Translations under genes and position numbers: made by a program
The notes under the pieces: generated by a model
Seen by the model: the letters and a program-made list of their open reading frames with translations, nothing else
The model's database searches: none
What the model was told of the DNA's origin: nothing
Shown here: positions 1 through 64,000 of the stretch, in pieces
How positions within the stretch are numbered: the first letter of the stretch is position 1
Layout: every line of letters starts with the position of its first letter
Origin: Mucilaginibacter sp. UR6-11
Lineage (GTDB): Bacteria; Bacteroidota; Bacteroidia; Sphingobacteriales; Sphingobacteriaceae
Assembly: GCF_020880695.1 (NCBI RefSeq)
Contig: NZ_JAJIWO010000001.1
Location: 682,001 to 746,000, forward strand
Reading direction: 5' to 3'
DNA: 64,000 bases

Positions 1-278
1 CCGGCCTTGATGCAAATGCGGTAATTTTGGTTAAGGAGCTCATCACCCGTTTATCAAAAGAAGGGAAAACCATTTTCTACTGCTCGCACATGATGGATGT
101 AGTTGAAAAAGTATCAGACAGGATCCTGCTGATTAATAAAGGCGAGATCATTGCCGATGGCACATTCGAGTCTTTAAAACAAAATTACAGCGATACATTG
201 GAGCAGATCTTTTCAAAACTTACCGGCCGCGAAGAATCCGGAGTTGAAACGGACGCTATTATTAACGCGTTTGAATAA
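1..278 (+). CDS. ABC transporter ATP-binding protein, 3' end only
   Basis: The reading frame is open from the window edge, so the gene begins upstream and only the last ~90 residues are seen. The visible part starts with GLDANA, the segment that follows the Walker B region in ABC ATPases (usually SGLDP.A), and continues with FYCSHMM, where the His is the H-switch that senses the ATP gamma-phosphate. The tail (INKGEIIADGTF) is the usual end of an ABC-2 type exporter ATPase. The next gene starts 5 bases later and encodes a multi-span membrane protein, which is the probable permease. Substrate unknown. Walker A and signature motifs lie outside the window. Confidence 0.9.
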   Translation, partial: GLDANAVILVKELITRLSKEGKTIFYCSHMMDVVEKVSDRILLINKGEIIADGTFESLKQNYSDTLEQIFSKLTGREESGVETDAIINAFE

Positions 279-283
279 GGCCG

Positions 284-1966
284 ATGGATAAGCTTTTACT
301 AAAACTGGTTGGGCTGTTAAACCCGCTGCTCGAGAAAACCGGTGTTGATGTTATGCAACTGCATGAAATTTTACGCATAAAGTTGCTGATAGATAACCGC
401 AGGCCCAAGGCCGTATTTACCAGCCGCAAGGCTAAATCAGGTAAGGTGCAAAGTTCATTCCTGGCAAATTTCCTGATCGTTGTTATGGGATGCGTTATGG
501 GCGCTTTGTTGTTTATTTCAAACAAGCCGCTGGTTGGGCAAACGCTCTACTTTTCTATTTTTATGGTGATGATGGCGTTAACGCTCATATCAGACTTTAC
601 CAGCGTTTTAATTGATACCCGCGACCAGTTTATCATCGCCCCGCGACCGGTTAACGACCGTACAGTAGCCATGGCCCGCTTTTTACATATTACACTTTAC
701 ATAACCCGGATAGCGCTGTACCAGGGTTTACCCGGCATATTATTAATTGCCTTTATTGATGGCCTGCCTGCCATACCGTTATTTTTTCTTCAGGTTATTG
801 AGGCTACTTTATTAAGTGTATTATTGGTTAACCTGGTTTATTTTATCCTGATAAAACTGGTGAGCCCGCAAAAATTTAAGGACATCATCAATTACATACA
901 AATAACTTTCTCTATAACCATATTTGCTATTTACTACCTGGTACCCAGGCTAATCAATATATCTACCATTAAAAATGTTGATGTGCTAAGCCATAAATGG
1001 ACCTGCCTGCTGCCACCTGTTTGGATAGCCAGTTTAAATGAAGCTATATTTCATGCCGGCCGCATTAACTTTACGGTTATTGCATTGGCCGTTATTGGTT
1101 TGATCTTCCCTATCACCGGTATCTGGTTCGTGGCAAAAGTGCTGGCACCCGGCTTTAACCGAAAACTGGCTATTGTAAGTACGGCCGATGGTGACAGCGG
1201 CGTCACCAACAAAACCTATAAAACTGATTTCAGGGATAAACTGGCCAACCTGGTTGCGCCGGATGCCATTGAAAATGCGGGCTTTAAAATAACCTGGAAA
1301 CTGGCGGCCCGCACACGCGAGTTTAAAATGAAGGTTTTCCCGGCCTTTGCTTATGTGCCTATTTATTTTTTATACTTCGCATTTAACGGAAAGGGAGAAA
1401 CTATTGCTGATAAATATGAACGGATGCAGCATAATACCACCTATATCTTCCTGATCTATCTGACTACGTTTGTACTGTCGTCTATTTTGCAAAATGTATC
1501 ACAGTCTGCTAAATATAAATCTGCATGGGTTTATTATACACTGCCGATTGATCAGCCCGGTAAAATATTAGCCGGTATGTATAAAGCCATTATAGTGATC
1601 TACTTTTTACCTTATTGCCTGATTATAAGTATGGCAATGCTGTTTATATGGGGGCCGTCAACCATTAATGATGTTATACTGGCGTTTACCGTGAGCACTA
1701 TTTATGGTATGCTGATGGCGCTCTTTATGGTAAAGGGCCTGCCTTTTTCAAAACCGATAATGGTAAAAGCCGGTGGCGGCAAAATGATCATATCTTTTGT
1801 GATACTGGGACTTGTTGCCGCTTTAGGTTTTGGGCACGTATTTATCGCGAAATGGGAGAATGTGGTATGGCTGCTAATTATACCTATGTTATTGATTAAC
1901 TGGATAATGTTTAACCAGTATAAAAAGCAAACCTGGGATGCTATTGAACTGGCGGATGTAGATTAA
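284..1966 (+). CDS. Multi-span membrane protein, probable ABC exporter permease
   Basis: 560 residues. A soluble N-terminal stretch of about 60 residues is followed by many hydrophobic segments, for example near residues 62-80, 85-105, 150-190, 200-222, 255-285, then a soluble loop with further segments from about 365 to the C-terminus. It lies 5 bases after an ABC ATPase on the same strand, so it is most simply the membrane half of that exporter. No signature motif ties it to a named permease family and no substrate can be given. The start ATG at 284 is the first in frame after the ATPase stop. Role rests on context. Confidence 0.7.
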   Translation: MDKLLLKLVGLLNPLLEKTGVDVMQLHEILRIKLLIDNRRPKAVFTSRKAKSGKVQSSFLANFLIVVMGCVMGALLFISNKPLVGQTLYFSIFMVMMALTLISDFTSVLIDTRDQFIIAPRPVNDRTVAMARFLHITLYITRIALYQGLPGILLIAFIDGLPAIPLFFLQVIEATLLSVLLVNLVYFILIKLVSPQKFKDIINYIQITFSITIFAIYYLVPRLINISTIKNVDVLSHKWTCLLPPVWIASLNEAIFHAGRINFTVIALAVIGLIFPITGIWFVAKVLAPGFNRKLAIVSTADGDSGVTNKTYKTDFRDKLANLVAPDAIENAGFKITWKLAARTREFKMKVFPAFAYVPIYFLYFAFNGKGETIADKYERMQHNTTYIFLIYLTTFVLSSILQNVSQSAKYKSAWVYYTLPIDQPGKILAGMYKAIIVIYFLPYCLIISMAMLFIWGPSTINDVILAFTVSTIYGMLMALFMVKGLPFSKPIMVKAGGGKMIISFVILGLVAALGFGHVFIAKWENVVWLLIIPMLLINWIMFNQYKKQTWDAIELADVD

Positions 1967-1973
1967 CCGCAGC

Positions 1974-2040
1974 TGTCATTTCGGGCAGTAGTGAGAAATC
2001 CATACACCGGTTACTTTGAAGTGCAGGGACCTCTCACCAA
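1974..2040. repeat. Degenerate inverted repeat between convergent genes
   Basis: The 85-base gap between the permease and dnaE ends holds TGTCATTTCGG and GTGAGAAATCC, then GGACCTCTCACC about 30 bases later. The two sides form an imperfect inverted repeat (GTGAGA at 1991-1996, TCTCAC at 2032-2037). The TGTCATTTCG...GTGAGAAATC wording resembles dispersed intergenic repeats I recall from Bacteroidota genomes; that is recollection, not a search. It could also act as a weak bidirectional terminator. Confidence 0.4.
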
Positions 2041-2051
2041 TTTTTAATAAG

Positions 2052-5000
2052 TTAATTCAGCACCGCAGCGCTGTTGGTCACATTCAAAATATCCGCCATT
2101 AAATCATCGCTTGGGTTTACCTTATAGGTTTTTGATGGCATTTCAACCAGCATCGCTTCGTCACGGATCTTAAACCTCAGGGTACAGTTCTTCATTGGGT
2201 ACTTTTGGTTATTGGTTTCAATAACGTCCTGGATATTATTTAAAAGCTGATCGTTTAAATTATGCAGCTCCAGGTATACAGTTAATGATTTGGTAAGCTT
2301 ATCGCGCATTTCTGACAGCAGGCTCATGGTGGCTATCCGCAGGTCCCAGTTATCTTTCTGACGAAACTTCTCTTCTATGGTTCCTTTGATGTGCAGAAAA
2401 TAACCGTCAACCATCAGGTTCCTGAATTTCACATAGTCCTCGCCAAACATCGCAAACTCGTACGATTCGTTGTAATCCTCCAACACGAAGGTTCCAAATG
2501 GTTTACCGGTTTTGGTCATTTTATGCTGTACGTTGCTAACCAGGCCGCCAATGCAAATCTCGCCCCTTTTACGCAACTGTGCAAACGCTGCCATCACTTC
2601 TTCGCCCCCCTCGCCCGACCGCGCCTTTTGCATATTCTTTAACTCGCTGATGGTGGTATTGCAATACTTTTCCATCTCCAGCTTGTAATTGTCCAAAGGG
2701 TGCCCGGTTAAATAAATCCCGATAACTTCTTTTTCGTATTTCAACTTCTCAATCAGCGGCCACTCTTCAGCCTCGGGCATTGGTGGCTCGGGGATATAAG
2801 AGGCCACTGATCCGCCGAATAACGACGACTGCGTGGTGCTCTGTGTATTCTGATAATCGTTAGCATATTTTATCAGGCGTTCAACGCCGGTTAATAAGCC
2901 GTTTTCCGTTTTAGCAAAAAACTGCGCCCGATTTATCCCGAACTCATCAAAGGCGCCGCCATAAACCAGATTCTCGTACGACTTGCGGTTAACGCTGCGC
3001 GTGTTTGACCGTTGTGCAAAATCGTATACAGATTTATAAGGGCCGCGCTCTGCACGCTCCTCAATAATGCTTTCAACCGCTTTATCACCTACGCCCTTAA
3101 CACCGGTTAAGCCAAAACGGATCACTCCTTTTTTGTTGGCAGTAAATGCCATATCGCTCTCGTTAATATCAGGTCCCAAAACTTCGACACCCATACGGCG
3201 GCATTCTTCCATAAAGAAGGTGATCTTCTCCATGTTGTTCTGGTTATTTAATACTGCGGCCATATACTCTGCCGGGTAATGTGCTTTCAGATAGGCGGTT
3301 TGGTAAGCCACAAAAGCATAGCAGGTAGAGTGTGATTTATTGAACGCATACTGGGCAAACGCCTTCCAGTCGTTCCAAACCTTGGTTAGCTTATCTTTGG
3401 GATGGCCCTTTGCTATGGCGCCATCCATAAACTGGGCCTCCATTTTGTTCAATACCTCAATTTGCTTTTTACCCATGGCCTTACGCAAAACGTCGGCATC
3501 GCCTTTGCTAAAGCCAGCCAGCTTTTGTGATAAAAGCATCACCTGCTCCTGGTATACGGTGATACCATAAGTTTCGCCCAGGTATTCTTCCATATCCGGT
3601 AAATCAAACGCTACAGGTTCATAACCGTGTTTACGTTTGATAAAGGATGGTATATATTCTATCGGCCCCGGCCGGTACAGGGCATTCATGGCTATTAAGT
3701 CTTCAAACTTATCGGGCTTCAGATCGCGCAGATACATTTGCATCCCGTCGCTTTCAAACTGGAATGTGCCGTTGGTATCACCGCGTTGGTAAAGCTCAAA
3801 AGTTAGCTGGTCATCCAGCGGGATATAATCTATATCAATGTGTACCCCGTGGTTCTGTTTGATCAGCCTCAATGCGTCTTTAAGGATGGTAAGGGTTTTA
3901 AGCCCTAAAAAGTCCATCTTGATAACCCCTGCATCTTCAATTACCCGGCCGTCATACTGGGTAACCAACAGGTCAGAGTCCTTTGCCGTAGCAACCGGAA
4001 CAATATCTGTCAAATCATAGGGGGCAATGATAATACCTGCCGCATGCACCCCGGTATTACGTACAGAGCCTTCCAGCTTTTCGGCCTCACGCAATACAAT
4101 CCCTTTTAAATCGGTTGATTTATAAATAACCTGTAGCTCGGGCACCTGCTCAATAGCCTGTTTTAAATTGATCCCCAGGGTATCGGGCACCAGTTTTTTA
4201 AGCGCGGTAACATCAGACAAAGGCATGTCCAGTACCCGGCCCACATCCTGTATACTTGTACGGGCTGCCATGGAGCCATAAGTAATAATTTGCGCTACCT
4301 GGTTCTTACCATATTTTTCAACTACGTAGTCTATCACCTTCTGGCGGCCCGCATCGTCAAAATCAGTATCAATATCCGGCATCGATTTACGATCAGGATT
4401 CAAAAATCTCTCAAAAAGGAGATTATATTTCAACGGGTCGATATTGGTGATGCCAGTGCAATAAGCCACCACCGACCCCGCTGCCGACCCGCGGCCCGGA
4501 CCAATAAACACACCTATATCACGGCCATGTTTAATAAAGTCGGCCACAATTAAAAAGTAGCCGGCAAAGCCCATGGTACGTATAGTAAACAGCTCGAAAT
4601 TTATCCGTTCTTCAACCTCGGGCGTAATATCTTTATAACGCTCCTTAGCGCCCGTAAACGTTAAATGTTTTAAATATTCCCACTGGTTAAGCGTATCCGC
4701 GTCGGCAGTTTTGTGGATCTTAAATTCATCCGGGATAACGAAGTTGGGCAGCAGGATATCGCGTTTCAATTTAAGCACTTCTACCTTGTCAACAATTTCG
4801 TTGGTATTATCCAACGACTCGGGCAGGTCATGAAACAGTTTGCCCATTTCTTCCTGTGTCTTGAAATAAAACTGATCATTAGGGAAACCAAAACGATAGC
4901 CCTTACCGCCCTCTTCATCAGTGGCAATCGGCGTGCTTTGCATATCGCCGGTATTTACGCATAATAAAATATCGTGCGCATTCGAGTCCTGCTGATCCAC

Positions 5001-5630
5001 ATAATGCGAATCGTTAGAACAAATCACTTTTACATTATATTTTTTAGCGTATTTAAGCAGGGTATTATTTATAATCTCCTGCTCATGGATCTCGTGGCGT
5101 TGCAGCTCGATGTAATAGTCCTCACCAAAAAGGTCAAGCCACCATTTAAATTCGGCTTCGGCCTCTTCAGGTGTTCCCTTTAAAATGGTTTGCGGTACCG
5201 ACGCGCCAATACAGCAGGTAGTGGCAATTAATCCCTTATGATGTTTTAATATCAGTTCCTTATCAATACGCGGCCATTTACTGTAAAGGCCCTCCATATA
5301 ACCGTATGAGCATAGCTTAACCAGGTTTTTATACCCTTCGGGGTTTTTTGCCAGGAATAGCTGGTGGCGTCGTACGTCTTTCTTCTCTTTAGTGAATTGT
5401 TTCTTATGTCTGTCCTCCACTACGTAAAACTCGCAGCCAACAATTGGCTTGATGTTATGCTTACCGGCCTCGGCCACAAACTTAAATACACCAAACATGT
5501 TACCATGGTCGGTAATAGCCAGGGCCTTCATTCCATCTGCCGCCGCTTTCTTATATAATTTTGAGATATCAGCGGCACCGTCAAGTAATGAAAACTGGGT
5601 ATGTACGTGTAAGTGCGAAAAATCGGGCAT
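2052..5630 (-). CDS. dnaE: DNA polymerase III alpha subunit
   Basis: 1192 residues, normal DnaE length. It is the replicative polymerase catalytic subunit. The N-terminal PHP domain begins with HVHTQFSLLDG and AITDHGNMFG. The palm catalytic acidic motif PDIDTDFDD lies near residues 417-424, and the third acidic residue is in KMDFLGLKTLT near 570. A helix-hairpin-helix region and an OB-fold (GGLVSNVQHKMTKTGKPFGTF, near 1010-1080) follow. The architecture is the DnaE type, without the inserted exonuclease of PolC. The ATG is close behind a TAGATTTG promoter element. It is divergent from tamB and convergent with the permease gene. No lesion seen. Confidence 0.98.
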   Translation of the reverse strand: MPDFSHLHVHTQFSLLDGAADISKLYKKAAADGMKALAITDHGNMFGVFKFVAEAGKHNIKPIVGCEFYVVEDRHKKQFTKEKKDVRRHQLFLAKNPEGYKNLVKLCSYGYMEGLYSKWPRIDKELILKHHKGLIATTCCIGASVPQTILKGTPEEAEAEFKWWLDLFGEDYYIELQRHEIHEQEIINNTLLKYAKKYNVKVICSNDSHYVDQQDSNAHDILLCVNTGDMQSTPIATDEEGGKGYRFGFPNDQFYFKTQEEMGKLFHDLPESLDNTNEIVDKVEVLKLKRDILLPNFVIPDEFKIHKTADADTLNQWEYLKHLTFTGAKERYKDITPEVEERINFELFTIRTMGFAGYFLIVADFIKHGRDIGVFIGPGRGSAAGSVVAYCTGITNIDPLKYNLLFERFLNPDRKSMPDIDTDFDDAGRQKVIDYVVEKYGKNQVAQIITYGSMAARTSIQDVGRVLDMPLSDVTALKKLVPDTLGINLKQAIEQVPELQVIYKSTDLKGIVLREAEKLEGSVRNTGVHAAGIIIAPYDLTDIVPVATAKDSDLLVTQYDGRVIEDAGVIKMDFLGLKTLTILKDALRLIKQNHGVHIDIDYIPLDDQLTFELYQRGDTNGTFQFESDGMQMYLRDLKPDKFEDLIAMNALYRPGPIEYIPSFIKRKHGYEPVAFDLPDMEEYLGETYGITVYQEQVMLLSQKLAGFSKGDADVLRKAMGKKQIEVLNKMEAQFMDGAIAKGHPKDKLTKVWNDWKAFAQYAFNKSHSTCYAFVAYQTAYLKAHYPAEYMAAVLNNQNNMEKITFFMEECRRMGVEVLGPDINESDMAFTANKKGVIRFGLTGVKGVGDKAVESIIEERAERGPYKSVYDFAQRSNTRSVNRKSYENLVYGGAFDEFGINRAQFFAKTENGLLTGVERLIKYANDYQNTQSTTQSSLFGGSVASYIPEPPMPEAEEWPLIEKLKYEKEVIGIYLTGHPLDNYKLEMEKYCNTTISELKNMQKARSGEGGEEVMAAFAQLRKRGEICIGGLVSNVQHKMTKTGKPFGTFVLEDYNESYEFAMFGEDYVKFRNLMVDGYFLHIKGTIEEKFRQKDNWDLRIATMSLLSEMRDKLTKSLTVYLELHNLNDQLLNNIQDVIETNNQKYPMKNCTLRFKIRDEAMLVEMPSKTYKVNPSDDLMADILNVTNSAAVLN

Positions 5631-5656
5631 CGTAATTTATGGATTTTGAATAAATA

Positions 5657-5664
5657 CAAATCTA
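5657..5664 (-). promoter_or_regulatory. Candidate -7 element for dnaE
   Basis: On the minus strand this reads TAGATTTG, an exact match to the Bacteroidota sigma -7 consensus TAnnTTTG, ending 26 bases before the dnaE start. No TTTG stands at the expected -33 position, so this rests on the -7 box and its distance alone. Confidence 0.45.
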
Positions 5665-5761
5665 CCAAAAAAACAAGTTTGGATAAGCGTTGTTGAAAAA
5701 TTGAACCTCGACCCAACCCGGCGTCAAAAGAGGGGCATATTAAGGTAAATTAGCTATGGTA

Positions 5762-5792
5762 AGCCCCCGCCCACCTGCTGAGGGCTGGGGGT
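5762..5792. repeat. GC-rich imperfect hairpin in the dnaE/tamB divergent gap
   Basis: AGCCCCCGCCC and GGGCTGGGGGT form an imperfect inverted repeat around a 9-base loop, in otherwise AT-rich DNA. It sits between two divergent genes, so it is not an obvious terminator. It may be a remnant of a dispersed repeat or part of the tamB leader. Confidence 0.4.
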
Positions 5793-5853
5793 GAGGCATA
5801 CTATTTGATTATATAACAACTATAACAACTTAACCTTTGAAATTAATATAAAA

Positions 5854-8800
5854 TTGGGACGATTTGGACGTATAGCTTTAAAAACCATTCTTTGGATAAT
5901 TGCAAGTGTAATCTTTCTGGTTTTACTTGTAGTAATTTTAATACAGGTGCCCGCCGTACAAAACCTGGTAAAAGACAAAGCGGTAACTTTTTTACAAAAT
6001 AAAATTCATACTAAAGTTGAAATTGGCCACATAAGCCTGGGGCTGCCCAAGCTGCTGGTTTTAGAAAATGTTTATTTTGAAGATCAGAAAAAAGACACAC
6101 TTATAGCAGGCGATAAACTAAAGGTTGACATCAGTATGTTACAGTTGTTGCATCATAAAGTTGAGATCAATGAGCTTAACCTGCAGGGCATAACCGCAAA
6201 AATTAACCGTGGCAAAGACAGTGTTTTTAATTTTGATTATATACTGAAAGCCTTTGCAGGCGAACAGAAAAAAGAAGTTAAGCCTACCGATACCACGTCG
6301 ACCATGAAATTCACGATGGATAAAATTGTCCTCGACCGGATCAATGTATCCTATAAAGATCTGACCACCGGAAATGACGTTAAATTTCTGCTGGGCCATT
6401 TTGATACCCGTATCAAGGATTTTGATATGGACAAAATGAAATTTACAATCCCCAAGATCAACCTGTCGGGGGTTAATGCCCGTATAATACAAACGCCCAT
6501 GGGGTCGTCAATTGCGCAGGCCGCCAAAATTGATACCGCTGTAAAGCCCTTAAATATGGATCTTAGCCTGGGCACCATTGATGTATCAAAAATATATGTG
6601 GTTTATCGTAGCGGCGAAATGGCAGCCAATATAAACCTGAGCAAATTTTTGGTGGAGATGGATAAGATCGACCTGAAAAACCAAAAGGCAGGTATTAAAA
6701 GCATTGCTTTAAATGATACCAAAGCAGCGCTGACTTTTGCCAAACCGCAAACCGTTAAAAAGGCGGTTGTTAAAGCCATCAAGAAATTAGACACGCTGAC
6801 ATCAAACCCCAATAAAAAAGGCTGGATTGCAACACTGGGCAAAATTACGCTGGTTAATGATGACCTGAAATTTGATAACGAGGCACAGGCACCAATGGCC
6901 AGGGGCCTGGATTTCGCGCACATGCATATCCGTAATTTGAATGCCGACGCTGAAAACATCGCTTACAGTCCGGAAACGTTGTCGGGTAATATCAATTCAT
7001 TTACCTTTACTGAAAAAAGCGGATTAGCAATCAACAGGTTCCACACCAAATTTTTCTACGGGCCAACCAGCGCTTATTTAAATGACCTGCTGGTTGAAAC
7101 ACCGCAAACCATCATACAAAAGCAGGTACATGTTAGTTATCCATCTATTGCGGCTATAACCAAAAATATTGGCCTGTTACATGTTAATGCCAATGTTGAC
7201 GGCACCAGGATCAATTTAAAAGATGTTTTATTGCTGATGCCCGCCATGGCCGGTATGGAGCCCTTTAAGCATTCCCCAAACTCGGTATTTTTAATTAATG
7301 GAAAAGTTGACGGACAGGTTAATAACCTAAATATCCCTTACCTGGAAATTCGCGGTTTACACAATACCCACATCAAGGCCTCGGCCAGGTTAAAGGGGCT
7401 GCCGGATCTGAACAAGGCTTATTTTGACGTAAACATTGCCGACTTTAACACCAGCGCCGCCGATATAGCCAAGCTGGTTCCCGCCGGTACAATCCCGGCC
7501 TCAATCAGTATCCCGGCAAGCATGAACCTTAAAGGTAATTTTAAGGGCGGCATGCGTAATTTCAACACTAAATTAAATTTGCGGTCGACCTATGGAGCTG
7601 CAGACCTGACCGCGTCGATGAAAAACGGCAGCAGCAAAACCGGGGCGGTTTATGCCGTCAATATAAAAGCAAACAATTTAAACGTAGGTGCCTTTACCAA
7701 ACAGCCGCAAATGGTAGGTATGGTAACACTTTCTGCAAATATTAAGGGCCGGGGGCTTGATCCTAAAACGGCCAGCCTGCAGTTTAACGGCACAGTAAAC
7801 AAAGCTTACGTTAAAGGTTATAATTATCAGAACCTGCAACTTAAAGGTACGGCTGCCAACGGTAATTATACCGTGGTTTCGCGCATGAGAGATGCCAATA
7901 TCAGTTTTACGCTGAATGCCAAAGCTAACCTGAACAAAAAATATCCATCAATAAAAGCTAATTTAATGCTGGATAGCATCAACCTTAAAAATCTGCATCT
8001 TACCGCGTCAACTTTACGGCTTCATGGTAAAGTGGTTGCAGATATACCAACCGCCGACCCGGATTATTTGAATGCCAACATTAAAGTGACTGATTTATTG
8101 GTAGTAGATAGTGCCCGGCGCGTTCGTATTGATAGCATCAGCCTGGTCTCTACCGCTACTGCCGACAGCAGCACCCTGCGTTTAAAAACACCGTTCTTAA
8201 ACGCGCGTATGGGCGGCAAGTATAAACTAACACAAGTTGCACCCGCCATGCAGGATCTGATCAGCAAATATTTTGATACCAATTTGGGTAAGGCAGCGCC
8301 TAAAACCAAACCGGCCTACTCGCCGCAACAATTTACTTTTGCCTTGCGGATAATGAAAACCCCGTTGCTCACCCAGTTTATGCCGGCGCTTAAACAGTTA
8401 GACCCGGTTAATATTACGGGCCGCTTCAACAGCGCCACCGGCGAATTTGTGGTAAATGGCACCATGCCTAAAATAGTTTACGGTACCGAAATAATAAACA
8501 ATGGCAAGCTGGCTATCAACACCGGCAATAACGCGCTTAACTATAGTTTAACGGTTGATGAAGTTAAAATGTCCTCCTCATTGGATCTGCTTTTCCCGAG
8601 CGTAAGCGGCAGCGCCCAAAACAACAAGTTAAATATTAACGTACAGGTGCGCGATGCCGCAAAGAAAGAACGCTACCGCATGGCCGGCATATTTAGCGTA
8701 CTGCCTAACGAATACCAGTTCAGCTTTCTGCAAGACGGGGTAATGTTTAATTATATACCCTGGGCAGTTAATGCAGATAATGCCCTGCAATTTGGCAGCA

Positions 8801-11007
8801 AAGGTATCCTGGCGCGCAACTTTACCATTACCAACAATAACCAGGTATTAAGCGTAAACAGCAGCTCGAACGCGTATAACTCGCCCATAACGGTTAGCTT
8901 CCGCGACTTCCATATTGAAACTTTAACCCGGATGGCCCAACAGGATTCTTTACAGGTTGGCGGTGTTATTAACGGCGAGGCCAATATCAGCGATTTTCAG
9001 AAATCAATGAAGTTCACCACTGCTTTAAACATCAATGATTTTAGTTTTAAAGGCGATACCGTAGGAAATATCGCCCTAAAAGTTAACAATCAAACAGAAA
9101 ATGCCTACGCCGCCAACATGAGCATAACCGGCAAGGGCAACCAGGTAGACCTGCAGGGAATATATTATACCAGCCCCGAAAGCAAGTTTGATCTGAACCT
9201 GAATATTGTTAAACTAAACATGAAGAGTATTGAGGGCTTTAGCTTTGGCAGCATCCGCAATGCCAAAGGTATTGTAACGGGCCAGCTGCACATAACCGGC
9301 ACAACTGCCACACCCGTCGTCCGCGGCGATGTTAACTTTAACCAGGTTGGGTTTAATGTTACCATGCTTAACTCCTACTTCACCATGCCTAAAGAAACCA
9401 TTACCTTTAATGAAGATGGCATATTGTTCAGAGATTTTACCCTGGTTGATTCGACCGGCAATAAAGCTATTGTAACGGGCACGCTGTATACTAAAACCTT
9501 TACCGACTTTAAATTTGGCATTGATATTAATGCAACCAATTTCAGGGCGGTTAACTCTACCCAGGCGGATAATAAATTATTTTATGGTAAGCTTTATATA
9601 GATACCAAAATACAGATCCGCGGCACCCAAAATTCACCGCGCGTTGATGCCAATTTAACCGTGAATGATAAAACCGATATGACTTTTGTCTTACCCCAAA
9701 ATGATCCTGGTATTGAAGACCGGAAGGGCGTGGTAGAGGTTATTAATGAAAATGCACCAAAGTTAGATTCAATCATGCTGGCTAAGCGGCTTGACTCGCT
9801 TAAACAAACCAGTTTGAGCGGTTTAGATGTTAACGCCACCATCAATATTAATAAGGCGGCTAAATTCACCATTGTGATTGATGAGCGTAATGGCGATGTT
9901 GTACAGCTACAGGGCGAAGCCCGCTTAAACGGCGGCATTGACCCAAGCGGCAAAACCAGCTTAACCGGTACCTATACCGTCGAAGATGGCTCGTATAACC
10001 TGGCTTATGCCACTGTAAAACGTAAATTCAATTTCAAAAAAGGCAGCTCGATTACCTGGACCGGCGACCCTACCACGGCCAACATAAATCTGACCGCCAT
10101 TTATGTAGCCAATGTACCGCCTATTGATTTGGTGAACCAGCAGGATGATGGCAGCACCAGCTCGACCATGCTTAAGCAAAAGCTGCCGTTTAATGTACTG
10201 CTTAATTTAAATAACCAGCTATTAAAGCCGGATATTACTTTTGACATTGTACTGCCCGACAACAATTACACGGTATCGCCTGATGTAATCAGCAACGTAA
10301 ACACCCGGCTGGCACAGATACGCCAGGATCCTAACGAGATGAATAAACAAGTGCTGGGCGTATTGGTGCTGGGACACTTTATTGGTGATAATCCGTTACA
10401 GAGCCAGGGGGGCGGCACCGGCATTAACGGCGCTATACGTAACAGCGTAAGCGGCCTGCTGTCAGACCAGTTAAATAAACTGGCCGGTAACCTGATAGGC
10501 GGAGTACAGTTAAGCTTCGATTTAACGTCGGGCGCTGATTATTCATCAGGTGTTCAGCAAAACCGGACAGATTTGAATGTAGGCCTGTCCAAACAATTCC
10601 TTAATGACAGGTTAACTGTTACAATAGGCAACAACTTTAACCTGGAGGGACAAAATCAGCCGGGGCAAAAAACCACGGATATAGCCGGTAATTTATCCGT
10701 AAACTATAAGCTAACAGCCGACGGCCGTTACATGATCCGCGCTTACCGCCGCGACGAATTTATTGTGGTTGAGGGGCAGGTTATTGAAACCGGCGTAGGT
10801 TTCTCTTTAACCTATGAGTATAATCGCTTTAAAGAGCTGTTTCGTAAAAAATCACAACGGGACAAACAGTTGTTAAAAGAGTATAACGATAAGCAAAAAG
10901 AACAAAAGAAAGAGCAGAAAGCCGCTGATAAGCAACACGATGACCAGGTAGCCCCTGTAGTACAACCAGCTGATAAACCTGCCGAACAAAAACAAACATC
11001 AAACTAA
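5854..11007 (+). CDS. tamB: Translocation and assembly module protein TamB
   Basis: 1717 residues, in the range of large Bacteroidota TamB/AsmA-like proteins. One N-terminal membrane anchor (about residues 10-34) is followed by a very long periplasmic stretch rich in repeated beta-strands (many DxNIxxNxL-type segments), as expected of a lipid-carrying groove. The C-terminal DUF490/TamB domain is at about 1230-1650, with the conserved-looking VLGVLVLGHFIGDNPL. The last ~45 residues are charged (KQKEQKKEQK). In the family, TamB spans the periplasm and works with an Omp85 partner; here that partner starts 3 bases downstream. The only usable start is TTG at 5854, because an in-frame stop lies at 5806-5808 and no ATG or GTG lies between. 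Confidence 0.93.
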   Translation: MGRFGRIALKTILWIIASVIFLVLLVVILIQVPAVQNLVKDKAVTFLQNKIHTKVEIGHISLGLPKLLVLENVYFEDQKKDTLIAGDKLKVDISMLQLLHHKVEINELNLQGITAKINRGKDSVFNFDYILKAFAGEQKKEVKPTDTTSTMKFTMDKIVLDRINVSYKDLTTGNDVKFLLGHFDTRIKDFDMDKMKFTIPKINLSGVNARIIQTPMGSSIAQAAKIDTAVKPLNMDLSLGTIDVSKIYVVYRSGEMAANINLSKFLVEMDKIDLKNQKAGIKSIALNDTKAALTFAKPQTVKKAVVKAIKKLDTLTSNPNKKGWIATLGKITLVNDDLKFDNEAQAPMARGLDFAHMHIRNLNADAENIAYSPETLSGNINSFTFTEKSGLAINRFHTKFFYGPTSAYLNDLLVETPQTIIQKQVHVSYPSIAAITKNIGLLHVNANVDGTRINLKDVLLLMPAMAGMEPFKHSPNSVFLINGKVDGQVNNLNIPYLEIRGLHNTHIKASARLKGLPDLNKAYFDVNIADFNTSAADIAKLVPAGTIPASISIPASMNLKGNFKGGMRNFNTKLNLRSTYGAADLTASMKNGSSKTGAVYAVNIKANNLNVGAFTKQPQMVGMVTLSANIKGRGLDPKTASLQFNGTVNKAYVKGYNYQNLQLKGTAANGNYTVVSRMRDANISFTLNAKANLNKKYPSIKANLMLDSINLKNLHLTASTLRLHGKVVADIPTADPDYLNANIKVTDLLVVDSARRVRIDSISLVSTATADSSTLRLKTPFLNARMGGKYKLTQVAPAMQDLISKYFDTNLGKAAPKTKPAYSPQQFTFALRIMKTPLLTQFMPALKQLDPVNITGRFNSATGEFVVNGTMPKIVYGTEIINNGKLAINTGNNALNYSLTVDEVKMSSSLDLLFPSVSGSAQNNKLNINVQVRDAAKKERYRMAGIFSVLPNEYQFSFLQDGVMFNYIPWAVNADNALQFGSKGILARNFTITNNNQVLSVNSSSNAYNSPITVSFRDFHIETLTRMAQQDSLQVGGVINGEANISDFQKSMKFTTALNINDFSFKGDTVGNIALKVNNQTENAYAANMSITGKGNQVDLQGIYYTSPESKFDLNLNIVKLNMKSIEGFSFGSIRNAKGIVTGQLHITGTTATPVVRGDVNFNQVGFNVTMLNSYFTMPKETITFNEDGILFRDFTLVDSTGNKAIVTGTLYTKTFTDFKFGIDINATNFRAVNSTQADNKLFYGKLYIDTKIQIRGTQNSPRVDANLTVNDKTDMTFVLPQNDPGIEDRKGVVEVINENAPKLDSIMLAKRLDSLKQTSLSGLDVNATININKAAKFTIVIDERNGDVVQLQGEARLNGGIDPSGKTSLTGTYTVEDGSYNLAYATVKRKFNFKKGSSITWTGDPTTANINLTAIYVANVPPIDLVNQQDDGSTSSTMLKQKLPFNVLLNLNNQLLKPDITFDIVLPDNNYTVSPDVISNVNTRLAQIRQDPNEMNKQVLGVLVLGHFIGDNPLQSQGGGTGINGAIRNSVSGLLSDQLNKLAGNLIGGVQLSFDLTSGADYSSGVQQNRTDLNVGLSKQFLNDRLTVTIGNNFNLEGQNQPGQKTTDIAGNLSVNYKLTADGRYMIRAYRRDEFIVVEGQVIETGVGFSLTYEYNRFKELFRKKSQRDKQLLKEYNDKQKEQKKEQKAADKQHDDQVAPVVQPADKPAEQKQTSN

Positions 11008-11010
11008 CCA

Positions 11011-13311
11011 ATGGCCAAACTTAGATATATACTTATTATTTTATTTGCCGCTTTTTTAAGCGCCTGCAGCACCACTAAATACCTGGGGCCTGGGCAAAAG
11101 CTATACACCGGCGGCCAAATAAAAATCACCGATAAGCAAAACTCTAAAAAGGGCGACATTAAAGCCATCACTGCCGATCTGGGATCATTATTGCGCCCGG
11201 CGCCTAATTCAACCATATTGGGCCTGCGTTATAAGCTATGGATATACGATAAAACCCGGACCAATAAGGTTAGGGGGCTAAGACATTATTTAAATACCCA
11301 TTTTGGCGAGCCGCCTGTTTTAATAAGTTCTGTTGATTTAGTGAAGAACAGCAGCATTTTACAAAACAGGCTGCAAAACAAAGGCTATTTTTTAGCGGAG
11401 GTAAGCGGCGATACGGTCAGCAAGAAAAAATCAAAGCTGGCTAAGGCGGTTTATACCGTACAAACGGGTCCGGCCTATCATTATCGCCAAATTACTTTTC
11501 CTGCTGATAAAGACGACCTGGATACCGCCGTTGCAGGTACGGCCAAAGAGAGTTTGTTAAGAGTTGGAGACCGGTACGACCTTGATGTAATAAAAAATGA
11601 GCGCATCCGTATAGATGCGAAGTTGAAAGAAAAAGGGTTCTTCTATTTCTCGCCTGATAACCTGATCATGCGGTATGACAGCACCAAAGCCAACCATACC
11701 ATTGACATGTTTGTGAAGGTTAAAGAAACCACGCCCGACCAGGCGCGATGGATCTACTCTATCCGTAATATCTATGTTTATCCTAAATACTCCTTAAGGG
11801 ATACTTCACTTAAATTAGATTCAGCCGAGCATTATGCCTGGTATAATGTGATCGATCCGAAGAAAACTGTACGGCCATTTATATTTAAAAATACCGTATT
11901 ACTGCATCCGAATGATATTTATAACCGCACTGCGCATAATAACAGCCTTAACCGCTTTATTGAATTGGGCCCGTTTAGCTTTGTGAAAAACCGTTTTGAG
12001 GACGTTACCCCCGACTCGCCGAAGCTGGACATCTATTATTTCCTGACGCAGGCTAAACGAAAATCACTCACCGCCGAAATTGTAGCGCGCCAAACCTCGG
12101 CCAATTATGACGGTACGCAGTTTAACCTTACTTTCAGAAACAAAAATACTTTTAAAGGCGGCGAACTATTCACCGTTAATTTCTTTACCAGTACGGATAA
12201 GCAGTTTGGCAGCTATAATAACGGTTTCAACGTTTTCCAGTTTGGGGTAAAACCGTCTATAAGCTGGCCCAGGATTGTTGGACCAATTGATATTAAAACA
12301 AATAACGCTTATATCCCCCGCACCATTCTTACTGCCGGCTATACACTTATTGACCGTACAAAGCTATACCGGCTAAACTCGTTTGATGCAGCTTTTGGCT
12401 ACCAATGGAAACCAAACTTGCATAAGCAGCACATGCTTAATTTAATTGAGTTAACCTATGTTGACGCCGCCAACGTAAGCCAGCTTTACCAGGATAGTAT
12501 CCGTAAAACGCGTAACCCCACTTTAACCCACGTTATTAATAACCAGCTTACTTTTGGCCCAAGCTATAGCTATACCTTTGATAACTCGACCGAGGAATTC
12601 AGGACCAATAGCATTTACTATAAGGGTAAGGTAAGCCTGTCCGGAAACTTATATGGTATCATTAGCGGCGCCGACACCTTAAACGGAAAAGTAAGGAAGA
12701 TTTTTGGCACGCCGTTTAATCAGTATGTTAAAGTTGAGAACGACCTGAGATATTTCTATAAACTTTGGCCGGGTGCCAAAATAGCCAGCCGTATGCAGGT
12801 TGATGTTGGTTTACCGTATGGTAATTCAACCATTTTACCGTATAGCCAGCAATTTTTTATCGGCGGGCCCAATAGTTTGCGGGGGTTCCAGGCCAGGTCA
12901 ATTGGCCCGGGTTCATACTATCCGCCGGGATCAGTAACCAATGGCACTCAGTTTTTGCCTGATGAATCAGGAGATATTAAACTGGAAGCAAATATTGAAT
13001 ACCGGCAAAAACTGATTAGCATAGTTGAGGGCGCGCTGTTTGCCGACGCGGGTAATATCTGGTTAATGAAGAGCCATTATGGCTTGCCGGGCGCCGCGTT
13101 TAGCAAAAGCTTCCTGAGCCAGGTAGCTGCCGACGCCGGTTTTGGCCTGCGCTTCGACCTCTCGGTATTGATATTACGTACTGATTTTGGTTTCCCGCTG
13201 ATCAAGCCAAAATCAAACAATACCGGTATTATAGACGGTGTAGACTATACAGGGTCAGGCTGGCACGGTTCAAACATGGTGTTTAATTTGGCTATCGGGT
13301 ATCCGTTTTAA
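11011..13311 (+). CDS. tamL: Omp85-family outer membrane lipoprotein, TamL (TamA-like)
   Basis: 766 residues. A lipoprotein signal with lipobox LSAC (acylated Cys19) opens the protein, which is the mark of Bacteroidota TamL as opposed to TamA. POTRA-like repeats follow in the first half (for example LQNRLQNKGYFLAEV and RIDAKLKEKGFFYFSP). The C-terminal Omp85 beta-barrel has the LRGFQ motif near residue 625 (the conserved RGF of loop 6) and ends in an aromatic residue (IGYPF). It follows tamB by 3 bases, so the pair forms one operon for outer-membrane protein or lipid transport. The alternative, a generic BamA paralogue, is less likely given the tamB neighbour. Confidence 0.93.
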   Translation: MAKLRYILIILFAAFLSACSTTKYLGPGQKLYTGGQIKITDKQNSKKGDIKAITADLGSLLRPAPNSTILGLRYKLWIYDKTRTNKVRGLRHYLNTHFGEPPVLISSVDLVKNSSILQNRLQNKGYFLAEVSGDTVSKKKSKLAKAVYTVQTGPAYHYRQITFPADKDDLDTAVAGTAKESLLRVGDRYDLDVIKNERIRIDAKLKEKGFFYFSPDNLIMRYDSTKANHTIDMFVKVKETTPDQARWIYSIRNIYVYPKYSLRDTSLKLDSAEHYAWYNVIDPKKTVRPFIFKNTVLLHPNDIYNRTAHNNSLNRFIELGPFSFVKNRFEDVTPDSPKLDIYYFLTQAKRKSLTAEIVARQTSANYDGTQFNLTFRNKNTFKGGELFTVNFFTSTDKQFGSYNNGFNVFQFGVKPSISWPRIVGPIDIKTNNAYIPRTILTAGYTLIDRTKLYRLNSFDAAFGYQWKPNLHKQHMLNLIELTYVDAANVSQLYQDSIRKTRNPTLTHVINNQLTFGPSYSYTFDNSTEEFRTNSIYYKGKVSLSGNLYGIISGADTLNGKVRKIFGTPFNQYVKVENDLRYFYKLWPGAKIASRMQVDVGLPYGNSTILPYSQQFFIGGPNSLRGFQARSIGPGSYYPPGSVTNGTQFLPDESGDIKLEANIEYRQKLISIVEGALFADAGNIWLMKSHYGLPGAAFSKSFLSQVAADAGFGLRFDLSVLILRTDFGFPLIKPKSNNTGIIDGVDYTGSGWHGSNMVFNLAIGYPF

Positions 13312-13354
13312 TTAATGAGGAATTTAAATTATGAAGGAGGAGTTAAGCCCTTTT

Positions 13355-14056
13355 TTAACTTGTTACCATTCCGGTTTTAAATTCGTCGCGATATAATTTT
13401 ACCAGCGAAAATAAATGTATTACCCATATCATAGAAATGGTTGTTCCTATAAAAAGTGCAAAATTGCTATGTAAATAAGCCTCCTTTGTGGGGTAACCTA
13501 ACATTTCTTGTAAAATAAAACTTATCAAAATAACAATTGGTCGCAGAAGCACCATATTAATTATAAAGAAACCATAAATTAACCATCTGAAACCACTATC
13601 ACGTATGGATGCTTTTGTATCTCCATATTTTTTACCCAGGCTAAAGCTTCTAATAGAAATAAGTATAACAGGTACAAATATCACAATTAAAGCAAAAATT
13701 CCTTGTGCAATTAAAGCGTAGCGGCTTCTTTGTAAAAAGAAAATAATAGCCAAAATCACAATTGTATATCCAAGCAGCGGAGGTTTAAGCCATTCTATCG
13801 CGTTATGCCAATATTGCGCTTTCACTTCCGCATCAACTGCTGATCTGCAGTCAACCTCCATGTTGAGCATATTGATGCTGCCGCCAAAATCTTCGTCGAT
13901 AATTTGGTAAACGGTACTTTCAAAAAATGGTTGCGCCTCTTTATGTTCTAAGGCCAGCAGAATGTGGTCATATACTTCATCATACGTTTCGCGGTATGTC
14001 AAAGCTTGGTACAGGTATTCCTGTAACCACTGTTTTTCTTGTGCGGTGGGTTTCAT
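13355..14056 (-). CDS. Membrane protein with N-terminal helical domain, paralogue of the next gene
   Basis: 233 residues. The N-terminal ~50 residues (KQWLQEYLYQALTYRETYDE) are helical and acidic and closely match those of the 307-residue neighbour. Four hydrophobic segments follow (about 95-112, 115-135, 160-182, 195-220). The PadR gene upstream and this layout recall the HAAS/DUF1700 type of membrane protein that accompanies PadR regulators; this is inference from arrangement, not from a confirmed domain. It lies 35 bases after the paralogue, presumably in the same operon. Function unknown. Both paralogues end in a similar phrase (LYRDEFKTGM, LYRSEFKTNM). Confidence 0.75.
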   Translation of the reverse strand: MKPTAQEKQWLQEYLYQALTYRETYDEVYDHILLALEHKEAQPFFESTVYQIIDEDFGGSINMLNMEVDCRSAVDAEVKAQYWHNAIEWLKPPLLGYTIVILAIIFFLQRSRYALIAQGIFALIVIFVPVILISIRSFSLGKKYGDTKASIRDSGFRWLIYGFFIINMVLLRPIVILISFILQEMLGYPTKEAYLHSNFALFIGTTISMIWVIHLFSLVKLYRDEFKTGMVTS

Positions 14057-14091
14057 TGGTTTATAATTGTGATAAGGTTTAGGTTATGTTT

Positions 14092-15015
14092 TTAATTGAT
14101 AATCATATTGGTTTTAAACTCGCTGCGATACAGCTCGATCACAGCAAAAACATTGATGATCATTAATACCAAAACACCCGTAGCAATACCATAAATTATG
14201 TTAACTGGTATAAATTTTTCGGTAGCCCAATGTTCTTGTTTAAACCCATATCTTGTAATCAGATCACTTGCCACCAGTACTATAAATAACCGCATAGAAA
14301 TGAGATTCCACAGAAAAGGCGTTCTCCGGAGACCGTCACCTTGCGGCGTTTTATCTTTTCCATATTTATGATTTAACTTAAATCGTCTGATAGCAAACCA
14401 AACCAATAAGAAAGTTAAAAGTATGCCTACAGTCATACCAATAGTATCATTTAGCATAAACAAGTATTTTGTGGCCTGCTGAGCAATCTGGGAAGTAACA
14501 AGAAATTTCAAAAGAACATGATCTGAAGTAAACGCCAGTCTTCTAAAAACTTCATCTTTGATAGATGTTTTGTTCTCGCCATACTTATAGCCTAACTGCG
14601 CCGCCCTTACAGAACAAATAATGGTAGGTAAAATAACTAACAATACAAAAAGCAATAATAACGCACCACCTGTTTTAACGTTAGGAAGCTGCAAATAAAA
14701 TAACCCAATAAACATAGCAGCGGTAACAATAACCAGCGGAGGAACAAACCAGCGCTTAAAATTATTACGAAACCGGGCTTGGGCTGTAGCTTCAACAGCT
14801 CGCCTGCAGTTTTCTTCAAGCACTAACAGTCCGTTGTTACCACCAAAGTCTTTTTCCAGTATGTCCAAAACGACAGTCGCAAAATATTGCTGCTCGGGGT
14901 GGTTTTCTATCGCAAGCAGCATGTGATCATAAACCTCTTCATAGGTTTCGCGATACATCATTACCTTGCGCAGGTAATCTTTTAGCCATTGCTTTTGTTC
15001 GGCGGTTGGTGTCAT
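14092..15015 (-). CDS. Membrane protein with N-terminal helical domain, PadR-linked
   Basis: 307 residues. The N-terminal domain (KQWLKDYLRKVMMYRETYEE, then VYDHMLLAIE) matches the downstream paralogue almost residue for residue in spacing. About six hydrophobic segments follow (near 90-108, 118-138, 178-190, 195-215, 235-252, 270-292). It starts 31 bases after the PadR gene stop, so the order padR, this gene, paralogue suggests one operon controlled by PadR. A pair of PadR-linked membrane proteins may sense or respond to envelope stress, but nothing in the sequence proves a role. Confidence 0.75.
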   Translation of the reverse strand: MTPTAEQKQWLKDYLRKVMMYRETYEEVYDHMLLAIENHPEQQYFATVVLDILEKDFGGNNGLLVLEENCRRAVEATAQARFRNNFKRWFVPPLVIVTAAMFIGLFYLQLPNVKTGGALLLLFVLLVILPTIICSVRAAQLGYKYGENKTSIKDEVFRRLAFTSDHVLLKFLVTSQIAQQATKYLFMLNDTIGMTVGILLTFLLVWFAIRRFKLNHKYGKDKTPQGDGLRRTPFLWNLISMRLFIVLVASDLITRYGFKQEHWATEKFIPVNIIYGIATGVLVLMIINVFAVIELYRSEFKTNMIIN

Positions 15016-15046
15016 TGGTTTAGGTATTTACTTTAAATTCATTACT

Positions 15047-15385
15047 TCATTTAACAGCGGGCTTAAGGCTCAATAAAGTTTGCAGTTGGTCAATAAAAGC
15101 TTCGGCCTCGGTTACTTTATTGGTAACTTCTTTACCGCCCTGTTCGGTTAAGCGGTAGTACTTGCGTACCCGGTTATCCACTATTTGGGTAAAGGTTTCT
15201 AAAAAGCCGTCGGCTTCCAGCTTATGTAAGGCAGGATATAAAGCGCCTTCGGTCAGCAGGACATCGCCTGCCGAAATCTCTTTTACCTTTTGGGTAATTT
15301 CATAGCCATACATCTCTGTATGGTCTTCCAGCAATTTTAAAATAACAGTTTGAAGGGTGCCTTTCAGTAACGGATTAGTGCTCAT
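15047..15385 (-). CDS. PadR family transcriptional regulator
   Basis: 112 residues, the normal size of a short PadR protein. It has the family pattern: a winged helix starting LLKGTLQTVILKLLEDHTEM with YGYEITQ, a recognition region ending LTEGALYPALHKLEADGFLE, the wing VRKYYRLTEQGG, and a short C-terminal dimerisation helix. It is probably a repressor of its own operon, which also holds the two membrane proteins. A consensus promoter lies immediately upstream, overlapped by a perfect 14-base inverted repeat. The start codon is only 7 bases from the -7 box, so the transcript would be almost leaderless. Confidence 0.95.
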   Translation of the reverse strand: MSTNPLLKGTLQTVILKLLEDHTEMYGYEITQKVKEISAGDVLLTEGALYPALHKLEADGFLETFTQIVDNRVRKYYRLTEQGGKEVTNKVTEAEAFIDQLQTLLSLKPAVK

Positions 15386-15392
15386 ATAACAA

Positions 15393-15423
15393 CAAATATA
15401 TAAATATTTATATACCTAACAAA
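15393..15423 (-). promoter_or_regulatory. padR promoter, full -33/-7 Bacteroidota consensus
   Basis: The minus strand reads TTTG (15420-15423), a 19-base spacer, then TATATTTG (15393-15400). This fits the Bacteroidota sigma consensus TTTG-N19-TAnnTTTG exactly. The -7 box ends 7 bases from the padR ATG, implying a leader of only a few bases. Confidence 0.75.
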
Positions 15424-15438
15424 CTTAGGTATATAAAT
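15406..15438. promoter_or_regulatory. Putative PadR operator
   Basis: ATTTATATACCTAA (15406-15419), a 5-base spacer CAAAC, and TTAGGTATATAAAT (15425-15438) form a perfect 14-base inverted repeat. The spacer contains the -33 TTTG of the padR promoter, so a dimer bound here would block polymerase. A dimeric PadR is the obvious ligand, giving autoregulation. The repeat also lies ahead of the divergent sugar dehydrogenase gene, about 100 bases from its start. Confidence 0.6.
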
Positions 15439-15541
15439 TTAAAAGTAATTAATTGAGATAAAAACAGTTTTAAAAATATCCCGGTTTTTTATTACTTTGA
15501 CAATCATTTATTGAAACCCACGGCACCAGCTGTCCCCTGAC

Positions 15542-16987
15542 ATGAAAAAATTAAAATGGTTATTGGCATTTTGCTTTGCCGCGTTTATTTTAAGTGCTTT
15601 TGTTACCGGTAAAAAAAGCAATACTATTATTGCTGCCGATGATACAACCGGTTATAAAATTGATACGCTTGCCCGCGATTTAGTGGTGCCATGGCAGCTT
15701 GTTTTTTTACCGGATAACAGCCTGCTTTTTACCGAGCGCAACGGCAAACTGAGAATTTACCGGAATGGCCATTTGGTGAATAAACCGGTTTATATCATCA
15801 ATGATATACCGCAACGTAACAAAACAGGATTATTAGGGCTTGTGCTGCATCCTGATTTTATTCATAACCATTTTGTTTATATGGCTAACAACTATTGGCT
15901 GGGCGCCCGTATGCGATTGCAGGTAGTGCGTTATGAGTTTAGGAATGATACGCTGTTGAAACCTTTTTTAATAACGGAGGATATCCATGCCAATCAAAAC
16001 CATACCGGTTGCCGTTTGGTTTTTGGGCCTGATAAGAAACTATACATCACTACCGGCGATGCTGACGAAGCGATTTTAGCGCAGGACCTGAAAACGCTTA
16101 ACGGCAAAATATTAAGGCTGAATGATGATGGAACCATCCCGACAGACAATCCGTTTTTTAATAACGATACCGCCCGCAAAGAGATCTGGAGCTATGGCCA
16201 CCGTAACCCGCAGGGACTGGTATTTGAGCCGGGCACCAATACATTATTCGACTCTGAACACGGCCCCACCGGCGGCGACGAGATCAATATCATTAAACAA
16301 GGCATGAACTATGGCTGGCCCATCATCCACCACCAGTTAACCCGTGAGGGCATGCTATCGCCACTGGCCGAGTTTACGCCATCCATCGGCCCAAGTGAAG
16401 CAATGTTTTATAAAGGCGATAAGTTTCCGCAGTTAAAAGGCAAACTACTGGTGGCCTGCCTGCGTGGCGAATCCATTTTAAAGGTAACACTGGATCATGA
16501 CAAGATCATTAACCAGGAAGTATTGTTAAAGAAGCAATATGGCCGCATCCGTTCACTGGTAACCGGGCCCGATGGTTATATCTATTTTTCCACCTCCCAG
16601 GTCGACCCTGCCGAAGGACAGCCGCGGCCGGATTATGACATGATCCTGCGCATGCGCCCGTCTGGCAGTAAGGGCAATTTATTGTCCACGCAAAAAATTG
16701 AAGCCAACACGGTTGCACAAATGGTTACGGTAAAAATGACTACCCCGATGCTGATCCAGCAAATGTGCGCGAGCTGTCACGGCGAGAATTTGAAAGGAAC
16801 TGATAAAGGCGTGAACCTGGTTACCGTCGCCTTAAAACATGGCAGTACTAAACAGTCTATCATCAATACCATAACCAATGGGGTGTTAGATAAAGGTATG
16901 CCGGCGTGGAATGGCGCTATAAGTAAGGTGGATATTGATAAGATAGCTGGTTATATTATTGCGAAAAGGAAAGCGATTAAGGAGTAA
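15542..16987 (+). CDS. PQQ-dependent aldose sugar dehydrogenase with C-terminal cytochrome c domain
   Basis: 481 residues. A signal peptide (about residues 1-22) sends it to the periplasm. Residues ~45-375 form the glucose/sorbosone dehydrogenase six-bladed propeller, with typical phrases NQNHTGCRLVFGPDKKLYI, WSYGHRNPQGLVF and DSEHGPTGGDEIN; family members oxidise aldoses with PQQ. From about residue 395 a single cytochrome c domain follows, with the haem site CASCHG near 409-414 and a possible axial Met in KGMPAW. The fusion would pass electrons from PQQ directly to haem and on to the respiratory chain. It is divergent from padR. A near-consensus TTACTTTG at about 15,492 may be its -7 box. 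Confidence 0.9.
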   Translation: MKKLKWLLAFCFAAFILSAFVTGKKSNTIIAADDTTGYKIDTLARDLVVPWQLVFLPDNSLLFTERNGKLRIYRNGHLVNKPVYIINDIPQRNKTGLLGLVLHPDFIHNHFVYMANNYWLGARMRLQVVRYEFRNDTLLKPFLITEDIHANQNHTGCRLVFGPDKKLYITTGDADEAILAQDLKTLNGKILRLNDDGTIPTDNPFFNNDTARKEIWSYGHRNPQGLVFEPGTNTLFDSEHGPTGGDEINIIKQGMNYGWPIIHHQLTREGMLSPLAEFTPSIGPSEAMFYKGDKFPQLKGKLLVACLRGESILKVTLDHDKIINQEVLLKKQYGRIRSLVTGPDGYIYFSTSQVDPAEGQPRPDYDMILRMRPSGSKGNLLSTQKIEANTVAQMVTVKMTTPMLIQQMCASCHGENLKGTDKGVNLVTVALKHGSTKQSIINTITNGVLDKGMPAWNGAISKVDIDKIAGYIIAKRKAIKE

Positions 16988-17032
16988 TTTAGGTTCGTCC
17001 TTATAAGGATACTATGTATTATTAGCTTGTGA

Positions 17033-17634
17033 CTACCCGATATACCTCGCCATCCAAACAGTAGCACCGCACTCTTTGTCATCGACGACGTGTTTTATAA
17101 CTTCAAAATTGTAGGCTTTTAGCAAATCTTCATACTCGGCAGTATCTAGGGATCCATGGAATACATGTTCGCCCCCATTAATCCCCCAGGCTTCGCCATG
17201 CGCTGTGCCGGAAGTAAAAAGTAAAATACCATTTGGGCTAAGGTGCTGTGCAAAAACTACAAACATAGCCGGCTGATCTTCGGCGGCCAAATGGAAGAAG
17301 CTGTTCCAGGCTATTATAGCGTCGAACTTTCTATCTAACTTAAGCTCGCGCATATCCTGCAAAATAAATTCGGTTTCGGGGAAGTTTGTTTTGGCGATAC
17401 CTAAGATCTCGCTACTGGCATCGACACCTGTGACTTTTATTTTTTATCCAGGAGATATTTCAATATCGGTTTACCGGTTCCACAACCTAAATCAAGTATA
17501 GTACCGTCAGCCGGTAACCGCGATATAAGTTCGTCCAGGTATTTTTTCTCCGTTAAACGGGTATATCGGTTGGCGGCAAACCAGGCGGCTATCTTGTCAT
17601 ATACTTTATAAACGTTTTGTCTTTCGCCTTGCAT
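17033..17634 (-). pseudogene. Class I SAM-dependent methyltransferase, interrupted by a one-base frameshift
   Basis: Two minus-strand frames together make one protein of about 200 residues. The first part (17634 down to 17437) ends with ILDLGCGTGKPILKYLLDKK, which contains the SAM-binding glycine motif I, then a stop. The second part continues in another frame with KVTGVDASSEILG (motif II acidic loop), then LDRKFDAIIAWNSFFHL (motif IV). The break is at a run of six A (17440-17445 as T on the plus strand); seven A would restore the frame perfectly. Either a recent mutation or a homopolymer base-calling error. Substrate unknown. Confidence 0.88.
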
Positions 17635-17685
17635 CCATCAAATATAAACTATAAGCGCTTCATTACCGTGGTTGTTGTAAAACGA

Positions 17686-17719
17686 AAAAGCCGTCCCGAC
17701 ATATGTCGGGACGGCTTTT
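17686..17719. terminator. Strong bidirectional terminator hairpin after gyrB
   Basis: A perfect palindromic stem of 17 bases per arm, AAAAGCCGTCCCGACAT and its complement, with T-rich flanks on both strands. It lies 48 bases beyond the gyrB stop and just upstream of the methyltransferase start on the same strand, so it should insulate the two. Confidence 0.85.
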
Positions 17720-17730
17720 ATACTACAAAT

Positions 17731-19824
<2,094 letters not shown>

Positions 19825-19847
19825 TTAGGATACTTGTTATGAAAGAT

Positions 19848-19855
19848 TATCTTTG
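19848..19855 (+). promoter_or_regulatory. Candidate -7 element for the OmpH-like gene
   Basis: TATCTTTG matches TAnnTTTG. A TTG at 19821-19823 is 24 bases upstream, longer than the usual 19-21 spacing. The implied leader is about 70 bases. Confidence 0.4.
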
Positions 19856-19933
19856 TGAAAAATTTTATTAAAAATTGACGGCCTGTTTTTTTACAGGATA
19901 ATTATCAGCATCATCAAAAACAAACCACTTTAA

Positions 19934-20527
19934 ATGAAAACTACGGGTTCTATTTTCACAAAGATCACTTTAGGTTTATTAGCTGCCGCAACTATTGTTG
20001 CCTGCAATAACAATAAACCGGCTGCTACAACAGCAGCGCCAACAACTGCTACAACAGATAAAGGAACAACAGTATATATCAACTCTGATACTTTATTAAA
20101 CCAGTATAACTACGCAAAAGATATGCAGACGCGCCTTACCGAGAAAGGTAAAGCAGCACAGGCCGAGGTAGCTTCAAAAGAACAGGCTTTAAGACGCGAG
20201 ATTGCTGATTATCAAAAAGACGCTGCTACCTTACCTGCTGATAAGCGCCAGGCTACCGAACAGCGTTTAGCACGCGAGCAACAGGCATTTCAGCAATTTC
20301 AGCAAAATGAAGGCGCTGCTTTCCAAAGCGAACAAGGCGCCGAAACCAACAAGCTGTACCAAAAAACTGCCGACTTTGCCAAAGCATACGCCAAAGAAAA
20401 AGGCTATAAGCTGGTTTTAACGTACTCAAAAACAGCACCGGGCGTACTGTACGTTGATCCAAGCCTTGATGTTACTGCCGAAGTGGTAAAAGCATTAAAT
20501 GATGCTTACGCAAAAGATAAAAAATAA
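19934..20527 (+). CDS. OmpH/Skp family periplasmic chaperone, lipoprotein form
   Basis: 197 residues. The signal sequence ends in a lipobox-like TIVAC with Cys24, so the protein is probably lipidated. An Ala/Thr-rich linker (about 28-42) leads to the OmpH domain: the strand TVYINSDTLLNQY, a long charged coiled coil (about 60-145, rich in Lys, Glu, Gln, Ala), and the closing strand region YKLVLTYSKTAPGVLYVDPSLDVT. Skp/OmpH proteins hold unfolded outer-membrane proteins in the periplasm. It stands alone between gyrB and a deaminase and is followed by a terminator, so it looks monocistronic. Confidence 0.9.
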   Translation: MKTTGSIFTKITLGLLAAATIVACNNNKPAATTAAPTTATTDKGTTVYINSDTLLNQYNYAKDMQTRLTEKGKAAQAEVASKEQALRREIADYQKDAATLPADKRQATEQRLAREQQAFQQFQQNEGAAFQSEQGAETNKLYQKTADFAKAYAKEKGYKLVLTYSKTAPGVLYVDPSLDVTAEVVKALNDAYAKDKK

Positions 20528-20575
20528 GCCGCTTGCGCATCTGCACAGCTGCTGAAGCTATATATTTAATTTACA

Positions 20576-20612
20576 AAAAGAAGACCCCGGCCTTAAGTTG
20601 GGGTTTTCTTTT
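20576..20612 (+). terminator. Intrinsic terminator after the OmpH-like gene
   Basis: AAAAGAAGACCCC and GGGGTTTTCTTTT pair with a single mismatch around an 11-base loop; the right arm provides the T-rich tail. It lies about 50 bases after the stop codon. Confidence 0.75.
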
Positions 20613-20672
20613 GATGGAGGGTGAGTTTTGATGCCCCGGCTCCTGATTCTTAACGCTTGATTTCCAGACGAT

Positions 20673-21146
20673 ATGAGTAATAACGAAAAATTTATGCAGA
20701 TGGCAATTGACCTGTCTGAATATAATGTAAAAGAAGGACAGGGCGGCCCGTTTGGTGCCGTGATTGTAAAAGATGGGATGGTGCTGGCCCGCAGCGCCAA
20801 CAAAGTGGTACCAACAAATGACCCTACCGCGCATGCCGAGATATCGGCTATACGCCTGGCCTGCCAGGAACTGGGCACCTTTAACCTGGCCGGCTGCGAA
20901 ATATATACCAGTTGTGAGCCCTGCCCGATGTGCCTGGGCGCCATTTACTGGGCCCGGATTGATAAAATTTATTACGCAAACACCAAAGCAGATGCCGCTG
21001 CCATTGGCTTTGATGATCATTTTATTTATGAAGAACTTGACCTGCCGATGGAAAAGCGCAAACTGCCCTTTGTGCAAATGATGCGCAATGAAGCATTAGG
21101 AGCGTTTAAATTATGGAGCGAGAGCGAGAGTAAAACAGATTATTAG
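20673..21146 (+). CDS. Cytidine/deoxycytidylate deaminase family protein, guanine deaminase-like
   Basis: 157 residues. Zinc-binding motif 1 is HAEISAIR (catalytic Glu) and motif 2 is EPCPMCLGAIYWARI, the pattern of the nucleoside deaminase superfamily. The C-terminal part (DAAAIGFDDHFIYEELDLP) closely resembles Bacillus-type guanine deaminase GuaD, more than the tRNA adenosine deaminase TadA, which usually lacks that FDDxFIYxE phrase. The probable reaction is guanine to xanthine in purine salvage. No purine genes are adjacent, so substrate rests on sequence likeness. Single gene. Confidence 0.85.
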   Translation: MSNNEKFMQMAIDLSEYNVKEGQGGPFGAVIVKDGMVLARSANKVVPTNDPTAHAEISAIRLACQELGTFNLAGCEIYTSCEPCPMCLGAIYWARIDKIYYANTKADAAAIGFDDHFIYEELDLPMEKRKLPFVQMMRNEALGAFKLWSESESKTDY

Positions 21147-21179
21147 CCCCACAATGGTGAGGGCTTTGAAAGTTCAAAG
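21145..21179 (+). terminator. Possible weak terminator: two small hairpins
   Basis: AGCCC (21145-21149) pairs with GGGCT (21161-21165), overlapping the deaminase stop codon, and CTTTGAA/TTCAAAG (21164-21179) forms a second small stem. The two share bases, so only one forms at a time. T-rich sequence follows. The next gene is convergent. Confidence 0.35.
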
Positions 21180-21217
21180 AATTTTTAATAGTTTCCCTTT
21201 TGGGAGATTTAGCGGGA

Positions 21218-21622
21218 TCAATCTTCCTTCTTTTCAAAAAAATCGTCCTGCAGGCCATCTATTTCGCGCCTGTCCCTTTTGGTAGGACGGCCGGTGCCCC
21301 TGTCCCGTTTTAATACCGGCGCCTGGAACATTGATTTAAAAGCCGGGGTTTGTTCAACCGGGGTGATATCTTCATAATAGCCTGCGGCGGTTTTGGCATC
21401 GGTACGGCTTTCCAACAGCCCGGTTACTTTAATTATTTTACGGTCGGGCCCCTTGGATACCTGATAGGTTTCGCCCAGCTTAACCTCGTGCGATGGCTTG
21501 ATGTTATTGCCTTCCAGCTTAACCCGCCCGGCTTTACAGGCATCAGACGCCAGCGTCCGTGTTTTGAACAGGCGGATGGACCATAAATATTTATCTATTC
21601 TTAGTTTTTCTTTTTCGGCCAT
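21218..21622 (-). CDS. S4-domain RNA-binding protein, Hsp15-like
   Basis: 134 residues from the ATG at 21622; the frame is open further upstream but MAEKEKLRIDKYLWSIRLFK is the family's usual start. The S4 RNA-binding fold (about 6-70) has RIDKYLWSIRLFKTRTLASD, GRVKLEGNNIKPSHEVKLGE and TYQVSKG. A basic tail with GTGRPTKRDRRE follows, typical of the Hsp15/YrfH group, which rescues stalled large ribosomal subunits carrying peptidyl-tRNA. It is divergent from dapD, with a TAAATTTG element 12 bases upstream that supports the short start. Confidence 0.88.
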   Translation of the reverse strand: MAEKEKLRIDKYLWSIRLFKTRTLASDACKAGRVKLEGNNIKPSHEVKLGETYQVSKGPDRKIIKVTGLLESRTDAKTAAGYYEDITPVEQTPAFKSMFQAPVLKRDRGTGRPTKRDRREIDGLQDDFFEKKED

Positions 21623-21634
21623 AGCGTTAATTTG

Positions 21635-21642
21635 CAAATTTA
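21635..21642 (-). promoter_or_regulatory. Candidate -7 element for the S4-domain gene
   Basis: Minus strand TAAATTTG, an exact TAnnTTTG match, ends 12 bases before the preferred ATG. No convincing -33 box. Confidence 0.4.
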
Positions 21643-21737
21643 ATAAAGTAGCGCAAAGTATGGCAGCAGGCCCTTCAACAATTTGCAAACATTTCTCCTT
21701 AAAATTCCTTTAATTTGTCGAAAGTTTAAATATACCA

Positions 21738-22553
21738 ATGCAAGATCTGAAAAAATTAATTGAGGCAGCCTGGGAAGACAGGAACCTATTGAATTACAAA
21801 GAATATACCGATGCTATTGAAACTATTATTGAACGCCTTGACAAAGGCGAAATACGCGTTGTAGAACAAATTGGCGCACGCTGGCATACTAATGAATGGA
21901 TAAAGAAAGCCGTAATATTATATTTCCCTATCCGCACAATGGAAGAGGTTAAAGCCGGACCTTTTACGTTTCATGACAAAATGAAACTAAAAACCGACTA
22001 TAAAGCTACCGGCGTACGTGTAGTGCCGGGCGCATCTGCCCGTTATGGTGCTTACCTGGCAAAAGGTGTTATCATGATGCCCAGTTATGTAAACATAGGC
22101 GCTTATGTAGACGAAGGCACTATGATTGATACCTGGGCCACAGTAGGCTCATGCGCACAGGTTGGCAAACATGTACACCTGAGCGGCGGCGTGGGCCTCG
22201 GCGGCGTATTAGAACCCGTACAGGCTGCACCGGTTATTATCGGCGACAATTGTTTCCTTGGCTCAAGAGCCATAGTAGTTGAAGGCGTTCATGTTGAAAA
22301 CGAAGCTGTACTGGGCGCTAATGTGGTTTTAACCGCATCGACCAAAATAATTGACGTTACCGGCAGCACCCCGGTTGAGTATAAAGGCCGTGTACCGGCG
22401 CGCTCGGTAGTTATTCCGGGTTCGTATACTAAAAAATTCCCGGCAGGCGATTATCAGGTACCCTGCGCTTTAATTATCGGTACCCGTAAAGAATCAACCG
22501 ACAAAAAGACATCGTTAAACGATGCTTTGCGGGAAAATAATGTAGCAGTTTAA
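21738..22553 (+). CDS. dapD: 2,3,4,5-tetrahydropyridine-2,6-dicarboxylate N-succinyltransferase
   Basis: 271 residues, normal DapD length. It makes N-succinyl-2-amino-6-ketopimelate in the succinylase branch of lysine and meso-diaminopimelate synthesis. The N-terminal helical domain is followed by a left-handed beta-helix of hexapeptide repeats (about 100-235), with VVPGASARYGAYLAKGVIMM, MIDTWATVGSCAQ and LSGGVGLGGVLEP, all hallmark DapD phrases. The tail is SLNDALREN. No other dap genes are adjacent. The heptosyltransferase starts 65 bases downstream after an inverted-repeat array. Confidence 0.97.
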   Translation: MQDLKKLIEAAWEDRNLLNYKEYTDAIETIIERLDKGEIRVVEQIGARWHTNEWIKKAVILYFPIRTMEEVKAGPFTFHDKMKLKTDYKATGVRVVPGASARYGAYLAKGVIMMPSYVNIGAYVDEGTMIDTWATVGSCAQVGKHVHLSGGVGLGGVLEPVQAAPVIIGDNCFLGSRAIVVEGVHVENEAVLGANVVLTASTKIIDVTGSTPVEYKGRVPARSVVIPGSYTKKFPAGDYQVPCALIIGTRKESTDKKTSLNDALRENNVAV

Positions 22554-22560
22554 GTTATAC

Positions 22561-22614
22561 GTTGTACGTTTTATGCTTTTTACAACTTAAAACGTACAAC
22601 ATAAAACGTACAAC
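22561..22614 (+). repeat. Three-arm inverted repeat directly before the heptosyltransferase start
   Basis: Arm 1 GTTGTACGTTTTATG (22561-22575) is complementary to two later arms: CTTAAAACGTACAAC (22586-22600, one mismatch) and CATAAAACGTACAAC (22600-22614, perfect). Arms 2 and 3 compete for arm 1, and arm 3 ends 4 bases before the ATG at 22619. It could be a terminator for dapD, a translational control element, or simply a small dispersed repeat. Confidence 0.7.
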
Positions 22615-22618
22615 ATAA

Positions 22619-23602
22619 ATGAAGATACTGGTAAGATTGCCTAACTGGCTTGGTGATGTAGTTATGAGTACGGCTTTCATCGGTGCGGTTAAACAGTTTT
22701 ATCCGTTGGCGCAGGTTGATATCATTATTAAAAAAGAGTTAAGCTCTATCGCCTCATTGATCCCCGGGCTAACCAATATTCACTCTTTTTCAAAAGACGA
22801 GTATAAAGGGCTGGGCGGTGTATACCGCTATGGCAAAACGTTGCGCTCCTATAACTACGACATTTTCTTTACCCTGCCTGATTCCTTATCGTCGGCAGTA
22901 ATGGGTAAGGCAACCGGCGCCAAACAGCGCATCGGTTTTAGTAAAGAAGGCGGCTTTTTTTTACTGACCAAAGTTTGCAGGCGCCCGCCCAACGTGCACC
23001 GGGTTGATGAGTACCTGTCTGTATTGGAGCAGATTAATGAAATGCCGGTTACCGGGCGTAAAGTTATGCTTACCGCCAATGAGGTGAAACCCAACAACCT
23101 GATCCTGCTTAATTTCAACTCGGAGGCCGATTCAAGAAGAATGCCACTGGCCAAAGGCAGGGCATTATTGAATTTGCTCACCCATACCTTTACCGGCTAT
23201 AAACTGGGCCTATTGGGCGGGCCCAAAGACGTAGTTTTTATAGAGGAGATTTTGGTTGATGCCGCAAATATTGATCGCATAGAGAACTACGCGGGTAAAA
23301 CCACGTTGGCCAGCCTGACCAATTTGATGGCCGGTGCAAAAGTTTTGCTGACTACCGACTCGGGCCCGGCTCATTTGGGTAATAGTTTAGGCTTACCGGT
23401 GATAGCCCTGTTTGGCGCCGGCAATGAAAACAATACCGCGCCCTATAATAAAAGCAATTTAACCGTGTTGCGGGCCGGGCAGTTAAGTTGCGAACCCTGT
23501 GTACGCAACGAATGTAAATTATACGGTATACCCAAATGTATGGAGTTATTGGATGAACAAAGAATTATTAACGCATTGAGCTTATATTTAAACCATGCTT
23601 AA
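22619..23602 (+). CDS. waaF: Glycosyltransferase family 9, ADP-heptose:LPS heptosyltransferase-like
   Basis: 327 residues. The start MKILVRLPNWLGDVVMSTAF is the classical WaaF beginning, with the GD motif that contacts acceptor. The C-terminal Rossmann domain has TTDSGPAHLG near 246-255, the nucleotide-heptose site, and a late Cys cluster (CEPCVRNEC). It adds heptose to the lipopolysaccharide inner core from ADP-heptose at the inner membrane. Its stop overlaps the next gene's start by 8 bases, implying coupled translation. Exact acceptor and sugar are inferred from family. Confidence 0.88.
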   Translation: MKILVRLPNWLGDVVMSTAFIGAVKQFYPLAQVDIIIKKELSSIASLIPGLTNIHSFSKDEYKGLGGVYRYGKTLRSYNYDIFFTLPDSLSSAVMGKATGAKQRIGFSKEGGFFLLTKVCRRPPNVHRVDEYLSVLEQINEMPVTGRKVMLTANEVKPNNLILLNFNSEADSRRMPLAKGRALLNLLTHTFTGYKLGLLGGPKDVVFIEEILVDAANIDRIENYAGKTTLASLTNLMAGAKVLLTTDSGPAHLGNSLGLPVIALFGAGNENNTAPYNKSNLTVLRAGQLSCEPCVRNECKLYGIPKCMELLDEQRIINALSLYLNHA

Positions 23603-24161
23603 AGATGAAATAGCTAATGCACTTAAAGTTGTTCAGGACGGCGGCATTATCCTATACCCTACTGATACCATCTGGGGTATCGGCTGTGACGCCGCGAATA
23701 CTGAAGCTGTACAGAAGATCTATCGCCTTAAACAACGCAGCGAAGCCAAAAGCATGATCATTTTGCTGGATACCGACAACAAACTGGCAAGCTATATACA
23801 GGAGGTGCCTGAACTGGCTTATAACCTGATTGAATTTGCCGAAAACCCGTTAACGCTGGTTATGCCGGGTGCGCGCAACATTTCGCCGGCGTTGGTCGCT
23901 GCTGATGGCAGTGTAGGTATCCGGGTGTCGAACCATCCGTTTTGCCAGGGGCTAATACAGCGTTTGCGCAGGCCGCTGGTATCAACATCGGCTAACATCA
24001 GCGGCAAGCCGTCGCCGCAATACTTTTCGCAGATCGACCAGGAGATCATTGACGGGGTTGATTATGTGGTAGATGTTGACCAGCACAGCATGGAGATCAA
24101 AAACCCGTCAACCATCATGCGGTTATCGCCCGACGGCAGGTTCGAATTTTTGCGGAGATAG
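23595..24161 (+). CDS. tsaC: L-threonylcarbamoyladenylate synthase (Sua5/YrdC/YciO family)
   Basis: 188 residues, the short single-domain form without a C-terminal Sua5 extension. Motifs: GGIILYPTDTIWGIGCDA (substrate pocket), IYRLKQRSEAKSMIIL (basic KxR site), and VSTSANISGKPSP. The enzyme makes threonylcarbamoyl-AMP from threonine, bicarbonate and ATP, the first step of tRNA t6A37 synthesis. A YciO-type paralogue with another role cannot be excluded. It overlaps waaF by 8 bases. It ends in a small hairpin and a 554-base gap rich in repeats precedes the CCA gene. Confidence 0.92.
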   Translation: MLKDEIANALKVVQDGGIILYPTDTIWGIGCDAANTEAVQKIYRLKQRSEAKSMIILLDTDNKLASYIQEVPELAYNLIEFAENPLTLVMPGARNISPALVAADGSVGIRVSNHPFCQGLIQRLRRPLVSTSANISGKPSPQYFSQIDQEIIDGVDYVVDVDQHSMEIKNPSTIMRLSPDGRFEFLRR

Positions 24162-24175
24162 GCAGCAGCTATCTC
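24155..24175 (+). repeat. Small hairpin overlapping the tsaC stop codon
   Basis: GAGATAG (24155-24161, containing the TAG stop) and CTATCTC (24169-24175) form a perfect 7-base stem with a 7-base loop. There is no T tract, so termination is doubtful. Confidence 0.4.
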
Positions 24176-24193
24176 TCGGCACTGAAACAGCGC

Positions 24194-24409
24194 AGGTGAT
24201 CCAAGTTAAAATATGGATCACCCGGATCACCTAAAATTTATAATCATTTAATAATCAACCACTTGATTTAAAAAGCGGATCACTTTGGATCAGGCTTATT
24301 CGTCAGGATTTCTAAACATAAATCCATATTAATATTCTGATAATCAAACAATTGAAAATCGGCTATTTTTCGCTAATTTTTTGGTAGCGGATCAGTAATA
24401 TGGATCACC
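24194..24409. repeat. Cluster of GGATCA motifs in the tsaC-cca gap
   Basis: In about 215 bases the motif GGATCA occurs seven times, mostly as GGATCAC: inverted at 24197-24202, then direct at about 24215, 24224, 24277, 24287, 24389 and 24402. Two adjacent sites read GGATCACCCGGATCACC. The spacers are AT-rich. This could be a binding-site array or the wreck of a repeat element. No reading frame of interest is visible. Confidence 0.6.
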
Positions 24410-24444
24410 CGTCTAAAAAAATTTACAAACGCTGAATCTACGCC

Positions 24445-24650
24445 CTTGTTGGTGTTGTCACCAACAAGTACCATACTGTTTAATTTAGCAGTAACCGGCC
24501 CGGTGCATAGTTGTTGGTGACAACACCAACAACGGCGGTCGTGTTGCAACGGCGGTCGCGTCACAGAAGCTACTGTTTAATTAGCAGTACCCCGGCCCGG
24601 TGCCCAGCCATTGGTGACAACACCAACAACGGCAATCGCGTCACAGAAGC
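24445..24650. repeat. Hairpin array with a diverged tandem duplication
   Basis: Three hairpins share the stem TTGGTG/CACCAA. The first (24445-24468) has a perfect 10-base stem CTTGTTGGTG with loop TTGT. The second (24511-24532) has a 9-base stem and loop ACAA, and is the inverse complement of the first. The third (24611-24626) has a 6-base stem and loop ACAA. Hairpins two and three lie in a direct duplication: unit A 24474-24570 and unit B 24571-24650 both begin TACTGTTTAATT and end TCGCGTCACAGAAGC. Unit A carries an extra 17-base internal duplication (ACGGCGGTCGTGTTGCA). No gene is seen here. Confidence 0.75.
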
Positions 24651-24715
24651 CAAATATGTTTTGCACGCGTTGCAAACAAGGGCAAAACAGTAATTATTAT
24701 TAGCTTTGCAACATC

Positions 24716-26134
24716 ATGAAGGCGCATCTCAAACATCACGTATTTACCGTTATATCGCAGCTTGCCGGCCAGCAAAACATGCCGGCTTACGCTATCGGCG
24801 GTTTTGTACGCGATATTTTTTTAGACCGGCCCTCAAAGGATATCGATATTGTTATCATTGGTAATGGCATTGCCTTCGCCGAGGCCGTGGCTGCCAGGCT
24901 CAAAGTAAAGCTGGCAGTATTTAAAAACTTCGGCACAGCGTCATTAAAATACCAGGATCTTGAAATTGAATTTGTTGGCGCCCGCAAAGAATCATACCGC
25001 CTTGATTCGCGCAAACCTATTGTAGAGAACGGCACCTTAGATGATGACCAGAAACGACGCGACTTCACTATCAATGCACTGGCTATTTCGCTGCACCCGG
25101 ACACTTTTGGCGAACTGATTGATCCGTTTGAGGGGATAAAGGACCTGGAAGCAAAACTGATCAGGACCCCGCTAAATCCTGTCGAAACTTTTTCTGACGA
25201 TCCGCTACGCATGATGCGGGCTATCCGGTTTGCATCGCAGCTAAACTTCAGGATAGATATTATCGCAGTTGAGGCTATAAAAAACAATGTCGACCGGATC
25301 AGCATCGTATCACAAGAACGTGTTACCGACGAGCTGAACAAAATCATCTTATCACCCAAACCGTCTATTGGCTTTAATTATTTGTTTGATACGGGTTTAC
25401 TGCATAAGATATTTCCGCAGATGACAGCACTTTACGGTGTTGATTATATTGACGGGAAGGGTCATAAAGATAATTTTTACCATACCCTGCAGGTACTGGA
25501 TAATATTTGCGAAACCACCGGCGACCTTTGGCTGCGCTGGGCAGCCATACTGCATGACATTGCCAAACCGCCTACCAAACGCTTTGAACCCGGCCACGGC
25601 TGGACATTTCACGGGCATGAGGATAAAGGCGCACGCATGGTACCGAAAATTTTCGCACAGTTAAAACTGCCTTTGAACGAAAAAATGAAACTGGTGCAAA
25701 AGCTGGTGCAACTGCATTTAAGGCCTATCGTACTTTCGCAGTCTATCGTCACAGATTCGGCAGTGCGCCGGTTGCTTTTTGAGGCAGGCGATGACATTGA
25801 GGGACTAATGTTGTTGTGTAAAGCAGACGTTACTACCAAAAACGAGTACAAGGTTAAAAAGTACCGCAACAATTTTGAGCTGGTTCAACAAAAATTAAAA
25901 GACGTTGAAGAGCGTGACAATATCCGCAACTGGCAGCCGCCGGTTACAGGGACAGATATTATGGAATTGTTCGGGATAAAAGAGGGACGCGAGGTGGGTA
26001 TTATCAAAAATAAGATCCGCGAAGCGATACTGGAAGGCGAGATTCCCAACTCGCGCGAGGAGGCAATTAGCTTCACAATTAAAACTGGCGAAGAAATTGG
26101 CTTAAAAGTTGTGGCAAGCTCAAACACAAATTAA
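24716..26134 (+). CDS. cca: CCA tRNA nucleotidyltransferase with HD domain
   Basis: 472 residues. The N-terminal nucleotidyltransferase head has GGFVRDIFLDRPSKDIDIVI with the two catalytic Asp residues, then the neck motif RRDFTINALAI and DPLRMMRAIRFASQL. A C-terminal HD phosphohydrolase region begins near residue 255, with the metal-binding pair in ILHDIAKP near 278 and further His residues (HGHED). The enzyme adds or repairs the CCA end of tRNAs. The HD domain suggests the bacterial form with phosphatase or phosphodiesterase activity. Poly(A) polymerase is the alternative, less likely as sole copy. Confidence 0.93.
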   Translation: MKAHLKHHVFTVISQLAGQQNMPAYAIGGFVRDIFLDRPSKDIDIVIIGNGIAFAEAVAARLKVKLAVFKNFGTASLKYQDLEIEFVGARKESYRLDSRKPIVENGTLDDDQKRRDFTINALAISLHPDTFGELIDPFEGIKDLEAKLIRTPLNPVETFSDDPLRMMRAIRFASQLNFRIDIIAVEAIKNNVDRISIVSQERVTDELNKIILSPKPSIGFNYLFDTGLLHKIFPQMTALYGVDYIDGKGHKDNFYHTLQVLDNICETTGDLWLRWAAILHDIAKPPTKRFEPGHGWTFHGHEDKGARMVPKIFAQLKLPLNEKMKLVQKLVQLHLRPIVLSQSIVTDSAVRRLLFEAGDDIEGLMLLCKADVTTKNEYKVKKYRNNFELVQQKLKDVEERDNIRNWQPPVTGTDIMELFGIKEGREVGIIKNKIREAILEGEIPNSREEAISFTIKTGEEIGLKVVASSNTN

Positions 26135-26171
26135 AATATTATTTTTACTAAAAATTCTACTACAATACACA

Positions 26172-26810
26172 ATGGCACTATACAGGTTTAGAGTTACTTT
26201 TGAGGATTATGATGATGTAACCAGGGAAATTGATATTAAATCGACCCAGACATTTGAAGATCTTCACCGGGCCGTACACCAGTCAACCGGTTACAACCCC
26301 GAGTACTCCTCATCATTTTATGTAAGCAATGATCAATGGTTAAAAGGCGAAGAAATTACTTATTTGCCTAACCAAAAAAGGATTGATCGCGGCGTTGCGT
26401 TAATGGAGAAAGTAAAACTAAGCAGCCGTATTGATGATCCGCATCAAAAATTTTATTATACTTTTAATTTTGACCGCCCGTTTGATTTCCACGTCGAGCT
26501 GATGAAAATCATCCTGGATGAAACACCGGGTGTAACCTATCCGGCTATCATCAAATCCGTAGGCGACGCCCCAAGACAATTTGTCACCGTAGCCGACGCC
26601 GCAACGGCCGCTACCGCAGATACCGGCGATGACTTTGATTTTCTGAATGAAATGGGCATGAACCAGGAAGATACCGAAGATTTTTCGGAGGTGGACGAAA
26701 CAGGCGAAGCGGTAGCTGAAGAGCACGAGGAAGAAGAGGATGAATTTGGCGGCGAGTTTGCAGACGACGAAGGTTTTGAAGACGACAGCAAAGCGCACGA
26801 CGATTTTTAA
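26172..26810 (+). CDS. IS1096-passenger/pRiA4b ORF3-like protein with acidic tail
   Basis: 212 residues from the ATG at 26172; the frame is open back into cca, but MALYRFRVTFEDYDDVTREI is the natural beginning. The first ~125 residues match the pattern of plasmid pRiA4b ORF-3-like/IS1096 passenger TnpR-type proteins (AVHQSTGYNPEYSSSFYVSN, and KFYYTFNFDRPFDFHVELM), a small domain of unknown biochemical role. The last ~50 residues are strongly acidic (DEFGGEFADDEGFEDD) and probably disordered. No transposase or terminal repeat is next to it, so it is a resident chromosomal gene. It lies 37 bases after cca. Confidence 0.75.
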   Translation: MALYRFRVTFEDYDDVTREIDIKSTQTFEDLHRAVHQSTGYNPEYSSSFYVSNDQWLKGEEITYLPNQKRIDRGVALMEKVKLSSRIDDPHQKFYYTFNFDRPFDFHVELMKIILDETPGVTYPAIIKSVGDAPRQFVTVADAATAATADTGDDFDFLNEMGMNQEDTEDFSEVDETGEAVAEEHEEEEDEFGGEFADDEGFEDDSKAHDDF

Positions 26811-26833
26811 ATTAAGTTGACAGGTAACAGGTG

Positions 26834-26883
26834 ATGGTTCATAGTCACAGCATTTTCATCAATTCAGGCACACTATGAACCAT
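26834..26883 (+). repeat. Inverted repeat enclosing the miaA start codon
   Basis: ATGGTTCATAGT (26834-26845) and ACTATGAACCAT (26872-26883) are perfectly complementary over 12 bases with a 26-base loop. The right arm contains the miaA ATG (26875-26877), so a folded transcript would hide the start. Confidence 0.65.
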
Positions 26884-27792
26884 GAACCATCCCCAAAAAC
26901 ATTAATCGTAATTGCCGGGCCAACGGCTTCGGGCAAAACCGCTGCGGCTATCCGGCTGGCGCAGTATTATAAAACTGTAATTTTATCCGCCGACTCGCGG
27001 CAGTTTTACCGGGAGATGTCAATCGGGACAGCCAAACCCGATGCCGGGGAACTGGCGGCTGCCAAACATTACTTTATTGATTCACATTCGGTAACCGAAC
27101 CATTTTCAGTAGGCGATTTTGAGAAACAGGCCTTAACGCTGCTGGATGAATTGTTTAAAGTTCACGACCTGGTGATCCTGGTTGGTGGTTCGGGTTTATA
27201 TATAAAAGCGTTGTGCGAAGGGTTTGACGAAATTCCGCAGGCCGACCCTGAGATCAGGGAACAACTCAATCATGAATTTGACACGAAAGGCATTGGGGCA
27301 CTGCAGGAAGAGTTAAAATTAGCCGACCCTGTATATTATAACGCTGTGGATTTAAGTAACCCACAGCGGATAATAAGGGCGCTTGAAGTATTTAGAAGCA
27401 GCGGTAATCCATTTTCATCGTACCGGAAAGCAACCCTTAACCAAAGGCCGTTTAACCTGTTAAAAATAGCGTTGGACCTGCCCCGCGAGGTTTTATACAA
27501 CCGCATTAACCGGCGGGTTGATGAGATGATAAAACAGGGATTGGTTGATGAGGTAAAACAACTTATACCTTACCGTCATGTAAATGCTTTGAACACGGTT
27601 GGATACAGTGAACTGTTTGATTATTTTGACGGGAAGACGGATTTAGACAGGGCCGTTGAACTGATTAAACAAAATACCCGGCGTTTCGCGAAACGCCAGG
27701 TAACCTGGTTCAGAAAAGATAAGGACATCTATTGGCTCGGGCCGGAAGCTATCCAGCCCGAAACTATTTCGGGTTTACTTAACCAGTCGTAA
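26875..27792 (+). CDS. miaA: tRNA dimethylallyltransferase
   Basis: 305 residues, normal MiaA length. It transfers a dimethylallyl group to N6 of A37 in tRNAs that read UNN codons. The P-loop GPTASGKT is at 15-22, followed by [20 protein letters not shown], where Asp and Arg contact the tRNA and prenyl donor. Later motifs are [28 protein letters not shown] and the C-terminal [15 protein letters not shown], all characteristic. Its 3' end overlaps rmlA, on the opposite strand, by 18 bases. The ATG at 26875 sits in a perfect inverted repeat. Confidence 0.97.
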
Positions 27793-28635
27793 TAAGTATT
27801 CGCCGTAACCGCTCTTAATATACTTTTTGGCTATATCTTTCAACTGTTGTTTATCAATAAAACCCATGCGATAAGCTATTTCTTCAATACAGCCGATTTT
27901 GGTATCCTGTCGTTTTTCAATAACCCGCACAAATTCGCTGGCATCGCTTAATGAATCAAAGGTCCCGGTATCCAACCACGCCGTTCCGCGGTCCATCACA
28001 CCTACGTGTAAATTGCCCTGCTGCAGGTAATATTTATTTACATCGGTAATTTCGTATTCGCCGCGCGGGGACATCTTTAGGTTTTTAGCGATGTCAACTA
28101 CGGTATTATCATAAAAATAAAGGCCCGGCACCGCGAAATTGGATTTTGGCGCTGTGGGCTTTTCTTCGATAGACAACGCTTTAAAATCTTCATCAAACTC
28201 AACAACACCATATCGCTCGGGGTCGGCAACCGGGTAAGCAAAAACAGCTGCACCATTTACGTCATTAAAACTCCGCACCAGTTTACTAAAACCGCTGCCA
28301 TAAAATATATTGTCGCCCAATACCAGCGCCACTTTATCATTGCCTATAAATTTCTCGCCTATTACAAAAGCCTGCGCTAAGCCATTTGGTACTGCCTGCA
28401 CTGCATATTCAAAATTGCAGCCCAGTTCTCTTCCGTCTCCCAACAAGCGCTTAAAGCTTTCGCTATCCTCGGGCGTGGTAATAATTAAAATATCTTTTAT
28501 ATCAGCCAGCATTAATACCGATAAGGGATAATAGATCATCGGTTTATCGTAAATAGGCATTAACTGCTTACTTATGGCGCGCGTTATTGGGTAAAGCCTT
28601 GTGCCAGACCCGCCGGCTAAAATTATTCCTTTCAT
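27775..28635 (-). CDS. rmlA: Glucose-1-phosphate thymidylyltransferase
   Basis: 286 residues, typical length. It makes dTDP-glucose from glucose-1-phosphate and dTTP, the entry to dTDP-rhamnose. Motifs: [11 protein letters not shown] (residues 8-18, nucleotide binding), [23 protein letters not shown], and [20 protein letters not shown]. It is 11 bases after rmlD on the same strand. rmlB and rmlC are not in the window, so the pathway must be completed from elsewhere. Overlaps the end of miaA by 18 bases, tail to tail. Confidence 0.96.
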
Positions 28636-28646
28636 CGATTATAAAG

Positions 28647-29510
28647 TTATTGTTGAAGTTTTTTAATACAGTTTATTAAACTGTCTCTCCAATAAGGTAT
28701 TTCAATACTAAATGTTTGCTTTGCCTTGCTTTTATCCATTACAGAGTAAGACGGCCGTGTAGCTTTAGTTGGATACTCGTTAGTACGGATAGGAATTACT
28801 TTTACCTTAGTATTTGATATATCAAATATGGCACGGGCAAAATCAAACCATGACGTTATCCCTTCGTTGCTGTAGTGATAGGTACCGTAAGCTTTGCTTT
28901 CGTTTTTTATAATCATTAAAATAAAACCGGCCAGGTCAATAGCGTAGGTGGGTGTACCTACCTGGTCGGCAATTATTTTAATTTCATCGCGCTCATTGCC
29001 CAGCCTGAGCATGGTTTTAACGAAGTTGTTGCCATATTCAGAGTAAAGCCAACCGGTACGAATGATAAAATGTTCAGTTAACATGCTGGCAACCGCCAGT
29101 TCACCGGCAAGTTTGGTTTGTCCGTAAACGCTTATCGGACTCGCTTCATCCTCTTCAGTAAGCGGGTGGGCGACATCGCCTTCAAAAACAAAATCTGTTG
29201 ATATATGGATCAGTATTGCACCATGGTTTTTGCATTGCAGGGCCAGGTTGGCCGCACCGGTATTGTTTACTTTATCGGCAAGTTCACTCTCGTCTTCGGC
29301 TTTATCAACGGCTGTATATGCAGCACAATTAATTGCGTAGGCAGGTTTATGGCGGGCAAACAGGCGCTCTAATCCCGGCCCATTTAAAATATCTGCCTCA
29401 GCCTCCTGGGGGAAAATTAAATTGGATGGTTCGTCTCCATTTAACGAGGCAACGTGTTTTATACACTGCCCCAATTGCCCGGATGCTCCAAAAACTATAA
29501 TATTATTCAT
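28647..29510 (-). CDS. rmlD: dTDP-4-dehydrorhamnose reductase
   Basis: 287 residues. An extended short-chain dehydrogenase: Rossmann glycine motif GASGQLGQ at 6-13, the phrase AINCAAYTAVDKAEDE, HISTDFVFEG, and the catalytic YGQTKLAGE (Tyr-x3-Lys). It performs the last step to dTDP-L-rhamnose using NAD(P)H. It sits between the 2OG oxygenase gene (30-base gap) and rmlA (11-base gap), probably as one operon feeding polysaccharide synthesis. Confidence 0.95.
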   Translation of the reverse strand: MNNIIVFGASGQLGQCIKHVASLNGDEPSNLIFPQEAEADILNGPGLERLFARHKPAYAINCAAYTAVDKAEDESELADKVNNTGAANLALQCKNHGAILIHISTDFVFEGDVAHPLTEEDEASPISVYGQTKLAGELAVASMLTEHFIIRTGWLYSEYGNNFVKTMLRLGNERDEIKIIADQVGTPTYAIDLAGFILMIIKNESKAYGTYHYSNEGITSWFDFARAIFDISNTKVKVIPIRTNEYPTKATRPSYSVMDKSKAKQTFSIEIPYWRDSLINCIKKLQQ

Positions 29511-29540
29511 GTGGTTGTTAAATGAGGCACTATTAGTAAT

Positions 29541-30365
29541 TTATCTTTTAACTACCTTTTTAATAAGCCGCAACAAAACCGGTGGTATCAAGTCAACAGC
29601 CACCGTTTTTAACGTTACCGGCTCTTTAGTTGTATCATCGCTAATCCCGGCCCGGTTTACAAACAGGGTAGAATGAGCCTTGACACTCAGTTCACTTTTA
29701 GGCCGGCCATTGCTGTAATAATAAAGGGCTATGGATTTACGGCTCCGGTCGGGCGGGCAGTTCAGCGCGTCCGGATGGCCATGATAAGAAAAATCAGTGG
29801 TCGAAAAAATGGCTATACGATTAAACAGGGGCAACACTTTTTTATGTGATTTTGTCATCTCCCTGTCCCAAAGCTCAAAATGTCCGCCGTAACTTTCTTC
29901 CCAGTCTTTGTTTAAATATACCAGCAGGTTTATTCTGCGGTCAAGCATGGTTAGTTCGTGTTTATTAAAATCAGCATGTACCTTTAACAAACCACCGGGT
30001 TTAATTTCATGGTAGCCACCGCCTATCAGGTAAGGATCGGGCAGTAAAGTTTCCTTTATCCCGGTTAGTTCCTGCAAAAATTCAAGAACGGGCTGCGAAT
30101 TTAAATAATGAATCAGCGCTTTGGTATTATCGCTAAAATACGCTTCGCCTTTTGCCGCCAGTTTTTTTTCATTATGATTGTCATAATGGATCACGTCCTG
30201 TTTTTTTGAAAGGTCCGGAAAATCGTCCAACACCTGTGTTAATAATTCCTCATTGAAGAAGTCATCAATCACGATATTGGGAAATGGCTGCGCATTAATA
30301 TATTCCTGATGTTTATCCTTACCTAGTTGTTTGAGGTCGGTTATACGGGCGTTAAGAAAATTCAT
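29541..30365 (-). CDS. 2-oxoglutarate/Fe(II)-dependent oxygenase
   Basis: 274 residues. The iron-binding triad is visible: His and Asp in KVHADFN near 131-133 and a distal His in FSYHGHPD near 193, followed by Arg residues (RSRKSIALYYYS) that could bind 2-oxoglutarate. The phrase INLLVYLNKDWEESYGGHFELW is the prolyl-4-hydroxylase-like core. Such enzymes occur often in polysaccharide loci, but the substrate cannot be told; sugar or protein hydroxylation are both possible. It heads the minus-strand operon with rmlD and rmlA and is divergent from the flippase operon. Confidence 0.85.
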   Translation of the reverse strand: MNFLNARITDLKQLGKDKHQEYINAQPFPNIVIDDFFNEELLTQVLDDFPDLSKKQDVIHYDNHNEKKLAAKGEAYFSDNTKALIHYLNSQPVLEFLQELTGIKETLLPDPYLIGGGYHEIKPGGLLKVHADFNKHELTMLDRRINLLVYLNKDWEESYGGHFELWDREMTKSHKKVLPLFNRIAIFSTTDFSYHGHPDALNCPPDRSRKSIALYYYSNGRPKSELSVKAHSTLFVNRAGISDDTTKEPVTLKTVAVDLIPPVLLRLIKKVVKR

Positions 30366-30462
30366 ATATACAAATTATTTGGTTTGCTAAGATAACTGTT
30401 ATTTGTTTTAATTATAAACGTTCGGGATTTCTATAAATAACGCCATATTATTATAAATAAGC

Positions 30463-30470
30463 TAAATTTG
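30463..30470 (+). promoter_or_regulatory. Candidate -7 element for the flippase operon
   Basis: TAAATTTG matches TAnnTTTG and ends 22 bases before the TTG start of the flippase gene. No TTTG at the -33 position. Confidence 0.4.
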
Positions 30471-30492
30471 CCCTGCTATCAATCAGTAACAT

Positions 30493-31755
30493 TTGAAACA
30501 ACGCATAAAAGATTCTTATAAAAAGTTAAGGGCTACCAATGTCCTGTCAAACTTCCTTAACTTAAGCAGTATACAGATCTCTAATACGTTATTGTTATTA
30601 ATTACCATCCGTATAATTGCCGGCAATGTTGGTATTGAAGGGTTTGGGATGATTATGTTTGCCTATCGTTTTTCTTTGCTGGCCGGTACGGTTGTTAACT
30701 ACGGCACCGGCCAGTCGGGAGTAAAAGACACTGTTTTTAATCTTACCGATACACCAAAGCTTAGCATTGTATTTTCTAATACCTTATGGATCCGGTTATT
30801 AATTTTCATATTGTTCTTGCCTGGGTTACTTGGGTTTTATTGGACATACGCCGCAAGCCATACTTATATTTTGCTGGCGGCGCCTATTGTTTTAGCTGAA
30901 GTATTTAATCCGCTTTGTTTTTTTATCGGGATTGAACGGATCAGGATATTCAACATCTGGAACCTGGCATCAAATGTGGTGGCCGTAACGGCTATTATGC
31001 TGTTTATAAAAACACCCGCAGATGCGGCATGGGTTAACTTTATTTTAGGAACAGCTAATGTCATAACCTATTTTGGCTTGTTGATTTACCTGATTAATCG
31101 TTTTAAACTTCATTTCCAGATCCCCCTAAAAGCTGATCTGCTAAAAATTGTGAAAGATAATTTTTACCTCACCATCAACAACATATCGGCTAACCTGCAG
31201 CAATCCATCATCCTGTTTGCTTTAGAGTGGGGCAATTATCCAACCCTGCTGGGGGCCTATGCGCTGTGTGACAGGTTTATAGGCCAGTGCAGGAACCTGT
31301 TAAATATAATTACCAATGCTGTTTATCCAAATGCAGTTAACCTATATAAACAAAGTGCTGATACCTGGGCCGCTTACCGCAAAAAGTCAAAACGCTTATT
31401 TGCGGGGGTGTTCTTTGCCGGTGCGGTGGTGATATTTATTTTAGCTGATTTTATCATCTTTATTCTTTCAAAAAAACACAACGCCGGGGCAGTGACGATT
31501 TTAAGGATCATGGCATTTGTGCCGGTTGTATCGGCGCTAAATGTATTTAGTGTGCTGGATATGCTTTTAAAGAACCGCAACGTTTACCTGTTTAAGATTG
31601 CGATGCTGCTGGTTGCAGCAGGCGCATTGGTGGCCTTTGCCGCAGTGCGCGTAGGCAACAATTTACTGGTTGGCGCATTTACACTTATTATGGAGTGCCT
31701 TGCCCTGGTTATGTATGAATATGTAATAAAAAAACCTTTAGTTCACAATGGCTAA
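30493..31755 (+). CDS. Polysaccharide flippase, Wzx-like
   Basis: 420 residues with about 12 hydrophobic segments and the MVF/MATE-type pattern of Wzx proteins (IQISNTLLLLITIRIIAGNV early, MIMFAYRFSLLAGTVVNYG next). It should carry lipid-linked repeat units across the inner membrane. The start is TTG at 30493: the codon two before it is a stop, and the next in-frame ATG would remove the first membrane segment. It overlaps the GT2 gene by 8 bases and leads a five-gene plus-strand operon to 35,898. Confidence 0.88.
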   Translation: MKQRIKDSYKKLRATNVLSNFLNLSSIQISNTLLLLITIRIIAGNVGIEGFGMIMFAYRFSLLAGTVVNYGTGQSGVKDTVFNLTDTPKLSIVFSNTLWIRLLIFILFLPGLLGFYWTYAASHTYILLAAPIVLAEVFNPLCFFIGIERIRIFNIWNLASNVVAVTAIMLFIKTPADAAWVNFILGTANVITYFGLLIYLINRFKLHFQIPLKADLLKIVKDNFYLTINNISANLQQSIILFALEWGNYPTLLGAYALCDRFIGQCRNLLNIITNAVYPNAVNLYKQSADTWAAYRKKSKRLFAGVFFAGAVVIFILADFIIFILSKKHNAGAVTILRIMAFVPVVSALNVFSVLDMLLKNRNVYLFKIAMLLVAAGALVAFAAVRVGNNLLVGAFTLIMECLALVMYEYVIKKPLVHNG

Positions 31756-32680
31756 ACGCGTAGCATTAATTCTGCTTAACTGGAATACACCTGTGCATAC
31801 GGCTAATTGCGTCCGGTCATTACAGCAGCATTGCGCTGACGAACTATTTGATATCATTATTGCTGACAACGGATCTGCTGACGGCTCATTAAAATTGCTT
31901 AAGGAGCAGTTTCCAAACCTGATTTATATTGATAACCAGGAGAACCTGGGATTTGCAGCCGGAAACAACAGGGGTTTAATTTACAGCATAAAAAACGGGT
32001 ACAGCTATTCGCTGGTAATGAATACAGATACCACGGTTGATGAAGATATCGTTTTAAAACTAAGCACGCATTTAGACAATTATACCCTGGCAGCCGCCGT
32101 GCAGCCTGCCATATACTGGATGCACGATAAAACAAAGATCTGGAATGGTGAGGGAAGTTTTAATTTATTAACCGGCACAACTTCATCGTCAGCTAAAAGC
32201 ACTGTTGATAAAGGCGGCCACAAAACCGTAGCGTGGGTAACGGGCTGTTGTATGATGGTCAGGAATGCTTCGTTAGTAAGGGCCGGCGGTTTTAACAAAT
32301 TGTTTTTCCTGTATTATGAGGATGTGGACCTGTCATTTAGATTGCGTGAATGCGGCTGTGAACTACATTACCTGCCGTCGGGCAAAATCTATCATGAAGC
32401 CGGAGTATCAGCCAGGGTTGAAAAAAAAGAAGGCTTCTTAAGCCCTGTAATTCATTATTACATCAGTCGCAACCACCTTTGGATCATAAGGCGTTACTGC
32501 AACCCCTGGTATTATCCTGTTAACCTTATTTACAATGGCTTTTATTACCTGGCTTTATTGGCTTATTTTAAATTGCGCGGGCGCAATGAAAAAGCAAGGC
32601 TTTTAATTAAAGGACTAAACGAGGGGCTTTTTACACCAAAAAGCCTAATTTGGACACCAGACAATATTAACATCGGATAG
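31748..32680 (+). CDS. Glycosyltransferase family 2, rhamnosyltransferase-like
   Basis: 310 residues. A GT-A fold enzyme with LILLNWNTPVHTANCVRSL, IIADNGSADGS, MNTDTTVDEDIV (the metal-binding DxD position) and YYEDVDLSFRLRECG, where Asp is the likely base. The phrase GFAAGNNRGL is typical of the rhamnosyltransferase-like GT2 group. A C-terminal amphipathic or hydrophobic segment (about 250-280) may tie it to the membrane. rmlA and rmlD nearby would supply the donor, but the sugar is an inference. Overlaps the flippase by 8 bases, 2 bases before the next gene. Confidence 0.88.
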   Translation: MAKRVALILLNWNTPVHTANCVRSLQQHCADELFDIIIADNGSADGSLKLLKEQFPNLIYIDNQENLGFAAGNNRGLIYSIKNGYSYSLVMNTDTTVDEDIVLKLSTHLDNYTLAAAVQPAIYWMHDKTKIWNGEGSFNLLTGTTSSSAKSTVDKGGHKTVAWVTGCCMMVRNASLVRAGGFNKLFFLYYEDVDLSFRLRECGCELHYLPSGKIYHEAGVSARVEKKEGFLSPVIHYYISRNHLWIIRRYCNPWYYPVNLIYNGFYYLALLAYFKLRGRNEKARLLIKGLNEGLFTPKSLIWTPDNINIG

Positions 32681-32682
32681 CC

Positions 32683-34077
32683 ATGTTCATTTTCCCACTC
32701 ATCTATCTTATTTCGTTTATGATGGCGGTTAGAGAGGTTTACAAAGGCCGCACCGAGGGAATTTTGCTGTTTTTAATTTTTGGCCTGTCCATGTATACCA
32801 CAGCCATGTCCGTTTCATTCATGCTGGGGCTTAAAACTTTCATTCCTGTATTTCAGTTTTTTAAAGAGATCCTGGTATTGAGTGTGCTCGTTTTAAACAT
32901 AGTCAATTTAAAATACCGCCCCAGGTTCCATTTAATTGATTATGCCATACTGGCTTTTTTGCTTTACACCTTTATGTACGTCATACTGCCTATTGGCCAG
33001 CAAGGTTTCGGGGCAAGGGTACTGGCTTTTAAAAGCACCTCATTTTATATTGTGGTTTATTTTGCGGGGCGGTTTTTTGATCCTAAAACCATTTACATCA
33101 ACAAGTACTTTAATTACATTGTCTTATTAACCATTGCGGCCGGCGCGGTATTAATGGTTGAAGTGTCCATGCACGCGCAGCTGCAACTGTTTACCGGTTA
33201 TACAGACTATTGCTATTACTTTTTTAATATCGAGCCAAGCGGCATTTTTGGATTAAGCACCACGTTTGATTCAGACAGCGGGTTGCGACGCTTTGCCAGC
33301 TTTTTTAATAATCCGCTTGAGCATGCTGCGGCCACCCTGCTGGCACTTTCCGTAATAGCAGCCTTATATACCCGCGACGATAATAAATTCAAACCAAACA
33401 GCGTGGGTTTACTGGCGTTGGGTGCCTCCTTTCTTTCTATTTTATTTGCGTTATCACGTGCGCCGTTAGCCGCTTATTTTTTGATCATTTACGTATATGC
33501 GCTGGTAACTAAAAAAAAATACATCACCAATACCGTACACGTGGGAGTGGGTTTGGGGCTGATCTATGTTATATACCTGTTTACTGAGTTTGAAAGCGGC
33601 CATAACAACGGGCTTATTGCCGTGTTAATGAATACTATTGATTTTAGCGACCCCTCAAGCGTTGGGCACCTGGTACAATGGGTTGAGGGAATCATGGCCA
33701 TGATTGCCCACCCACTTGGGTTAGGTTTGGGTACGTCGGGCCGTGTAGCCGGGTCACTAGGCGAAAATGTAGGCGGCGAAAATCAATTTATAATTATTGG
33801 GGTGCAAGCTGGCATAATTGCCTTACTTTTATACTTAGCCATTTATATTATGTTTGTTAAAACAAGCTTAAAGTGGCTACCCAAGTTAAAGGGGAAAGAA
33901 AAAAAGGTATGCATGGCCGTTTTATTAATAAAGGTGGGCTTTTTTATCCCGATGTTAACTTCCGAGGTTGAATCATCCTCCTACCTGTCCTATATGGATT
34001 GGTTTTTTTCGGGTTTATTTATCAGCATGATCATGTATCCTGCGTCAGCAAAATTACAACCGGCAAATGATAATTGA
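32683..34077 (+). CDS. O-antigen polymerase/ligase-like membrane protein (Wzy or WaaL type)
   Basis: 464 residues with 11-12 predicted membrane segments and a large loop around residues 155-205. The segment [20 protein letters not shown] followed by a long periplasmic stretch ([20 protein letters not shown], then a His-containing loop) matches the O-antigen ligase/polymerase family. Family members are too divergent to separate Wzy from WaaL by eye. Its place between a flippase, GTs and an acetyltransferase favours polymerase. Overlaps the next gene by 11 bases. Confidence 0.82.
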
Positions 34078-34765
34078 AAAACTCATCAGGATATTAAAGA
34101 ATAACCCCGACTATAAATGGGAGACTGCCTACACCGGCCGTGATATTTTCAGCGTAACCCGGGTTAGGTTCTTTCAAATGTCAAGGGGATTTTTTTTAAA
34201 ACCTTTTTTAAAAAAATCAACAGGGTTGATGTTCATCGGCACCCAGGTAAAAGTTCGGCATGCTTACCTGATCAGCGCCGGCAGGAATTTAATATTAGGC
34301 GATAATGTTGATATAAACGCGCTCTCAACCAATGGTATACTCCTGGGCGACGACGTTTCGATAGCGCGCGATTCGATCCTGTTTTGTACGGGCGTTATAG
34401 CCCAAAAAGGGACAGGCATTACCATTGGCGACCGAACCGGCATTGGCGCAAGGGCGTTTTTAGCCGGGCAGGGCGGTATTACTATCGGTAATGATGTTAT
34501 CACCGGACCAAACATTCAGATATTCTCAGAAAATCATAATTTTTCGGACCTCAGTCAAACCATCAAAGAGCAGGGCGTTTCCAAACAGGCCACTACAATA
34601 GGCAACAATTGCTGGCTGGGGGGCGGCATTACTGTCCTGGCCGGTGTAACTATTGGTGATGGCTGTGTAATTGCGGCAGGCAGCGTGGTTACTAAATCTG
34701 TCCCGCCAAACTCAATTGTTGCAGGTGTCCCGGCCAAAGTTATAAAAAGCCGCGAGACTGTTTAA
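34067..34765 (+). CDS. Acyltransferase with left-handed beta-helix (hexapeptide repeats)
   Basis: 232 residues. Hexapeptide repeats run from about residue 65 to 225 ([57 protein letters not shown]) with the closing [20 protein letters not shown] of the maltose/galactoside O-acetyltransferase group. The His in [11 protein letters not shown] is the likely catalytic base. It probably acetylates a sugar in the repeat unit. Overlaps the upstream gene by 11 bases and is 2 bases before a glycosyltransferase. Confidence 0.9.
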
Positions 34766-34767
34766 TT

Positions 34768-35898
34768 ATGCCGCGCCCGTTAAAAATAGCTGTTGATGTG
34801 CGCGACCTCCGGTCGGCTAAAACCGGTACACGTACTTATCTGACCGAACTGTGCAACGAGTTTAAAAAAATGGAGGCAGAAGATCTTCGTTTTTATTTTC
34901 TGGATACCAGGTTTCCGGTATACAGCGGAAAAAACAAACTGCTGAAACTGGCAGAGCACGGACGCTATCAGTTATGGAAGCAGTTGATATTGCCGTTAAA
35001 GGCTTTTTTTAAAGGATGCAACATTGTTTTTTGTACCGATAACTTTGTACCAATAATTCATTTGGGCTATAAAACCATACCCGTTTTTCACGATGCTTTC
35101 TTTTTTGAAACACCGCAAAACTATGGCAAACTATGGTTATGGCTTTATAAAAAAACTGCTCTCCCGGCCGCAAAAAGATCACCATTTATAATTACACCGT
35201 CTGCATGGGCAAAAAAGCAGATCAGTCATTACACAAAAATAGACACTGATAAATTGATCGTGATTCCGGAAGGGGCAAAAACATTAGCCGGTAACAACAC
35301 CGGGGATAATGCGGCGGAGTTATTGAGCCGGTTTTCTCTAAACCCAAAATCGTATCTGTTGCATGTGGGGTCAATGTTTAAACGGAAGAATATCCCCGCG
35401 CTGCTGCATGCTTTTAGCGAAGTTAAGGCATCGGGCTACCCTCAGCTTAAATTGGTGCTGGCCGGCCCGGCCCCATCGATGCTGATTGATAGTGATTACC
35501 TGCTGATAATAGATACCATTAGTCAGCTAAACCTTCAAAATGAAGTAATATTAACCGGATATTTACCAGATACAACCCTGGGCCAGCTTTACCAAAACGC
35601 CCTGCTATACATTTTCCCGTCAATAAACGAAGGTTTTGGCATACCGGTTTTGGAAGCGTTTAGTTATAACCTGCCGGTATTGGTCTCTGATAACACGTGC
35701 CTGCCCGAAGTTGGCGGCGATGCTGTTTTAAGCTTTAACCCTTTTGATACCGGTGATATCAGCAAAAAAATAAAAATGGCGCTTGACAATCCTGATTTGC
35801 GCTCCAGCCTGGCTCACAAGGGCACGACGCGCTTAAAATTGTTTTCATGGCGCAATACTGCACTTCAGCTGGTTAATGTTTTCAAAGCAGCAGTTTAG
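34768..35898 (+). CDS. Glycosyltransferase family 4 (GT-B fold)
   Basis: 376 residues. N-terminal acceptor domain, then a Rossmann donor domain with LLHVGSMFKRKNIPALLHAF and the EX7E motif in INEGFGIPVLEAFSYNLPVL near 290-305. Retaining GT4 transferases use nucleotide sugars such as GDP-mannose; the donor here is unknown. The N-terminal phrase VDVRDLRSAKTGTRTYLTEL is common among rhamnan or mannan GTs. It ends the plus-strand operon and overlaps the next, convergent gene by 4 bases. Confidence 0.88.
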   Translation: MPRPLKIAVDVRDLRSAKTGTRTYLTELCNEFKKMEAEDLRFYFLDTRFPVYSGKNKLLKLAEHGRYQLWKQLILPLKAFFKGCNIVFCTDNFVPIIHLGYKTIPVFHDAFFFETPQNYGKLWLWLYKKTALPAAKRSPFIITPSAWAKKQISHYTKIDTDKLIVIPEGAKTLAGNNTGDNAAELLSRFSLNPKSYLLHVGSMFKRKNIPALLHAFSEVKASGYPQLKLVLAGPAPSMLIDSDYLLIIDTISQLNLQNEVILTGYLPDTTLGQLYQNALLYIFPSINEGFGIPVLEAFSYNLPVLVSDNTCLPEVGGDAVLSFNPFDTGDISKKIKMALDNPDLRSSLAHKGTTRLKLFSWRNTALQLVNVFKAAV

Positions 35899-36998
35899 CT
35901 GTTTAAAAACACTTCTACATGCTCGTCGGCAACTTTTTCCCAATTAAATACCTTTAAAGCACGTTCACTGGCTTTTTGCGCAAGGTTCAGCATTTCAGGA
36001 TAATTATCTTCACAAAAGTTTATTTCCGCCGTTAACGATTCTATATTGCCTTTTTTAAAGGTGCGGGCGGTATCTGCCACTGCATATTGGTTTTCTTCGA
36101 TATCACTAACAATTATGGGCACATTTAACCCCATTACCGTTAGCACAACCGGCGATAACCCTTCAACATCCGAAGGCTGAATATAACAATATGAGTTGGC
36201 CATAAGTGTGTTGGTATCGTTTCCGTATACATATCCGGCAAATATTATTTGCCCGTTGGCCATATCAAAAAGCTGCTGCTCATAAGACGACGGGTTTGGC
36301 GACCCGCCTACCAGCACCAGTTTACGTTTTGATTTAGAATTGATAAATGCCGGTATCAGGTAATGCAAGCCTTTGTCAGGTATAAACCGCCCGACAAACA
36401 AATAGTAGCTGCCTTTTTGCAGATTATGCGCTTCCAGGATATCGGTACAGCCGGTGCCGGCTTCAACCTCACTCCCAAACGGTATAAACCTAAAAGTTTT
36501 TTTAAAGCGCTCCTCGAAGATCTTTTTGGCAATTACGTTATCAAATATTACTTCATTGGGTAAATGAGCCGTTAAAAACGCAGAAAATTTTAAATAAAGC
36601 TTACCGTACCAGGGCCACTTATCCCGTTTCCAGTCTACCCCGTCCTGGCTTATAAATACTTTTTTTCCAAATAAACGTAAGGGTAGTGCCCAAATGCTGT
36701 TGCCACCATTTTGAATATGTACAACGTCGGCAGTATTATTAACAATTATATCAATTGTACATTTAAAAGAATGCACCAGCGTATCAAACCCTTTTATAGC
36801 AATAGTTGTAAAGGTTTTTATTTTTACACCTTTATACTCGTCAATATCAACAAAAACGTCGGCATACCTGCGGTTATAGGCAATAACGCTATGTCCGCGG
36901 CTAACAAGTCTTGGAAACAGCTCAAGGGCAAATTTATCTGCCCCTGCAGCACCTTTTGCCAAAGGGATTGACCGGAAGCCAAAAGCAGCAATACGCAT
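35895..36998 (-). CDS. Glycosyltransferase, GT4 type with DUF1972-like N-terminus
   Basis: 367 residues. The N-terminus FGFRSIPLAKGAAGADKFAL and LELFPRLVSRGHSVIAYNRR resembles the DUF1972 start of rhamnosyl/fucosyl GT4 enzymes (GxRGIP..YGG). The C-terminal domain has YLFVGRFIPDKGLHYLIPAF and the donor-site motif PSDVEGLSPVVLTVMGLNVP with the EX7E-like spacing lacking a clear second Glu (VVLTVMG), which is a departure from the family. Downstream of the RmlD-like reductase by 16 bases and convergent with the plus operon. Confidence 0.83.
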   Translation of the reverse strand: MRIAAFGFRSIPLAKGAAGADKFALELFPRLVSRGHSVIAYNRRYADVFVDIDEYKGVKIKTFTTIAIKGFDTLVHSFKCTIDIIVNNTADVVHIQNGGNSIWALPLRLFGKKVFISQDGVDWKRDKWPWYGKLYLKFSAFLTAHLPNEVIFDNVIAKKIFEERFKKTFRFIPFGSEVEAGTGCTDILEAHNLQKGSYYLFVGRFIPDKGLHYLIPAFINSKSKRKLVLVGGSPNPSSYEQQLFDMANGQIIFAGYVYGNDTNTLMANSYCYIQPSDVEGLSPVVLTVMGLNVPIIVSDIEENQYAVADTARTFKKGNIESLTAEINFCEDNYPEMLNLAQKASERALKVFNWEKVADEHVEVFLNS

Positions 36999-37014
36999 TA
37001 TCGAAAATAGATAT

Positions 37015-37956
37015 TTATATAGTAATATGTTCTTTTACCGGATAAATATTTTTTTCAGTAAGATAGTCTAAGTAGTAATTGTCGATATATTCTTTTAGCG
37101 CTGTTCTCCAGTCCTGCATTATATTCATGCTGCGCAGTTCCAGCTTTTTATTGATCAGCCTTTCAGACGAAGGCCTGGGTGCAAAATAAGTATCTTTAAA
37201 AAAGCTTGAAGACACCTCGTTAACAGCTATTTCATGTTCAAGGCCCAATATCCTAACAAGTTCTTTCGCAACATCGTATCTGCTGGTTTCGCCATTACAA
37301 ACCATATTGTAAAGGCCCCAGTATTCCCGCTCTATTAACAGTTTAACATTTTTGGCAAAATCAACGGTAAAAGTCGGTGTGCCGTCTTTGTCGTTCACTA
37401 TGTTTAGCTCGCGTTTTCCCGCAACCAGCTGCTTAATTATTTTATTAATAAACTTTTTGTCTTTTTCCGGTCCGCCGCCCATCATCCAGCCGGCGCGGCA
37501 TATAATATAACGGGTTGCATTTTCACGTACATAACGCTCACCCATGTATTTTGAACGGGCGTAATGACCAAGAGGATTAGGCTCGTCCCAATCGTCATAA
37601 AAATCTTTTGTGCCGTCAAATATGCCCGCTGTACTGATATATAGTACCGGGATATTTAATTTATTGGCTATAAAAACTGCATTTTCAACAGCAGTTGTAT
37701 TGGTAAGGTAAGTATCGTCTAAATTAAGTTCGCAATACTCAAGATCCGTATATGCTCCTAAATGGAAAAGGTAATCTGGCTTAAATGCCTCAACGTCCCG
37801 TTTATAAGCCTCAAAATTCCTAAAATCCAGAAAACTAAGCCATTTCTCATTTACATCTTTGTCTGAGCATTTAATCTCGTAATCATCTTTAAATATCCGG
37901 TAAAAAGCTTCTCCAAGCATTCCACCTGCACCAGCAATGTAAATTTTTTTCTTCAT
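37015..37956 (-). CDS. SDR-family sugar nucleotide reductase/epimerase, RmlD-like
   Basis: 313 residues. Rossmann motif AGAGGMLGEAF at 8-18, VEAFKPDYLFHLGAYTDLEY (RmlD-like), ISTAGIFDGTKD, and the catalytic YARSKYMGE. The Thr/Tyr-x3-Lys pattern fits extended SDRs. It resembles RmlD but is clearly distinct from the rmlD at 28,647, so a different dTDP- or NDP-sugar is probable. It starts the two-gene minus-strand unit with the GT, and the 358-base gap upstream separates it from the divergent plus-strand GT. Confidence 0.85.
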   Translation of the reverse strand: MKKKIYIAGAGGMLGEAFYRIFKDDYEIKCSDKDVNEKWLSFLDFRNFEAYKRDVEAFKPDYLFHLGAYTDLEYCELNLDDTYLTNTTAVENAVFIANKLNIPVLYISTAGIFDGTKDFYDDWDEPNPLGHYARSKYMGERYVRENATRYIICRAGWMMGGGPEKDKKFINKIIKQLVAGKRELNIVNDKDGTPTFTVDFAKNVKLLIEREYWGLYNMVCNGETSRYDVAKELVRILGLEHEIAVNEVSSSFFKDTYFAPRPSSERLINKKLELRSMNIMQDWRTALKEYIDNYYLDYLTEKNIYPVKEHITI

Positions 37957-38314
37957 ATAAACGTTAAAACCATAATGGTCACATCTGGTAGATGTTAAAT
38001 CGTTACAGGGCGTTTTCTATTAACCTTCAACTTTCAAAATTAACCTTTTTCCGGCTCATTTGCAGCATGTTTTCAAAAAAAGCCATACACCAAAATAAAT
38101 AGATTGATAATATAATTAAAATAGATAAGTCGTTTATATGCGATATTCATCAATAAACAACAAAAAAAGCCTATAAATCTATAATTATATTAAGCTTCTT
38201 TGAATTTAAACATATGTAATACCATATAATACGTTCATATTTGAATTTTGTTTGCGTAATGATAAAAAAGTGGAATCATCATCTATCCTTGCTTAAAAAT
38301 TAATTAGCTAAAAC
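37957..38314. other. 358-base AT-rich divergent intergenic region
   Basis: No open frame, tRNA or long inverted repeat is visible. A minus-strand TAATTTTG (38035-38042) matches TAnnTTTG and could be the promoter of the RmlD-like gene, at about 80 bases. On the plus side TATCCTTG (38284-38291) is one base off the consensus, with TTTG at 38251-38254 too far away. The region probably holds both promoters but is otherwise unexplained. Confidence 0.5.
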
Positions 38315-39547
38315 ATGAATATTCTTGTCGTAAACTGGACCTGGTATCCAAGTGGCGGAGACTGGACCTATGTTGAAAACGTAGTAAATCTTTACCGGCA
38401 AAAGGGGCACAACGTTATCCCATTTTCGATGAAGGATGAAAGGAATTTTCAGACTCCGTATGCCGGGTATTTTATTGAGAATATTGATTATAAAAAAATA
38501 AACAAGCGCAGCCTGACAGCTGGTGTTAAGGTATTGACGAAAAGCATTTACTCAACCGAAGCTCAAAAAAATCTGGAACGCCTTTTAACCGATGTAAAAA
38601 TAGATTTCGCACATATAAATGTTATACATCATTACATTACCCCTACCATTTTAAAAATACTAAAGGACAGAAACATCCCCATAATATGGACACTGCATGA
38701 ATATACGCCTATTTGCCCCGAAAGCACATTTATAAGCCATGACCAGGTATGCGAGCGTTGTTTTGGCGGTGCATTTTACAACTGTGTTACGCACTCCTGC
38801 AAAAAGGGCTCTTATCTGGCCAGCACTGTGGCCGCTTTGGAGAACTATGTGCATGAATACTTAAACTATTATGCTTTGGTTGACTATTATATCTGTCCTT
38901 CAGCTTTTGTATACAATAAGTTTAAACAATTTAATTTTCAAACCAATAAACTGGTGCAGTTGTATCATGGGTACGATTATACCGGCATTGAAGCGGTTAA
39001 ACAAAACCCCCTGCTGTTTAACGAGCGATATATTGTTTTTGTGGGCAGGCTTGAAAAAATAAAAGGCGCGCATACGGTATTAAATGCGATTAAAAGCTGT
39101 CCAAACATTCACCTTAAAATAATCGGGACGGGCACCCAAGAGGCTGCTTTAAAAGAATTTAAAGAGACCCACCAGTTAAGTAACGTCGCTTTTATGGGCA
39201 AAAAAAGCAAGCACGAAACGCTGCAGATAATTAACGGTTCCGATTTTTTAATTTGCGCATCAGAATGGTATGAGGTTTTAGGTTTTACCGTTGTTGAAGC
39301 CATGGCTCTGGGTAAACCGGTAATTGGCTCGGCCATAGGGGCTGTACCAGAAATGGTAATCAATAATAAAACCGGATTATTATTTGAGCCGGGCAACTAC
39401 AGCCAGCTTGCCGCGCTGATACGGGACCTGTATGATGACGCTGAACAAATAGCTTTATTGGGTAAAAATGCTCAACAACATATTAACATGCTTATTGACA
39501 ACGAGAAACATTTTCAGGGTTTGCGAAAACTAATTCCTGCTTTATAG
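38315..39547 (+). CDS. Glycosyltransferase family 4 with Cys-rich insert
   Basis: 410 residues. GT-B fold: WTWYPSGGDWTYVENVVNLY at the N-terminus, the donor domain YIVFVGRLEKIKGAHTVLNA, and the EX7E motif in ASEWYEVLGFTVVEAMALGK near 310-330. A Cys/His-containing insert (ICPESTFISHDQVCERCFGG, then CVTHSCKKGS, about residues 130-165) is typical of a GT4 subgroup with a probable metal or structural site. Stands alone on the plus strand between a minus-strand reductase and the wza-wzz pair, separated from wza by 86 bases and a promoter. Confidence 0.88.
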   Translation: MNILVVNWTWYPSGGDWTYVENVVNLYRQKGHNVIPFSMKDERNFQTPYAGYFIENIDYKKINKRSLTAGVKVLTKSIYSTEAQKNLERLLTDVKIDFAHINVIHHYITPTILKILKDRNIPIIWTLHEYTPICPESTFISHDQVCERCFGGAFYNCVTHSCKKGSYLASTVAALENYVHEYLNYYALVDYYICPSAFVYNKFKQFNFQTNKLVQLYHGYDYTGIEAVKQNPLLFNERYIVFVGRLEKIKGAHTVLNAIKSCPNIHLKIIGTGTQEAALKEFKETHQLSNVAFMGKKSKHETLQIINGSDFLICASEWYEVLGFTVVEAMALGKPVIGSAIGAVPEMVINNKTGLLFEPGNYSQLAALIRDLYDDAEQIALLGKNAQQHINMLIDNEKHFQGLRKLIPAL

Positions 39548-39598
39548 GTTCTAACACGTTGTGTTATGTGCGTAATAGCTCAGACCGATATAATATTT

Positions 39599-39606
39599 TA
39601 TATTTG
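39599..39606 (+). promoter_or_regulatory. Candidate -7 element for the wza-wzz pair
   Basis: TATATTTG matches TAnnTTTG exactly and ends 27 bases before the wza ATG. No good -33 match. It suggests the export pair has its own promoter. Confidence 0.45.
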
Positions 39607-39633
39607 CATCACTTAGATTAACATCGATTTTTC

Positions 39634-41976
39634 ATGCGCATCAAATACCTTTTTTACATACTGTTTTTTTGTTTAATCACACTTGCCCAACATGGCATTG
39701 CTCAAGGAATATCCATGGGCGATTTAAAGGGCATGAAAGTAAGCCAGGCAACTGACGAGCAAATAACACAAGCCTGGCAAAAAATACAAGATTCTGGTTT
39801 ATCAGAGCAACAGGCGTATGCCCTTATGACAAAAAATGGTGTAAGCGGCGAAGAACTTCAGGCCTTTAAAGACAGGGTGACGCTATTAGGATTAAACAAA
39901 AAAGCCTCACCGCAAAAGGCCGTAACATCAACCGAAAAACAAAAAACCGGCTCACAGCGCGACATCATTGACCTGGTTGTAAAGCCTACGCCACTTGAAA
40001 GGCCGGTTACTACTGCCACACAGCCAGCGTTAGAAGTTTATGGAACTCAGTTTTTTAAGCAGGCTATTACCTTTGAGCCGAGTTTTTCAATAGCTACGCC
40101 CAAAAGCTATGTATTAGGCCCGGGGGATAAAGTTATAATATTGTTAACCGGTTTAAATGAAAAAAACCTCGAATCAACAGTAACACCTGATGGCAATTTG
40201 CAAATACCCTTTGCCGGTTTGGTTTATGTAAATGGTTTTACCATTGAGCAGGCTACCAGCCTGATCAGAAGTAAAATGTTAAAGATCTATCCGGCCCTAG
40301 CTTCAGGTCAGACGCAATTAACTGTAAACCTGGGTAGCACCCGCAGCATCAGGGTTACCGTTAAAGGCGAAGTAAAAACGCCGGGATCATATACCCTGTC
40401 TTCACTGGCTACCTTACCCAATGCTTTGTATAATTCAGGCGGCCCCGGTGCCAACGGATCATTAAGGTATATAAAGCTGATCAGAAATAATAAACTTTAT
40501 AAAATTATAGACTTTTATACTTACCTGCAAAGCGGTATTCAGGAAGGTAATATCCGTCTGGAGGACCAGGATGTGATACAGATCCCCGTTTATAAAAAAC
40601 GCGTAAGCATAAGCGGCGAAGTGAAAAACCCGGCTATTTATGAGTTGAAAGATGATGAGCATTTAGATGACGTTATCCGGTTTGCCAGCGGCTTTACTGA
40701 CGTGGCTTATACCGGCATAGCCAAAGTTGACCAGATCAATGATCTGCAGCGTGAGGTAAAAGACGTACCTGCAAACCTGTTTGCGAATTACACTCCGCAC
40801 AACGGCGACAAGGTACTGATAGGTGCTATTACAAACCGCTATACCAATCGCGTGGTGCTTGAAGGAGCCGTTTATCGTCCGGACGTTTATGAGCTAACTG
40901 CGGGCCTTACATTGAGCCAACTATTGAAATCAGCGCAGGGGCTAAAACCTGAAGCTTACCTGGAGCGGGGCTATATTAACAGAACATTGCCCAACCTTGA
41001 AAAACAAAGCATAACTTTTAAGCCGGGCGAGATAATTAACGGGGTTAACGATATTCCGTTGTTGAGAGAGGATACGGTAGTTATTATGGATCGCGAGGCA
41101 TTTGTTTCAAGCCAGACAGTAACTGTTAGCGGACATGTGAGGAGGCCTTCTATCATTACCTACCGCAAGGGTTTAAAACTTGCTGATGTAATTGCCATGT
41201 CCGGCGGATTTAAAGACGACGCCGCAGATCATCATGTTGAGGTTAACCGGGTGATAAAAAATGAGTCGGATAGCGTAGCTAATCAACAGGTAAACACTTT
41301 CGTTGTTGACTTGAGTAATAATAATGATGCTAACCGCGATATCGAGCTACAACCAATGGATGTTATTAATGTACCAAGGCTGGTAAACTATAGGGCATTA
41401 GGTAATGTAGTAGTTAAAGGCGAGGTCGTTTTCCCGGGCGATTATCCGGTAGAACGCCGTAATGAAACCGCGCTTGACTTTTTACGAAGAGCAGGCGGTG
41501 TAACGCCATATGGCTCGATGGAAAATGCGCAGGTTTATAGAAATGGTGTGCGGGTTAATCTTGATTTATCTTTAAAAAACAACAAGCCTGAGGCAAACAA
41601 GGACATGGTTTTATTACCGGGCGATAGTATATACGTGCCAAGGGTAATTTCTTATGTTGAGGTGTCAGGCGCGGTAAACAATCCGCAATATATAAGCTTT
41701 AACGGCGGGCGTTTTAAGTACTATATTAATGCCGCTGCCGGCACCACGCAAAATGCGCGGTTAAAGGGTGCCTATATACAATATCCTGACGGGCTGAATC
41801 AACCCGTTAGACATTTCTTATTTTTCCGGCATTATCCTACAGTAAAACCGGGCAGCAAAATCATAGTGCCTGAGAAAGCACCCGATAATAAAATTAAAAT
41901 AGGGTTCGGTGACCTGGGCAGCATAGCTGCCGCGCTAACCGCACTGGTAAGTATTGTAGCTATTTTACATAAATAA
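39634..41976 (+). CDS. Polysaccharide export outer membrane protein, SLBB repeats (Wza-like)
   Basis: 780 residues, longer than E. coli Wza because of extra SLBB domains, as is common in Bacteroidota. A signal peptide (1-24) is followed by a helical segment (about 28-75), the polysaccharide export domain (YVLGPGDKVIILLTGLNEKN near 165-185), and a series of SLBB-type repeats (VKGEVKTPGSYTLSSLATLP, ISGEVKNPAIYELKD, VSGHVRRPSIITY, VKGEVVFPGDYPVE). It ends in a hydrophobic segment that may cross the outer membrane as a helix. No lipobox Cys, unlike Wza. It starts the export pair; the wzz-like gene follows after 1 base. Confidence 0.92.
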   Translation: MRIKYLFYILFFCLITLAQHGIAQGISMGDLKGMKVSQATDEQITQAWQKIQDSGLSEQQAYALMTKNGVSGEELQAFKDRVTLLGLNKKASPQKAVTSTEKQKTGSQRDIIDLVVKPTPLERPVTTATQPALEVYGTQFFKQAITFEPSFSIATPKSYVLGPGDKVIILLTGLNEKNLESTVTPDGNLQIPFAGLVYVNGFTIEQATSLIRSKMLKIYPALASGQTQLTVNLGSTRSIRVTVKGEVKTPGSYTLSSLATLPNALYNSGGPGANGSLRYIKLIRNNKLYKIIDFYTYLQSGIQEGNIRLEDQDVIQIPVYKKRVSISGEVKNPAIYELKDDEHLDDVIRFASGFTDVAYTGIAKVDQINDLQREVKDVPANLFANYTPHNGDKVLIGAITNRYTNRVVLEGAVYRPDVYELTAGLTLSQLLKSAQGLKPEAYLERGYINRTLPNLEKQSITFKPGEIINGVNDIPLLREDTVVIMDREAFVSSQTVTVSGHVRRPSIITYRKGLKLADVIAMSGGFKDDAADHHVEVNRVIKNESDSVANQQVNTFVVDLSNNNDANRDIELQPMDVINVPRLVNYRALGNVVVKGEVVFPGDYPVERRNETALDFLRRAGGVTPYGSMENAQVYRNGVRVNLDLSLKNNKPEANKDMVLLPGDSIYVPRVISYVEVSGAVNNPQYISFNGGRFKYYINAAAGTTQNARLKGAYIQYPDGLNQPVRHFLFFRHYPTVKPGSKIIVPEKAPDNKIKIGFGDLGSIAAALTALVSIVAILHK

Positions 41977-41977
41977 C

Positions 41978-43042
41978 ATGAGCCGGGAAAATACCCAATA
42001 TCCACACGAACCGGAATTTTCTATAAAAAAACTGGTAGATGATCGCTTTAGCGATGTTAAATATATATTACGGTTTAAAACGGCACTGGCACTGGTTTTG
42101 CTGGTCGGAGCGTTATTGGGTGCGCTAACTGCTTGGCTGTGGACGCCAAGTTATACAGCCAGATTAACATTTGTTGTGGACGATTCAAAGTCAAGCGGTA
42201 GTGGCGGGTTATCTGCCTTAGCCGGGCTGGCAGGAGTTGATCTTAACGGCCTGGGAGGTGGAAGCGGCGTGCTGGCTGGCGATAATGTGCAGGAACTGAT
42301 AAAGAGTCGTAAACTAATTAAAGCTACGCTGGTAACAGCATATGATAGCACCCAAACCCTTGCCGACCGTTACGCGGCGGTTAATAAGCTGAGTAAAAAA
42401 TGGCTTAAATACAGCCCGGATGGCAAGATTATTCGTTTTCCTTTAAACGGACTTAATAATTCCAGGTTGCAAGACAGTTTGCTTCATGAAATGTCAGAGT
42501 TAATTTTGAAAGGCGAATTTGAGATTGCCAAAACAGACAAAAAGCTTGGATTTTTTGAAGTTAACACAACTATGGACGATGAGAAACTATCTCAACTTTT
42601 TTGTATGCGAATGATTAATCAGGCAACAAACTTCTATATAAGCACAAAAACCAAACGATTAAGAGACAACATTGATCGACTGCAAAAAAGGGCCGACAGC
42701 ATAGGGCTAATACTTAACCGTAAAACCTATGCGGCAGCGGCAGCTAATCAAGGCAGCCTGGATGTGAATCCGGCCTATACTGCTCCTTCCGCCAATGTCG
42801 AAGTGAGAGAAAGGGATAAAATTTTACTATCTACTGTATTTTCAGAAACCGTTAAAAATTTAGAAACCAGTAAAACAATGCTGGCACAGGAAACACCAAC
42901 TGTACAGATTGTAGATGAGCCGGAATTGCCTTTGAAGAAAAACAAGCTTAAGTACTCCATAGGTATTGCTACAGGTATATTTTTAAGCGGGCTATTTTTT
43001 AGTTTTTATGTTTTGTTTAAACGTAAAGATTCTAAAATCTAA
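41978..43042 (+). CDS. Chain-length determinant/polysaccharide co-polymerase (Wzz type)
   Basis: 354 residues with one membrane segment near the N-terminus (about 38-58) and one at the C-terminus (about 325-345), the Wzz topology. Between them lies the periplasmic domain, with ARLTFVVDDSKSSGSGGLSA and a Gly-rich loop (GLGGGSGVLAGDNVQELIKS). A helical region (NIDRLQKRADSIGLIL) follows, and the C-terminal Pro-rich VQIVDEPELPLKKNK precedes the second segment. No cytoplasmic tyrosine kinase domain. Its 3' end overlaps the first Wzi gene, on the other strand, by 11 bases. Confidence 0.9.
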   Translation: MSRENTQYPHEPEFSIKKLVDDRFSDVKYILRFKTALALVLLVGALLGALTAWLWTPSYTARLTFVVDDSKSSGSGGLSALAGLAGVDLNGLGGGSGVLAGDNVQELIKSRKLIKATLVTAYDSTQTLADRYAAVNKLSKKWLKYSPDGKIIRFPLNGLNNSRLQDSLLHEMSELILKGEFEIAKTDKKLGFFEVNTTMDDEKLSQLFCMRMINQATNFYISTKTKRLRDNIDRLQKRADSIGLILNRKTYAAAAANQGSLDVNPAYTAPSANVEVRERDKILLSTVFSETVKNLETSKTMLAQETPTVQIVDEPELPLKKNKLKYSIGIATGIFLSGLFFSFYVLFKRKDSKI

Positions 43043-44720
43043 ATGTTACACCTAATTCGCCATGGAAATTATATACATCGTTATGTGGTATATAGTATTG
43101 GCTACTGTTATAGTCTTTCAATATCCATTCATAATTAAAAGATTTTATATGCTGCAGCTTGGCGTTAAAAATTATGTTCTTGTAAGCCCACTCCCCTTGT
43201 AACGCCAACGCAAAATCTACCCATTTCCGGCTATTTCCATTGATATCCGGGAAATACCGCTGGTAGAAATCAACATCATGCTCATAGCGTTCTACCTGTA
43301 TACCAAGTTTTTTCAAACCGCTTACCCAGCTAATGTCTAACGATTGCAAATTACCTCCTGACCCTATACCTGCGCCAATAATCTGTCCAAGATTTGTTTG
43401 GCCATCTCTAATCTCGGTATGCGTATACCATCCGCCGGCATCTCTGGCAACGCGGTCAACCGTTTGTGACATTTGGGTTACTTCCGTACCGAACAGTATA
43501 TATTGATTTTCATGATTATTTATCCGGACCATTTTACGTACCCCAAAGATGTATGCTCTGGAGTGTTCAGGTGAGCCGATAAAATCCTTCAGGTTGGCAG
43601 AATTATCGTTTAAACCGTATTCAAAATACACCTCAGCCATTGCTTTAACAAATAGCCATCGTCCATACACAGATGTGTTTTGATCCCTTGGAAATGCATC
43701 ACCTAAACCACCAGCTTCCGCACCGCCGCTTGTAGACTGTTTGGAGTAGGGTATAAAAAATGGCACATAACCACTAAGGCCATGAACGTCCTGGTGATAT
43801 GAGTTAAAGGTGCGCGTTAACCCCAGAGTAAGCCCGTTTATCCATTTTGGATGATAATTAAAATTAAAGCCGGTGTAATATCTCCACCCTATGCGTTTGG
43901 GTACATATAAATTTGTTCCGTCTGCATCCCTGGTAACATTCAGTGGCGGCAAACCAGATGCGTCTAATTTTGCTGCTATTATCTGACCCTCAAAATAACC
44001 TAAGAAAGTTTTTATGGGCTTAACGGTATTCAGAGTCAAATGTTTAAAACCTGGCGCATTGTTACTTAAAATCAATGCGTTTCTGATTCCGGGCCCCCAC
44101 CAGATACTTTCGTTTGATAAACCCATTGATATCGCACCAAACGTCAAGCTTATGTTACTTTGCCCTAAAAACGCTTTTTTGTAGGCGCCATTTCCATAGA
44201 CTTCAGGCTGATCAATATTATTATGATAACCATAATAATTTCGTAAATCATCGCCAGAATGGCCATCCGCAAAGTTGGTAAAATCAGTGTTTATGGCGTA
44301 AACAAATTCAGGTCTGAATTGAACGCCTAACGGGCCGTATTTGAAAAAAAAGCCACCGCTTACCATAGTTTGATATCCCCTGGCGGGTATCATAGCCTCG
44401 TCATTCCATCCATAAGGATGGTTGGAATTAAATTGCTGCTGCCAGTTTAAAGGCAATATTGCAAAAAGGCCATTTTTAGCAAATTGAATGCTGTGATCTT
44501 TTGTAGTATCATCAGGATGATATATATTTTTTACGCCTAATAAAGTTGGCCTTATACTAAACGAAATACTTGAATCTAACTTTCCAAGCAACTGCTCACG
44601 CCTATAATAATCATCAAGCACAGATGTACCCACCGGCAATGTTTGCGCGCTTACATGGACATTTATCGCCACACAAGTAAGGCAAAGACCTATTGATGCA
44701 AGTATTTTTTTTATCATCAA
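43032..44720 (-). CDS. Capsule assembly Wzi family protein, copy 1
   Basis: 562 residues. A signal peptide (about 1-25) ends before QTLPVGTSVLDDYYRREQLL. The rest alternates like an outer-membrane beta-barrel and ends in Phe (HGELGVTFRF), the usual signal for Bam insertion. Wzi proteins bind capsule polysaccharide at the cell surface. Conserved phrases shared with the two neighbours include NPYGWNDEAMIPARGYQ-like segments, IWWGPGIRNALILSNNAPGF, HSRAYIFG and GSGGNLQSLDISWV. It follows copy 2 without a gap, and they are most alike at the C-terminus. Confidence 0.88.
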   Translation of the reverse strand: MMIKKILASIGLCLTCVAINVHVSAQTLPVGTSVLDDYYRREQLLGKLDSSISFSIRPTLLGVKNIYHPDDTTKDHSIQFAKNGLFAILPLNWQQQFNSNHPYGWNDEAMIPARGYQTMVSGGFFFKYGPLGVQFRPEFVYAINTDFTNFADGHSGDDLRNYYGYHNNIDQPEVYGNGAYKKAFLGQSNISLTFGAISMGLSNESIWWGPGIRNALILSNNAPGFKHLTLNTVKPIKTFLGYFEGQIIAAKLDASGLPPLNVTRDADGTNLYVPKRIGWRYYTGFNFNYHPKWINGLTLGLTRTFNSYHQDVHGLSGYVPFFIPYSKQSTSGGAEAGGLGDAFPRDQNTSVYGRWLFVKAMAEVYFEYGLNDNSANLKDFIGSPEHSRAYIFGVRKMVRINNHENQYILFGTEVTQMSQTVDRVARDAGGWYTHTEIRDGQTNLGQIIGAGIGSGGNLQSLDISWVSGLKKLGIQVERYEHDVDFYQRYFPDINGNSRKWVDFALALQGEWAYKNIIFNAKLQHIKSFNYEWILKDYNSSQYYIPHNDVYNFHGELGVTFRF

Positions 44721-46409
44721 TTAAAACCTGTAAGTAATACCTAATTCGCCGTGAAAATTATAAACATCATTATGAGGGATATAATACTGACCAGGATTAT
44801 AATCTTTTAATATCCACTGATAATTTAGTGATTTTATTTGCTGAAGTTTTGCGTTAAACAAAAAGTGCTTGTAATTCCATTCGCCATGAACTGAAAGGGC
44901 AAAGTCAACCCAATTTCTGCTATTACCGTTTATCGGGGAATAAGCTATTTGATAAAAGTCAACATCGTGTTCAAACCTATCGAAACCTATACCTATTTTT
45001 TTTAATCCATCAACCCAACTAACGTCAAATGATTGCAGATTGCCACCGGGCCCTGTACCGGCACCTAACACTTGCCCATCATTTGTATGCCCGTGTAGCA
45101 GCTGGTAATTTAAATACCATTGCCCCACTTCTCTGATGGAGTTTTCTGTATGCTGAGACGTTTGCGTAATCTCAGCTCCTATTAGTATGTGCTGATTTTT
45201 ATATTCGTTAACGGGTAGCAATTTACGAAACCCAAATATGTATGCTCTTGAATGCTCTGGCGACTGAATAAAATCACTTAAATTATATAAATTGTCTTCC
45301 CAGCCGTACTCAAAATAAACTTCTGCTTGGGCCTTCTTCATTAACCACCTGGCATACAAAGACGTTATTTGGTCGCGCGGGAAAAGATCGCCTACACCCT
45401 GATTAACGTTTTGCTTGGTGTATGATGTAAAAAACGGAACATACGCATTAAAGCCCCCGGTTTTTACGTCGGCATAATACGCGTTAAATGTTCTTATAAT
45501 ACCAAGTGTCAAACCGTTAATATATTTAGGATTATAATTTAAGTTAAACCCGGTAAAATACCGCCAATCTTTTCTTTTTTCGATATATAATTTTCTTCCG
45601 TCTGCTAAAGCAGTTGTAGGTAATGAGGGATAACCTGAATCTTCAAGCCGCCCGGCAATTACCTGGCCTTCAAAATTACCAATTGCCGTTTTTATTGGTG
45701 CGACGGTATTGATGGTTAGGTGCTTAAACCCTGCAGCATTATTGGTAAGAACCAGCGCGTTATTGATGCCCGGGCCCCACCATAGATTTTCGTTGGAGAA
45801 ACCCAGGGAAATTTTACCGAAAGTTAACCTGATACTACTTTGGCCCAAAAAGGCCTTTTTATAAGGGCCATTTCCATATTTTTCAGGCAGATCTATCGAG
45901 TTGTGAAAAGAATAATAAACAATTAAATCCTGATCAGGATGACCAGAATCAAATCCATTAAAATTATTATTAGCGGCATAGACAAATTCAGGTTTAAATT
46001 GAATGCTAAAAACACCGTATTTCAAGTAAAAGCCGCTGCTAACAAGTGTTTGGTATCCTTTGGCAGGTATCATTGCCCCGTCATTCCAACCGTAAGGGTG
46101 GTCTGAATTAAATTGTTGCTGCCAACTAAAAGGTAATATTTGAAAAAAACCCTTTTTATTTCCAAAATAGATGGCACTATTTGTATAAGAGCTGTCTGGA
46201 TTAAGTATATTTTGGGTATTTAATTGCTCTTTAGAGAGAAGAGGCCTAATCGCAAAAGATAAATTTGAATCTACTTTACCAAGTAACTGTTCGCGTCTGT
46301 AATAATCCTCCAGTACAGGCGTACCCACCGGGATTGATTGCGCATATAGCTTTCGTGTACCTAATATTATCAAACAAAACATCATCAACACAAAAAACAC
46401 CTTCTTCAT
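44721..46409 (-). CDS. Capsule assembly Wzi family protein, copy 2
   Basis: 562 residues. Signal peptide (1-23), then QSIPVGTPVLEDYYRREQLL, the same opening as copy 1. The barrel carries NLWWGPGINNALVLTNNAAG, HSRAYIFGFRKLLPV and GPGGNLQSFDVSWV and ends YNFHGELGITYRF. The stop of this gene abuts the start of copy 1, which points to a recent duplication or strong coupling. Copies 1 and 2 share more with each other than with copy 3. The role of paralogues, perhaps binding different glycans, is inferred. Confidence 0.88.
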   Translation of the reverse strand: MKKVFFVLMMFCLIILGTRKLYAQSIPVGTPVLEDYYRREQLLGKVDSNLSFAIRPLLSKEQLNTQNILNPDSSYTNSAIYFGNKKGFFQILPFSWQQQFNSDHPYGWNDGAMIPAKGYQTLVSSGFYLKYGVFSIQFKPEFVYAANNNFNGFDSGHPDQDLIVYYSFHNSIDLPEKYGNGPYKKAFLGQSSIRLTFGKISLGFSNENLWWGPGINNALVLTNNAAGFKHLTINTVAPIKTAIGNFEGQVIAGRLEDSGYPSLPTTALADGRKLYIEKRKDWRYFTGFNLNYNPKYINGLTLGIIRTFNAYYADVKTGGFNAYVPFFTSYTKQNVNQGVGDLFPRDQITSLYARWLMKKAQAEVYFEYGWEDNLYNLSDFIQSPEHSRAYIFGFRKLLPVNEYKNQHILIGAEITQTSQHTENSIREVGQWYLNYQLLHGHTNDGQVLGAGTGPGGNLQSFDVSWVDGLKKIGIGFDRFEHDVDFYQIAYSPINGNSRNWVDFALSVHGEWNYKHFLFNAKLQQIKSLNYQWILKDYNPGQYYIPHNDVYNFHGELGITYRF

Positions 46410-46420
46410 ATTCGTTAATG

Positions 46421-48100
46421 TTAAAATCTGTATGTAATGCCTGTTTGTATTTGCAAGTTAAATTTATTAATCTGGTGCTGAAATGCAATGTCGTTTCCAG
46501 GCTGCGACAGTCCCCATTGATAATCTAATGAGTTGGTAAACTGAAGTTGGGCATTAAAAATGAGATTTTTATAATTCCACTCTCCGTCAAACCCCATGCT
46601 GAGGTCTACCCAGTGCCTTGTATAATCTTGACTATCGTGAAAAGCATAATAGTAAAAATCATTATCATGAACATATCTTTCAAGCTGCAAACCGAGTTTT
46701 TTCAATCCTTTTACCCAACTAACCTCTAACGATTGCAAGTTACCACCCGGGCCTACACCGGCGCCAATTTCCTGCCCCTGATTGGTATAGCCCTGCCTGA
46801 TGCCCTGACTAACGTACCACTCCTGGCCCTGTATGTCTTTAGCTATACTTGTTCCCTGTAGTTGGGTAACCTCAACATTAATTAGAATATTTTCGTCAAG
46901 GCGATGTTTGAAAGGTAAAAGTTTACGTATGCCAAAAATGTAAGCACGCGCGTTATTTGGATTTAGTAACTCCTGGGTGAAATTTTGTGAGTTGTTGTAT
47001 TTGCCGTATTCAAAATAAATTTCAGCATGTTCTTGCGGCCAAAGCCAACGCATAAACATTGCGCTTAACTGATCTTTACTATTTATCGGGCTATCAGCAG
47101 AGTTGTTATTTTTTATTGTTGAAAAGAATGGCAGGTAGTCTTTAATTCCATTTAAATTCTTGCCATACATTTGCTGGGTTTGATCAAGCCCTAAAAACAA
47201 ACCCGGTACCCATTTTGGCTGCCATGTTACAATAAATCCTGATAAATATCGCCAGTTATTAGGTTTGGGCACATATAAATTTGTACCAAAATAACTTTTG
47301 TCGGGCACTAACGGGGCGAAGTTAGAATTACGTAAACTTCCGCCGATGATTGCTCCTTCAAATGAACCAACCGGCGTTATTATCGGTTTTGTGGTATTTA
47401 AAGTAAGGTGAGTAAACCCAGGTGCGGTATTACTCATTAATAATGAGTTTCTTATACCCGGCCCCCACCATAAGTTTTCGGTTGAGACTCCTGCCGAAAT
47501 TGACTTGTAATTTAAACGGATACTACTTTGCCCCCAGTAAGCTCTGGCATATGGGCTTGATCCAAACCTGGCCGGTAGGTCAACATTGTTATATATGTCA
47601 TAATATCTGGCATATATAACGTCGTAATGATTCTTATCAAAGGTGTCAAACTCGGCGTTTTCTGCTCCAATAAATTCTGGCGCAAGTTGTATAGCTAACG
47701 GGCCGTATTGAACAAAAACACCACCACTAACTACCGCCTGAAAGCCTTTTGCAGGTATCATTGGCCCATCATTCCATCCTGAAGGATGGCTGGAATTAGC
47801 TTTAGTTTGAAAGCTAAAAGGCAGAAGAATTGTTTTGAGTTTACCATTTTTACTTACCCAGGTGCTGTTGGTGTCTAAATTGCGCTCTGTACTGTCTGGA
47901 AAAAAGATATTTTTACTTAAATACCCGGGATAAAGCGGACGAATAGTAAAAGAGACATTAGTATCTGCCCTGCCTTGTAATTGTGCACGTCTGAAATAAT
48001 CTTCCAGCGATTTAGTGCCTACAGGTAAAGACTGTGAATAAAGAGATGATTTCGCAAAAATCAGAAAAGCGCAAACCAGGGATAGCTTTATGATTTTCAT
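46421..48100 (-). CDS. Capsule assembly Wzi family protein, copy 3
   Basis: 559 residues. Signal peptide (1-22), then QSLPVGTKSLEDYFRRAQLQ, NLWWGPGIRNSLLMSNTAPG and GPGGNLQSLEVSWV. It diverges from the other copies in the first extracellular-looking stretch and at the C-terminus (LQIQTGITYRF), which still ends in Phe. Its ATG overlaps the stop of the upstream lipoprotein gene by 4 bases (ATGA), so translation is probably coupled. It is the first of three Wzi genes in transcription order. Confidence 0.88.
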   Translation of the reverse strand: MKIIKLSLVCAFLIFAKSSLYSQSLPVGTKSLEDYFRRAQLQGRADTNVSFTIRPLYPGYLSKNIFFPDSTERNLDTNSTWVSKNGKLKTILLPFSFQTKANSSHPSGWNDGPMIPAKGFQAVVSGGVFVQYGPLAIQLAPEFIGAENAEFDTFDKNHYDVIYARYYDIYNNVDLPARFGSSPYARAYWGQSSIRLNYKSISAGVSTENLWWGPGIRNSLLMSNTAPGFTHLTLNTTKPIITPVGSFEGAIIGGSLRNSNFAPLVPDKSYFGTNLYVPKPNNWRYLSGFIVTWQPKWVPGLFLGLDQTQQMYGKNLNGIKDYLPFFSTIKNNNSADSPINSKDQLSAMFMRWLWPQEHAEIYFEYGKYNNSQNFTQELLNPNNARAYIFGIRKLLPFKHRLDENILINVEVTQLQGTSIAKDIQGQEWYVSQGIRQGYTNQGQEIGAGVGPGGNLQSLEVSWVKGLKKLGLQLERYVHDNDFYYYAFHDSQDYTRHWVDLSMGFDGEWNYKNLIFNAQLQFTNSLDYQWGLSQPGNDIAFQHQINKFNLQIQTGITYRF

Positions 48101-48735
48101 AGTGTTATTGTTGTTACGGTAATGTTATCAACTGACCAACTTTCATCGCATTTAGGATTAGCAGCATTACGTTGTATTAATTTATCTAAACACTGTAGTT
48201 GCAGGGTGCTACTTTTATGATTTAAGGTTTTGCTGATTTTATACTGACTTGTAATTTTCGGACCAACGGTATCACATGCAGAAGGCAAATCTGTTCTGTA
48301 AGCGCCTGTTTTAGGATTGTTGTAGTTATTTGGGTAGTTAAACGGATAAGACTGGGGTGATGTAAAATTACCCGCTATGAAGGCATCATTTGAGAAAGTA
48401 GTATTTATAAACACGTTGCCGTCAACAACCATCTGCCAAATGTCTGGTCCATCAGGCTCTTTTTTGTTGCCATCCCAACTATCATGGATATAAAGATCAA
48501 ATGAGATAGTTACCAAATCATGTTTGGGGAGATTGTTTAATACCAGGCTAAAGTTACCGTTGTTATAACGGCCCAACACGTTAGTACTGTTAAACTTTTC
48601 AATAACCCCATTAGTGATACCTTGTAAATCATTTTTTTCAAAATCATTACTATAAACAACGGCCTCATTTTTTACCTGATTTTTACAAGAAATGGCAAAA
48701 AAGAGAACGGCAATTAATAATGCACATTTTTTCAT
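48097..48735 (-). CDS. Lipoprotein, probable beta-sandwich domain, unknown role
   Basis: 212 residues from the ATG at 48735 (MKKCALLIAVLFFAISCKNQ, lipobox AISC with Cys17). An alternative ATG 10 codons upstream is possible but would overlap the glycosylphosphotransferase and lengthen a normal signal. The mature part has beta-strand-rich phrases (NLPKHDLVTISFDLYIHDSW, DIWQMVVDGNVFINTTFSND) and a closing WSVDNITVTTITL, like LamG/jelly-roll sheets; this fold is a guess. The position between the PGT and Wzi genes points to an accessory surface factor for the polysaccharide. It overlaps Wzi copy 3 by 4 bases. Confidence 0.72.
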   Translation of the reverse strand: MKKCALLIAVLFFAISCKNQVKNEAVVYSNDFEKNDLQGITNGVIEKFNSTNVLGRYNNGNFSLVLNNLPKHDLVTISFDLYIHDSWDGNKKEPDGPDIWQMVVDGNVFINTTFSNDAFIAGNFTSPQSYPFNYPNNYNNPKTGAYRTDLPSACDTVGPKITSQYKISKTLNHKSSTLQLQCLDKLIQRNAANPKCDESWSVDNITVTTITL

Positions 48736-48745
48736 TGTCGATTTT

Positions 48746-50146
48746 TTAATAGGCATTCTCTTCACCTTTTACAGCGTTCCATACCGTTAAGAATATAATC
48801 TTCAGATCAAGCAAGAATGACCAATTTTCTAAATACCACACATCTGCCTCAACCCTCTCCAACATTGCTTCTGTTGTTTTTGTTTCGCCCCTAAGGCCAT
48901 TTACCTGCGCGTAACCGGTTATGCCTGGTTTAAGAAAATGCCTGACCATAAATTTGTCAATAAGTTGGGCATATTGTTTTGTATGACTTATCATATGTGG
49001 CCGGGGCCCGACCACAGACATGTTGCCTATTAGAACATTAAAAAACTGAGGCAATTCATCTAAACTTGATCGTCTTAAAAAAGATCCTAATTTTGTGATC
49101 CTGCTATCATTTTTAGTTGCTTGCCTTTTATTTGATTCGGCATTGATTTTCATGCTTCGGAACTTGTAACACTTAAACGGCTTATTGTCCCGTCCAGACC
49201 GTATCTGCACAAAAAAAATCGGGCCTTTTGATCCTAATTTTATTAATACAGCCAAAATTGGAAACAGCCAACTAAAAACAAAACAAATAATAAATAAAGA
49301 AAACAGAATGTCAAAAGCACGCTTTAAAAATCTGCTAAGCATATTCTCAAGCGGCTCTGCACGTACCGAAATTACCGGTATATGTCCAAAGTTCTCTACA
49401 TACGTTGGCCTTTTAGCAAAATCATAATACTCTGGCACAAATTTAAATCTTATAAGATTCTTATCCGCTTCGATCATCAATTGTTCTACTTTGGCCGATT
49501 CTGAATTAGGTAATGTACAAAATATCTCGTCGACGTTATTTGATATTACATACCGGATACACTCGCTAACCTTACCTGCATATAAATCTTTATTCTTTAT
49601 ATGCCTGGGATCATCATCAAAAAAACCCATCAATTTATAACCGAGTTCAGGGTTACTTTCAAAAAAACGGTATAAGTCCTGACCAATGCGGCCGCCTCCT
49701 ACAATCACAAATGTTCTGTTATTAATTAAAGCAGTCCGTTCGCTTTTCCGAACGCTTAGGAAAATAAGTTTCCATAAGCTTAATAAGATACCAAATAAAA
49801 TTAGTGAATAAATTAAGTATTCTCTGGTCACAAAGTAAGATTGCCGACCTATCAGAATGATTACCGTAAAACTTATTAAACTAAGAAATAGTAGGTATGT
49901 TTTTATTACTCCCCTGTAAGTTTTTATTGAGTCTTTTATCAAAACATGCTCATACAATCCGGTAATGTTTGCTGACAGCAACCAGACTAAATTGAATATC
50001 AGCACAACTGGTAAATAATGATTGTTCGTCCAAAATAAAAGGGTGTTATCGGCAAAAAAATAGGCCAATATCATACTTAGATTAAGAATGATAAAATCAA
50101 CGGTGAGATTAATCGCCTTGACAAATGTCGTGTACCGATGAACCAT
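48746..50146 (-). CDS. Polyprenyl-phosphate glycosylphosphotransferase (WcaJ/WbaP type)
   Basis: 466 residues. Four or five N-terminal membrane segments (about 10-130) precede a Rossmann-like CoA-binding region with FVIVGGGRIGQDLYRFFESN. One further membrane segment (near 275-300) leads to the C-terminal bacterial sugar transferase domain: KRAFDILFSLFIICFVFSWL, FKCYKFRSMK, SLDELPQFFNVLIGNMSVVG, PRPH near 379-382 and KPGITGYAQVNG. It starts repeat-unit synthesis by moving a sugar-1-phosphate from its nucleotide to undecaprenyl phosphate. The only initiating transferase in the window, so it may serve more than one cluster. Confidence 0.95.
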   Translation of the reverse strand: MVHRYTTFVKAINLTVDFIILNLSMILAYFFADNTLLFWTNNHYLPVVLIFNLVWLLSANITGLYEHVLIKDSIKTYRGVIKTYLLFLSLISFTVIILIGRQSYFVTREYLIYSLILFGILLSLWKLIFLSVRKSERTALINNRTFVIVGGGRIGQDLYRFFESNPELGYKLMGFFDDDPRHIKNKDLYAGKVSECIRYVISNNVDEIFCTLPNSESAKVEQLMIEADKNLIRFKFVPEYYDFAKRPTYVENFGHIPVISVRAEPLENMLSRFLKRAFDILFSLFIICFVFSWLFPILAVLIKLGSKGPIFFVQIRSGRDNKPFKCYKFRSMKINAESNKRQATKNDSRITKLGSFLRRSSLDELPQFFNVLIGNMSVVGPRPHMISHTKQYAQLIDKFMVRHFLKPGITGYAQVNGLRGETKTTEAMLERVEADVWYLENWSFLLDLKIIFLTVWNAVKGEENAY

Positions 50147-50190
50147 TAGACTATTAAAAGCCAGTTAAATTTTTCACACATGAATTAAAC

Positions 50191-50991
50191 TTACAATGCT
50201 TTATTTATCTTGACGCGTTTTGCATCATTAAACCACCCCCACTTATTGAAGTAATAGGCTGCACTTTGGATATGATATAACATGAGTTTTGAAAACTTAT
50301 ATGACCCCCTGGCTAAACCGTGCGCAATTTTTATCTCTGGTAAATAAAGCGTTTTTGATTTTTCATGAATACGCCTGGTTAAATCAATATCCTCGACATA
50401 CATAAAGAAGTTTTCATCAAATCCGGCTATTTCCTTAAGTATGCTCATACGTATAAACATAAAACATCCTGGCAGGTTAGGAATGTTCATTGGCTTTGAA
50501 TAATCTCTATTAGCCAGTAAATATTCGTCCAGTTGTTTTTTAAATATGGGTTTTACAAACGATGGTATAAACCTACGTGCAAACAAATCAAAAGGTGTTG
50601 GCAGCTTCCTGCAGAAAAACTGCATTTCGCCATTTGGCAAAACAATTTGCGGGCTTATCATACCTACGTCCGGATGTTTGCTCATAAATTGATGGGCTTT
50701 TACCAGGATGTTATGGTCAAACTCTATATCGGCATTCACTATGAGATGATACTTGGCGTTTGATTTATTTATAGCAATGTTATGACCAGCACCATAACCT
50801 ATGTTTTTGCCATTAAAGATATATATTGTGTTTTCAAAAACTAACGAAACCTCTCTTAAAGCATCGGTCTGTGAATTGTCTATTAAAAAAATATCTATAG
50901 ACAGCTCTGACCTTATAAAACTTTTTAATAAATTGTATAGTTCCTGTTTGTCAGTATGGTATAATACAACTGAAACCGAAAGATCAGCCAT
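50191..50991 (-). CDS. Glycosyltransferase family 2
   Basis: 266 residues. GT-A fold: SVSVVLYHTDKQELYNLLKS, IFLIDNSQTDALREV, GYGAGHNIAINKS, LIVNADIEFD (metal site), and FFMYVEDIDLTRRIHEKSKT with the catalytic Asp pair. The C-terminal tail is basic. This looks like the dTDP-rhamnosyl/galactofuranosyl GT2 group, donor unknown. First gene of the minus-strand block that includes the PGT, 44 bases further on. The 338-base gap upstream separates it from the divergent acyltransferase. Confidence 0.9.
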   Translation of the reverse strand: MADLSVSVVLYHTDKQELYNLLKSFIRSELSIDIFLIDNSQTDALREVSLVFENTIYIFNGKNIGYGAGHNIAINKSNAKYHLIVNADIEFDHNILVKAHQFMSKHPDVGMISPQIVLPNGEMQFFCRKLPTPFDLFARRFIPSFVKPIFKKQLDEYLLANRDYSKPMNIPNLPGCFMFIRMSILKEIAGFDENFFMYVEDIDLTRRIHEKSKTLYLPEIKIAHGLARGSYKFSKLMLYHIQSAAYYFNKWGWFNDAKRVKINKAL

Positions 50992-51329
50992 TTTTATTAA
51001 AATATTATTACATGTTAAAGGATATAGCTTTAATATATATCCTGTTTTTTTTTAATTTCCGTTAACCAATCAACAACGGTAAATGATTTAAAGCTGGTTA
51101 ACCTTCTGTTATGAATTAAGCACTCAAAAGTAACCCATTTATATCTATCGAAAGCATTTTTTTTAAATTTTTACCCATTAAAGTTTAAAAGTAGTTTTAG
51201 TTAATGAATTGGGCATATAACACCTAATTTTTGCAAAATGTTTTACTTGCTTTTATAAAGTTATCTTAGCAGATTTTATACTATACCCATATTGCCCGCT
51301 GATTGTATTATATTTACGCCATATTTTTT
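50992..51329. other. 338-base AT-rich divergent intergenic region
   Basis: No gene, RNA or strong repeat seen. It must hold the promoters of the GT2 gene (minus) and the acyltransferase (plus). No exact TAnnTTTG stands at a likely distance; TATCTTAG near 51,260 is the nearest on the plus side. Confidence 0.45.
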
Positions 51330-52448
51330 ATGGGTATTTTAAGATTATTACTTGCAATTTCAGTTGTTTTAGGACACCTCGACTCCAGATTCAGATTAAT
51401 TAGCCCCCCGCTGGCTGTACAATCATTTTATATAATTTCCGGCTTCTATATGTCGCTGATTTTAAACGAAAAATATATTAATGCCAACAATTCATATAAG
51501 TTGTTTATCACTAATCGTTTATTAAAATTATATCCTATTTACTATGTGGTGCTGTTTTTAATAATTATTGTAAGCTGCTTCTATATTTTTTTTAGCGGAC
51601 ATGCTGACGGCTCTACAAGTTTAGCTTATTATATAAAATACTACAACACCATGGGGTTAGGGAGTCTGATTTTTCTCTTTTTCACGAATATTTTCATTTT
51701 CTTTCAAGACGCTGTAATGTTCCTGGGTTTAAATACCAAGAACGGCCACTTGTTTTTTACTACGGATTTTAAACTTACCAAACCAGGCTTATATAATTTT
51801 TTGTTCATACCACAGGCATGGTCTATTAGTTTGGAATTAATGTTCTATTTGATTGCCCCCTTTATAGTTCGACGGAATATAAAGGTTATAGCTGCACTTA
51901 TTCTGGTTTCCTTGTCAGTTAGGGTATTCTTAGTGCTACACGGCCTAAAAGAAGATCCATGGAATTATAGATTTTTCCCTAATGAGCTGGTGTTTTTTTT
52001 ATTGGGCAATGTGGCTTATAAAGTTTACACCAAAATCAAAAACATGCCCATTAATAAATGGATACCTATTTCATTTTTTTTGATAATAGTTTTGTTCACC
52101 TTGATTTATGCCTTAATTCCAGGCCACATTAAGCACTATTTTTACACCTTGCTGTTTTTTAGTTTTTTACCCTTTATATTCCTGGCCACAAAAAAATGGA
52201 AAACAGACAGTTACATCGGCGAACTTTCATACCCGATATATATTTGCCATTTATTTATCGCGGCAATAATATCTCATGTTTTTGTAGGATACGATAAGGA
52301 AATTTTAAACATCTTTATCATTATTGCTATTTTAATATTCTCATATGTGTTAAACGAGTTAATAGTCAAAAAAATAGAGCGTTTTAGACAGAACAGAGTA
52401 AAAACACCAAAAGATGGCAAACTTTATAAAGCTATTGTTACAAAATAG
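51330..52448 (+). CDS. Membrane acyltransferase family 3 (OafA-like)
   Basis: 372 residues from the ATG at 51330; a TTG start 9 codons upstream is possible, but MGILRLLLAISVVLGHLDSR is the typical opening with the catalytic His in GH. About 10 hydrophobic segments follow. Further family marks are YIISGFYMSLIL, the WSISLELMFYLIAPFIVRR segment (catalytic Glu region) and PIYICHLFIAAIISH. These integral proteins move acetyl or other acyl groups onto sugars in the periplasm. It is the only plus-strand gene between two minus-strand blocks, so it is regulated on its own. Confidence 0.9.
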   Translation: MGILRLLLAISVVLGHLDSRFRLISPPLAVQSFYIISGFYMSLILNEKYINANNSYKLFITNRLLKLYPIYYVVLFLIIIVSCFYIFFSGHADGSTSLAYYIKYYNTMGLGSLIFLFFTNIFIFFQDAVMFLGLNTKNGHLFFTTDFKLTKPGLYNFLFIPQAWSISLELMFYLIAPFIVRRNIKVIAALILVSLSVRVFLVLHGLKEDPWNYRFFPNELVFFLLGNVAYKVYTKIKNMPINKWIPISFFLIIVLFTLIYALIPGHIKHYFYTLLFFSFLPFIFLATKKWKTDSYIGELSYPIYICHLFIAAIISHVFVGYDKEILNIFIIIAILIFSYVLNELIVKKIERFRQNRVKTPKDGKLYKAIVTK

Positions 52449-52475
52449 CTAATGACATTGAAAGGGAAACCGCAA

Positions 52476-53513
52476 CTATAACTCTGAATAAAGTTTTAAG
52501 TAATGGTCTGCCATTATTTTGGCCGTGAAAGAGGCCACAAATTTCTGATGTATTTTTTGGGCTAAGTTTCGGCTGTTCTCTACAGCTGAATTCATAGCGT
52601 GGGCTAGTGAGTTGATGTTTTCTAATTCAAATTTTACTACTTCGTCTGTAAACAGTTCTTTATAAACCGGAATATCACTACACACTACGGGGATACTTTG
52701 AGATGCCGCTTCCAAAACACATAGCCCGAAGCCTTCAGTTCGGGATGACATGGCGTAAACATCACATAAGGCCAAATAAGGTCTTGGATTTTCTTTGTAT
52801 CCCAAAAAAATAATGCGCTGCAATACGTTTAAACTTGTAGCCAACTGTACCAGGTTGTCTTTTTCAACCCCATCCCCAATAAGCAGCAACGAATAATTAT
52901 TTTGAACTGCAAGCATTCTTACCACCTGATCAATCCCTTTTAAATAAACTAACCTGGCCGATATGCCAATAAGTTTAGTAGTCTTTTTAATTTCAGTTAT
53001 CTGCTCAAGTTCCTGATGAGGAATTTCAATGCTCTCTGCCGTGTCAGGAATACCATTGTAAACGTAGCGAAGCCTGGTAGATTTTAATTTGGGGGCATAA
53101 TAACTTTCCATATCCTTAGTTAACGTCACAACCATATCTGCCCTGCTTACGGCCTTAAGCCAAACATATTCCAGCACTGAGGCCGTGATGATATTATAAT
53201 CTAATGAATAGTTAGGTTTAATTTTTTGATGCAACGTTGTTATCCATTTGGCTCTGTTTTTTAAATGCCAGGCTACATAAACATCGGCCAAAAAACCATG
53301 AGAGTGCACCACGTCAAAATCAGAAAAATTTATTGAAGTGGCGAAGGAACTGATCTTAGTTGTTTTAACACCAAAATTTATACGCTTTATCGAATCTTTT
53401 AAATAAAACACCTCTATGTCATGACTGCCTAAAGGCAGGTTGTTAATGATATCTCTGGCTATAATAAACGGACCTAAATGATCTGTCGTAGTTAATAAAA
53501 ATCCTACTTTCAT
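52476..53513 (-). CDS. Glycosyltransferase family 4
   Basis: 345 residues. GT-B fold: an N-terminal acceptor domain with FDVVHSHGFLADVYVAWHLK and a donor domain with KLIGISARLVYLKGIDQVVR and the EX7E motif in RTEGFGLCVLEAASQSIPVV near 260-280. Short for the family but complete. Overlaps the upstream polymerase gene by 4 bases. Last gene of the minus-strand polysaccharide operon that starts beyond the right edge. Confidence 0.9.
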   Translation of the reverse strand: MKVGFLLTTTDHLGPFIIARDIINNLPLGSHDIEVFYLKDSIKRINFGVKTTKISSFATSINFSDFDVVHSHGFLADVYVAWHLKNRAKWITTLHQKIKPNYSLDYNIITASVLEYVWLKAVSRADMVVTLTKDMESYYAPKLKSTRLRYVYNGIPDTAESIEIPHQELEQITEIKKTTKLIGISARLVYLKGIDQVVRMLAVQNNYSLLLIGDGVEKDNLVQLATSLNVLQRIIFLGYKENPRPYLALCDVYAMSSRTEGFGLCVLEAASQSIPVVCSDIPVYKELFTDEVVKFELENINSLAHAMNSAVENSRNLAQKIHQKFVASFTAKIMADHYLKLYSEL

Positions 53514-54721
53514 GCAACGTGGGGTGTGGAAGTATAAGTGTCCTTACTCGATATTAAGAACAAAATTAGAAAAACCGGGACTACAGCACTTTGTATGATA
53601 TGGCCACTCAACGATGCCAATATCAGCATCATAATAAAAACAGGTATCCTGTCATTAGTTTTCTCAAATTTAAAAAATAGTTGAGCATATATAATTAAGT
53701 ATAAAATGCTGCCTATACCGAAAAAGAAATATAAATCAAGCATATCTGTTTCGGTGTAAAGTTGAGGCTGTCCCAATATATAGCTAGGTAGAAACCAATT
53801 GTTGCTGATATATTCAAAAAATAATGCTACCCTGTAAGATCGCCCTCCGGTTATAACAAACATAATAGAATCGTTTTGAGCAACTGTGCTCAAAAAAGCT
53901 GTTATAAGATAAAAATATCTTGTTAATAAGAGAATTATAGATACGGACAATACCGGTAAAAAGAACAAGAAGAAAAACTTTCTGAAATATTTGTAAAAAT
54001 AATAGGCGGTTAATAACAAAATAGCCAACACCGATGCCTTTGTACCAGTAAGTACGGCGGCAACTATTATCAGTAACAAAACAAAAATTTTCCCGTTTCT
54101 TTTATATAACAACACTTCGCGATAGAAGTGTGCGATCCCTAAAAAATACACACCTGTAACCTCGTTTATCCCAATTAACAGGCCCTTGTAGCCAAACCTG
54201 AGCTCAACATCGGTAAATTTGTTACCAGGATTATATGACGAAAATAAGGATATTTTAAAAACAGCCCCTACTATAACGCAAACGCTATTAACAATCATAA
54301 AATACTCGAAAAGTTTTTTTACGTTAATAGCAAATACCCGGTCATCAGCGTATAAATACATTATTAAGCTTAAAACGAAAAAGAATATGTAACGGCTAAA
54401 CACCGTAACCGAGCCTATAAATGTATATATACCTTCTAAGCTGTCATCTTTTAATGGCTTCGCGAGCAATAATGTAGGAAAATTAAAAAAAAGAGTTACG
54501 TTTAACAGCCAGATTATCAATAAAATCATGCTTACCGCCACAGGTATTATGAAGCCGGTTTTAATAAATTTAAGACAATAAAATAAAAGATATATCTGGA
54601 TAGGGATTTTGATTAATATACCAAAGTTCCAATAACGCCAGTCAAGGCTAGAACCTAGCGATGTTAATACATCGCCAATAATAATTACGGCTAATAATAT
54701 AAAAGCAATTCTTGAATTCAT
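53510..54721 (-). CDS. O-antigen polymerase-like membrane protein (Wzy)
   Basis: 403 residues with about 11 hydrophobic segments. The pair VLTGTKASVLAILLLTAYYF and, later, FVITGGRSYRVALFFEYISN fits Wzy-type proteins, in which the periplasmic loops carry Arg. Sequence in this family is poorly conserved, so the call rests on topology and on its place with flippase and GTs. Together with the Wzx at 57,865 it completes a Wzx/Wzy system. Overlaps the GT4 by 4 bases; 103 bases separate it from the FkbM gene. Confidence 0.82.
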   Translation of the reverse strand: MNSRIAFILLAVIIIGDVLTSLGSSLDWRYWNFGILIKIPIQIYLLFYCLKFIKTGFIIPVAVSMILLIIWLLNVTLFFNFPTLLLAKPLKDDSLEGIYTFIGSVTVFSRYIFFFVLSLIMYLYADDRVFAINVKKLFEYFMIVNSVCVIVGAVFKISLFSSYNPGNKFTDVELRFGYKGLLIGINEVTGVYFLGIAHFYREVLLYKRNGKIFVLLLIIVAAVLTGTKASVLAILLLTAYYFYKYFRKFFFLFFLPVLSVSIILLLTRYFYLITAFLSTVAQNDSIMFVITGGRSYRVALFFEYISNNWFLPSYILGQPQLYTETDMLDLYFFFGIGSILYLIIYAQLFFKFEKTNDRIPVFIMMLILASLSGHIIQSAVVPVFLILFLISSKDTYTSTPHVA

Positions 54722-54824
54722 TAATTCAACTATTAATTGATAATGCTGTTATATTTAAATACGCCGATAAACTTTTACTGTCAGCAGTGTTGCTAGATGT
54801 CATTTACTGAAGCCCGATTCAAAA

Positions 54825-55619
54825 TTACTTAAAAAACGGGTATTGGATATCTACCCGCTCTTTAACATTTATTGTATTTAAAATTTTAGTTTCGCTAATT
54901 ATTTCGTCGTAAAAGAGCTTTTTATTAACTAAAGTCATTTCGCATAACCAGGGGAAACTAAAATCTTTAAACTGCGTGTAACCGTAATTGTTAGCATGTA
55001 AATGGAATATATAATACTGATTTAATATTTTTCGTAAAATGTTAAGCCGTTTCCAGAAATGGTATGGAAAAAAAAGCCAGTGATATATAGAAGTCAGTTC
55101 CATCATGTGGAACTCAATTACTATCACCGGGATATCATACTTTATAAGGTTCAGCTTATTAAATATCCCCCACTCCCAACCCTCAATATCCATTTTAACT
55201 ATGATTTGTTTTTCGATACTGTTTTCTTTAATAATTGTATCAAAAGACACCATGTTTTTCTTTTTCGAATCTTTACCGGCTACGCCTTTACTTTGAAAAA
55301 TGATTTTGTCATTATGTCCCGGCAATTCTGCAATTGACGGATCAAATGCATACACAGTTGTTTTAGGGTAAAGCTTAATAAAGTCCTCTTCAAAGCTAAT
55401 GTCATCGGCAACACCAAGCCCCATTAATACGTTGTCTTGATTAATAATATTTTTTGGTAATATATAAGTACCGTCACCTTCACGGCCTAACTTGATTTTT
55501 TCAATCTTAAATAAATTGGGTACAAATAATTCTGTTATCTTTCTGTAATGTGTAGGAAAAAACGTCCTATGAAAAAAATATAATACTGATTGAAGATTTC
55601 TTCTTATGACCTCTTTCAT
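54825..55619 (-). CDS. FkbM family methyltransferase
   Basis: 264 residues. Class I SAM fold in the FkbM arrangement: DNVLMGLGVADDISFEEDFI, then YAFDPSIAEL (acidic SAM-ribose loop), VSFDTIIKEN and VKMDIEGWEWGIFNKL near 140-155, the family signature. FkbM enzymes O-methylate hydroxyls of sugars or lipids. In this position it is probably a capping or decorating methylation of the glycan. The gene lies between an acetyltransferase (26-base gap) and the Wzy gene. Confidence 0.9.
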   Translation of the reverse strand: MKEVIRRNLQSVLYFFHRTFFPTHYRKITELFVPNLFKIEKIKLGREGDGTYILPKNIINQDNVLMGLGVADDISFEEDFIKLYPKTTVYAFDPSIAELPGHNDKIIFQSKGVAGKDSKKKNMVSFDTIIKENSIEKQIIVKMDIEGWEWGIFNKLNLIKYDIPVIVIEFHMMELTSIYHWLFFPYHFWKRLNILRKILNQYYIFHLHANNYGYTQFKDFSFPWLCEMTLVNKKLFYDEIISETKILNTINVKERVDIQYPFFK

Positions 55620-55645
55620 AACTCAAATTTACTATACATACAGTT

Positions 55646-56200
55646 TCAGTTTTCTATATCAAATTCAGCTTTAAGCTTTGCAACTCTGTTTTTTGCCTCG
55701 TCTATTTCATAATCCCACCAATTACTATCTTCAATAGCTGCTATCTGTGCTGGTGTAAATCTATATTTAATAACCTTTGCGGGGGTACCTACGGCTACCG
55801 CAAAAGGCGGTACATCTGAGTTAACAAATGAATTTGCCCCTATAATGGCGCCATTGCCAATTTTAACCCCACGTCGGACGATGCTGTCCACCCCAATCCA
55901 AACGTCGTTCCCTATCACACAGCTTTTCGACGTTAATATATCGTAAGAATTATTATAAAACAAACTGCTTGTTGAAATATCGTTAACTACATGTTCGCCC
56001 AAACCAATCGAAACGTTACACGCAATAGAAGTATATCTGCCTATATTAGCTTTTGTAACAAATGAATTATAGCCAATATAGGAATATTCGCCAATTGTTG
56101 AATCATTACTTACTATAGCGCCTTTCATTATTGTAATGTTTGACGGCGGGACAAAGAGTGCTTTTAGTGATCTTAATTTGTTGAACAGCCAGCCTATCAT
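55646..56200 (-). CDS. Sugar O-acetyltransferase, CatB-like left-handed beta-helix
   Basis: 184 residues. Hexapeptide repeats from about 20 to 150: SNDSTIGEYSYIGYNSFVTK, ANIGRYTSIACNVSIGLGEH (catalytic His region), [19 protein letters not shown] and the closing AVGTPAKVIKYRFTPAQIAA. It belongs to the CatB/xenobiotic acetyltransferase style, using acetyl-CoA. It probably acetylates the repeat unit. Overlaps the GT10 gene by 4 bases, so the two are translationally coupled. Confidence 0.88.
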   Translation of the reverse strand: MIGWLFNKLRSLKALFVPPSNITIMKGAIVSNDSTIGEYSYIGYNSFVTKANIGRYTSIACNVSIGLGEHVVNDISTSSLFYNNSYDILTSKSCVIGNDVWIGVDSIVRRGVKIGNGAIIGANSFVNSDVPPFAVAVGTPAKVIKYRFTPAQIAAIEDSNWWDYEIDEAKNRVAKLKAEFDIEN

Positions 56201-57144
56201 CTTATGAAATTTTGTTTAACAATGCGGGATATATATTTTTTAAAAGACCATTGTGGTGAAATAGTTACAGCTTTTTTAGCAGCATTGCCGTCCATCTGTT
56301 TCATATATGAAACTAATAGCGGAAATAAATTGTAGTTATTTAGCACTTTTGCCCTACCATCGCAAATATATTTCAACCTGTCTGCATAAAAATTTTCATC
56401 GTTAAGTACAGTTTCTATACTTTTAAGTGATTCATCAAAATTATTAATATTTATTGGGGTGAAAGATTTTTCAGAGAAGTATTTAGCGGCATTAGGGCAG
56501 CCGTAATAAAGGGGATAGGTATATGCTAAGTGACAATCAAAAAACTTTTCAGACAGATAATCTTTATAACTACTGTTCTCCATTGTTATTGAATATTTAT
56601 ATGGAGCCAATGTATCCCATTTATCTTCAAAATCTTTTAGCCCGCGCCCAAACAAATCTATTTCATCTTTAAAGTAATCTTTTAGTCTGAGCGAAAAATC
56701 TAACCGTCTTTTATGACCGTCAGTTTGTATTTTGTTGGATGTAATTATTGAAATTTTTCGACTCTTTTGCAAGGGTGCCAAGCTTTGCAGTTCATCATAG
56801 CTTTTGTTTACAAACCAGGGATGACCCTCTAAGTTATAACTAATATTTGGGTGCACAATTTCTCTCTGGCAAGAAATAATCAAAGCAAATTGTTTTAAAA
56901 ATCTGCTGCTAAATCTTTCTACTGAAAAAGGTTCGGCGGGGATGAAAATGATGTTCTCAGGTGGGCAAAGGCAGGTCTGTTTCTGAAGATTATAGTTAGA
57001 ATAGAATATCCAAAAATCGCACTCTGTGATATCGTCATCGATAAAAAAAAAGTAATCACCCCACTGGCCCGTCCAATTGGGGGTTTGCCGCATTAAAGGC
57101 CATTCTTTAAAAGGGAAGCTTATTTTAACACTATATCGCCTCAT
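56197..57144 (-). CDS. Glycosyltransferase family 10, alpha-1,3/1,4-fucosyltransferase
   Basis: 315 residues. The C-terminal donor domain carries the GT10 pattern: LFGRGLKDFEDKWDTLAPYK, then YSITMENSSYKDYLSEKFFD near 183-203, and AYTYPLYYGCPNA. In the family the Glu and Arg/Lys of this block bind GDP-fucose, and the usual phrase is FENS...YVTEK. The N-terminal half is divergent and short. It would add fucose in alpha-1,3/4 linkage, as in Lewis-type structures. Together with the GT11 gene, 3 genes upstream, it suggests a glycan with two types of fucose linkage. No GDP-fucose synthesis genes are in view. Confidence 0.82.
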   Translation of the reverse strand: MRRYSVKISFPFKEWPLMRQTPNWTGQWGDYFFFIDDDITECDFWIFYSNYNLQKQTCLCPPENIIFIPAEPFSVERFSSRFLKQFALIISCQREIVHPNISYNLEGHPWFVNKSYDELQSLAPLQKSRKISIITSNKIQTDGHKRRLDFSLRLKDYFKDEIDLFGRGLKDFEDKWDTLAPYKYSITMENSSYKDYLSEKFFDCHLAYTYPLYYGCPNAAKYFSEKSFTPININNFDESLKSIETVLNDENFYADRLKYICDGRAKVLNNYNLFPLLVSYMKQMDGNAAKKAVTISPQWSFKKYISRIVKQNFIR

Positions 57145-57176
57145 AGTTAAATCTGATTAGGGGGTGTACGCAATGT

Positions 57177-57800
57177 TTACAGGTGTGACGAGAATTGTTG
57201 CATAAAAAGCTTAATATCATGAAATAGCATGTAGTTTTCTTTAAGCCATGATAATTCTTTATCCCACCATTTGAATTTTAGCAGGAATTCAATTTCTTCC
57301 TCCTTAAATCTATACCTGAGAATTTTGGCAGGATTACCAACCACAATAGCATATGCCGGAACATTCCTGGTTACAATAGCTCCTGCACCTATAATAGCTC
57401 CGTCGCCTATTGTAATATCATCCATAATAATTGCATTAGCCCCTATCCAAACATCATTTCCTATGGTGCTCTGTCCCATTTCTCTAAATTGGCTTGTAGT
57501 TGTAAAAGAAATGCCAGCCTGTTTATGTGGCGAAAAAAACGCCGGATGAGTACTCACAAATACTGATGACGGATGCATACCCAAGCTAATAGCTACGCCC
57601 TGCCCTATAGAACAAAACTTACCTATTGTTGTGTTCATGACAGTAACGCCTGTTGCCAGGTAGCTAAAGTCGCCAATCTGCGTTTTATACAAATAACAAT
57701 TTTTCCCGATAGAGGCTAACGGTGATATACCGTTTAATAAACGCCTGGCTATAGCGTCAGGAATTAGTAGTTTGAAGAAATTAATTATTTTTCTTTTCAT
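57177..57800 (-). CDS. Acetyltransferase, left-handed beta-helix
   Basis: 207 residues. Hexapeptide repeats run from about 28 to 160 ([80 protein letters not shown]), ending [20 protein letters not shown]. The His in GMHPSSVF is the likely base. It is a second, distinct acetyltransferase in the same operon. Its longer basic/hydrophobic C-tail ([18 protein letters not shown]) is usual in this group. Confidence 0.88.
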
Positions 57801-57864
57801 TATAATTAAGCCAGATGGCGGCGTGCTGTATCCTATAATGTCAACTCCTATCTTTTTGTTTGCT

Positions 57865-59247
57865 TTATTTATGCCACAAACCAGTGCTCGCGTTGTTTAT
57901 TATTTTCCTGCATTGTATAAACGCTAACACAGAGGATATCACCAAACAAAAAGTTGTAGAAATTGGCACCCCTATTAAACCCCAATTTAATGTACGGGAA
58001 AAAAAAATAGCCAGAGGTATGTTAAACAACGCCAAAACTACCGTAATATAGGCTTGCAGCTTAATTTTACCTATACCATTAATAAATGTAGCCATTATTG
58101 TAGCAAAAATACTGACATAGCTATAAATTAGCATAGTTAGGCTTACGGATTGTGGGACAATTACTGTAGTACCAATCCACAGCCTATAAAATAAATTTGA
58201 ACACCAAAATATAATAAGGCCAACTACTATAGTAAGCCCCCACAAACCAATCATTTTTTTATGTGTCTTATCTATCCAGGCTAAATCTGCGGAGTAATAA
58301 GCTTTAGTTATCATCGGCCATAAAGGTGTCAACAAAAGCCCCCACCCCATGGTGAGCACTGAAAAATATTTTAGAGCTAAGTTATAGATTGTTACCTGTT
58401 GGGGCCCCAATAGAGCGGATATAATAAAATTATCTGTCATATACATAACCAAACCCGCTATTTGAATCAGGAAATACATGCCGCCAACTCCAACAACTTC
58501 TCTTGTCAATTTTCGATCAAAATTTTTCACTGATGGCATCAGCGACTTAAAGCTCCTTAAAAACAAGTAAATGTTTACTATCAGCAATACCAATAACTGA
58601 GATAAAGTAAACATGATGGCTACCGTTACTATTGAAGGCTTAAGAAATAACCGGGCTCCGTAAATAGCTAAAAATCCAACTAACTGCGAAATAAAAGTTA
58701 TGATATCTACCTTGTAAGATTGCTGGTTGGCGTGTAACAAATTATTAATTAATTTCAAAAACAAGCTGGCCATTGTAAACACCAACATGATAAAAGTTGC
58801 TGTTGCCACCGAGGTAACCAATTGTTTAGGGATATTAAAAATTAACTGCCAGGGCACAATCGGATTTACCAGCAAACAAAATATACATACACTGCTGCAA
58901 ATAAGCGCCATGGTTATGTAAGTAGTACTAACGTGGCTTTTGGCAAGGTCAGTTTCTTTTGTAGCGGCAAACTGAATAAGCCTATTTTTCAATCCGTTAC
59001 CCAAGCCCAGATCAAATAACGTAAACCAGCTTGTGAAAGTTAAAATGGTTATCCAAACCCCGTAAATAGACCCGTCTAAATAGTTTAATAATAGGGGCAC
59101 AGAAAGAAAAGAAATCGCTATAGTACCTATTTTTATTATTACTGAATAAGTTACATTTTTTAATACAGTACGGGTTTTTGCTTCAAAATTTCTTTTGACC
59201 AAGTTTCTGGATTTGATAAATAAGCTGGTCTTTTTTAAAGGATACAT
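57865..59247 (-). CDS. Polysaccharide flippase, Wzx/MATE-like
   Basis: 460 residues and about 12-14 hydrophobic segments. It starts with a basic N-terminus, then [20 protein letters not shown] and [40 protein letters not shown], which match the MATE/PST flippases. It would translocate lipid-linked repeat units. It is distinct from the flippase at 30,493 and probably serves the right-hand cluster. It lies 20 bases after the GT11 gene and 64 before the acetyltransferase. Confidence 0.88.
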
Positions 59248-59267
59248 TTAAAATATGCTAATTTAAA

Positions 59268-60146
59268 TTATATAGTGATCCAACTTTTAGGAAGTAAATT
59301 TTCTGAAGACTTTTTTTCATTTTTAAACCAAATTTTAGGCGATATAACAATTTTATTTAAATGATTATTCAACCATGCGCCCCACCAGCTAAAAGTGCTA
59401 TTGGCAATAATATTATGCTTGCATTTGCTCATCAGGCGTAAATCTTCATATGCTGTATCTCCGTCATTTTCATCAACAAAAACCAGCTTAAAACTACTGT
59501 GCAAATTAGCTTTGACCCAGGTCATATCATCAGAAAAAACAAAAAACACCGGATCTTCCACCCGCTTTGCAATGTATTTTATAGCAGCTTCATAATAATC
59601 CAAAGAACAGGTATGATAAATTTGTTGTGCCGACGGATTGTTTATATAATCACCCCGTCGAATGTGAAGTGATACTGAATTTGAATTATTTATCAGTTTT
59701 ATAAATTTCAAATTGCCCTCGCTTGGCGCCGTTATAATCTCAAATTCCGATCGTATCAAGTCTTCAATATCACTGAAATATTTTTCTGATTGCCAATAAC
59801 CATTTAAATATAAGTCAGTCACATCAGAAAAAACTCCAAAGTCAAGCATTGACTTTTGTTCAGAGTAATATTTTATTTTCTTCTGACTAATAAGCCCTTT
59901 AAACAACAAAGAAAACTTAAAAATTATTTTATTGAATACTGAACTAGCACTCTCTATTTGCTCTTTAGTAGCGCTGTTCAATTTGACATTAAAATGCATA
60001 AGACCGTTTTTACGAAGTTCATAATTGTTATTAAGATCTTCTACGTCATGATAAACTCTTGTATTTGCTTTAGCTTCAATAGCTTTACTAAACGCATATT
60101 GAAATAGTTGGTTACCTAGCCCACCAATAATTTTTACAATTATCAT
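59268..60146 (-). CDS. Glycosyltransferase family 11, alpha-1,2-fucosyltransferase
   Basis: 292 residues. Family start MIIVKIIGGLGNQLFQYAFS is followed by the donor-site motif VSLHIRRGDYINN near 160-172 (HxRRGDY binds GDP-fucose), then VFFVFSDDMTWVK, AYEDLRLMSKCKHNIIANST and FSWWGAWLN, all typical of GT11. The enzyme adds fucose in alpha-1,2 linkage, usually to galactose, giving H-antigen-like ends. Starts 10 bases after the GT2 gene. No frame lesion. Confidence 0.93.
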   Translation of the reverse strand: MIIVKIIGGLGNQLFQYAFSKAIEAKANTRVYHDVEDLNNNYELRKNGLMHFNVKLNSATKEQIESASSVFNKIIFKFSLLFKGLISQKKIKYYSEQKSMLDFGVFSDVTDLYLNGYWQSEKYFSDIEDLIRSEFEIITAPSEGNLKFIKLINNSNSVSLHIRRGDYINNPSAQQIYHTCSLDYYEAAIKYIAKRVEDPVFFVFSDDMTWVKANLHSSFKLVFVDENDGDTAYEDLRLMSKCKHNIIANSTFSWWGAWLNNHLNKIVISPKIWFKNEKKSSENLLPKSWITI

Positions 60147-60156
60147 ACCTACCAGT

Positions 60157-61065
60157 TTAGCGTTTAAAAACAGATTTTAATAAGGCTTTAGAAAGCAATA
60201 TGCTTGTCAAAAATCTATCTAACAGATAGCGGTCAAATTTTATAGATTTAACTAAATATAATAAAGAAAGCTTGTAAGCCCCCTCTTTTAAGTACACGAT
60301 ACCGAAATACCGGTAATAGTTAGCTAATGCTAAACGGTATGATTTAGTTTCAATTGTTTCAACCTTGTATTTGGCAATGAGTTTTCTGTAAGCGTTTTTG
60401 TACTTGTTTATTTTGTTTGTTATGCCTCCTGAACCTAACCTGTAGCTGGCTAAATCTTCATTAATATACCCAAATTCCTCTCCCAGCTTCGCTATTCTTA
60501 TCCACAAATCCTGGTCTTCCATTGTCCATAAATTAATATCAAAACCGCCAACTTTTTGAATTAATTCCTTATCTGCCATCACAGTTAAAACACCAACAGA
60601 GTTTTTACAATATATAGAAGGTATAAGGTTACCGGATTTTTTATAGTTGAATTCTACAATTCTTTTTAATGGCCGTTTCACAACACCCCCGGCGTTAAAT
60701 AAATCAAAACCGGTATGACTGATTTTTATAGTTGGTTGCTTTAAATGGAAGTTAACCTGTTTGTTTAATTTTTCAGGGGCCCAGGTGTCGTCAGAATCCA
60801 GGAAAGCGACAAAATCTCCGGTGGCTTTATTAATTCCCTGATTTCTGGCGTTTGGCAAACCTCCATTTTTTTTTAAATCCACTACCACTATTCGGTTGTC
60901 AGCTTGGGCATATTTGGTAGCCAGGCCAACGGTATTGTCTGACGATCCGTCGTTAATGATTATAAGTTCCCAATTTCTATATGTCTGGGCCAATACAGAT
61001 TCTACAGAAGCTGATATAGTTGCAGCAGCGTTAAAAGCCGGCATTATGATTGAAACAAGCTGCAT
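60157..61065 (-). CDS. Glycosyltransferase family 2
   Basis: 302 residues. GT-A fold: VSIIMPAFNAAATISASVES, VLAQTYRNWELIIINDGSSD, GLPNARNQGINKATGDFVAF, LDSDDTWAPEKL (the DxD-type metal site), and MEDQDLWIRIAKLG with the catalytic Asp region. The C-terminal ~70 residues are basic. Donor unknown. It leads the glycosyltransferase part of the right-hand operon, 89 bases after wzz; that gap holds no clear promoter. Confidence 0.92.
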   Translation of the reverse strand: MQLVSIIMPAFNAAATISASVESVLAQTYRNWELIIINDGSSDNTVGLATKYAQADNRIVVVDLKKNGGLPNARNQGINKATGDFVAFLDSDDTWAPEKLNKQVNFHLKQPTIKISHTGFDLFNAGGVVKRPLKRIVEFNYKKSGNLIPSIYCKNSVGVLTVMADKELIQKVGGFDINLWTMEDQDLWIRIAKLGEEFGYINEDLASYRLGSGGITNKINKYKNAYRKLIAKYKVETIETKSYRLALANYYRYFGIVYLKEGAYKLSLLYLVKSIKFDRYLLDRFLTSILLSKALLKSVFKR

Positions 61066-61154
61066 GAATTGATTTATTTTTTTCGATTTATAAAAGCTAC
61101 AGATAATTCGTGATCAACGTCCCGGTGTGTAAGCAGTTAATAGATACGCAATCT

Positions 61155-62246
61155 CTAGTTTGAGATAAATTTGTAGAAAGGCTTTATAGACAATAATATT
61201 ATCATTAATACCAAGGCCATTAATCCGCCCAAAATCAAGCACTTTACCTTACTGGTTTTTTCTTTCTCCAGCGGCAAAATGGGTTGATCAATTATTTGAA
61301 TAAGCGGAGTTTCTTGCAGCAAAGACATTTTGCTCATGGCTAATTGTTTAACCAACTCGCTTAATATAGCTGTATTTGCCTGCACATCTACAGCGTGCTT
61401 TTGCGACGGTACGCGTAACGTTTGCATGGCTGGATTGGCGTTGGGAGTAGCATCTATCGAGCTTGCCACCCCACTTATACTTGAATTTAACGCTTGTCTT
61501 ATCGAGTCGGTTTGCCTTTGCAAAATTTTAACGTTCTGACTCCCTTTTTTTGTTTTTGTCTGGATATAAAAATCAGACACAGTTTTGGCAAGTACCTCTG
61601 TAAAAAGCTTTGCAAACAGCTCATTAGTAGCCGTTACTTTTATGGAAATAATGCTTAACTTTTTGTCAAGTTTTTCGACAGCTATGTTATTTTTTATAAG
61701 CGACTTATGAAAAATGCCCAACAAGCTGTCTTGCGTCAAGTTAAATTTAGATCTGTCTGCCCCGGCCAAAAAATGAACATTAGCAAGCTTAGGCTGGTTT
61801 TGCCACTTTTCTCTAAAATTATTAAACTCTATATAAAAATCAGCCAAAGTTTCCTTTTTACCCCTTATTTCAACCGGGTTAAGCAATGTTTTTTCGATCA
61901 TAGAACGCGACTTCATTAATTCCAGAAGATTATCGCCTGAAAACTCACCACCAACGCTGCCACCGGCACCTCCTACATCAATTCCAAACTGACTGGCTAA
62001 ACCTAATGCACTACTAAGTCCACCTCCTGATTTTTCGTCTTGCAAGGCAAAGCTTAGTTCTGCGGTATATAAAGGTTTCTGAAGTAAGGCGTAAGCAACG
62101 CCTATAGCACCACCTATAGCCGATGCAATAATTAGGGTTATCCACTTAGACCGAAGATAATTACCCCATTTCCGTATTACCAAAATCACGTCTTTTAGCG
62201 ATAATTCGCCGCTGCCTGTCATTTCGTTGTTTTTCTGTGTCATCAA
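61155..62246 (-). CDS. Chain-length determinant/polysaccharide co-polymerase (Wzz type), second copy
   Basis: 363 residues. Wzz topology with membrane segments at about 38-58 and 337-355. The periplasmic region has YTAELSFALQDEKSGGGLSS, a Gly-rich loop (GGAGGSVGGEFSGDNLLELM), a helical stretch (NVKILQRQTDSIRQAL) and LIQIIDQPILPLEKEK before the second segment. It matches the plus-strand copy at 41,978 in layout and in the GDNxxELxKSR motif, but not in most residues, so duplication is old. It starts 14 bases after its SLBB partner. Confidence 0.9.
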   Translation of the reverse strand: MMTQKNNEMTGSGELSLKDVILVIRKWGNYLRSKWITLIIASAIGGAIGVAYALLQKPLYTAELSFALQDEKSGGGLSSALGLASQFGIDVGGAGGSVGGEFSGDNLLELMKSRSMIEKTLLNPVEIRGKKETLADFYIEFNNFREKWQNQPKLANVHFLAGADRSKFNLTQDSLLGIFHKSLIKNNIAVEKLDKKLSIISIKVTATNELFAKLFTEVLAKTVSDFYIQTKTKKGSQNVKILQRQTDSIRQALNSSISGVASSIDATPNANPAMQTLRVPSQKHAVDVQANTAILSELVKQLAMSKMSLLQETPLIQIIDQPILPLEKEKTSKVKCLILGGLMALVLMIILLSIKPFYKFISN

Positions 62247-62260
62247 TATACTCTCAACCT

Positions 62261-64000
62261 TTACTTTCTCAAGCTTAAAATACCCAATATAATAGCACCT
62301 AATGACGCCAGGCCAGTTGTATAGCCCAATATTAATTGCCCGGTATCGCCGCGGCCAGGCAATTTTTTAGGTACAAAAATTTCACTGCCAGGTTTAACCT
62401 TAGGATGAATATTGAAGAAAAGAAATTTGTTGGTCCCTTTAACAGTTCCATTAGTATATACCACATACGCCGCTCTCTTCAAAGCGCTGGGCGAGAATCC
62501 GCCGGCGTTTAGAACGTATCCCTTAAATGTTTTTCCACTACTATAAACAACGGCACTTGGATATAGCACTTCGCCGTTTACCCTTACCGTTTGTTGTTCT
62601 TTAGGGATTCTTAAAACATCGCCATTCTCAAGGATTAAATCGTCACCTTCTCCGGGATGAGCTAATATTTTTTTCAGATCAATACCAACGTAGTTATTTC
62701 TAAATTGCGACGTATCCACGGAACTGCTTAAAGTATCTTTAAAACTACGTTGTAGTCTTCTAATCCTTTCTGCCCGCTCTTTGCTTAAGGTTATTGTATC
62801 AACTTTAGTTTTATCAACACCTAGTACAGCGGCATTATCCCTTTTTAAGCTGCCACCTTCTATATCTGCAGATCTTGTTAAGCCGCCGGCGCGCTTAACA
62901 AGATCCGATACCTTCTCGTTCTTTTTCTCAATAGTATAATATCCGGGGAAAATAACCTCACCTTCAACCTTTACTACTTTTTGAGTCTCATATCCCGGTA
63001 ACGTATAAACCGACACAATATCAAACGGTTTTAAAGAAAAGTTGATGTCTTCAAACTTCAGATTGGCATCAACATTAACGCTATATACCTGGGCTACTCT
63101 GCTGTTTTTTTGACTAGGATCGCTATCAAACACTCTCCGTGACACCTCAATACGCCTGGCACTTGCGCCTTCTGCGAAACCGCCCGCCTTAAGAATCAGG
63201 TCAGCTACCTTCATGCTGTCAGCATATGCAAAATCACCAGCTCTTCTAACCTGCCCCTTTATAGTCACTTTATACCTGTCATGCAAATCAAAAACAGACG
63301 TTATAGAAATACTATCTTCTCGTTGCAGTACAATATCGGCCGATGGGTTTGACATCACGTCCTGAACGTTAAAAGAAAGTTGTTGAATAGTATTGTCGGC
63401 ATTAAGTCTGATGATACTTCCCCGGCCTGTAAAGGCGTCTTCTCTTAACCCTCCTGCATTTTTAATTAATTTAGATACGCTAAGTCCGTCTTGTAATTCA
63501 AATTCGCCAGGCCTGAACACAGCCCCGTCTATTATAACTCTGTTTTCGTATCTGTCTAATATTTTCGACACCGTATATTTATCGCCACGCAGTGGTGTAT
63601 AGTTTTTATAGTCGTTTTCGCCAATATCTTTAAATCGATGTTGTTGGCCATTAACCTGATCAACCTTTATACGCTCTGTATAGGCCTGATCTGTAAACCC
63701 GCCGCTATAATCCAGTATATCTTGCAATTTTTCGCCGGGAAGTGTTTCAAAAATGGCAGGTACTTTAACCTCTCCCTTCAATTCCACGTGGATACCATAA
63801 GGTGGTACATGTATTATATCCTGATCACGTAATACAATGTTACTTTTTCTGCTCCCGTTTACGATAAAGTCATACAGATCAAGTTTACTTACCACTTTAT
63901 TATTCCTGATGATCTCAATTTTACGAAACGACCCTATATCATTGGGCCCTCCAGCTGCAAACAATGCATCAAACGCTGTCGACAGCGACGATAATGAATA
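62261..64000 (-). CDS. SLBB-domain polysaccharide export protein (Wza-like), second copy, N-terminus cut by window edge
   Basis: At least 580 residues are seen; the frame stays open to base 64,000, so signal peptide and export domain lie beyond. The visible part begins SLSSLSTAFDALFAAGGPND, the end of an SLBB repeat. Further repeats include VELKGEVKVPAIFETLPGEK, IIDGAVFRPGEFELQDG, VTIKGQVRRAGDFAYADSMK, VEGEVIFPGYYTIEKK and VRVNGEVLYPSAVVY. A C-terminal hydrophobic stretch (TGLASLGAIILGILSL) matches the layout of the plus-strand copy. It exports the right-hand cluster's polysaccharide with the Wzz downstream. Confidence 0.9.
   Translation of the reverse strand, partial: YSLSSLSTAFDALFAAGGPNDIGSFRKIEIIRNNKVVSKLDLYDFIVNGSRKSNIVLRDQDIIHVPPYGIHVELKGEVKVPAIFETLPGEKLQDILDYSGGFTDQAYTERIKVDQVNGQQHRFKDIGENDYKNYTPLRGDKYTVSKILDRYENRVIIDGAVFRPGEFELQDGLSVSKLIKNAGGLREDAFTGRGSIIRLNADNTIQQLSFNVQDVMSNPSADIVLQREDSISITSVFDLHDRYKVTIKGQVRRAGDFAYADSMKVADLILKAGGFAEGASARRIEVSRRVFDSDPSQKNSRVAQVYSVNVDANLKFEDINFSLKPFDIVSVYTLPGYETQKVVKVEGEVIFPGYYTIEKKNEKVSDLVKRAGGLTRSADIEGGSLKRDNAAVLGVDKTKVDTITLSKERAERIRRLQRSFKDTLSSSVDTSQFRNNYVGIDLKKILAHPGEGDDLILENGDVLRIPKEQQTVRVNGEVLYPSAVVYSSGKTFKGYVLNAGGFSPSALKRAAYVVYTNGTVKGTNKFLFFNIHPKVKPGSEIFVPKKLPGRGDTGQLILGYTTGLASLGAIILGILSLRK

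Follow-up and report, generated by a model that had tools for sequence, protein, structure and literature searches.

The window analysed here, a 64-kb stretch of the genome of Mucilaginibacter sp. UR6-11, contains two co-directional open reading frames, one tsaC-like (23595–24161; match to TIGR00057 of 162 bits) and one cca-like (24716–26134; match to the PolyA_pol head domain), with a group of hairpins sitting between them. The spacer that separates the two genes measures 554 bp (24162–24715), as given in a preliminary description made from the letters alone, and the three hairpins listed there were recovered by an exact search of the whole window for the pattern TTGGTGNNNNCACCAA (TTGGTG-N4-CACCAA), which has only three matches, at 24449–24464 (loop TTGT), 24514–24529 and 24611–24626 (loop ACAA in both). 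That this is more structure than a chance spacer would hold is also correct, since 100 shuffles yielded no TTGGTGNNNNCACCAA hairpin (three observed, zero expected). The same is true of the diverged direct repeats, spaced by 97 bp (24495–24544 and 24592–24641, 84%) and by 80 bp, and of the 17-bp internal offset copy (24530 and 24547). The features of the spacer are collected in table 1.

Table 1. Features of the spacer between the tsaC-like and cca-like genes (window coordinates).
Feature	Position	Strand	Basis
GGATCA word element, ends GGTGATCC...GGATCACC	24195–24409	+	middle-block matches, own-genome alignments
Left block of the word element, words at 24197–24202 (minus), 24215–24220 and 24224–24229	24197–24229	+	sequence; conserved in 12 own-genome copies
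Middle block GGATCACTTTGGATCA, two words	24277–24292	+	sequence, alignment, genome search
Right block, words at 24389–24394 and 24402–24407	24389–24407	+	sequence, alignment
REPIN, inverted REP doublet, GCC-type foot outside each arm	24441–24537		inverted pair, fold, geometry recurring in five genomes
REP hairpin 1, 10-bp stem, plus-strand loop TTGT	24445–24468	-	sequence and pattern search
REP hairpin 2, 10-bp stem, plus-strand loop ACAA	24510–24533	+	sequence and pattern search
17-bp offset copy and decayed tandem copy of the REPIN right half (hairpin 3 core 24611–24626)	24547–24650	+	repeat families
TAATTATTATTAGCTTTGCAA, part of the gap also found before cca in relative G319 (locus L141, gap 24 bp)	24691–24711	+	locus comparison

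The first two hairpins make up a single 97-bp inverted repeat, whose arms (24441–24470 and 24508–24537) are 93% complementary. Folding found the region strongly structured as a single strand: in single-stranded DNA of 24438–24541 both arms pair to give one long hairpin (-35.7 kcal/mol, z = -8.6). Hairpins 1 and 2 are a REPIN, that is an inverted doublet. Hairpin 3 belongs to a tandem duplicate of the right half of this REPIN; of its stem just the 6-bp core is kept, and its 22-mer shares 68% identity with hairpin 1. The loops TTGT and ACAA are reverse-complementary because hairpin 2 is hairpin 1 read on the other strand. Their complementarity follows automatically from the inversion and is therefore no evidence for the kissing-loop RNA pair suggested in the preliminary description.

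Copies elsewhere in the genome and the RAYT gene

In this genome (4.62 Mb in 20 contigs), the 16-base core of the hairpins occurs exactly 16 times, in six clusters, and its reversed control not at all. Wherever open reading frames were listed, which covers the window and two further clusters, the cores lie outside them. The densest cluster (C2:130192–131401) brackets on both sides an open reading frame of 175 aa (C2:130512–131039, minus strand; a different contig from that of the window) that carries the motifs NHIH and YIHTNP. One hairpin lies 14 nt beyond its stop codon, and C2:131157–131283, upstream of the gene, shares 95% identity with positions 24441–24567 of the window across 127 nt. 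Some further arrangements can be noted in the same genome. At C2:130245–130512 (L013) there are tandem copies of about 115 bp, in each of which a hairpin accompanies the 3' end of the RAYT gene; C12:694851/695073 (L015) and C19:167639/168039 (L016) are single hairpins within longer direct repeats, spaced by 222 and 400 bp, respectively; and a second, divergent RAYT (P0002) is found on C17 (L202, 4960–5712), preceded by the hairpins GTAAGCG/CGCTTAC and CAAGTG/CACTTG, loop TGGA.

The 175-aa product matches the NCBIfam model REP_Tyr_transpos (REP-associated tyrosine transposase) with an E-value of 7e-20 and 71.4 bits, under the cut-off of 80, and the Pfam model Y1_Tnp with 15 bits only, again under the cut-off. 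A homologue with 79% identity (L062) was modelled by AlphaFold from an alignment of 62 sequences, with a pLDDT of 93.8; single-sequence input gave 36, and the alignment was used instead (62 of 80 loci, three having been dropped for a stop codon and 15 left out). When this model was submitted to Foldseek, the best match in the PDB was 4er8, a complex of TnpAREP and a REP hairpin (E = 2.4e-8); IS200-type transposases came next, and the residues N56, H57, H59 and Y133 (L062 numbering) proved invariant across the 62 sequences. Judged by its motifs and by the model, the protein is a RAYT with the HUH motif, a catalytic tyrosine and the TnpAREP fold. Its closest named relatives come mostly from Mucilaginibacter.

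A comparison with the known classes is instructive. The passages on subclass 2.6 in Quentin et al. (2018; PMC6006769) present it as mostly made up of Bacteroidetes, with atypical flanking structures that lack GT[AG]G and have copies elsewhere in the genome, and as characterized by NH[LIV]H, WQ and YIH[QN]NP, a length of about 179 aa and a median HuH–Y distance of 82 aa. The RAYT described here resembles these proteins in its origin from Bacteroidota, its length (175 aa versus a median of 179), the motif NHIH, the flanks without GT[AG]G and the copies found elsewhere, and differs from them, as far as that description goes, in having YIHTNP rather than YIH[QN]NP. A glutamine follows the tryptophan in HLIWQ and a glutamate does so in QFWERN; the HuH–Y distance is about 74–77 aa. 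By sequence and by that published description, the RAYT and its hairpins appear to fit subclass 2.6 except for details of two motifs.

Across the family, the hairpin and the transposase keep company. A close RAYT (at least 180 bits, a threshold set after seeing the data, where the scores drop from 181 to 161 bits) is present in 13 of the 251 genomes of the family, all 13 of which have the exact hairpin, as against 12 of the 238 genomes without a close RAYT (Fisher's test, 2.8e-15, a figure inflated by relatedness). Within the genus the corresponding counts are 11/11 and 12/41 (p = 2.2e-5, inflated in the same way). The 12 genomes that have hairpins without a close RAYT call for the assumption of a second RAYT or of RAYT loss; they include G036 and G072, with ten and 26 hairpin copies, where the best RAYT among the matches listed is about 33% identical. 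Positions listed for 12 of the 25 genomes with matches include at least 21 adjacent hairpin pairs within 130 nt; 11 of these listed pairs, from five genomes, are spaced by 60–70 nt and all have the order TTGT–ACAA, and the ten pairs with other spacings are of mixed polarity.

The association was followed further at 110 RAYT loci from Bacteroidota and related bacteria, reduced to 103 non-redundant ones. The hairpin finder used requires perfect stems, which would make pair-by-pair counts of covariation circular; the far-window control, the test of both sides and the Mantel test described below are independent of this requirement. Of 202 windows reaching up to 300 nt from a RAYT gene, 155 contain a hairpin with a stem of at least 9 bp, compared with three of 189 windows 1000–1300 nt away, and hairpins flank the gene on both sides at 71 of the 103 loci, being missing on one or both sides at the remaining 32. 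The stem words are diverse (TGTTGGTG, GGTCGGTG, GGTCTGTG, GGTTCGTG, TGTTGGCG and TGTTGGTC are among them) and agree between the two sides of a gene: the mean best identity of the inner eight bases at the 71 loci is 7.49 of 8, with 63 loci at 7 or 8, whereas shuffled partners give 6.21 (sd 0.08, maximum 6.52). When the GTTGGTG type is set aside (n = 42), the values are 7.17 and, for shuffled partners, 5.38 (sd 0.15). The distances between the RAYT proteins correlate with those between the stems (Mantel r = 0.455, 90 of the 103 loci; none of 5000 permutations reached this value). Compensatory changes in the stems, which the preliminary description had proposed as a sign of a structured RNA, thus do exist, but they separate RAYT families and indicate a DNA hairpin that the RAYT recognizes rather than an RNA.

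These hairpins also share a foot. In the 128 GTG-closed hairpins, to which the count was restricted, the four bases 5' of the 10-bp stem on the strand with the pyrimidine loop mostly read (C/T)GCC (C 61 or T 30; G 89; C 108; C 108, position by position), and the 3' side has no consensus. The canonical one-sided 5' GT[AG]G foot is absent from them, a 5' foot of the GCC type standing in its place. It faces away from the RAYT gene upstream and downstream alike, pyrimidine-loop hairpins numbering 55 versus 8 upstream and 4 versus 62 downstream. A GTG-closed hairpin is missing to a distance of 350 nt from four homologues of at least 63% identity, namely L034 (a truncated frame), L060, L063 and L070; L060 and L063 carry GAG-closed hairpins instead.

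The REPINs and BIMEs of characterized TnpAREP systems (group 2 in Escherichia coli, group 3 in Pseudomonas and Stenotrophomonas) resemble what we describe in these respects: a short palindrome with a foot on the 5' side only, inverted doublets, dispersal, a RAYT gene flanked by its own hairpins and a transposase of the HUH and Y1 kind with a fold like that of 4er8. They differ in their foot, which is GTAG or GTGG rather than mostly (C/T)GCC, and the stems studied here are mainly GTG/CAC-closed with polar loops of 3–5 nt. Copies are few as well: typical REPs are stated to exceed 100 copies per genome (PMC2817692), and against that figure the 16 cores found here, mostly clustered, are a low number. 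Members of the IS200/IS605 family share the HUH/Y1 fold (2xma and 2vjv are among the fold matches) but not the inverted placement of the hairpins around the gene or their dispersal as doublets. A REPIN of the ordinary kind is thus well supported, and the RAYT to which it belongs probably falls in a subclass that has received little study. The GCC foot is not claimed as new, the 'atypical structures' of subclass 2.6 having been compared by their description in PMC6006769 only. What is added is the explicit pairing of RAYTs and hairpins with a GCC foot across Bacteroidota, together with the element of changing words that lies alongside. With 103 loci, 71 of them having hairpins on both sides, at which each RAYT is paired with its own stem word and mostly with GCC instead of a GTAG foot, a code for hairpin recognition becomes testable by swapping natural pairs.

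The spacer in relatives and the origin of the hairpins

The tsaC gene was found in 117 of the 120 genomes of the genus, and of 30 tsaC loci fetched, our own included, 27 are from relatives in which tsaC is followed by cca (L142 and L160 have no cca match). None of these 27 has the hairpins between the two genes. In two of them cca starts merely 24 bp (L141) and 22 bp (L146) after tsaC, and the other relatives have unrelated sequence in the gap; TAATTATTATTAGCTTTGCAA before cca is common to the window and L141. At least most of the spacer is therefore lineage-specific. No clean empty site with the exact boundaries of the REPIN was found at tsaC–cca among the relatives examined, the spacer sequence had no match in the phage and plasmid records searched, and the exact hairpin had none in IMG/VR.

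The hairpins of the window are of the REP type belonging to the genome's own RAYT, they have the REPIN arrangement, and they stand at a site that is hairpin-free in the relatives examined. We consider it highly probable (about 0.88) that 24441–24650 comprises a REPIN and a decayed duplicate, in tandem, of its right half, and that this non-autonomous element owes its dispersal to that RAYT, which is of the Bacteroidetes type (TnpAREP subclass 2.6, RAYT group 5). On this reading its position between tsaC and cca is incidental. How such an element may have moved is suggested by better-known systems. REPINs are mobile doublets according to PMC3116915, and the account given in PMC8266576 has TnpAREP recognizing the single-stranded REP and not its complement and cleaving at CT beside the structure, with a 5' tetranucleotide helping in the choice of the site; the same source notes that REP recognition has been studied in the laboratory for RAYT groups 2 and 3 and that a 5' guide beside the hairpin is a known model for IS200/IS605. 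By analogy with the characterized TnpAREP enzymes, the RAYT would bind the single-stranded hairpin, the 5' GCC foot would act as the guide in place of GTAG, and the tyrosine would cleave near the hairpin; the doublet could thus be mobilized from single-stranded DNA, and strand transfer would place a copy between genes.

Three other explanations have to be weighed. Uses of REPs by the host, as terminators, in the protection of mRNA 3' ends or as sites of protein binding, are mentioned for REPs generally in PMC6006769, and REP-derived sites co-opted in such a way would agree with the placement of the window copy between co-directional genes and with the location of hairpins outside open reading frames in the two other clusters that have such frames listed. 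However, the stems are not followed by a run of T, and the hairpins have not been kept at this site, being absent from all 27 relatives; we regard co-option as very improbable. Slightly less probable still is a structured RNA or a leader by which cca (or the end of tsaC) would be regulated, kissing loops being one conceivable means. The preliminary description had offered a regulatory RNA, a leader for cca and a small dispersed element side by side. Strong hairpins just upstream of cca and a stable fold speak for an RNA or leader. This reading fails on the comparative evidence, namely the 27 hairpin-free relatives and the spacers of 24 and 22 bp, and we reject both the leader and the kissing-loop RNA; besides, the core recurs in five other clusters of the genome, the two of which with listed frames have different neighbours, the complementarity of the loops stems from the inversion, and the window has no Rfam family at gathering thresholds. 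A search of 24100–24760 against Rfam with E-values up to 1 gave a microRNA model as the sole match, at 21.7 bits versus a gathering score of 200. Of the three earlier proposals, only the small dispersed element has thus been borne out, by the very search of the same genome and of relatives that had been recommended. Debris of passive tandem duplication and recombination, spread without a RAYT, could explain the tandem copies in the window and those of about 115 bp near the RAYT gene, which take in its 3' end, but is the least credible option of all given a doublet geometry that recurs in five genomes and stem words that match around each RAYT.

A second element in the spacer, built on changing words

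The left half of the spacer is taken up by another element, separate from the REPIN and absent from the preliminary description, in which seven GGATCA words are distributed over three blocks (table 1). With up to two mismatches, its middle block occurs at 36 places in the same genome, and the reversed control at none. Twelve of 54 first-look candidates were scored by alignment and all 12 matched, yielding copies that align over about 217 bp at 73–100%. None of the 11 copies other than that of the window overlaps an open reading frame of at least 90 codons, and they sit in divergent, co-directional and convergent gaps alike. The 16-mer GGATCACTTTGGATCA is also present in 28 contigs of IMG/VR, none of which has four or more words nearby; these matches look like chance on that account and were rejected as word elements.

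A pattern of the framework free of the words found copies in six of 120 genomes (control, zero), and in these relatives the framework is retained, the words being different as a set. Thirty copies were fetched of the 45 places, among them eight word-independent copies from G000 (separate, earlier word counts for G000 include copies found by a GGATCA query). The predominant words are GGATCA in G000 (56 in eight copies), GAAACA and GTAACA in G281 (37 and 18 in seven copies) and in G312 (31 and 24 in seven copies), GAATCA in G292 (19 in five copies, one of them without it) and GAAACA in G322 (11 in two copies) and G259 (six in one copy), GGATCA occurring once in all copies outside G000 combined. 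One word is present at least three times in 29 of the 30 fetched copies, the exception being L260 from G292. The words mostly agree within a copy, but copies from G281 and G312 mix GAAACA with GTAACA, and genomes such as G275 and G319 have several word types, in different copies (the framework anchor missed six of seven G319 loci and two of seven G275 loci; the words of G319 were read by eye). The pattern is therefore one of subfamilies and not strictly of one word per genome. At an orthologous site, upstream of a gene that resembles trxB by eye, the GGATCA words of G000 are matched in order and orientation by GTTTCA words in G281; G319 has GATTCA, G275 is without such words and G312 keeps a remnant. 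Differences of this kind between orthologous sites may reflect change in place or re-insertion. Between tsaC and cca, G281 carries a copy in the opposite orientation. At six loci (L265, L271, L284, L285, L286 and L288), the right end of the element comes with an extra hairpin like ATACCTAAG-ATT-CTTAGGTAT.

Miniature inverted-repeat elements (MITEs) have inverted ends, are dispersed, lack coding capacity and depend on a transposase partner with the same ends. The word element is like them, and like iteron arrays, in being dispersed, in lying outside open reading frames in the 11 other copies, in its inverted ends (GGTGATCC and GGATCACC) and in its repeated short sites; it is unlike both in that the word differs as a set between copies or species, the framework remaining constant. 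No transposase partner was found for it. Titles and the openings of abstracts, in a literature survey with most subscription journals outside its scope, contained no description of such an element.

One candidate partner did emerge. A complete copy of the element lies directly upstream of an open reading frame for an AAA_25 (DnaB-like) ATPase with a C-terminal helix-turn-helix (C17:105838–106971; L202, 3839–4972), homologues of which occur in 66 of 100 genomes of the genus. In G281 and G312 the orthologues of this ATPase (80% identical) are preceded by GTTTCA words, which the dispersed copies of these two genomes carry as well. In three genomes (G000, G281 and G312), then, a copy upstream of an ATPase gene has the same kind of word as the dispersed copies. 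Such words are absent within 450 nt upstream of the orthologue in G292 (78%) and of a homologue in G275 (66%), where the partner may therefore be another protein. A word of the form G-N3-CA is found at least four times upstream at ten of 30 ATPase loci, compared with none of 30 tsaC loci and eight of 103 RAYT loci (those of 110 with enough upstream sequence), a modest test, as some of the 30 ATPase loci are close relatives. The link between the word element and the ATPase is suggestive only. We tentatively raise the possibility, which we think somewhat doubtful as it stands, that the 215-bp element represents an undescribed class, in which an AT-rich framework would bear a recognition word of six bases some seven times. 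The words would change as a set (GGATCA, GAAACA/GTAACA, GAATCA, GGAACA, GGTACA), in step with a DnaB-like helix-turn-helix ATPase acting in trans. If this is confirmed, a single protein and its dozens of scattered sites would shift their specificity jointly, in a system that could be mobile or regulatory, and each change of word would amount to a natural experiment in such a shift. The idea that the ATPase and the RAYT form a single mobile unit was rejected, a RAYT match being present at two of the 30 ATPase loci (and at none of the 30 tsaC loci). Many of the ATPase homologues listed (L213–L240) have, besides word elements, an inverted repeat like TACTGACAAAACACTGTCA close upstream.
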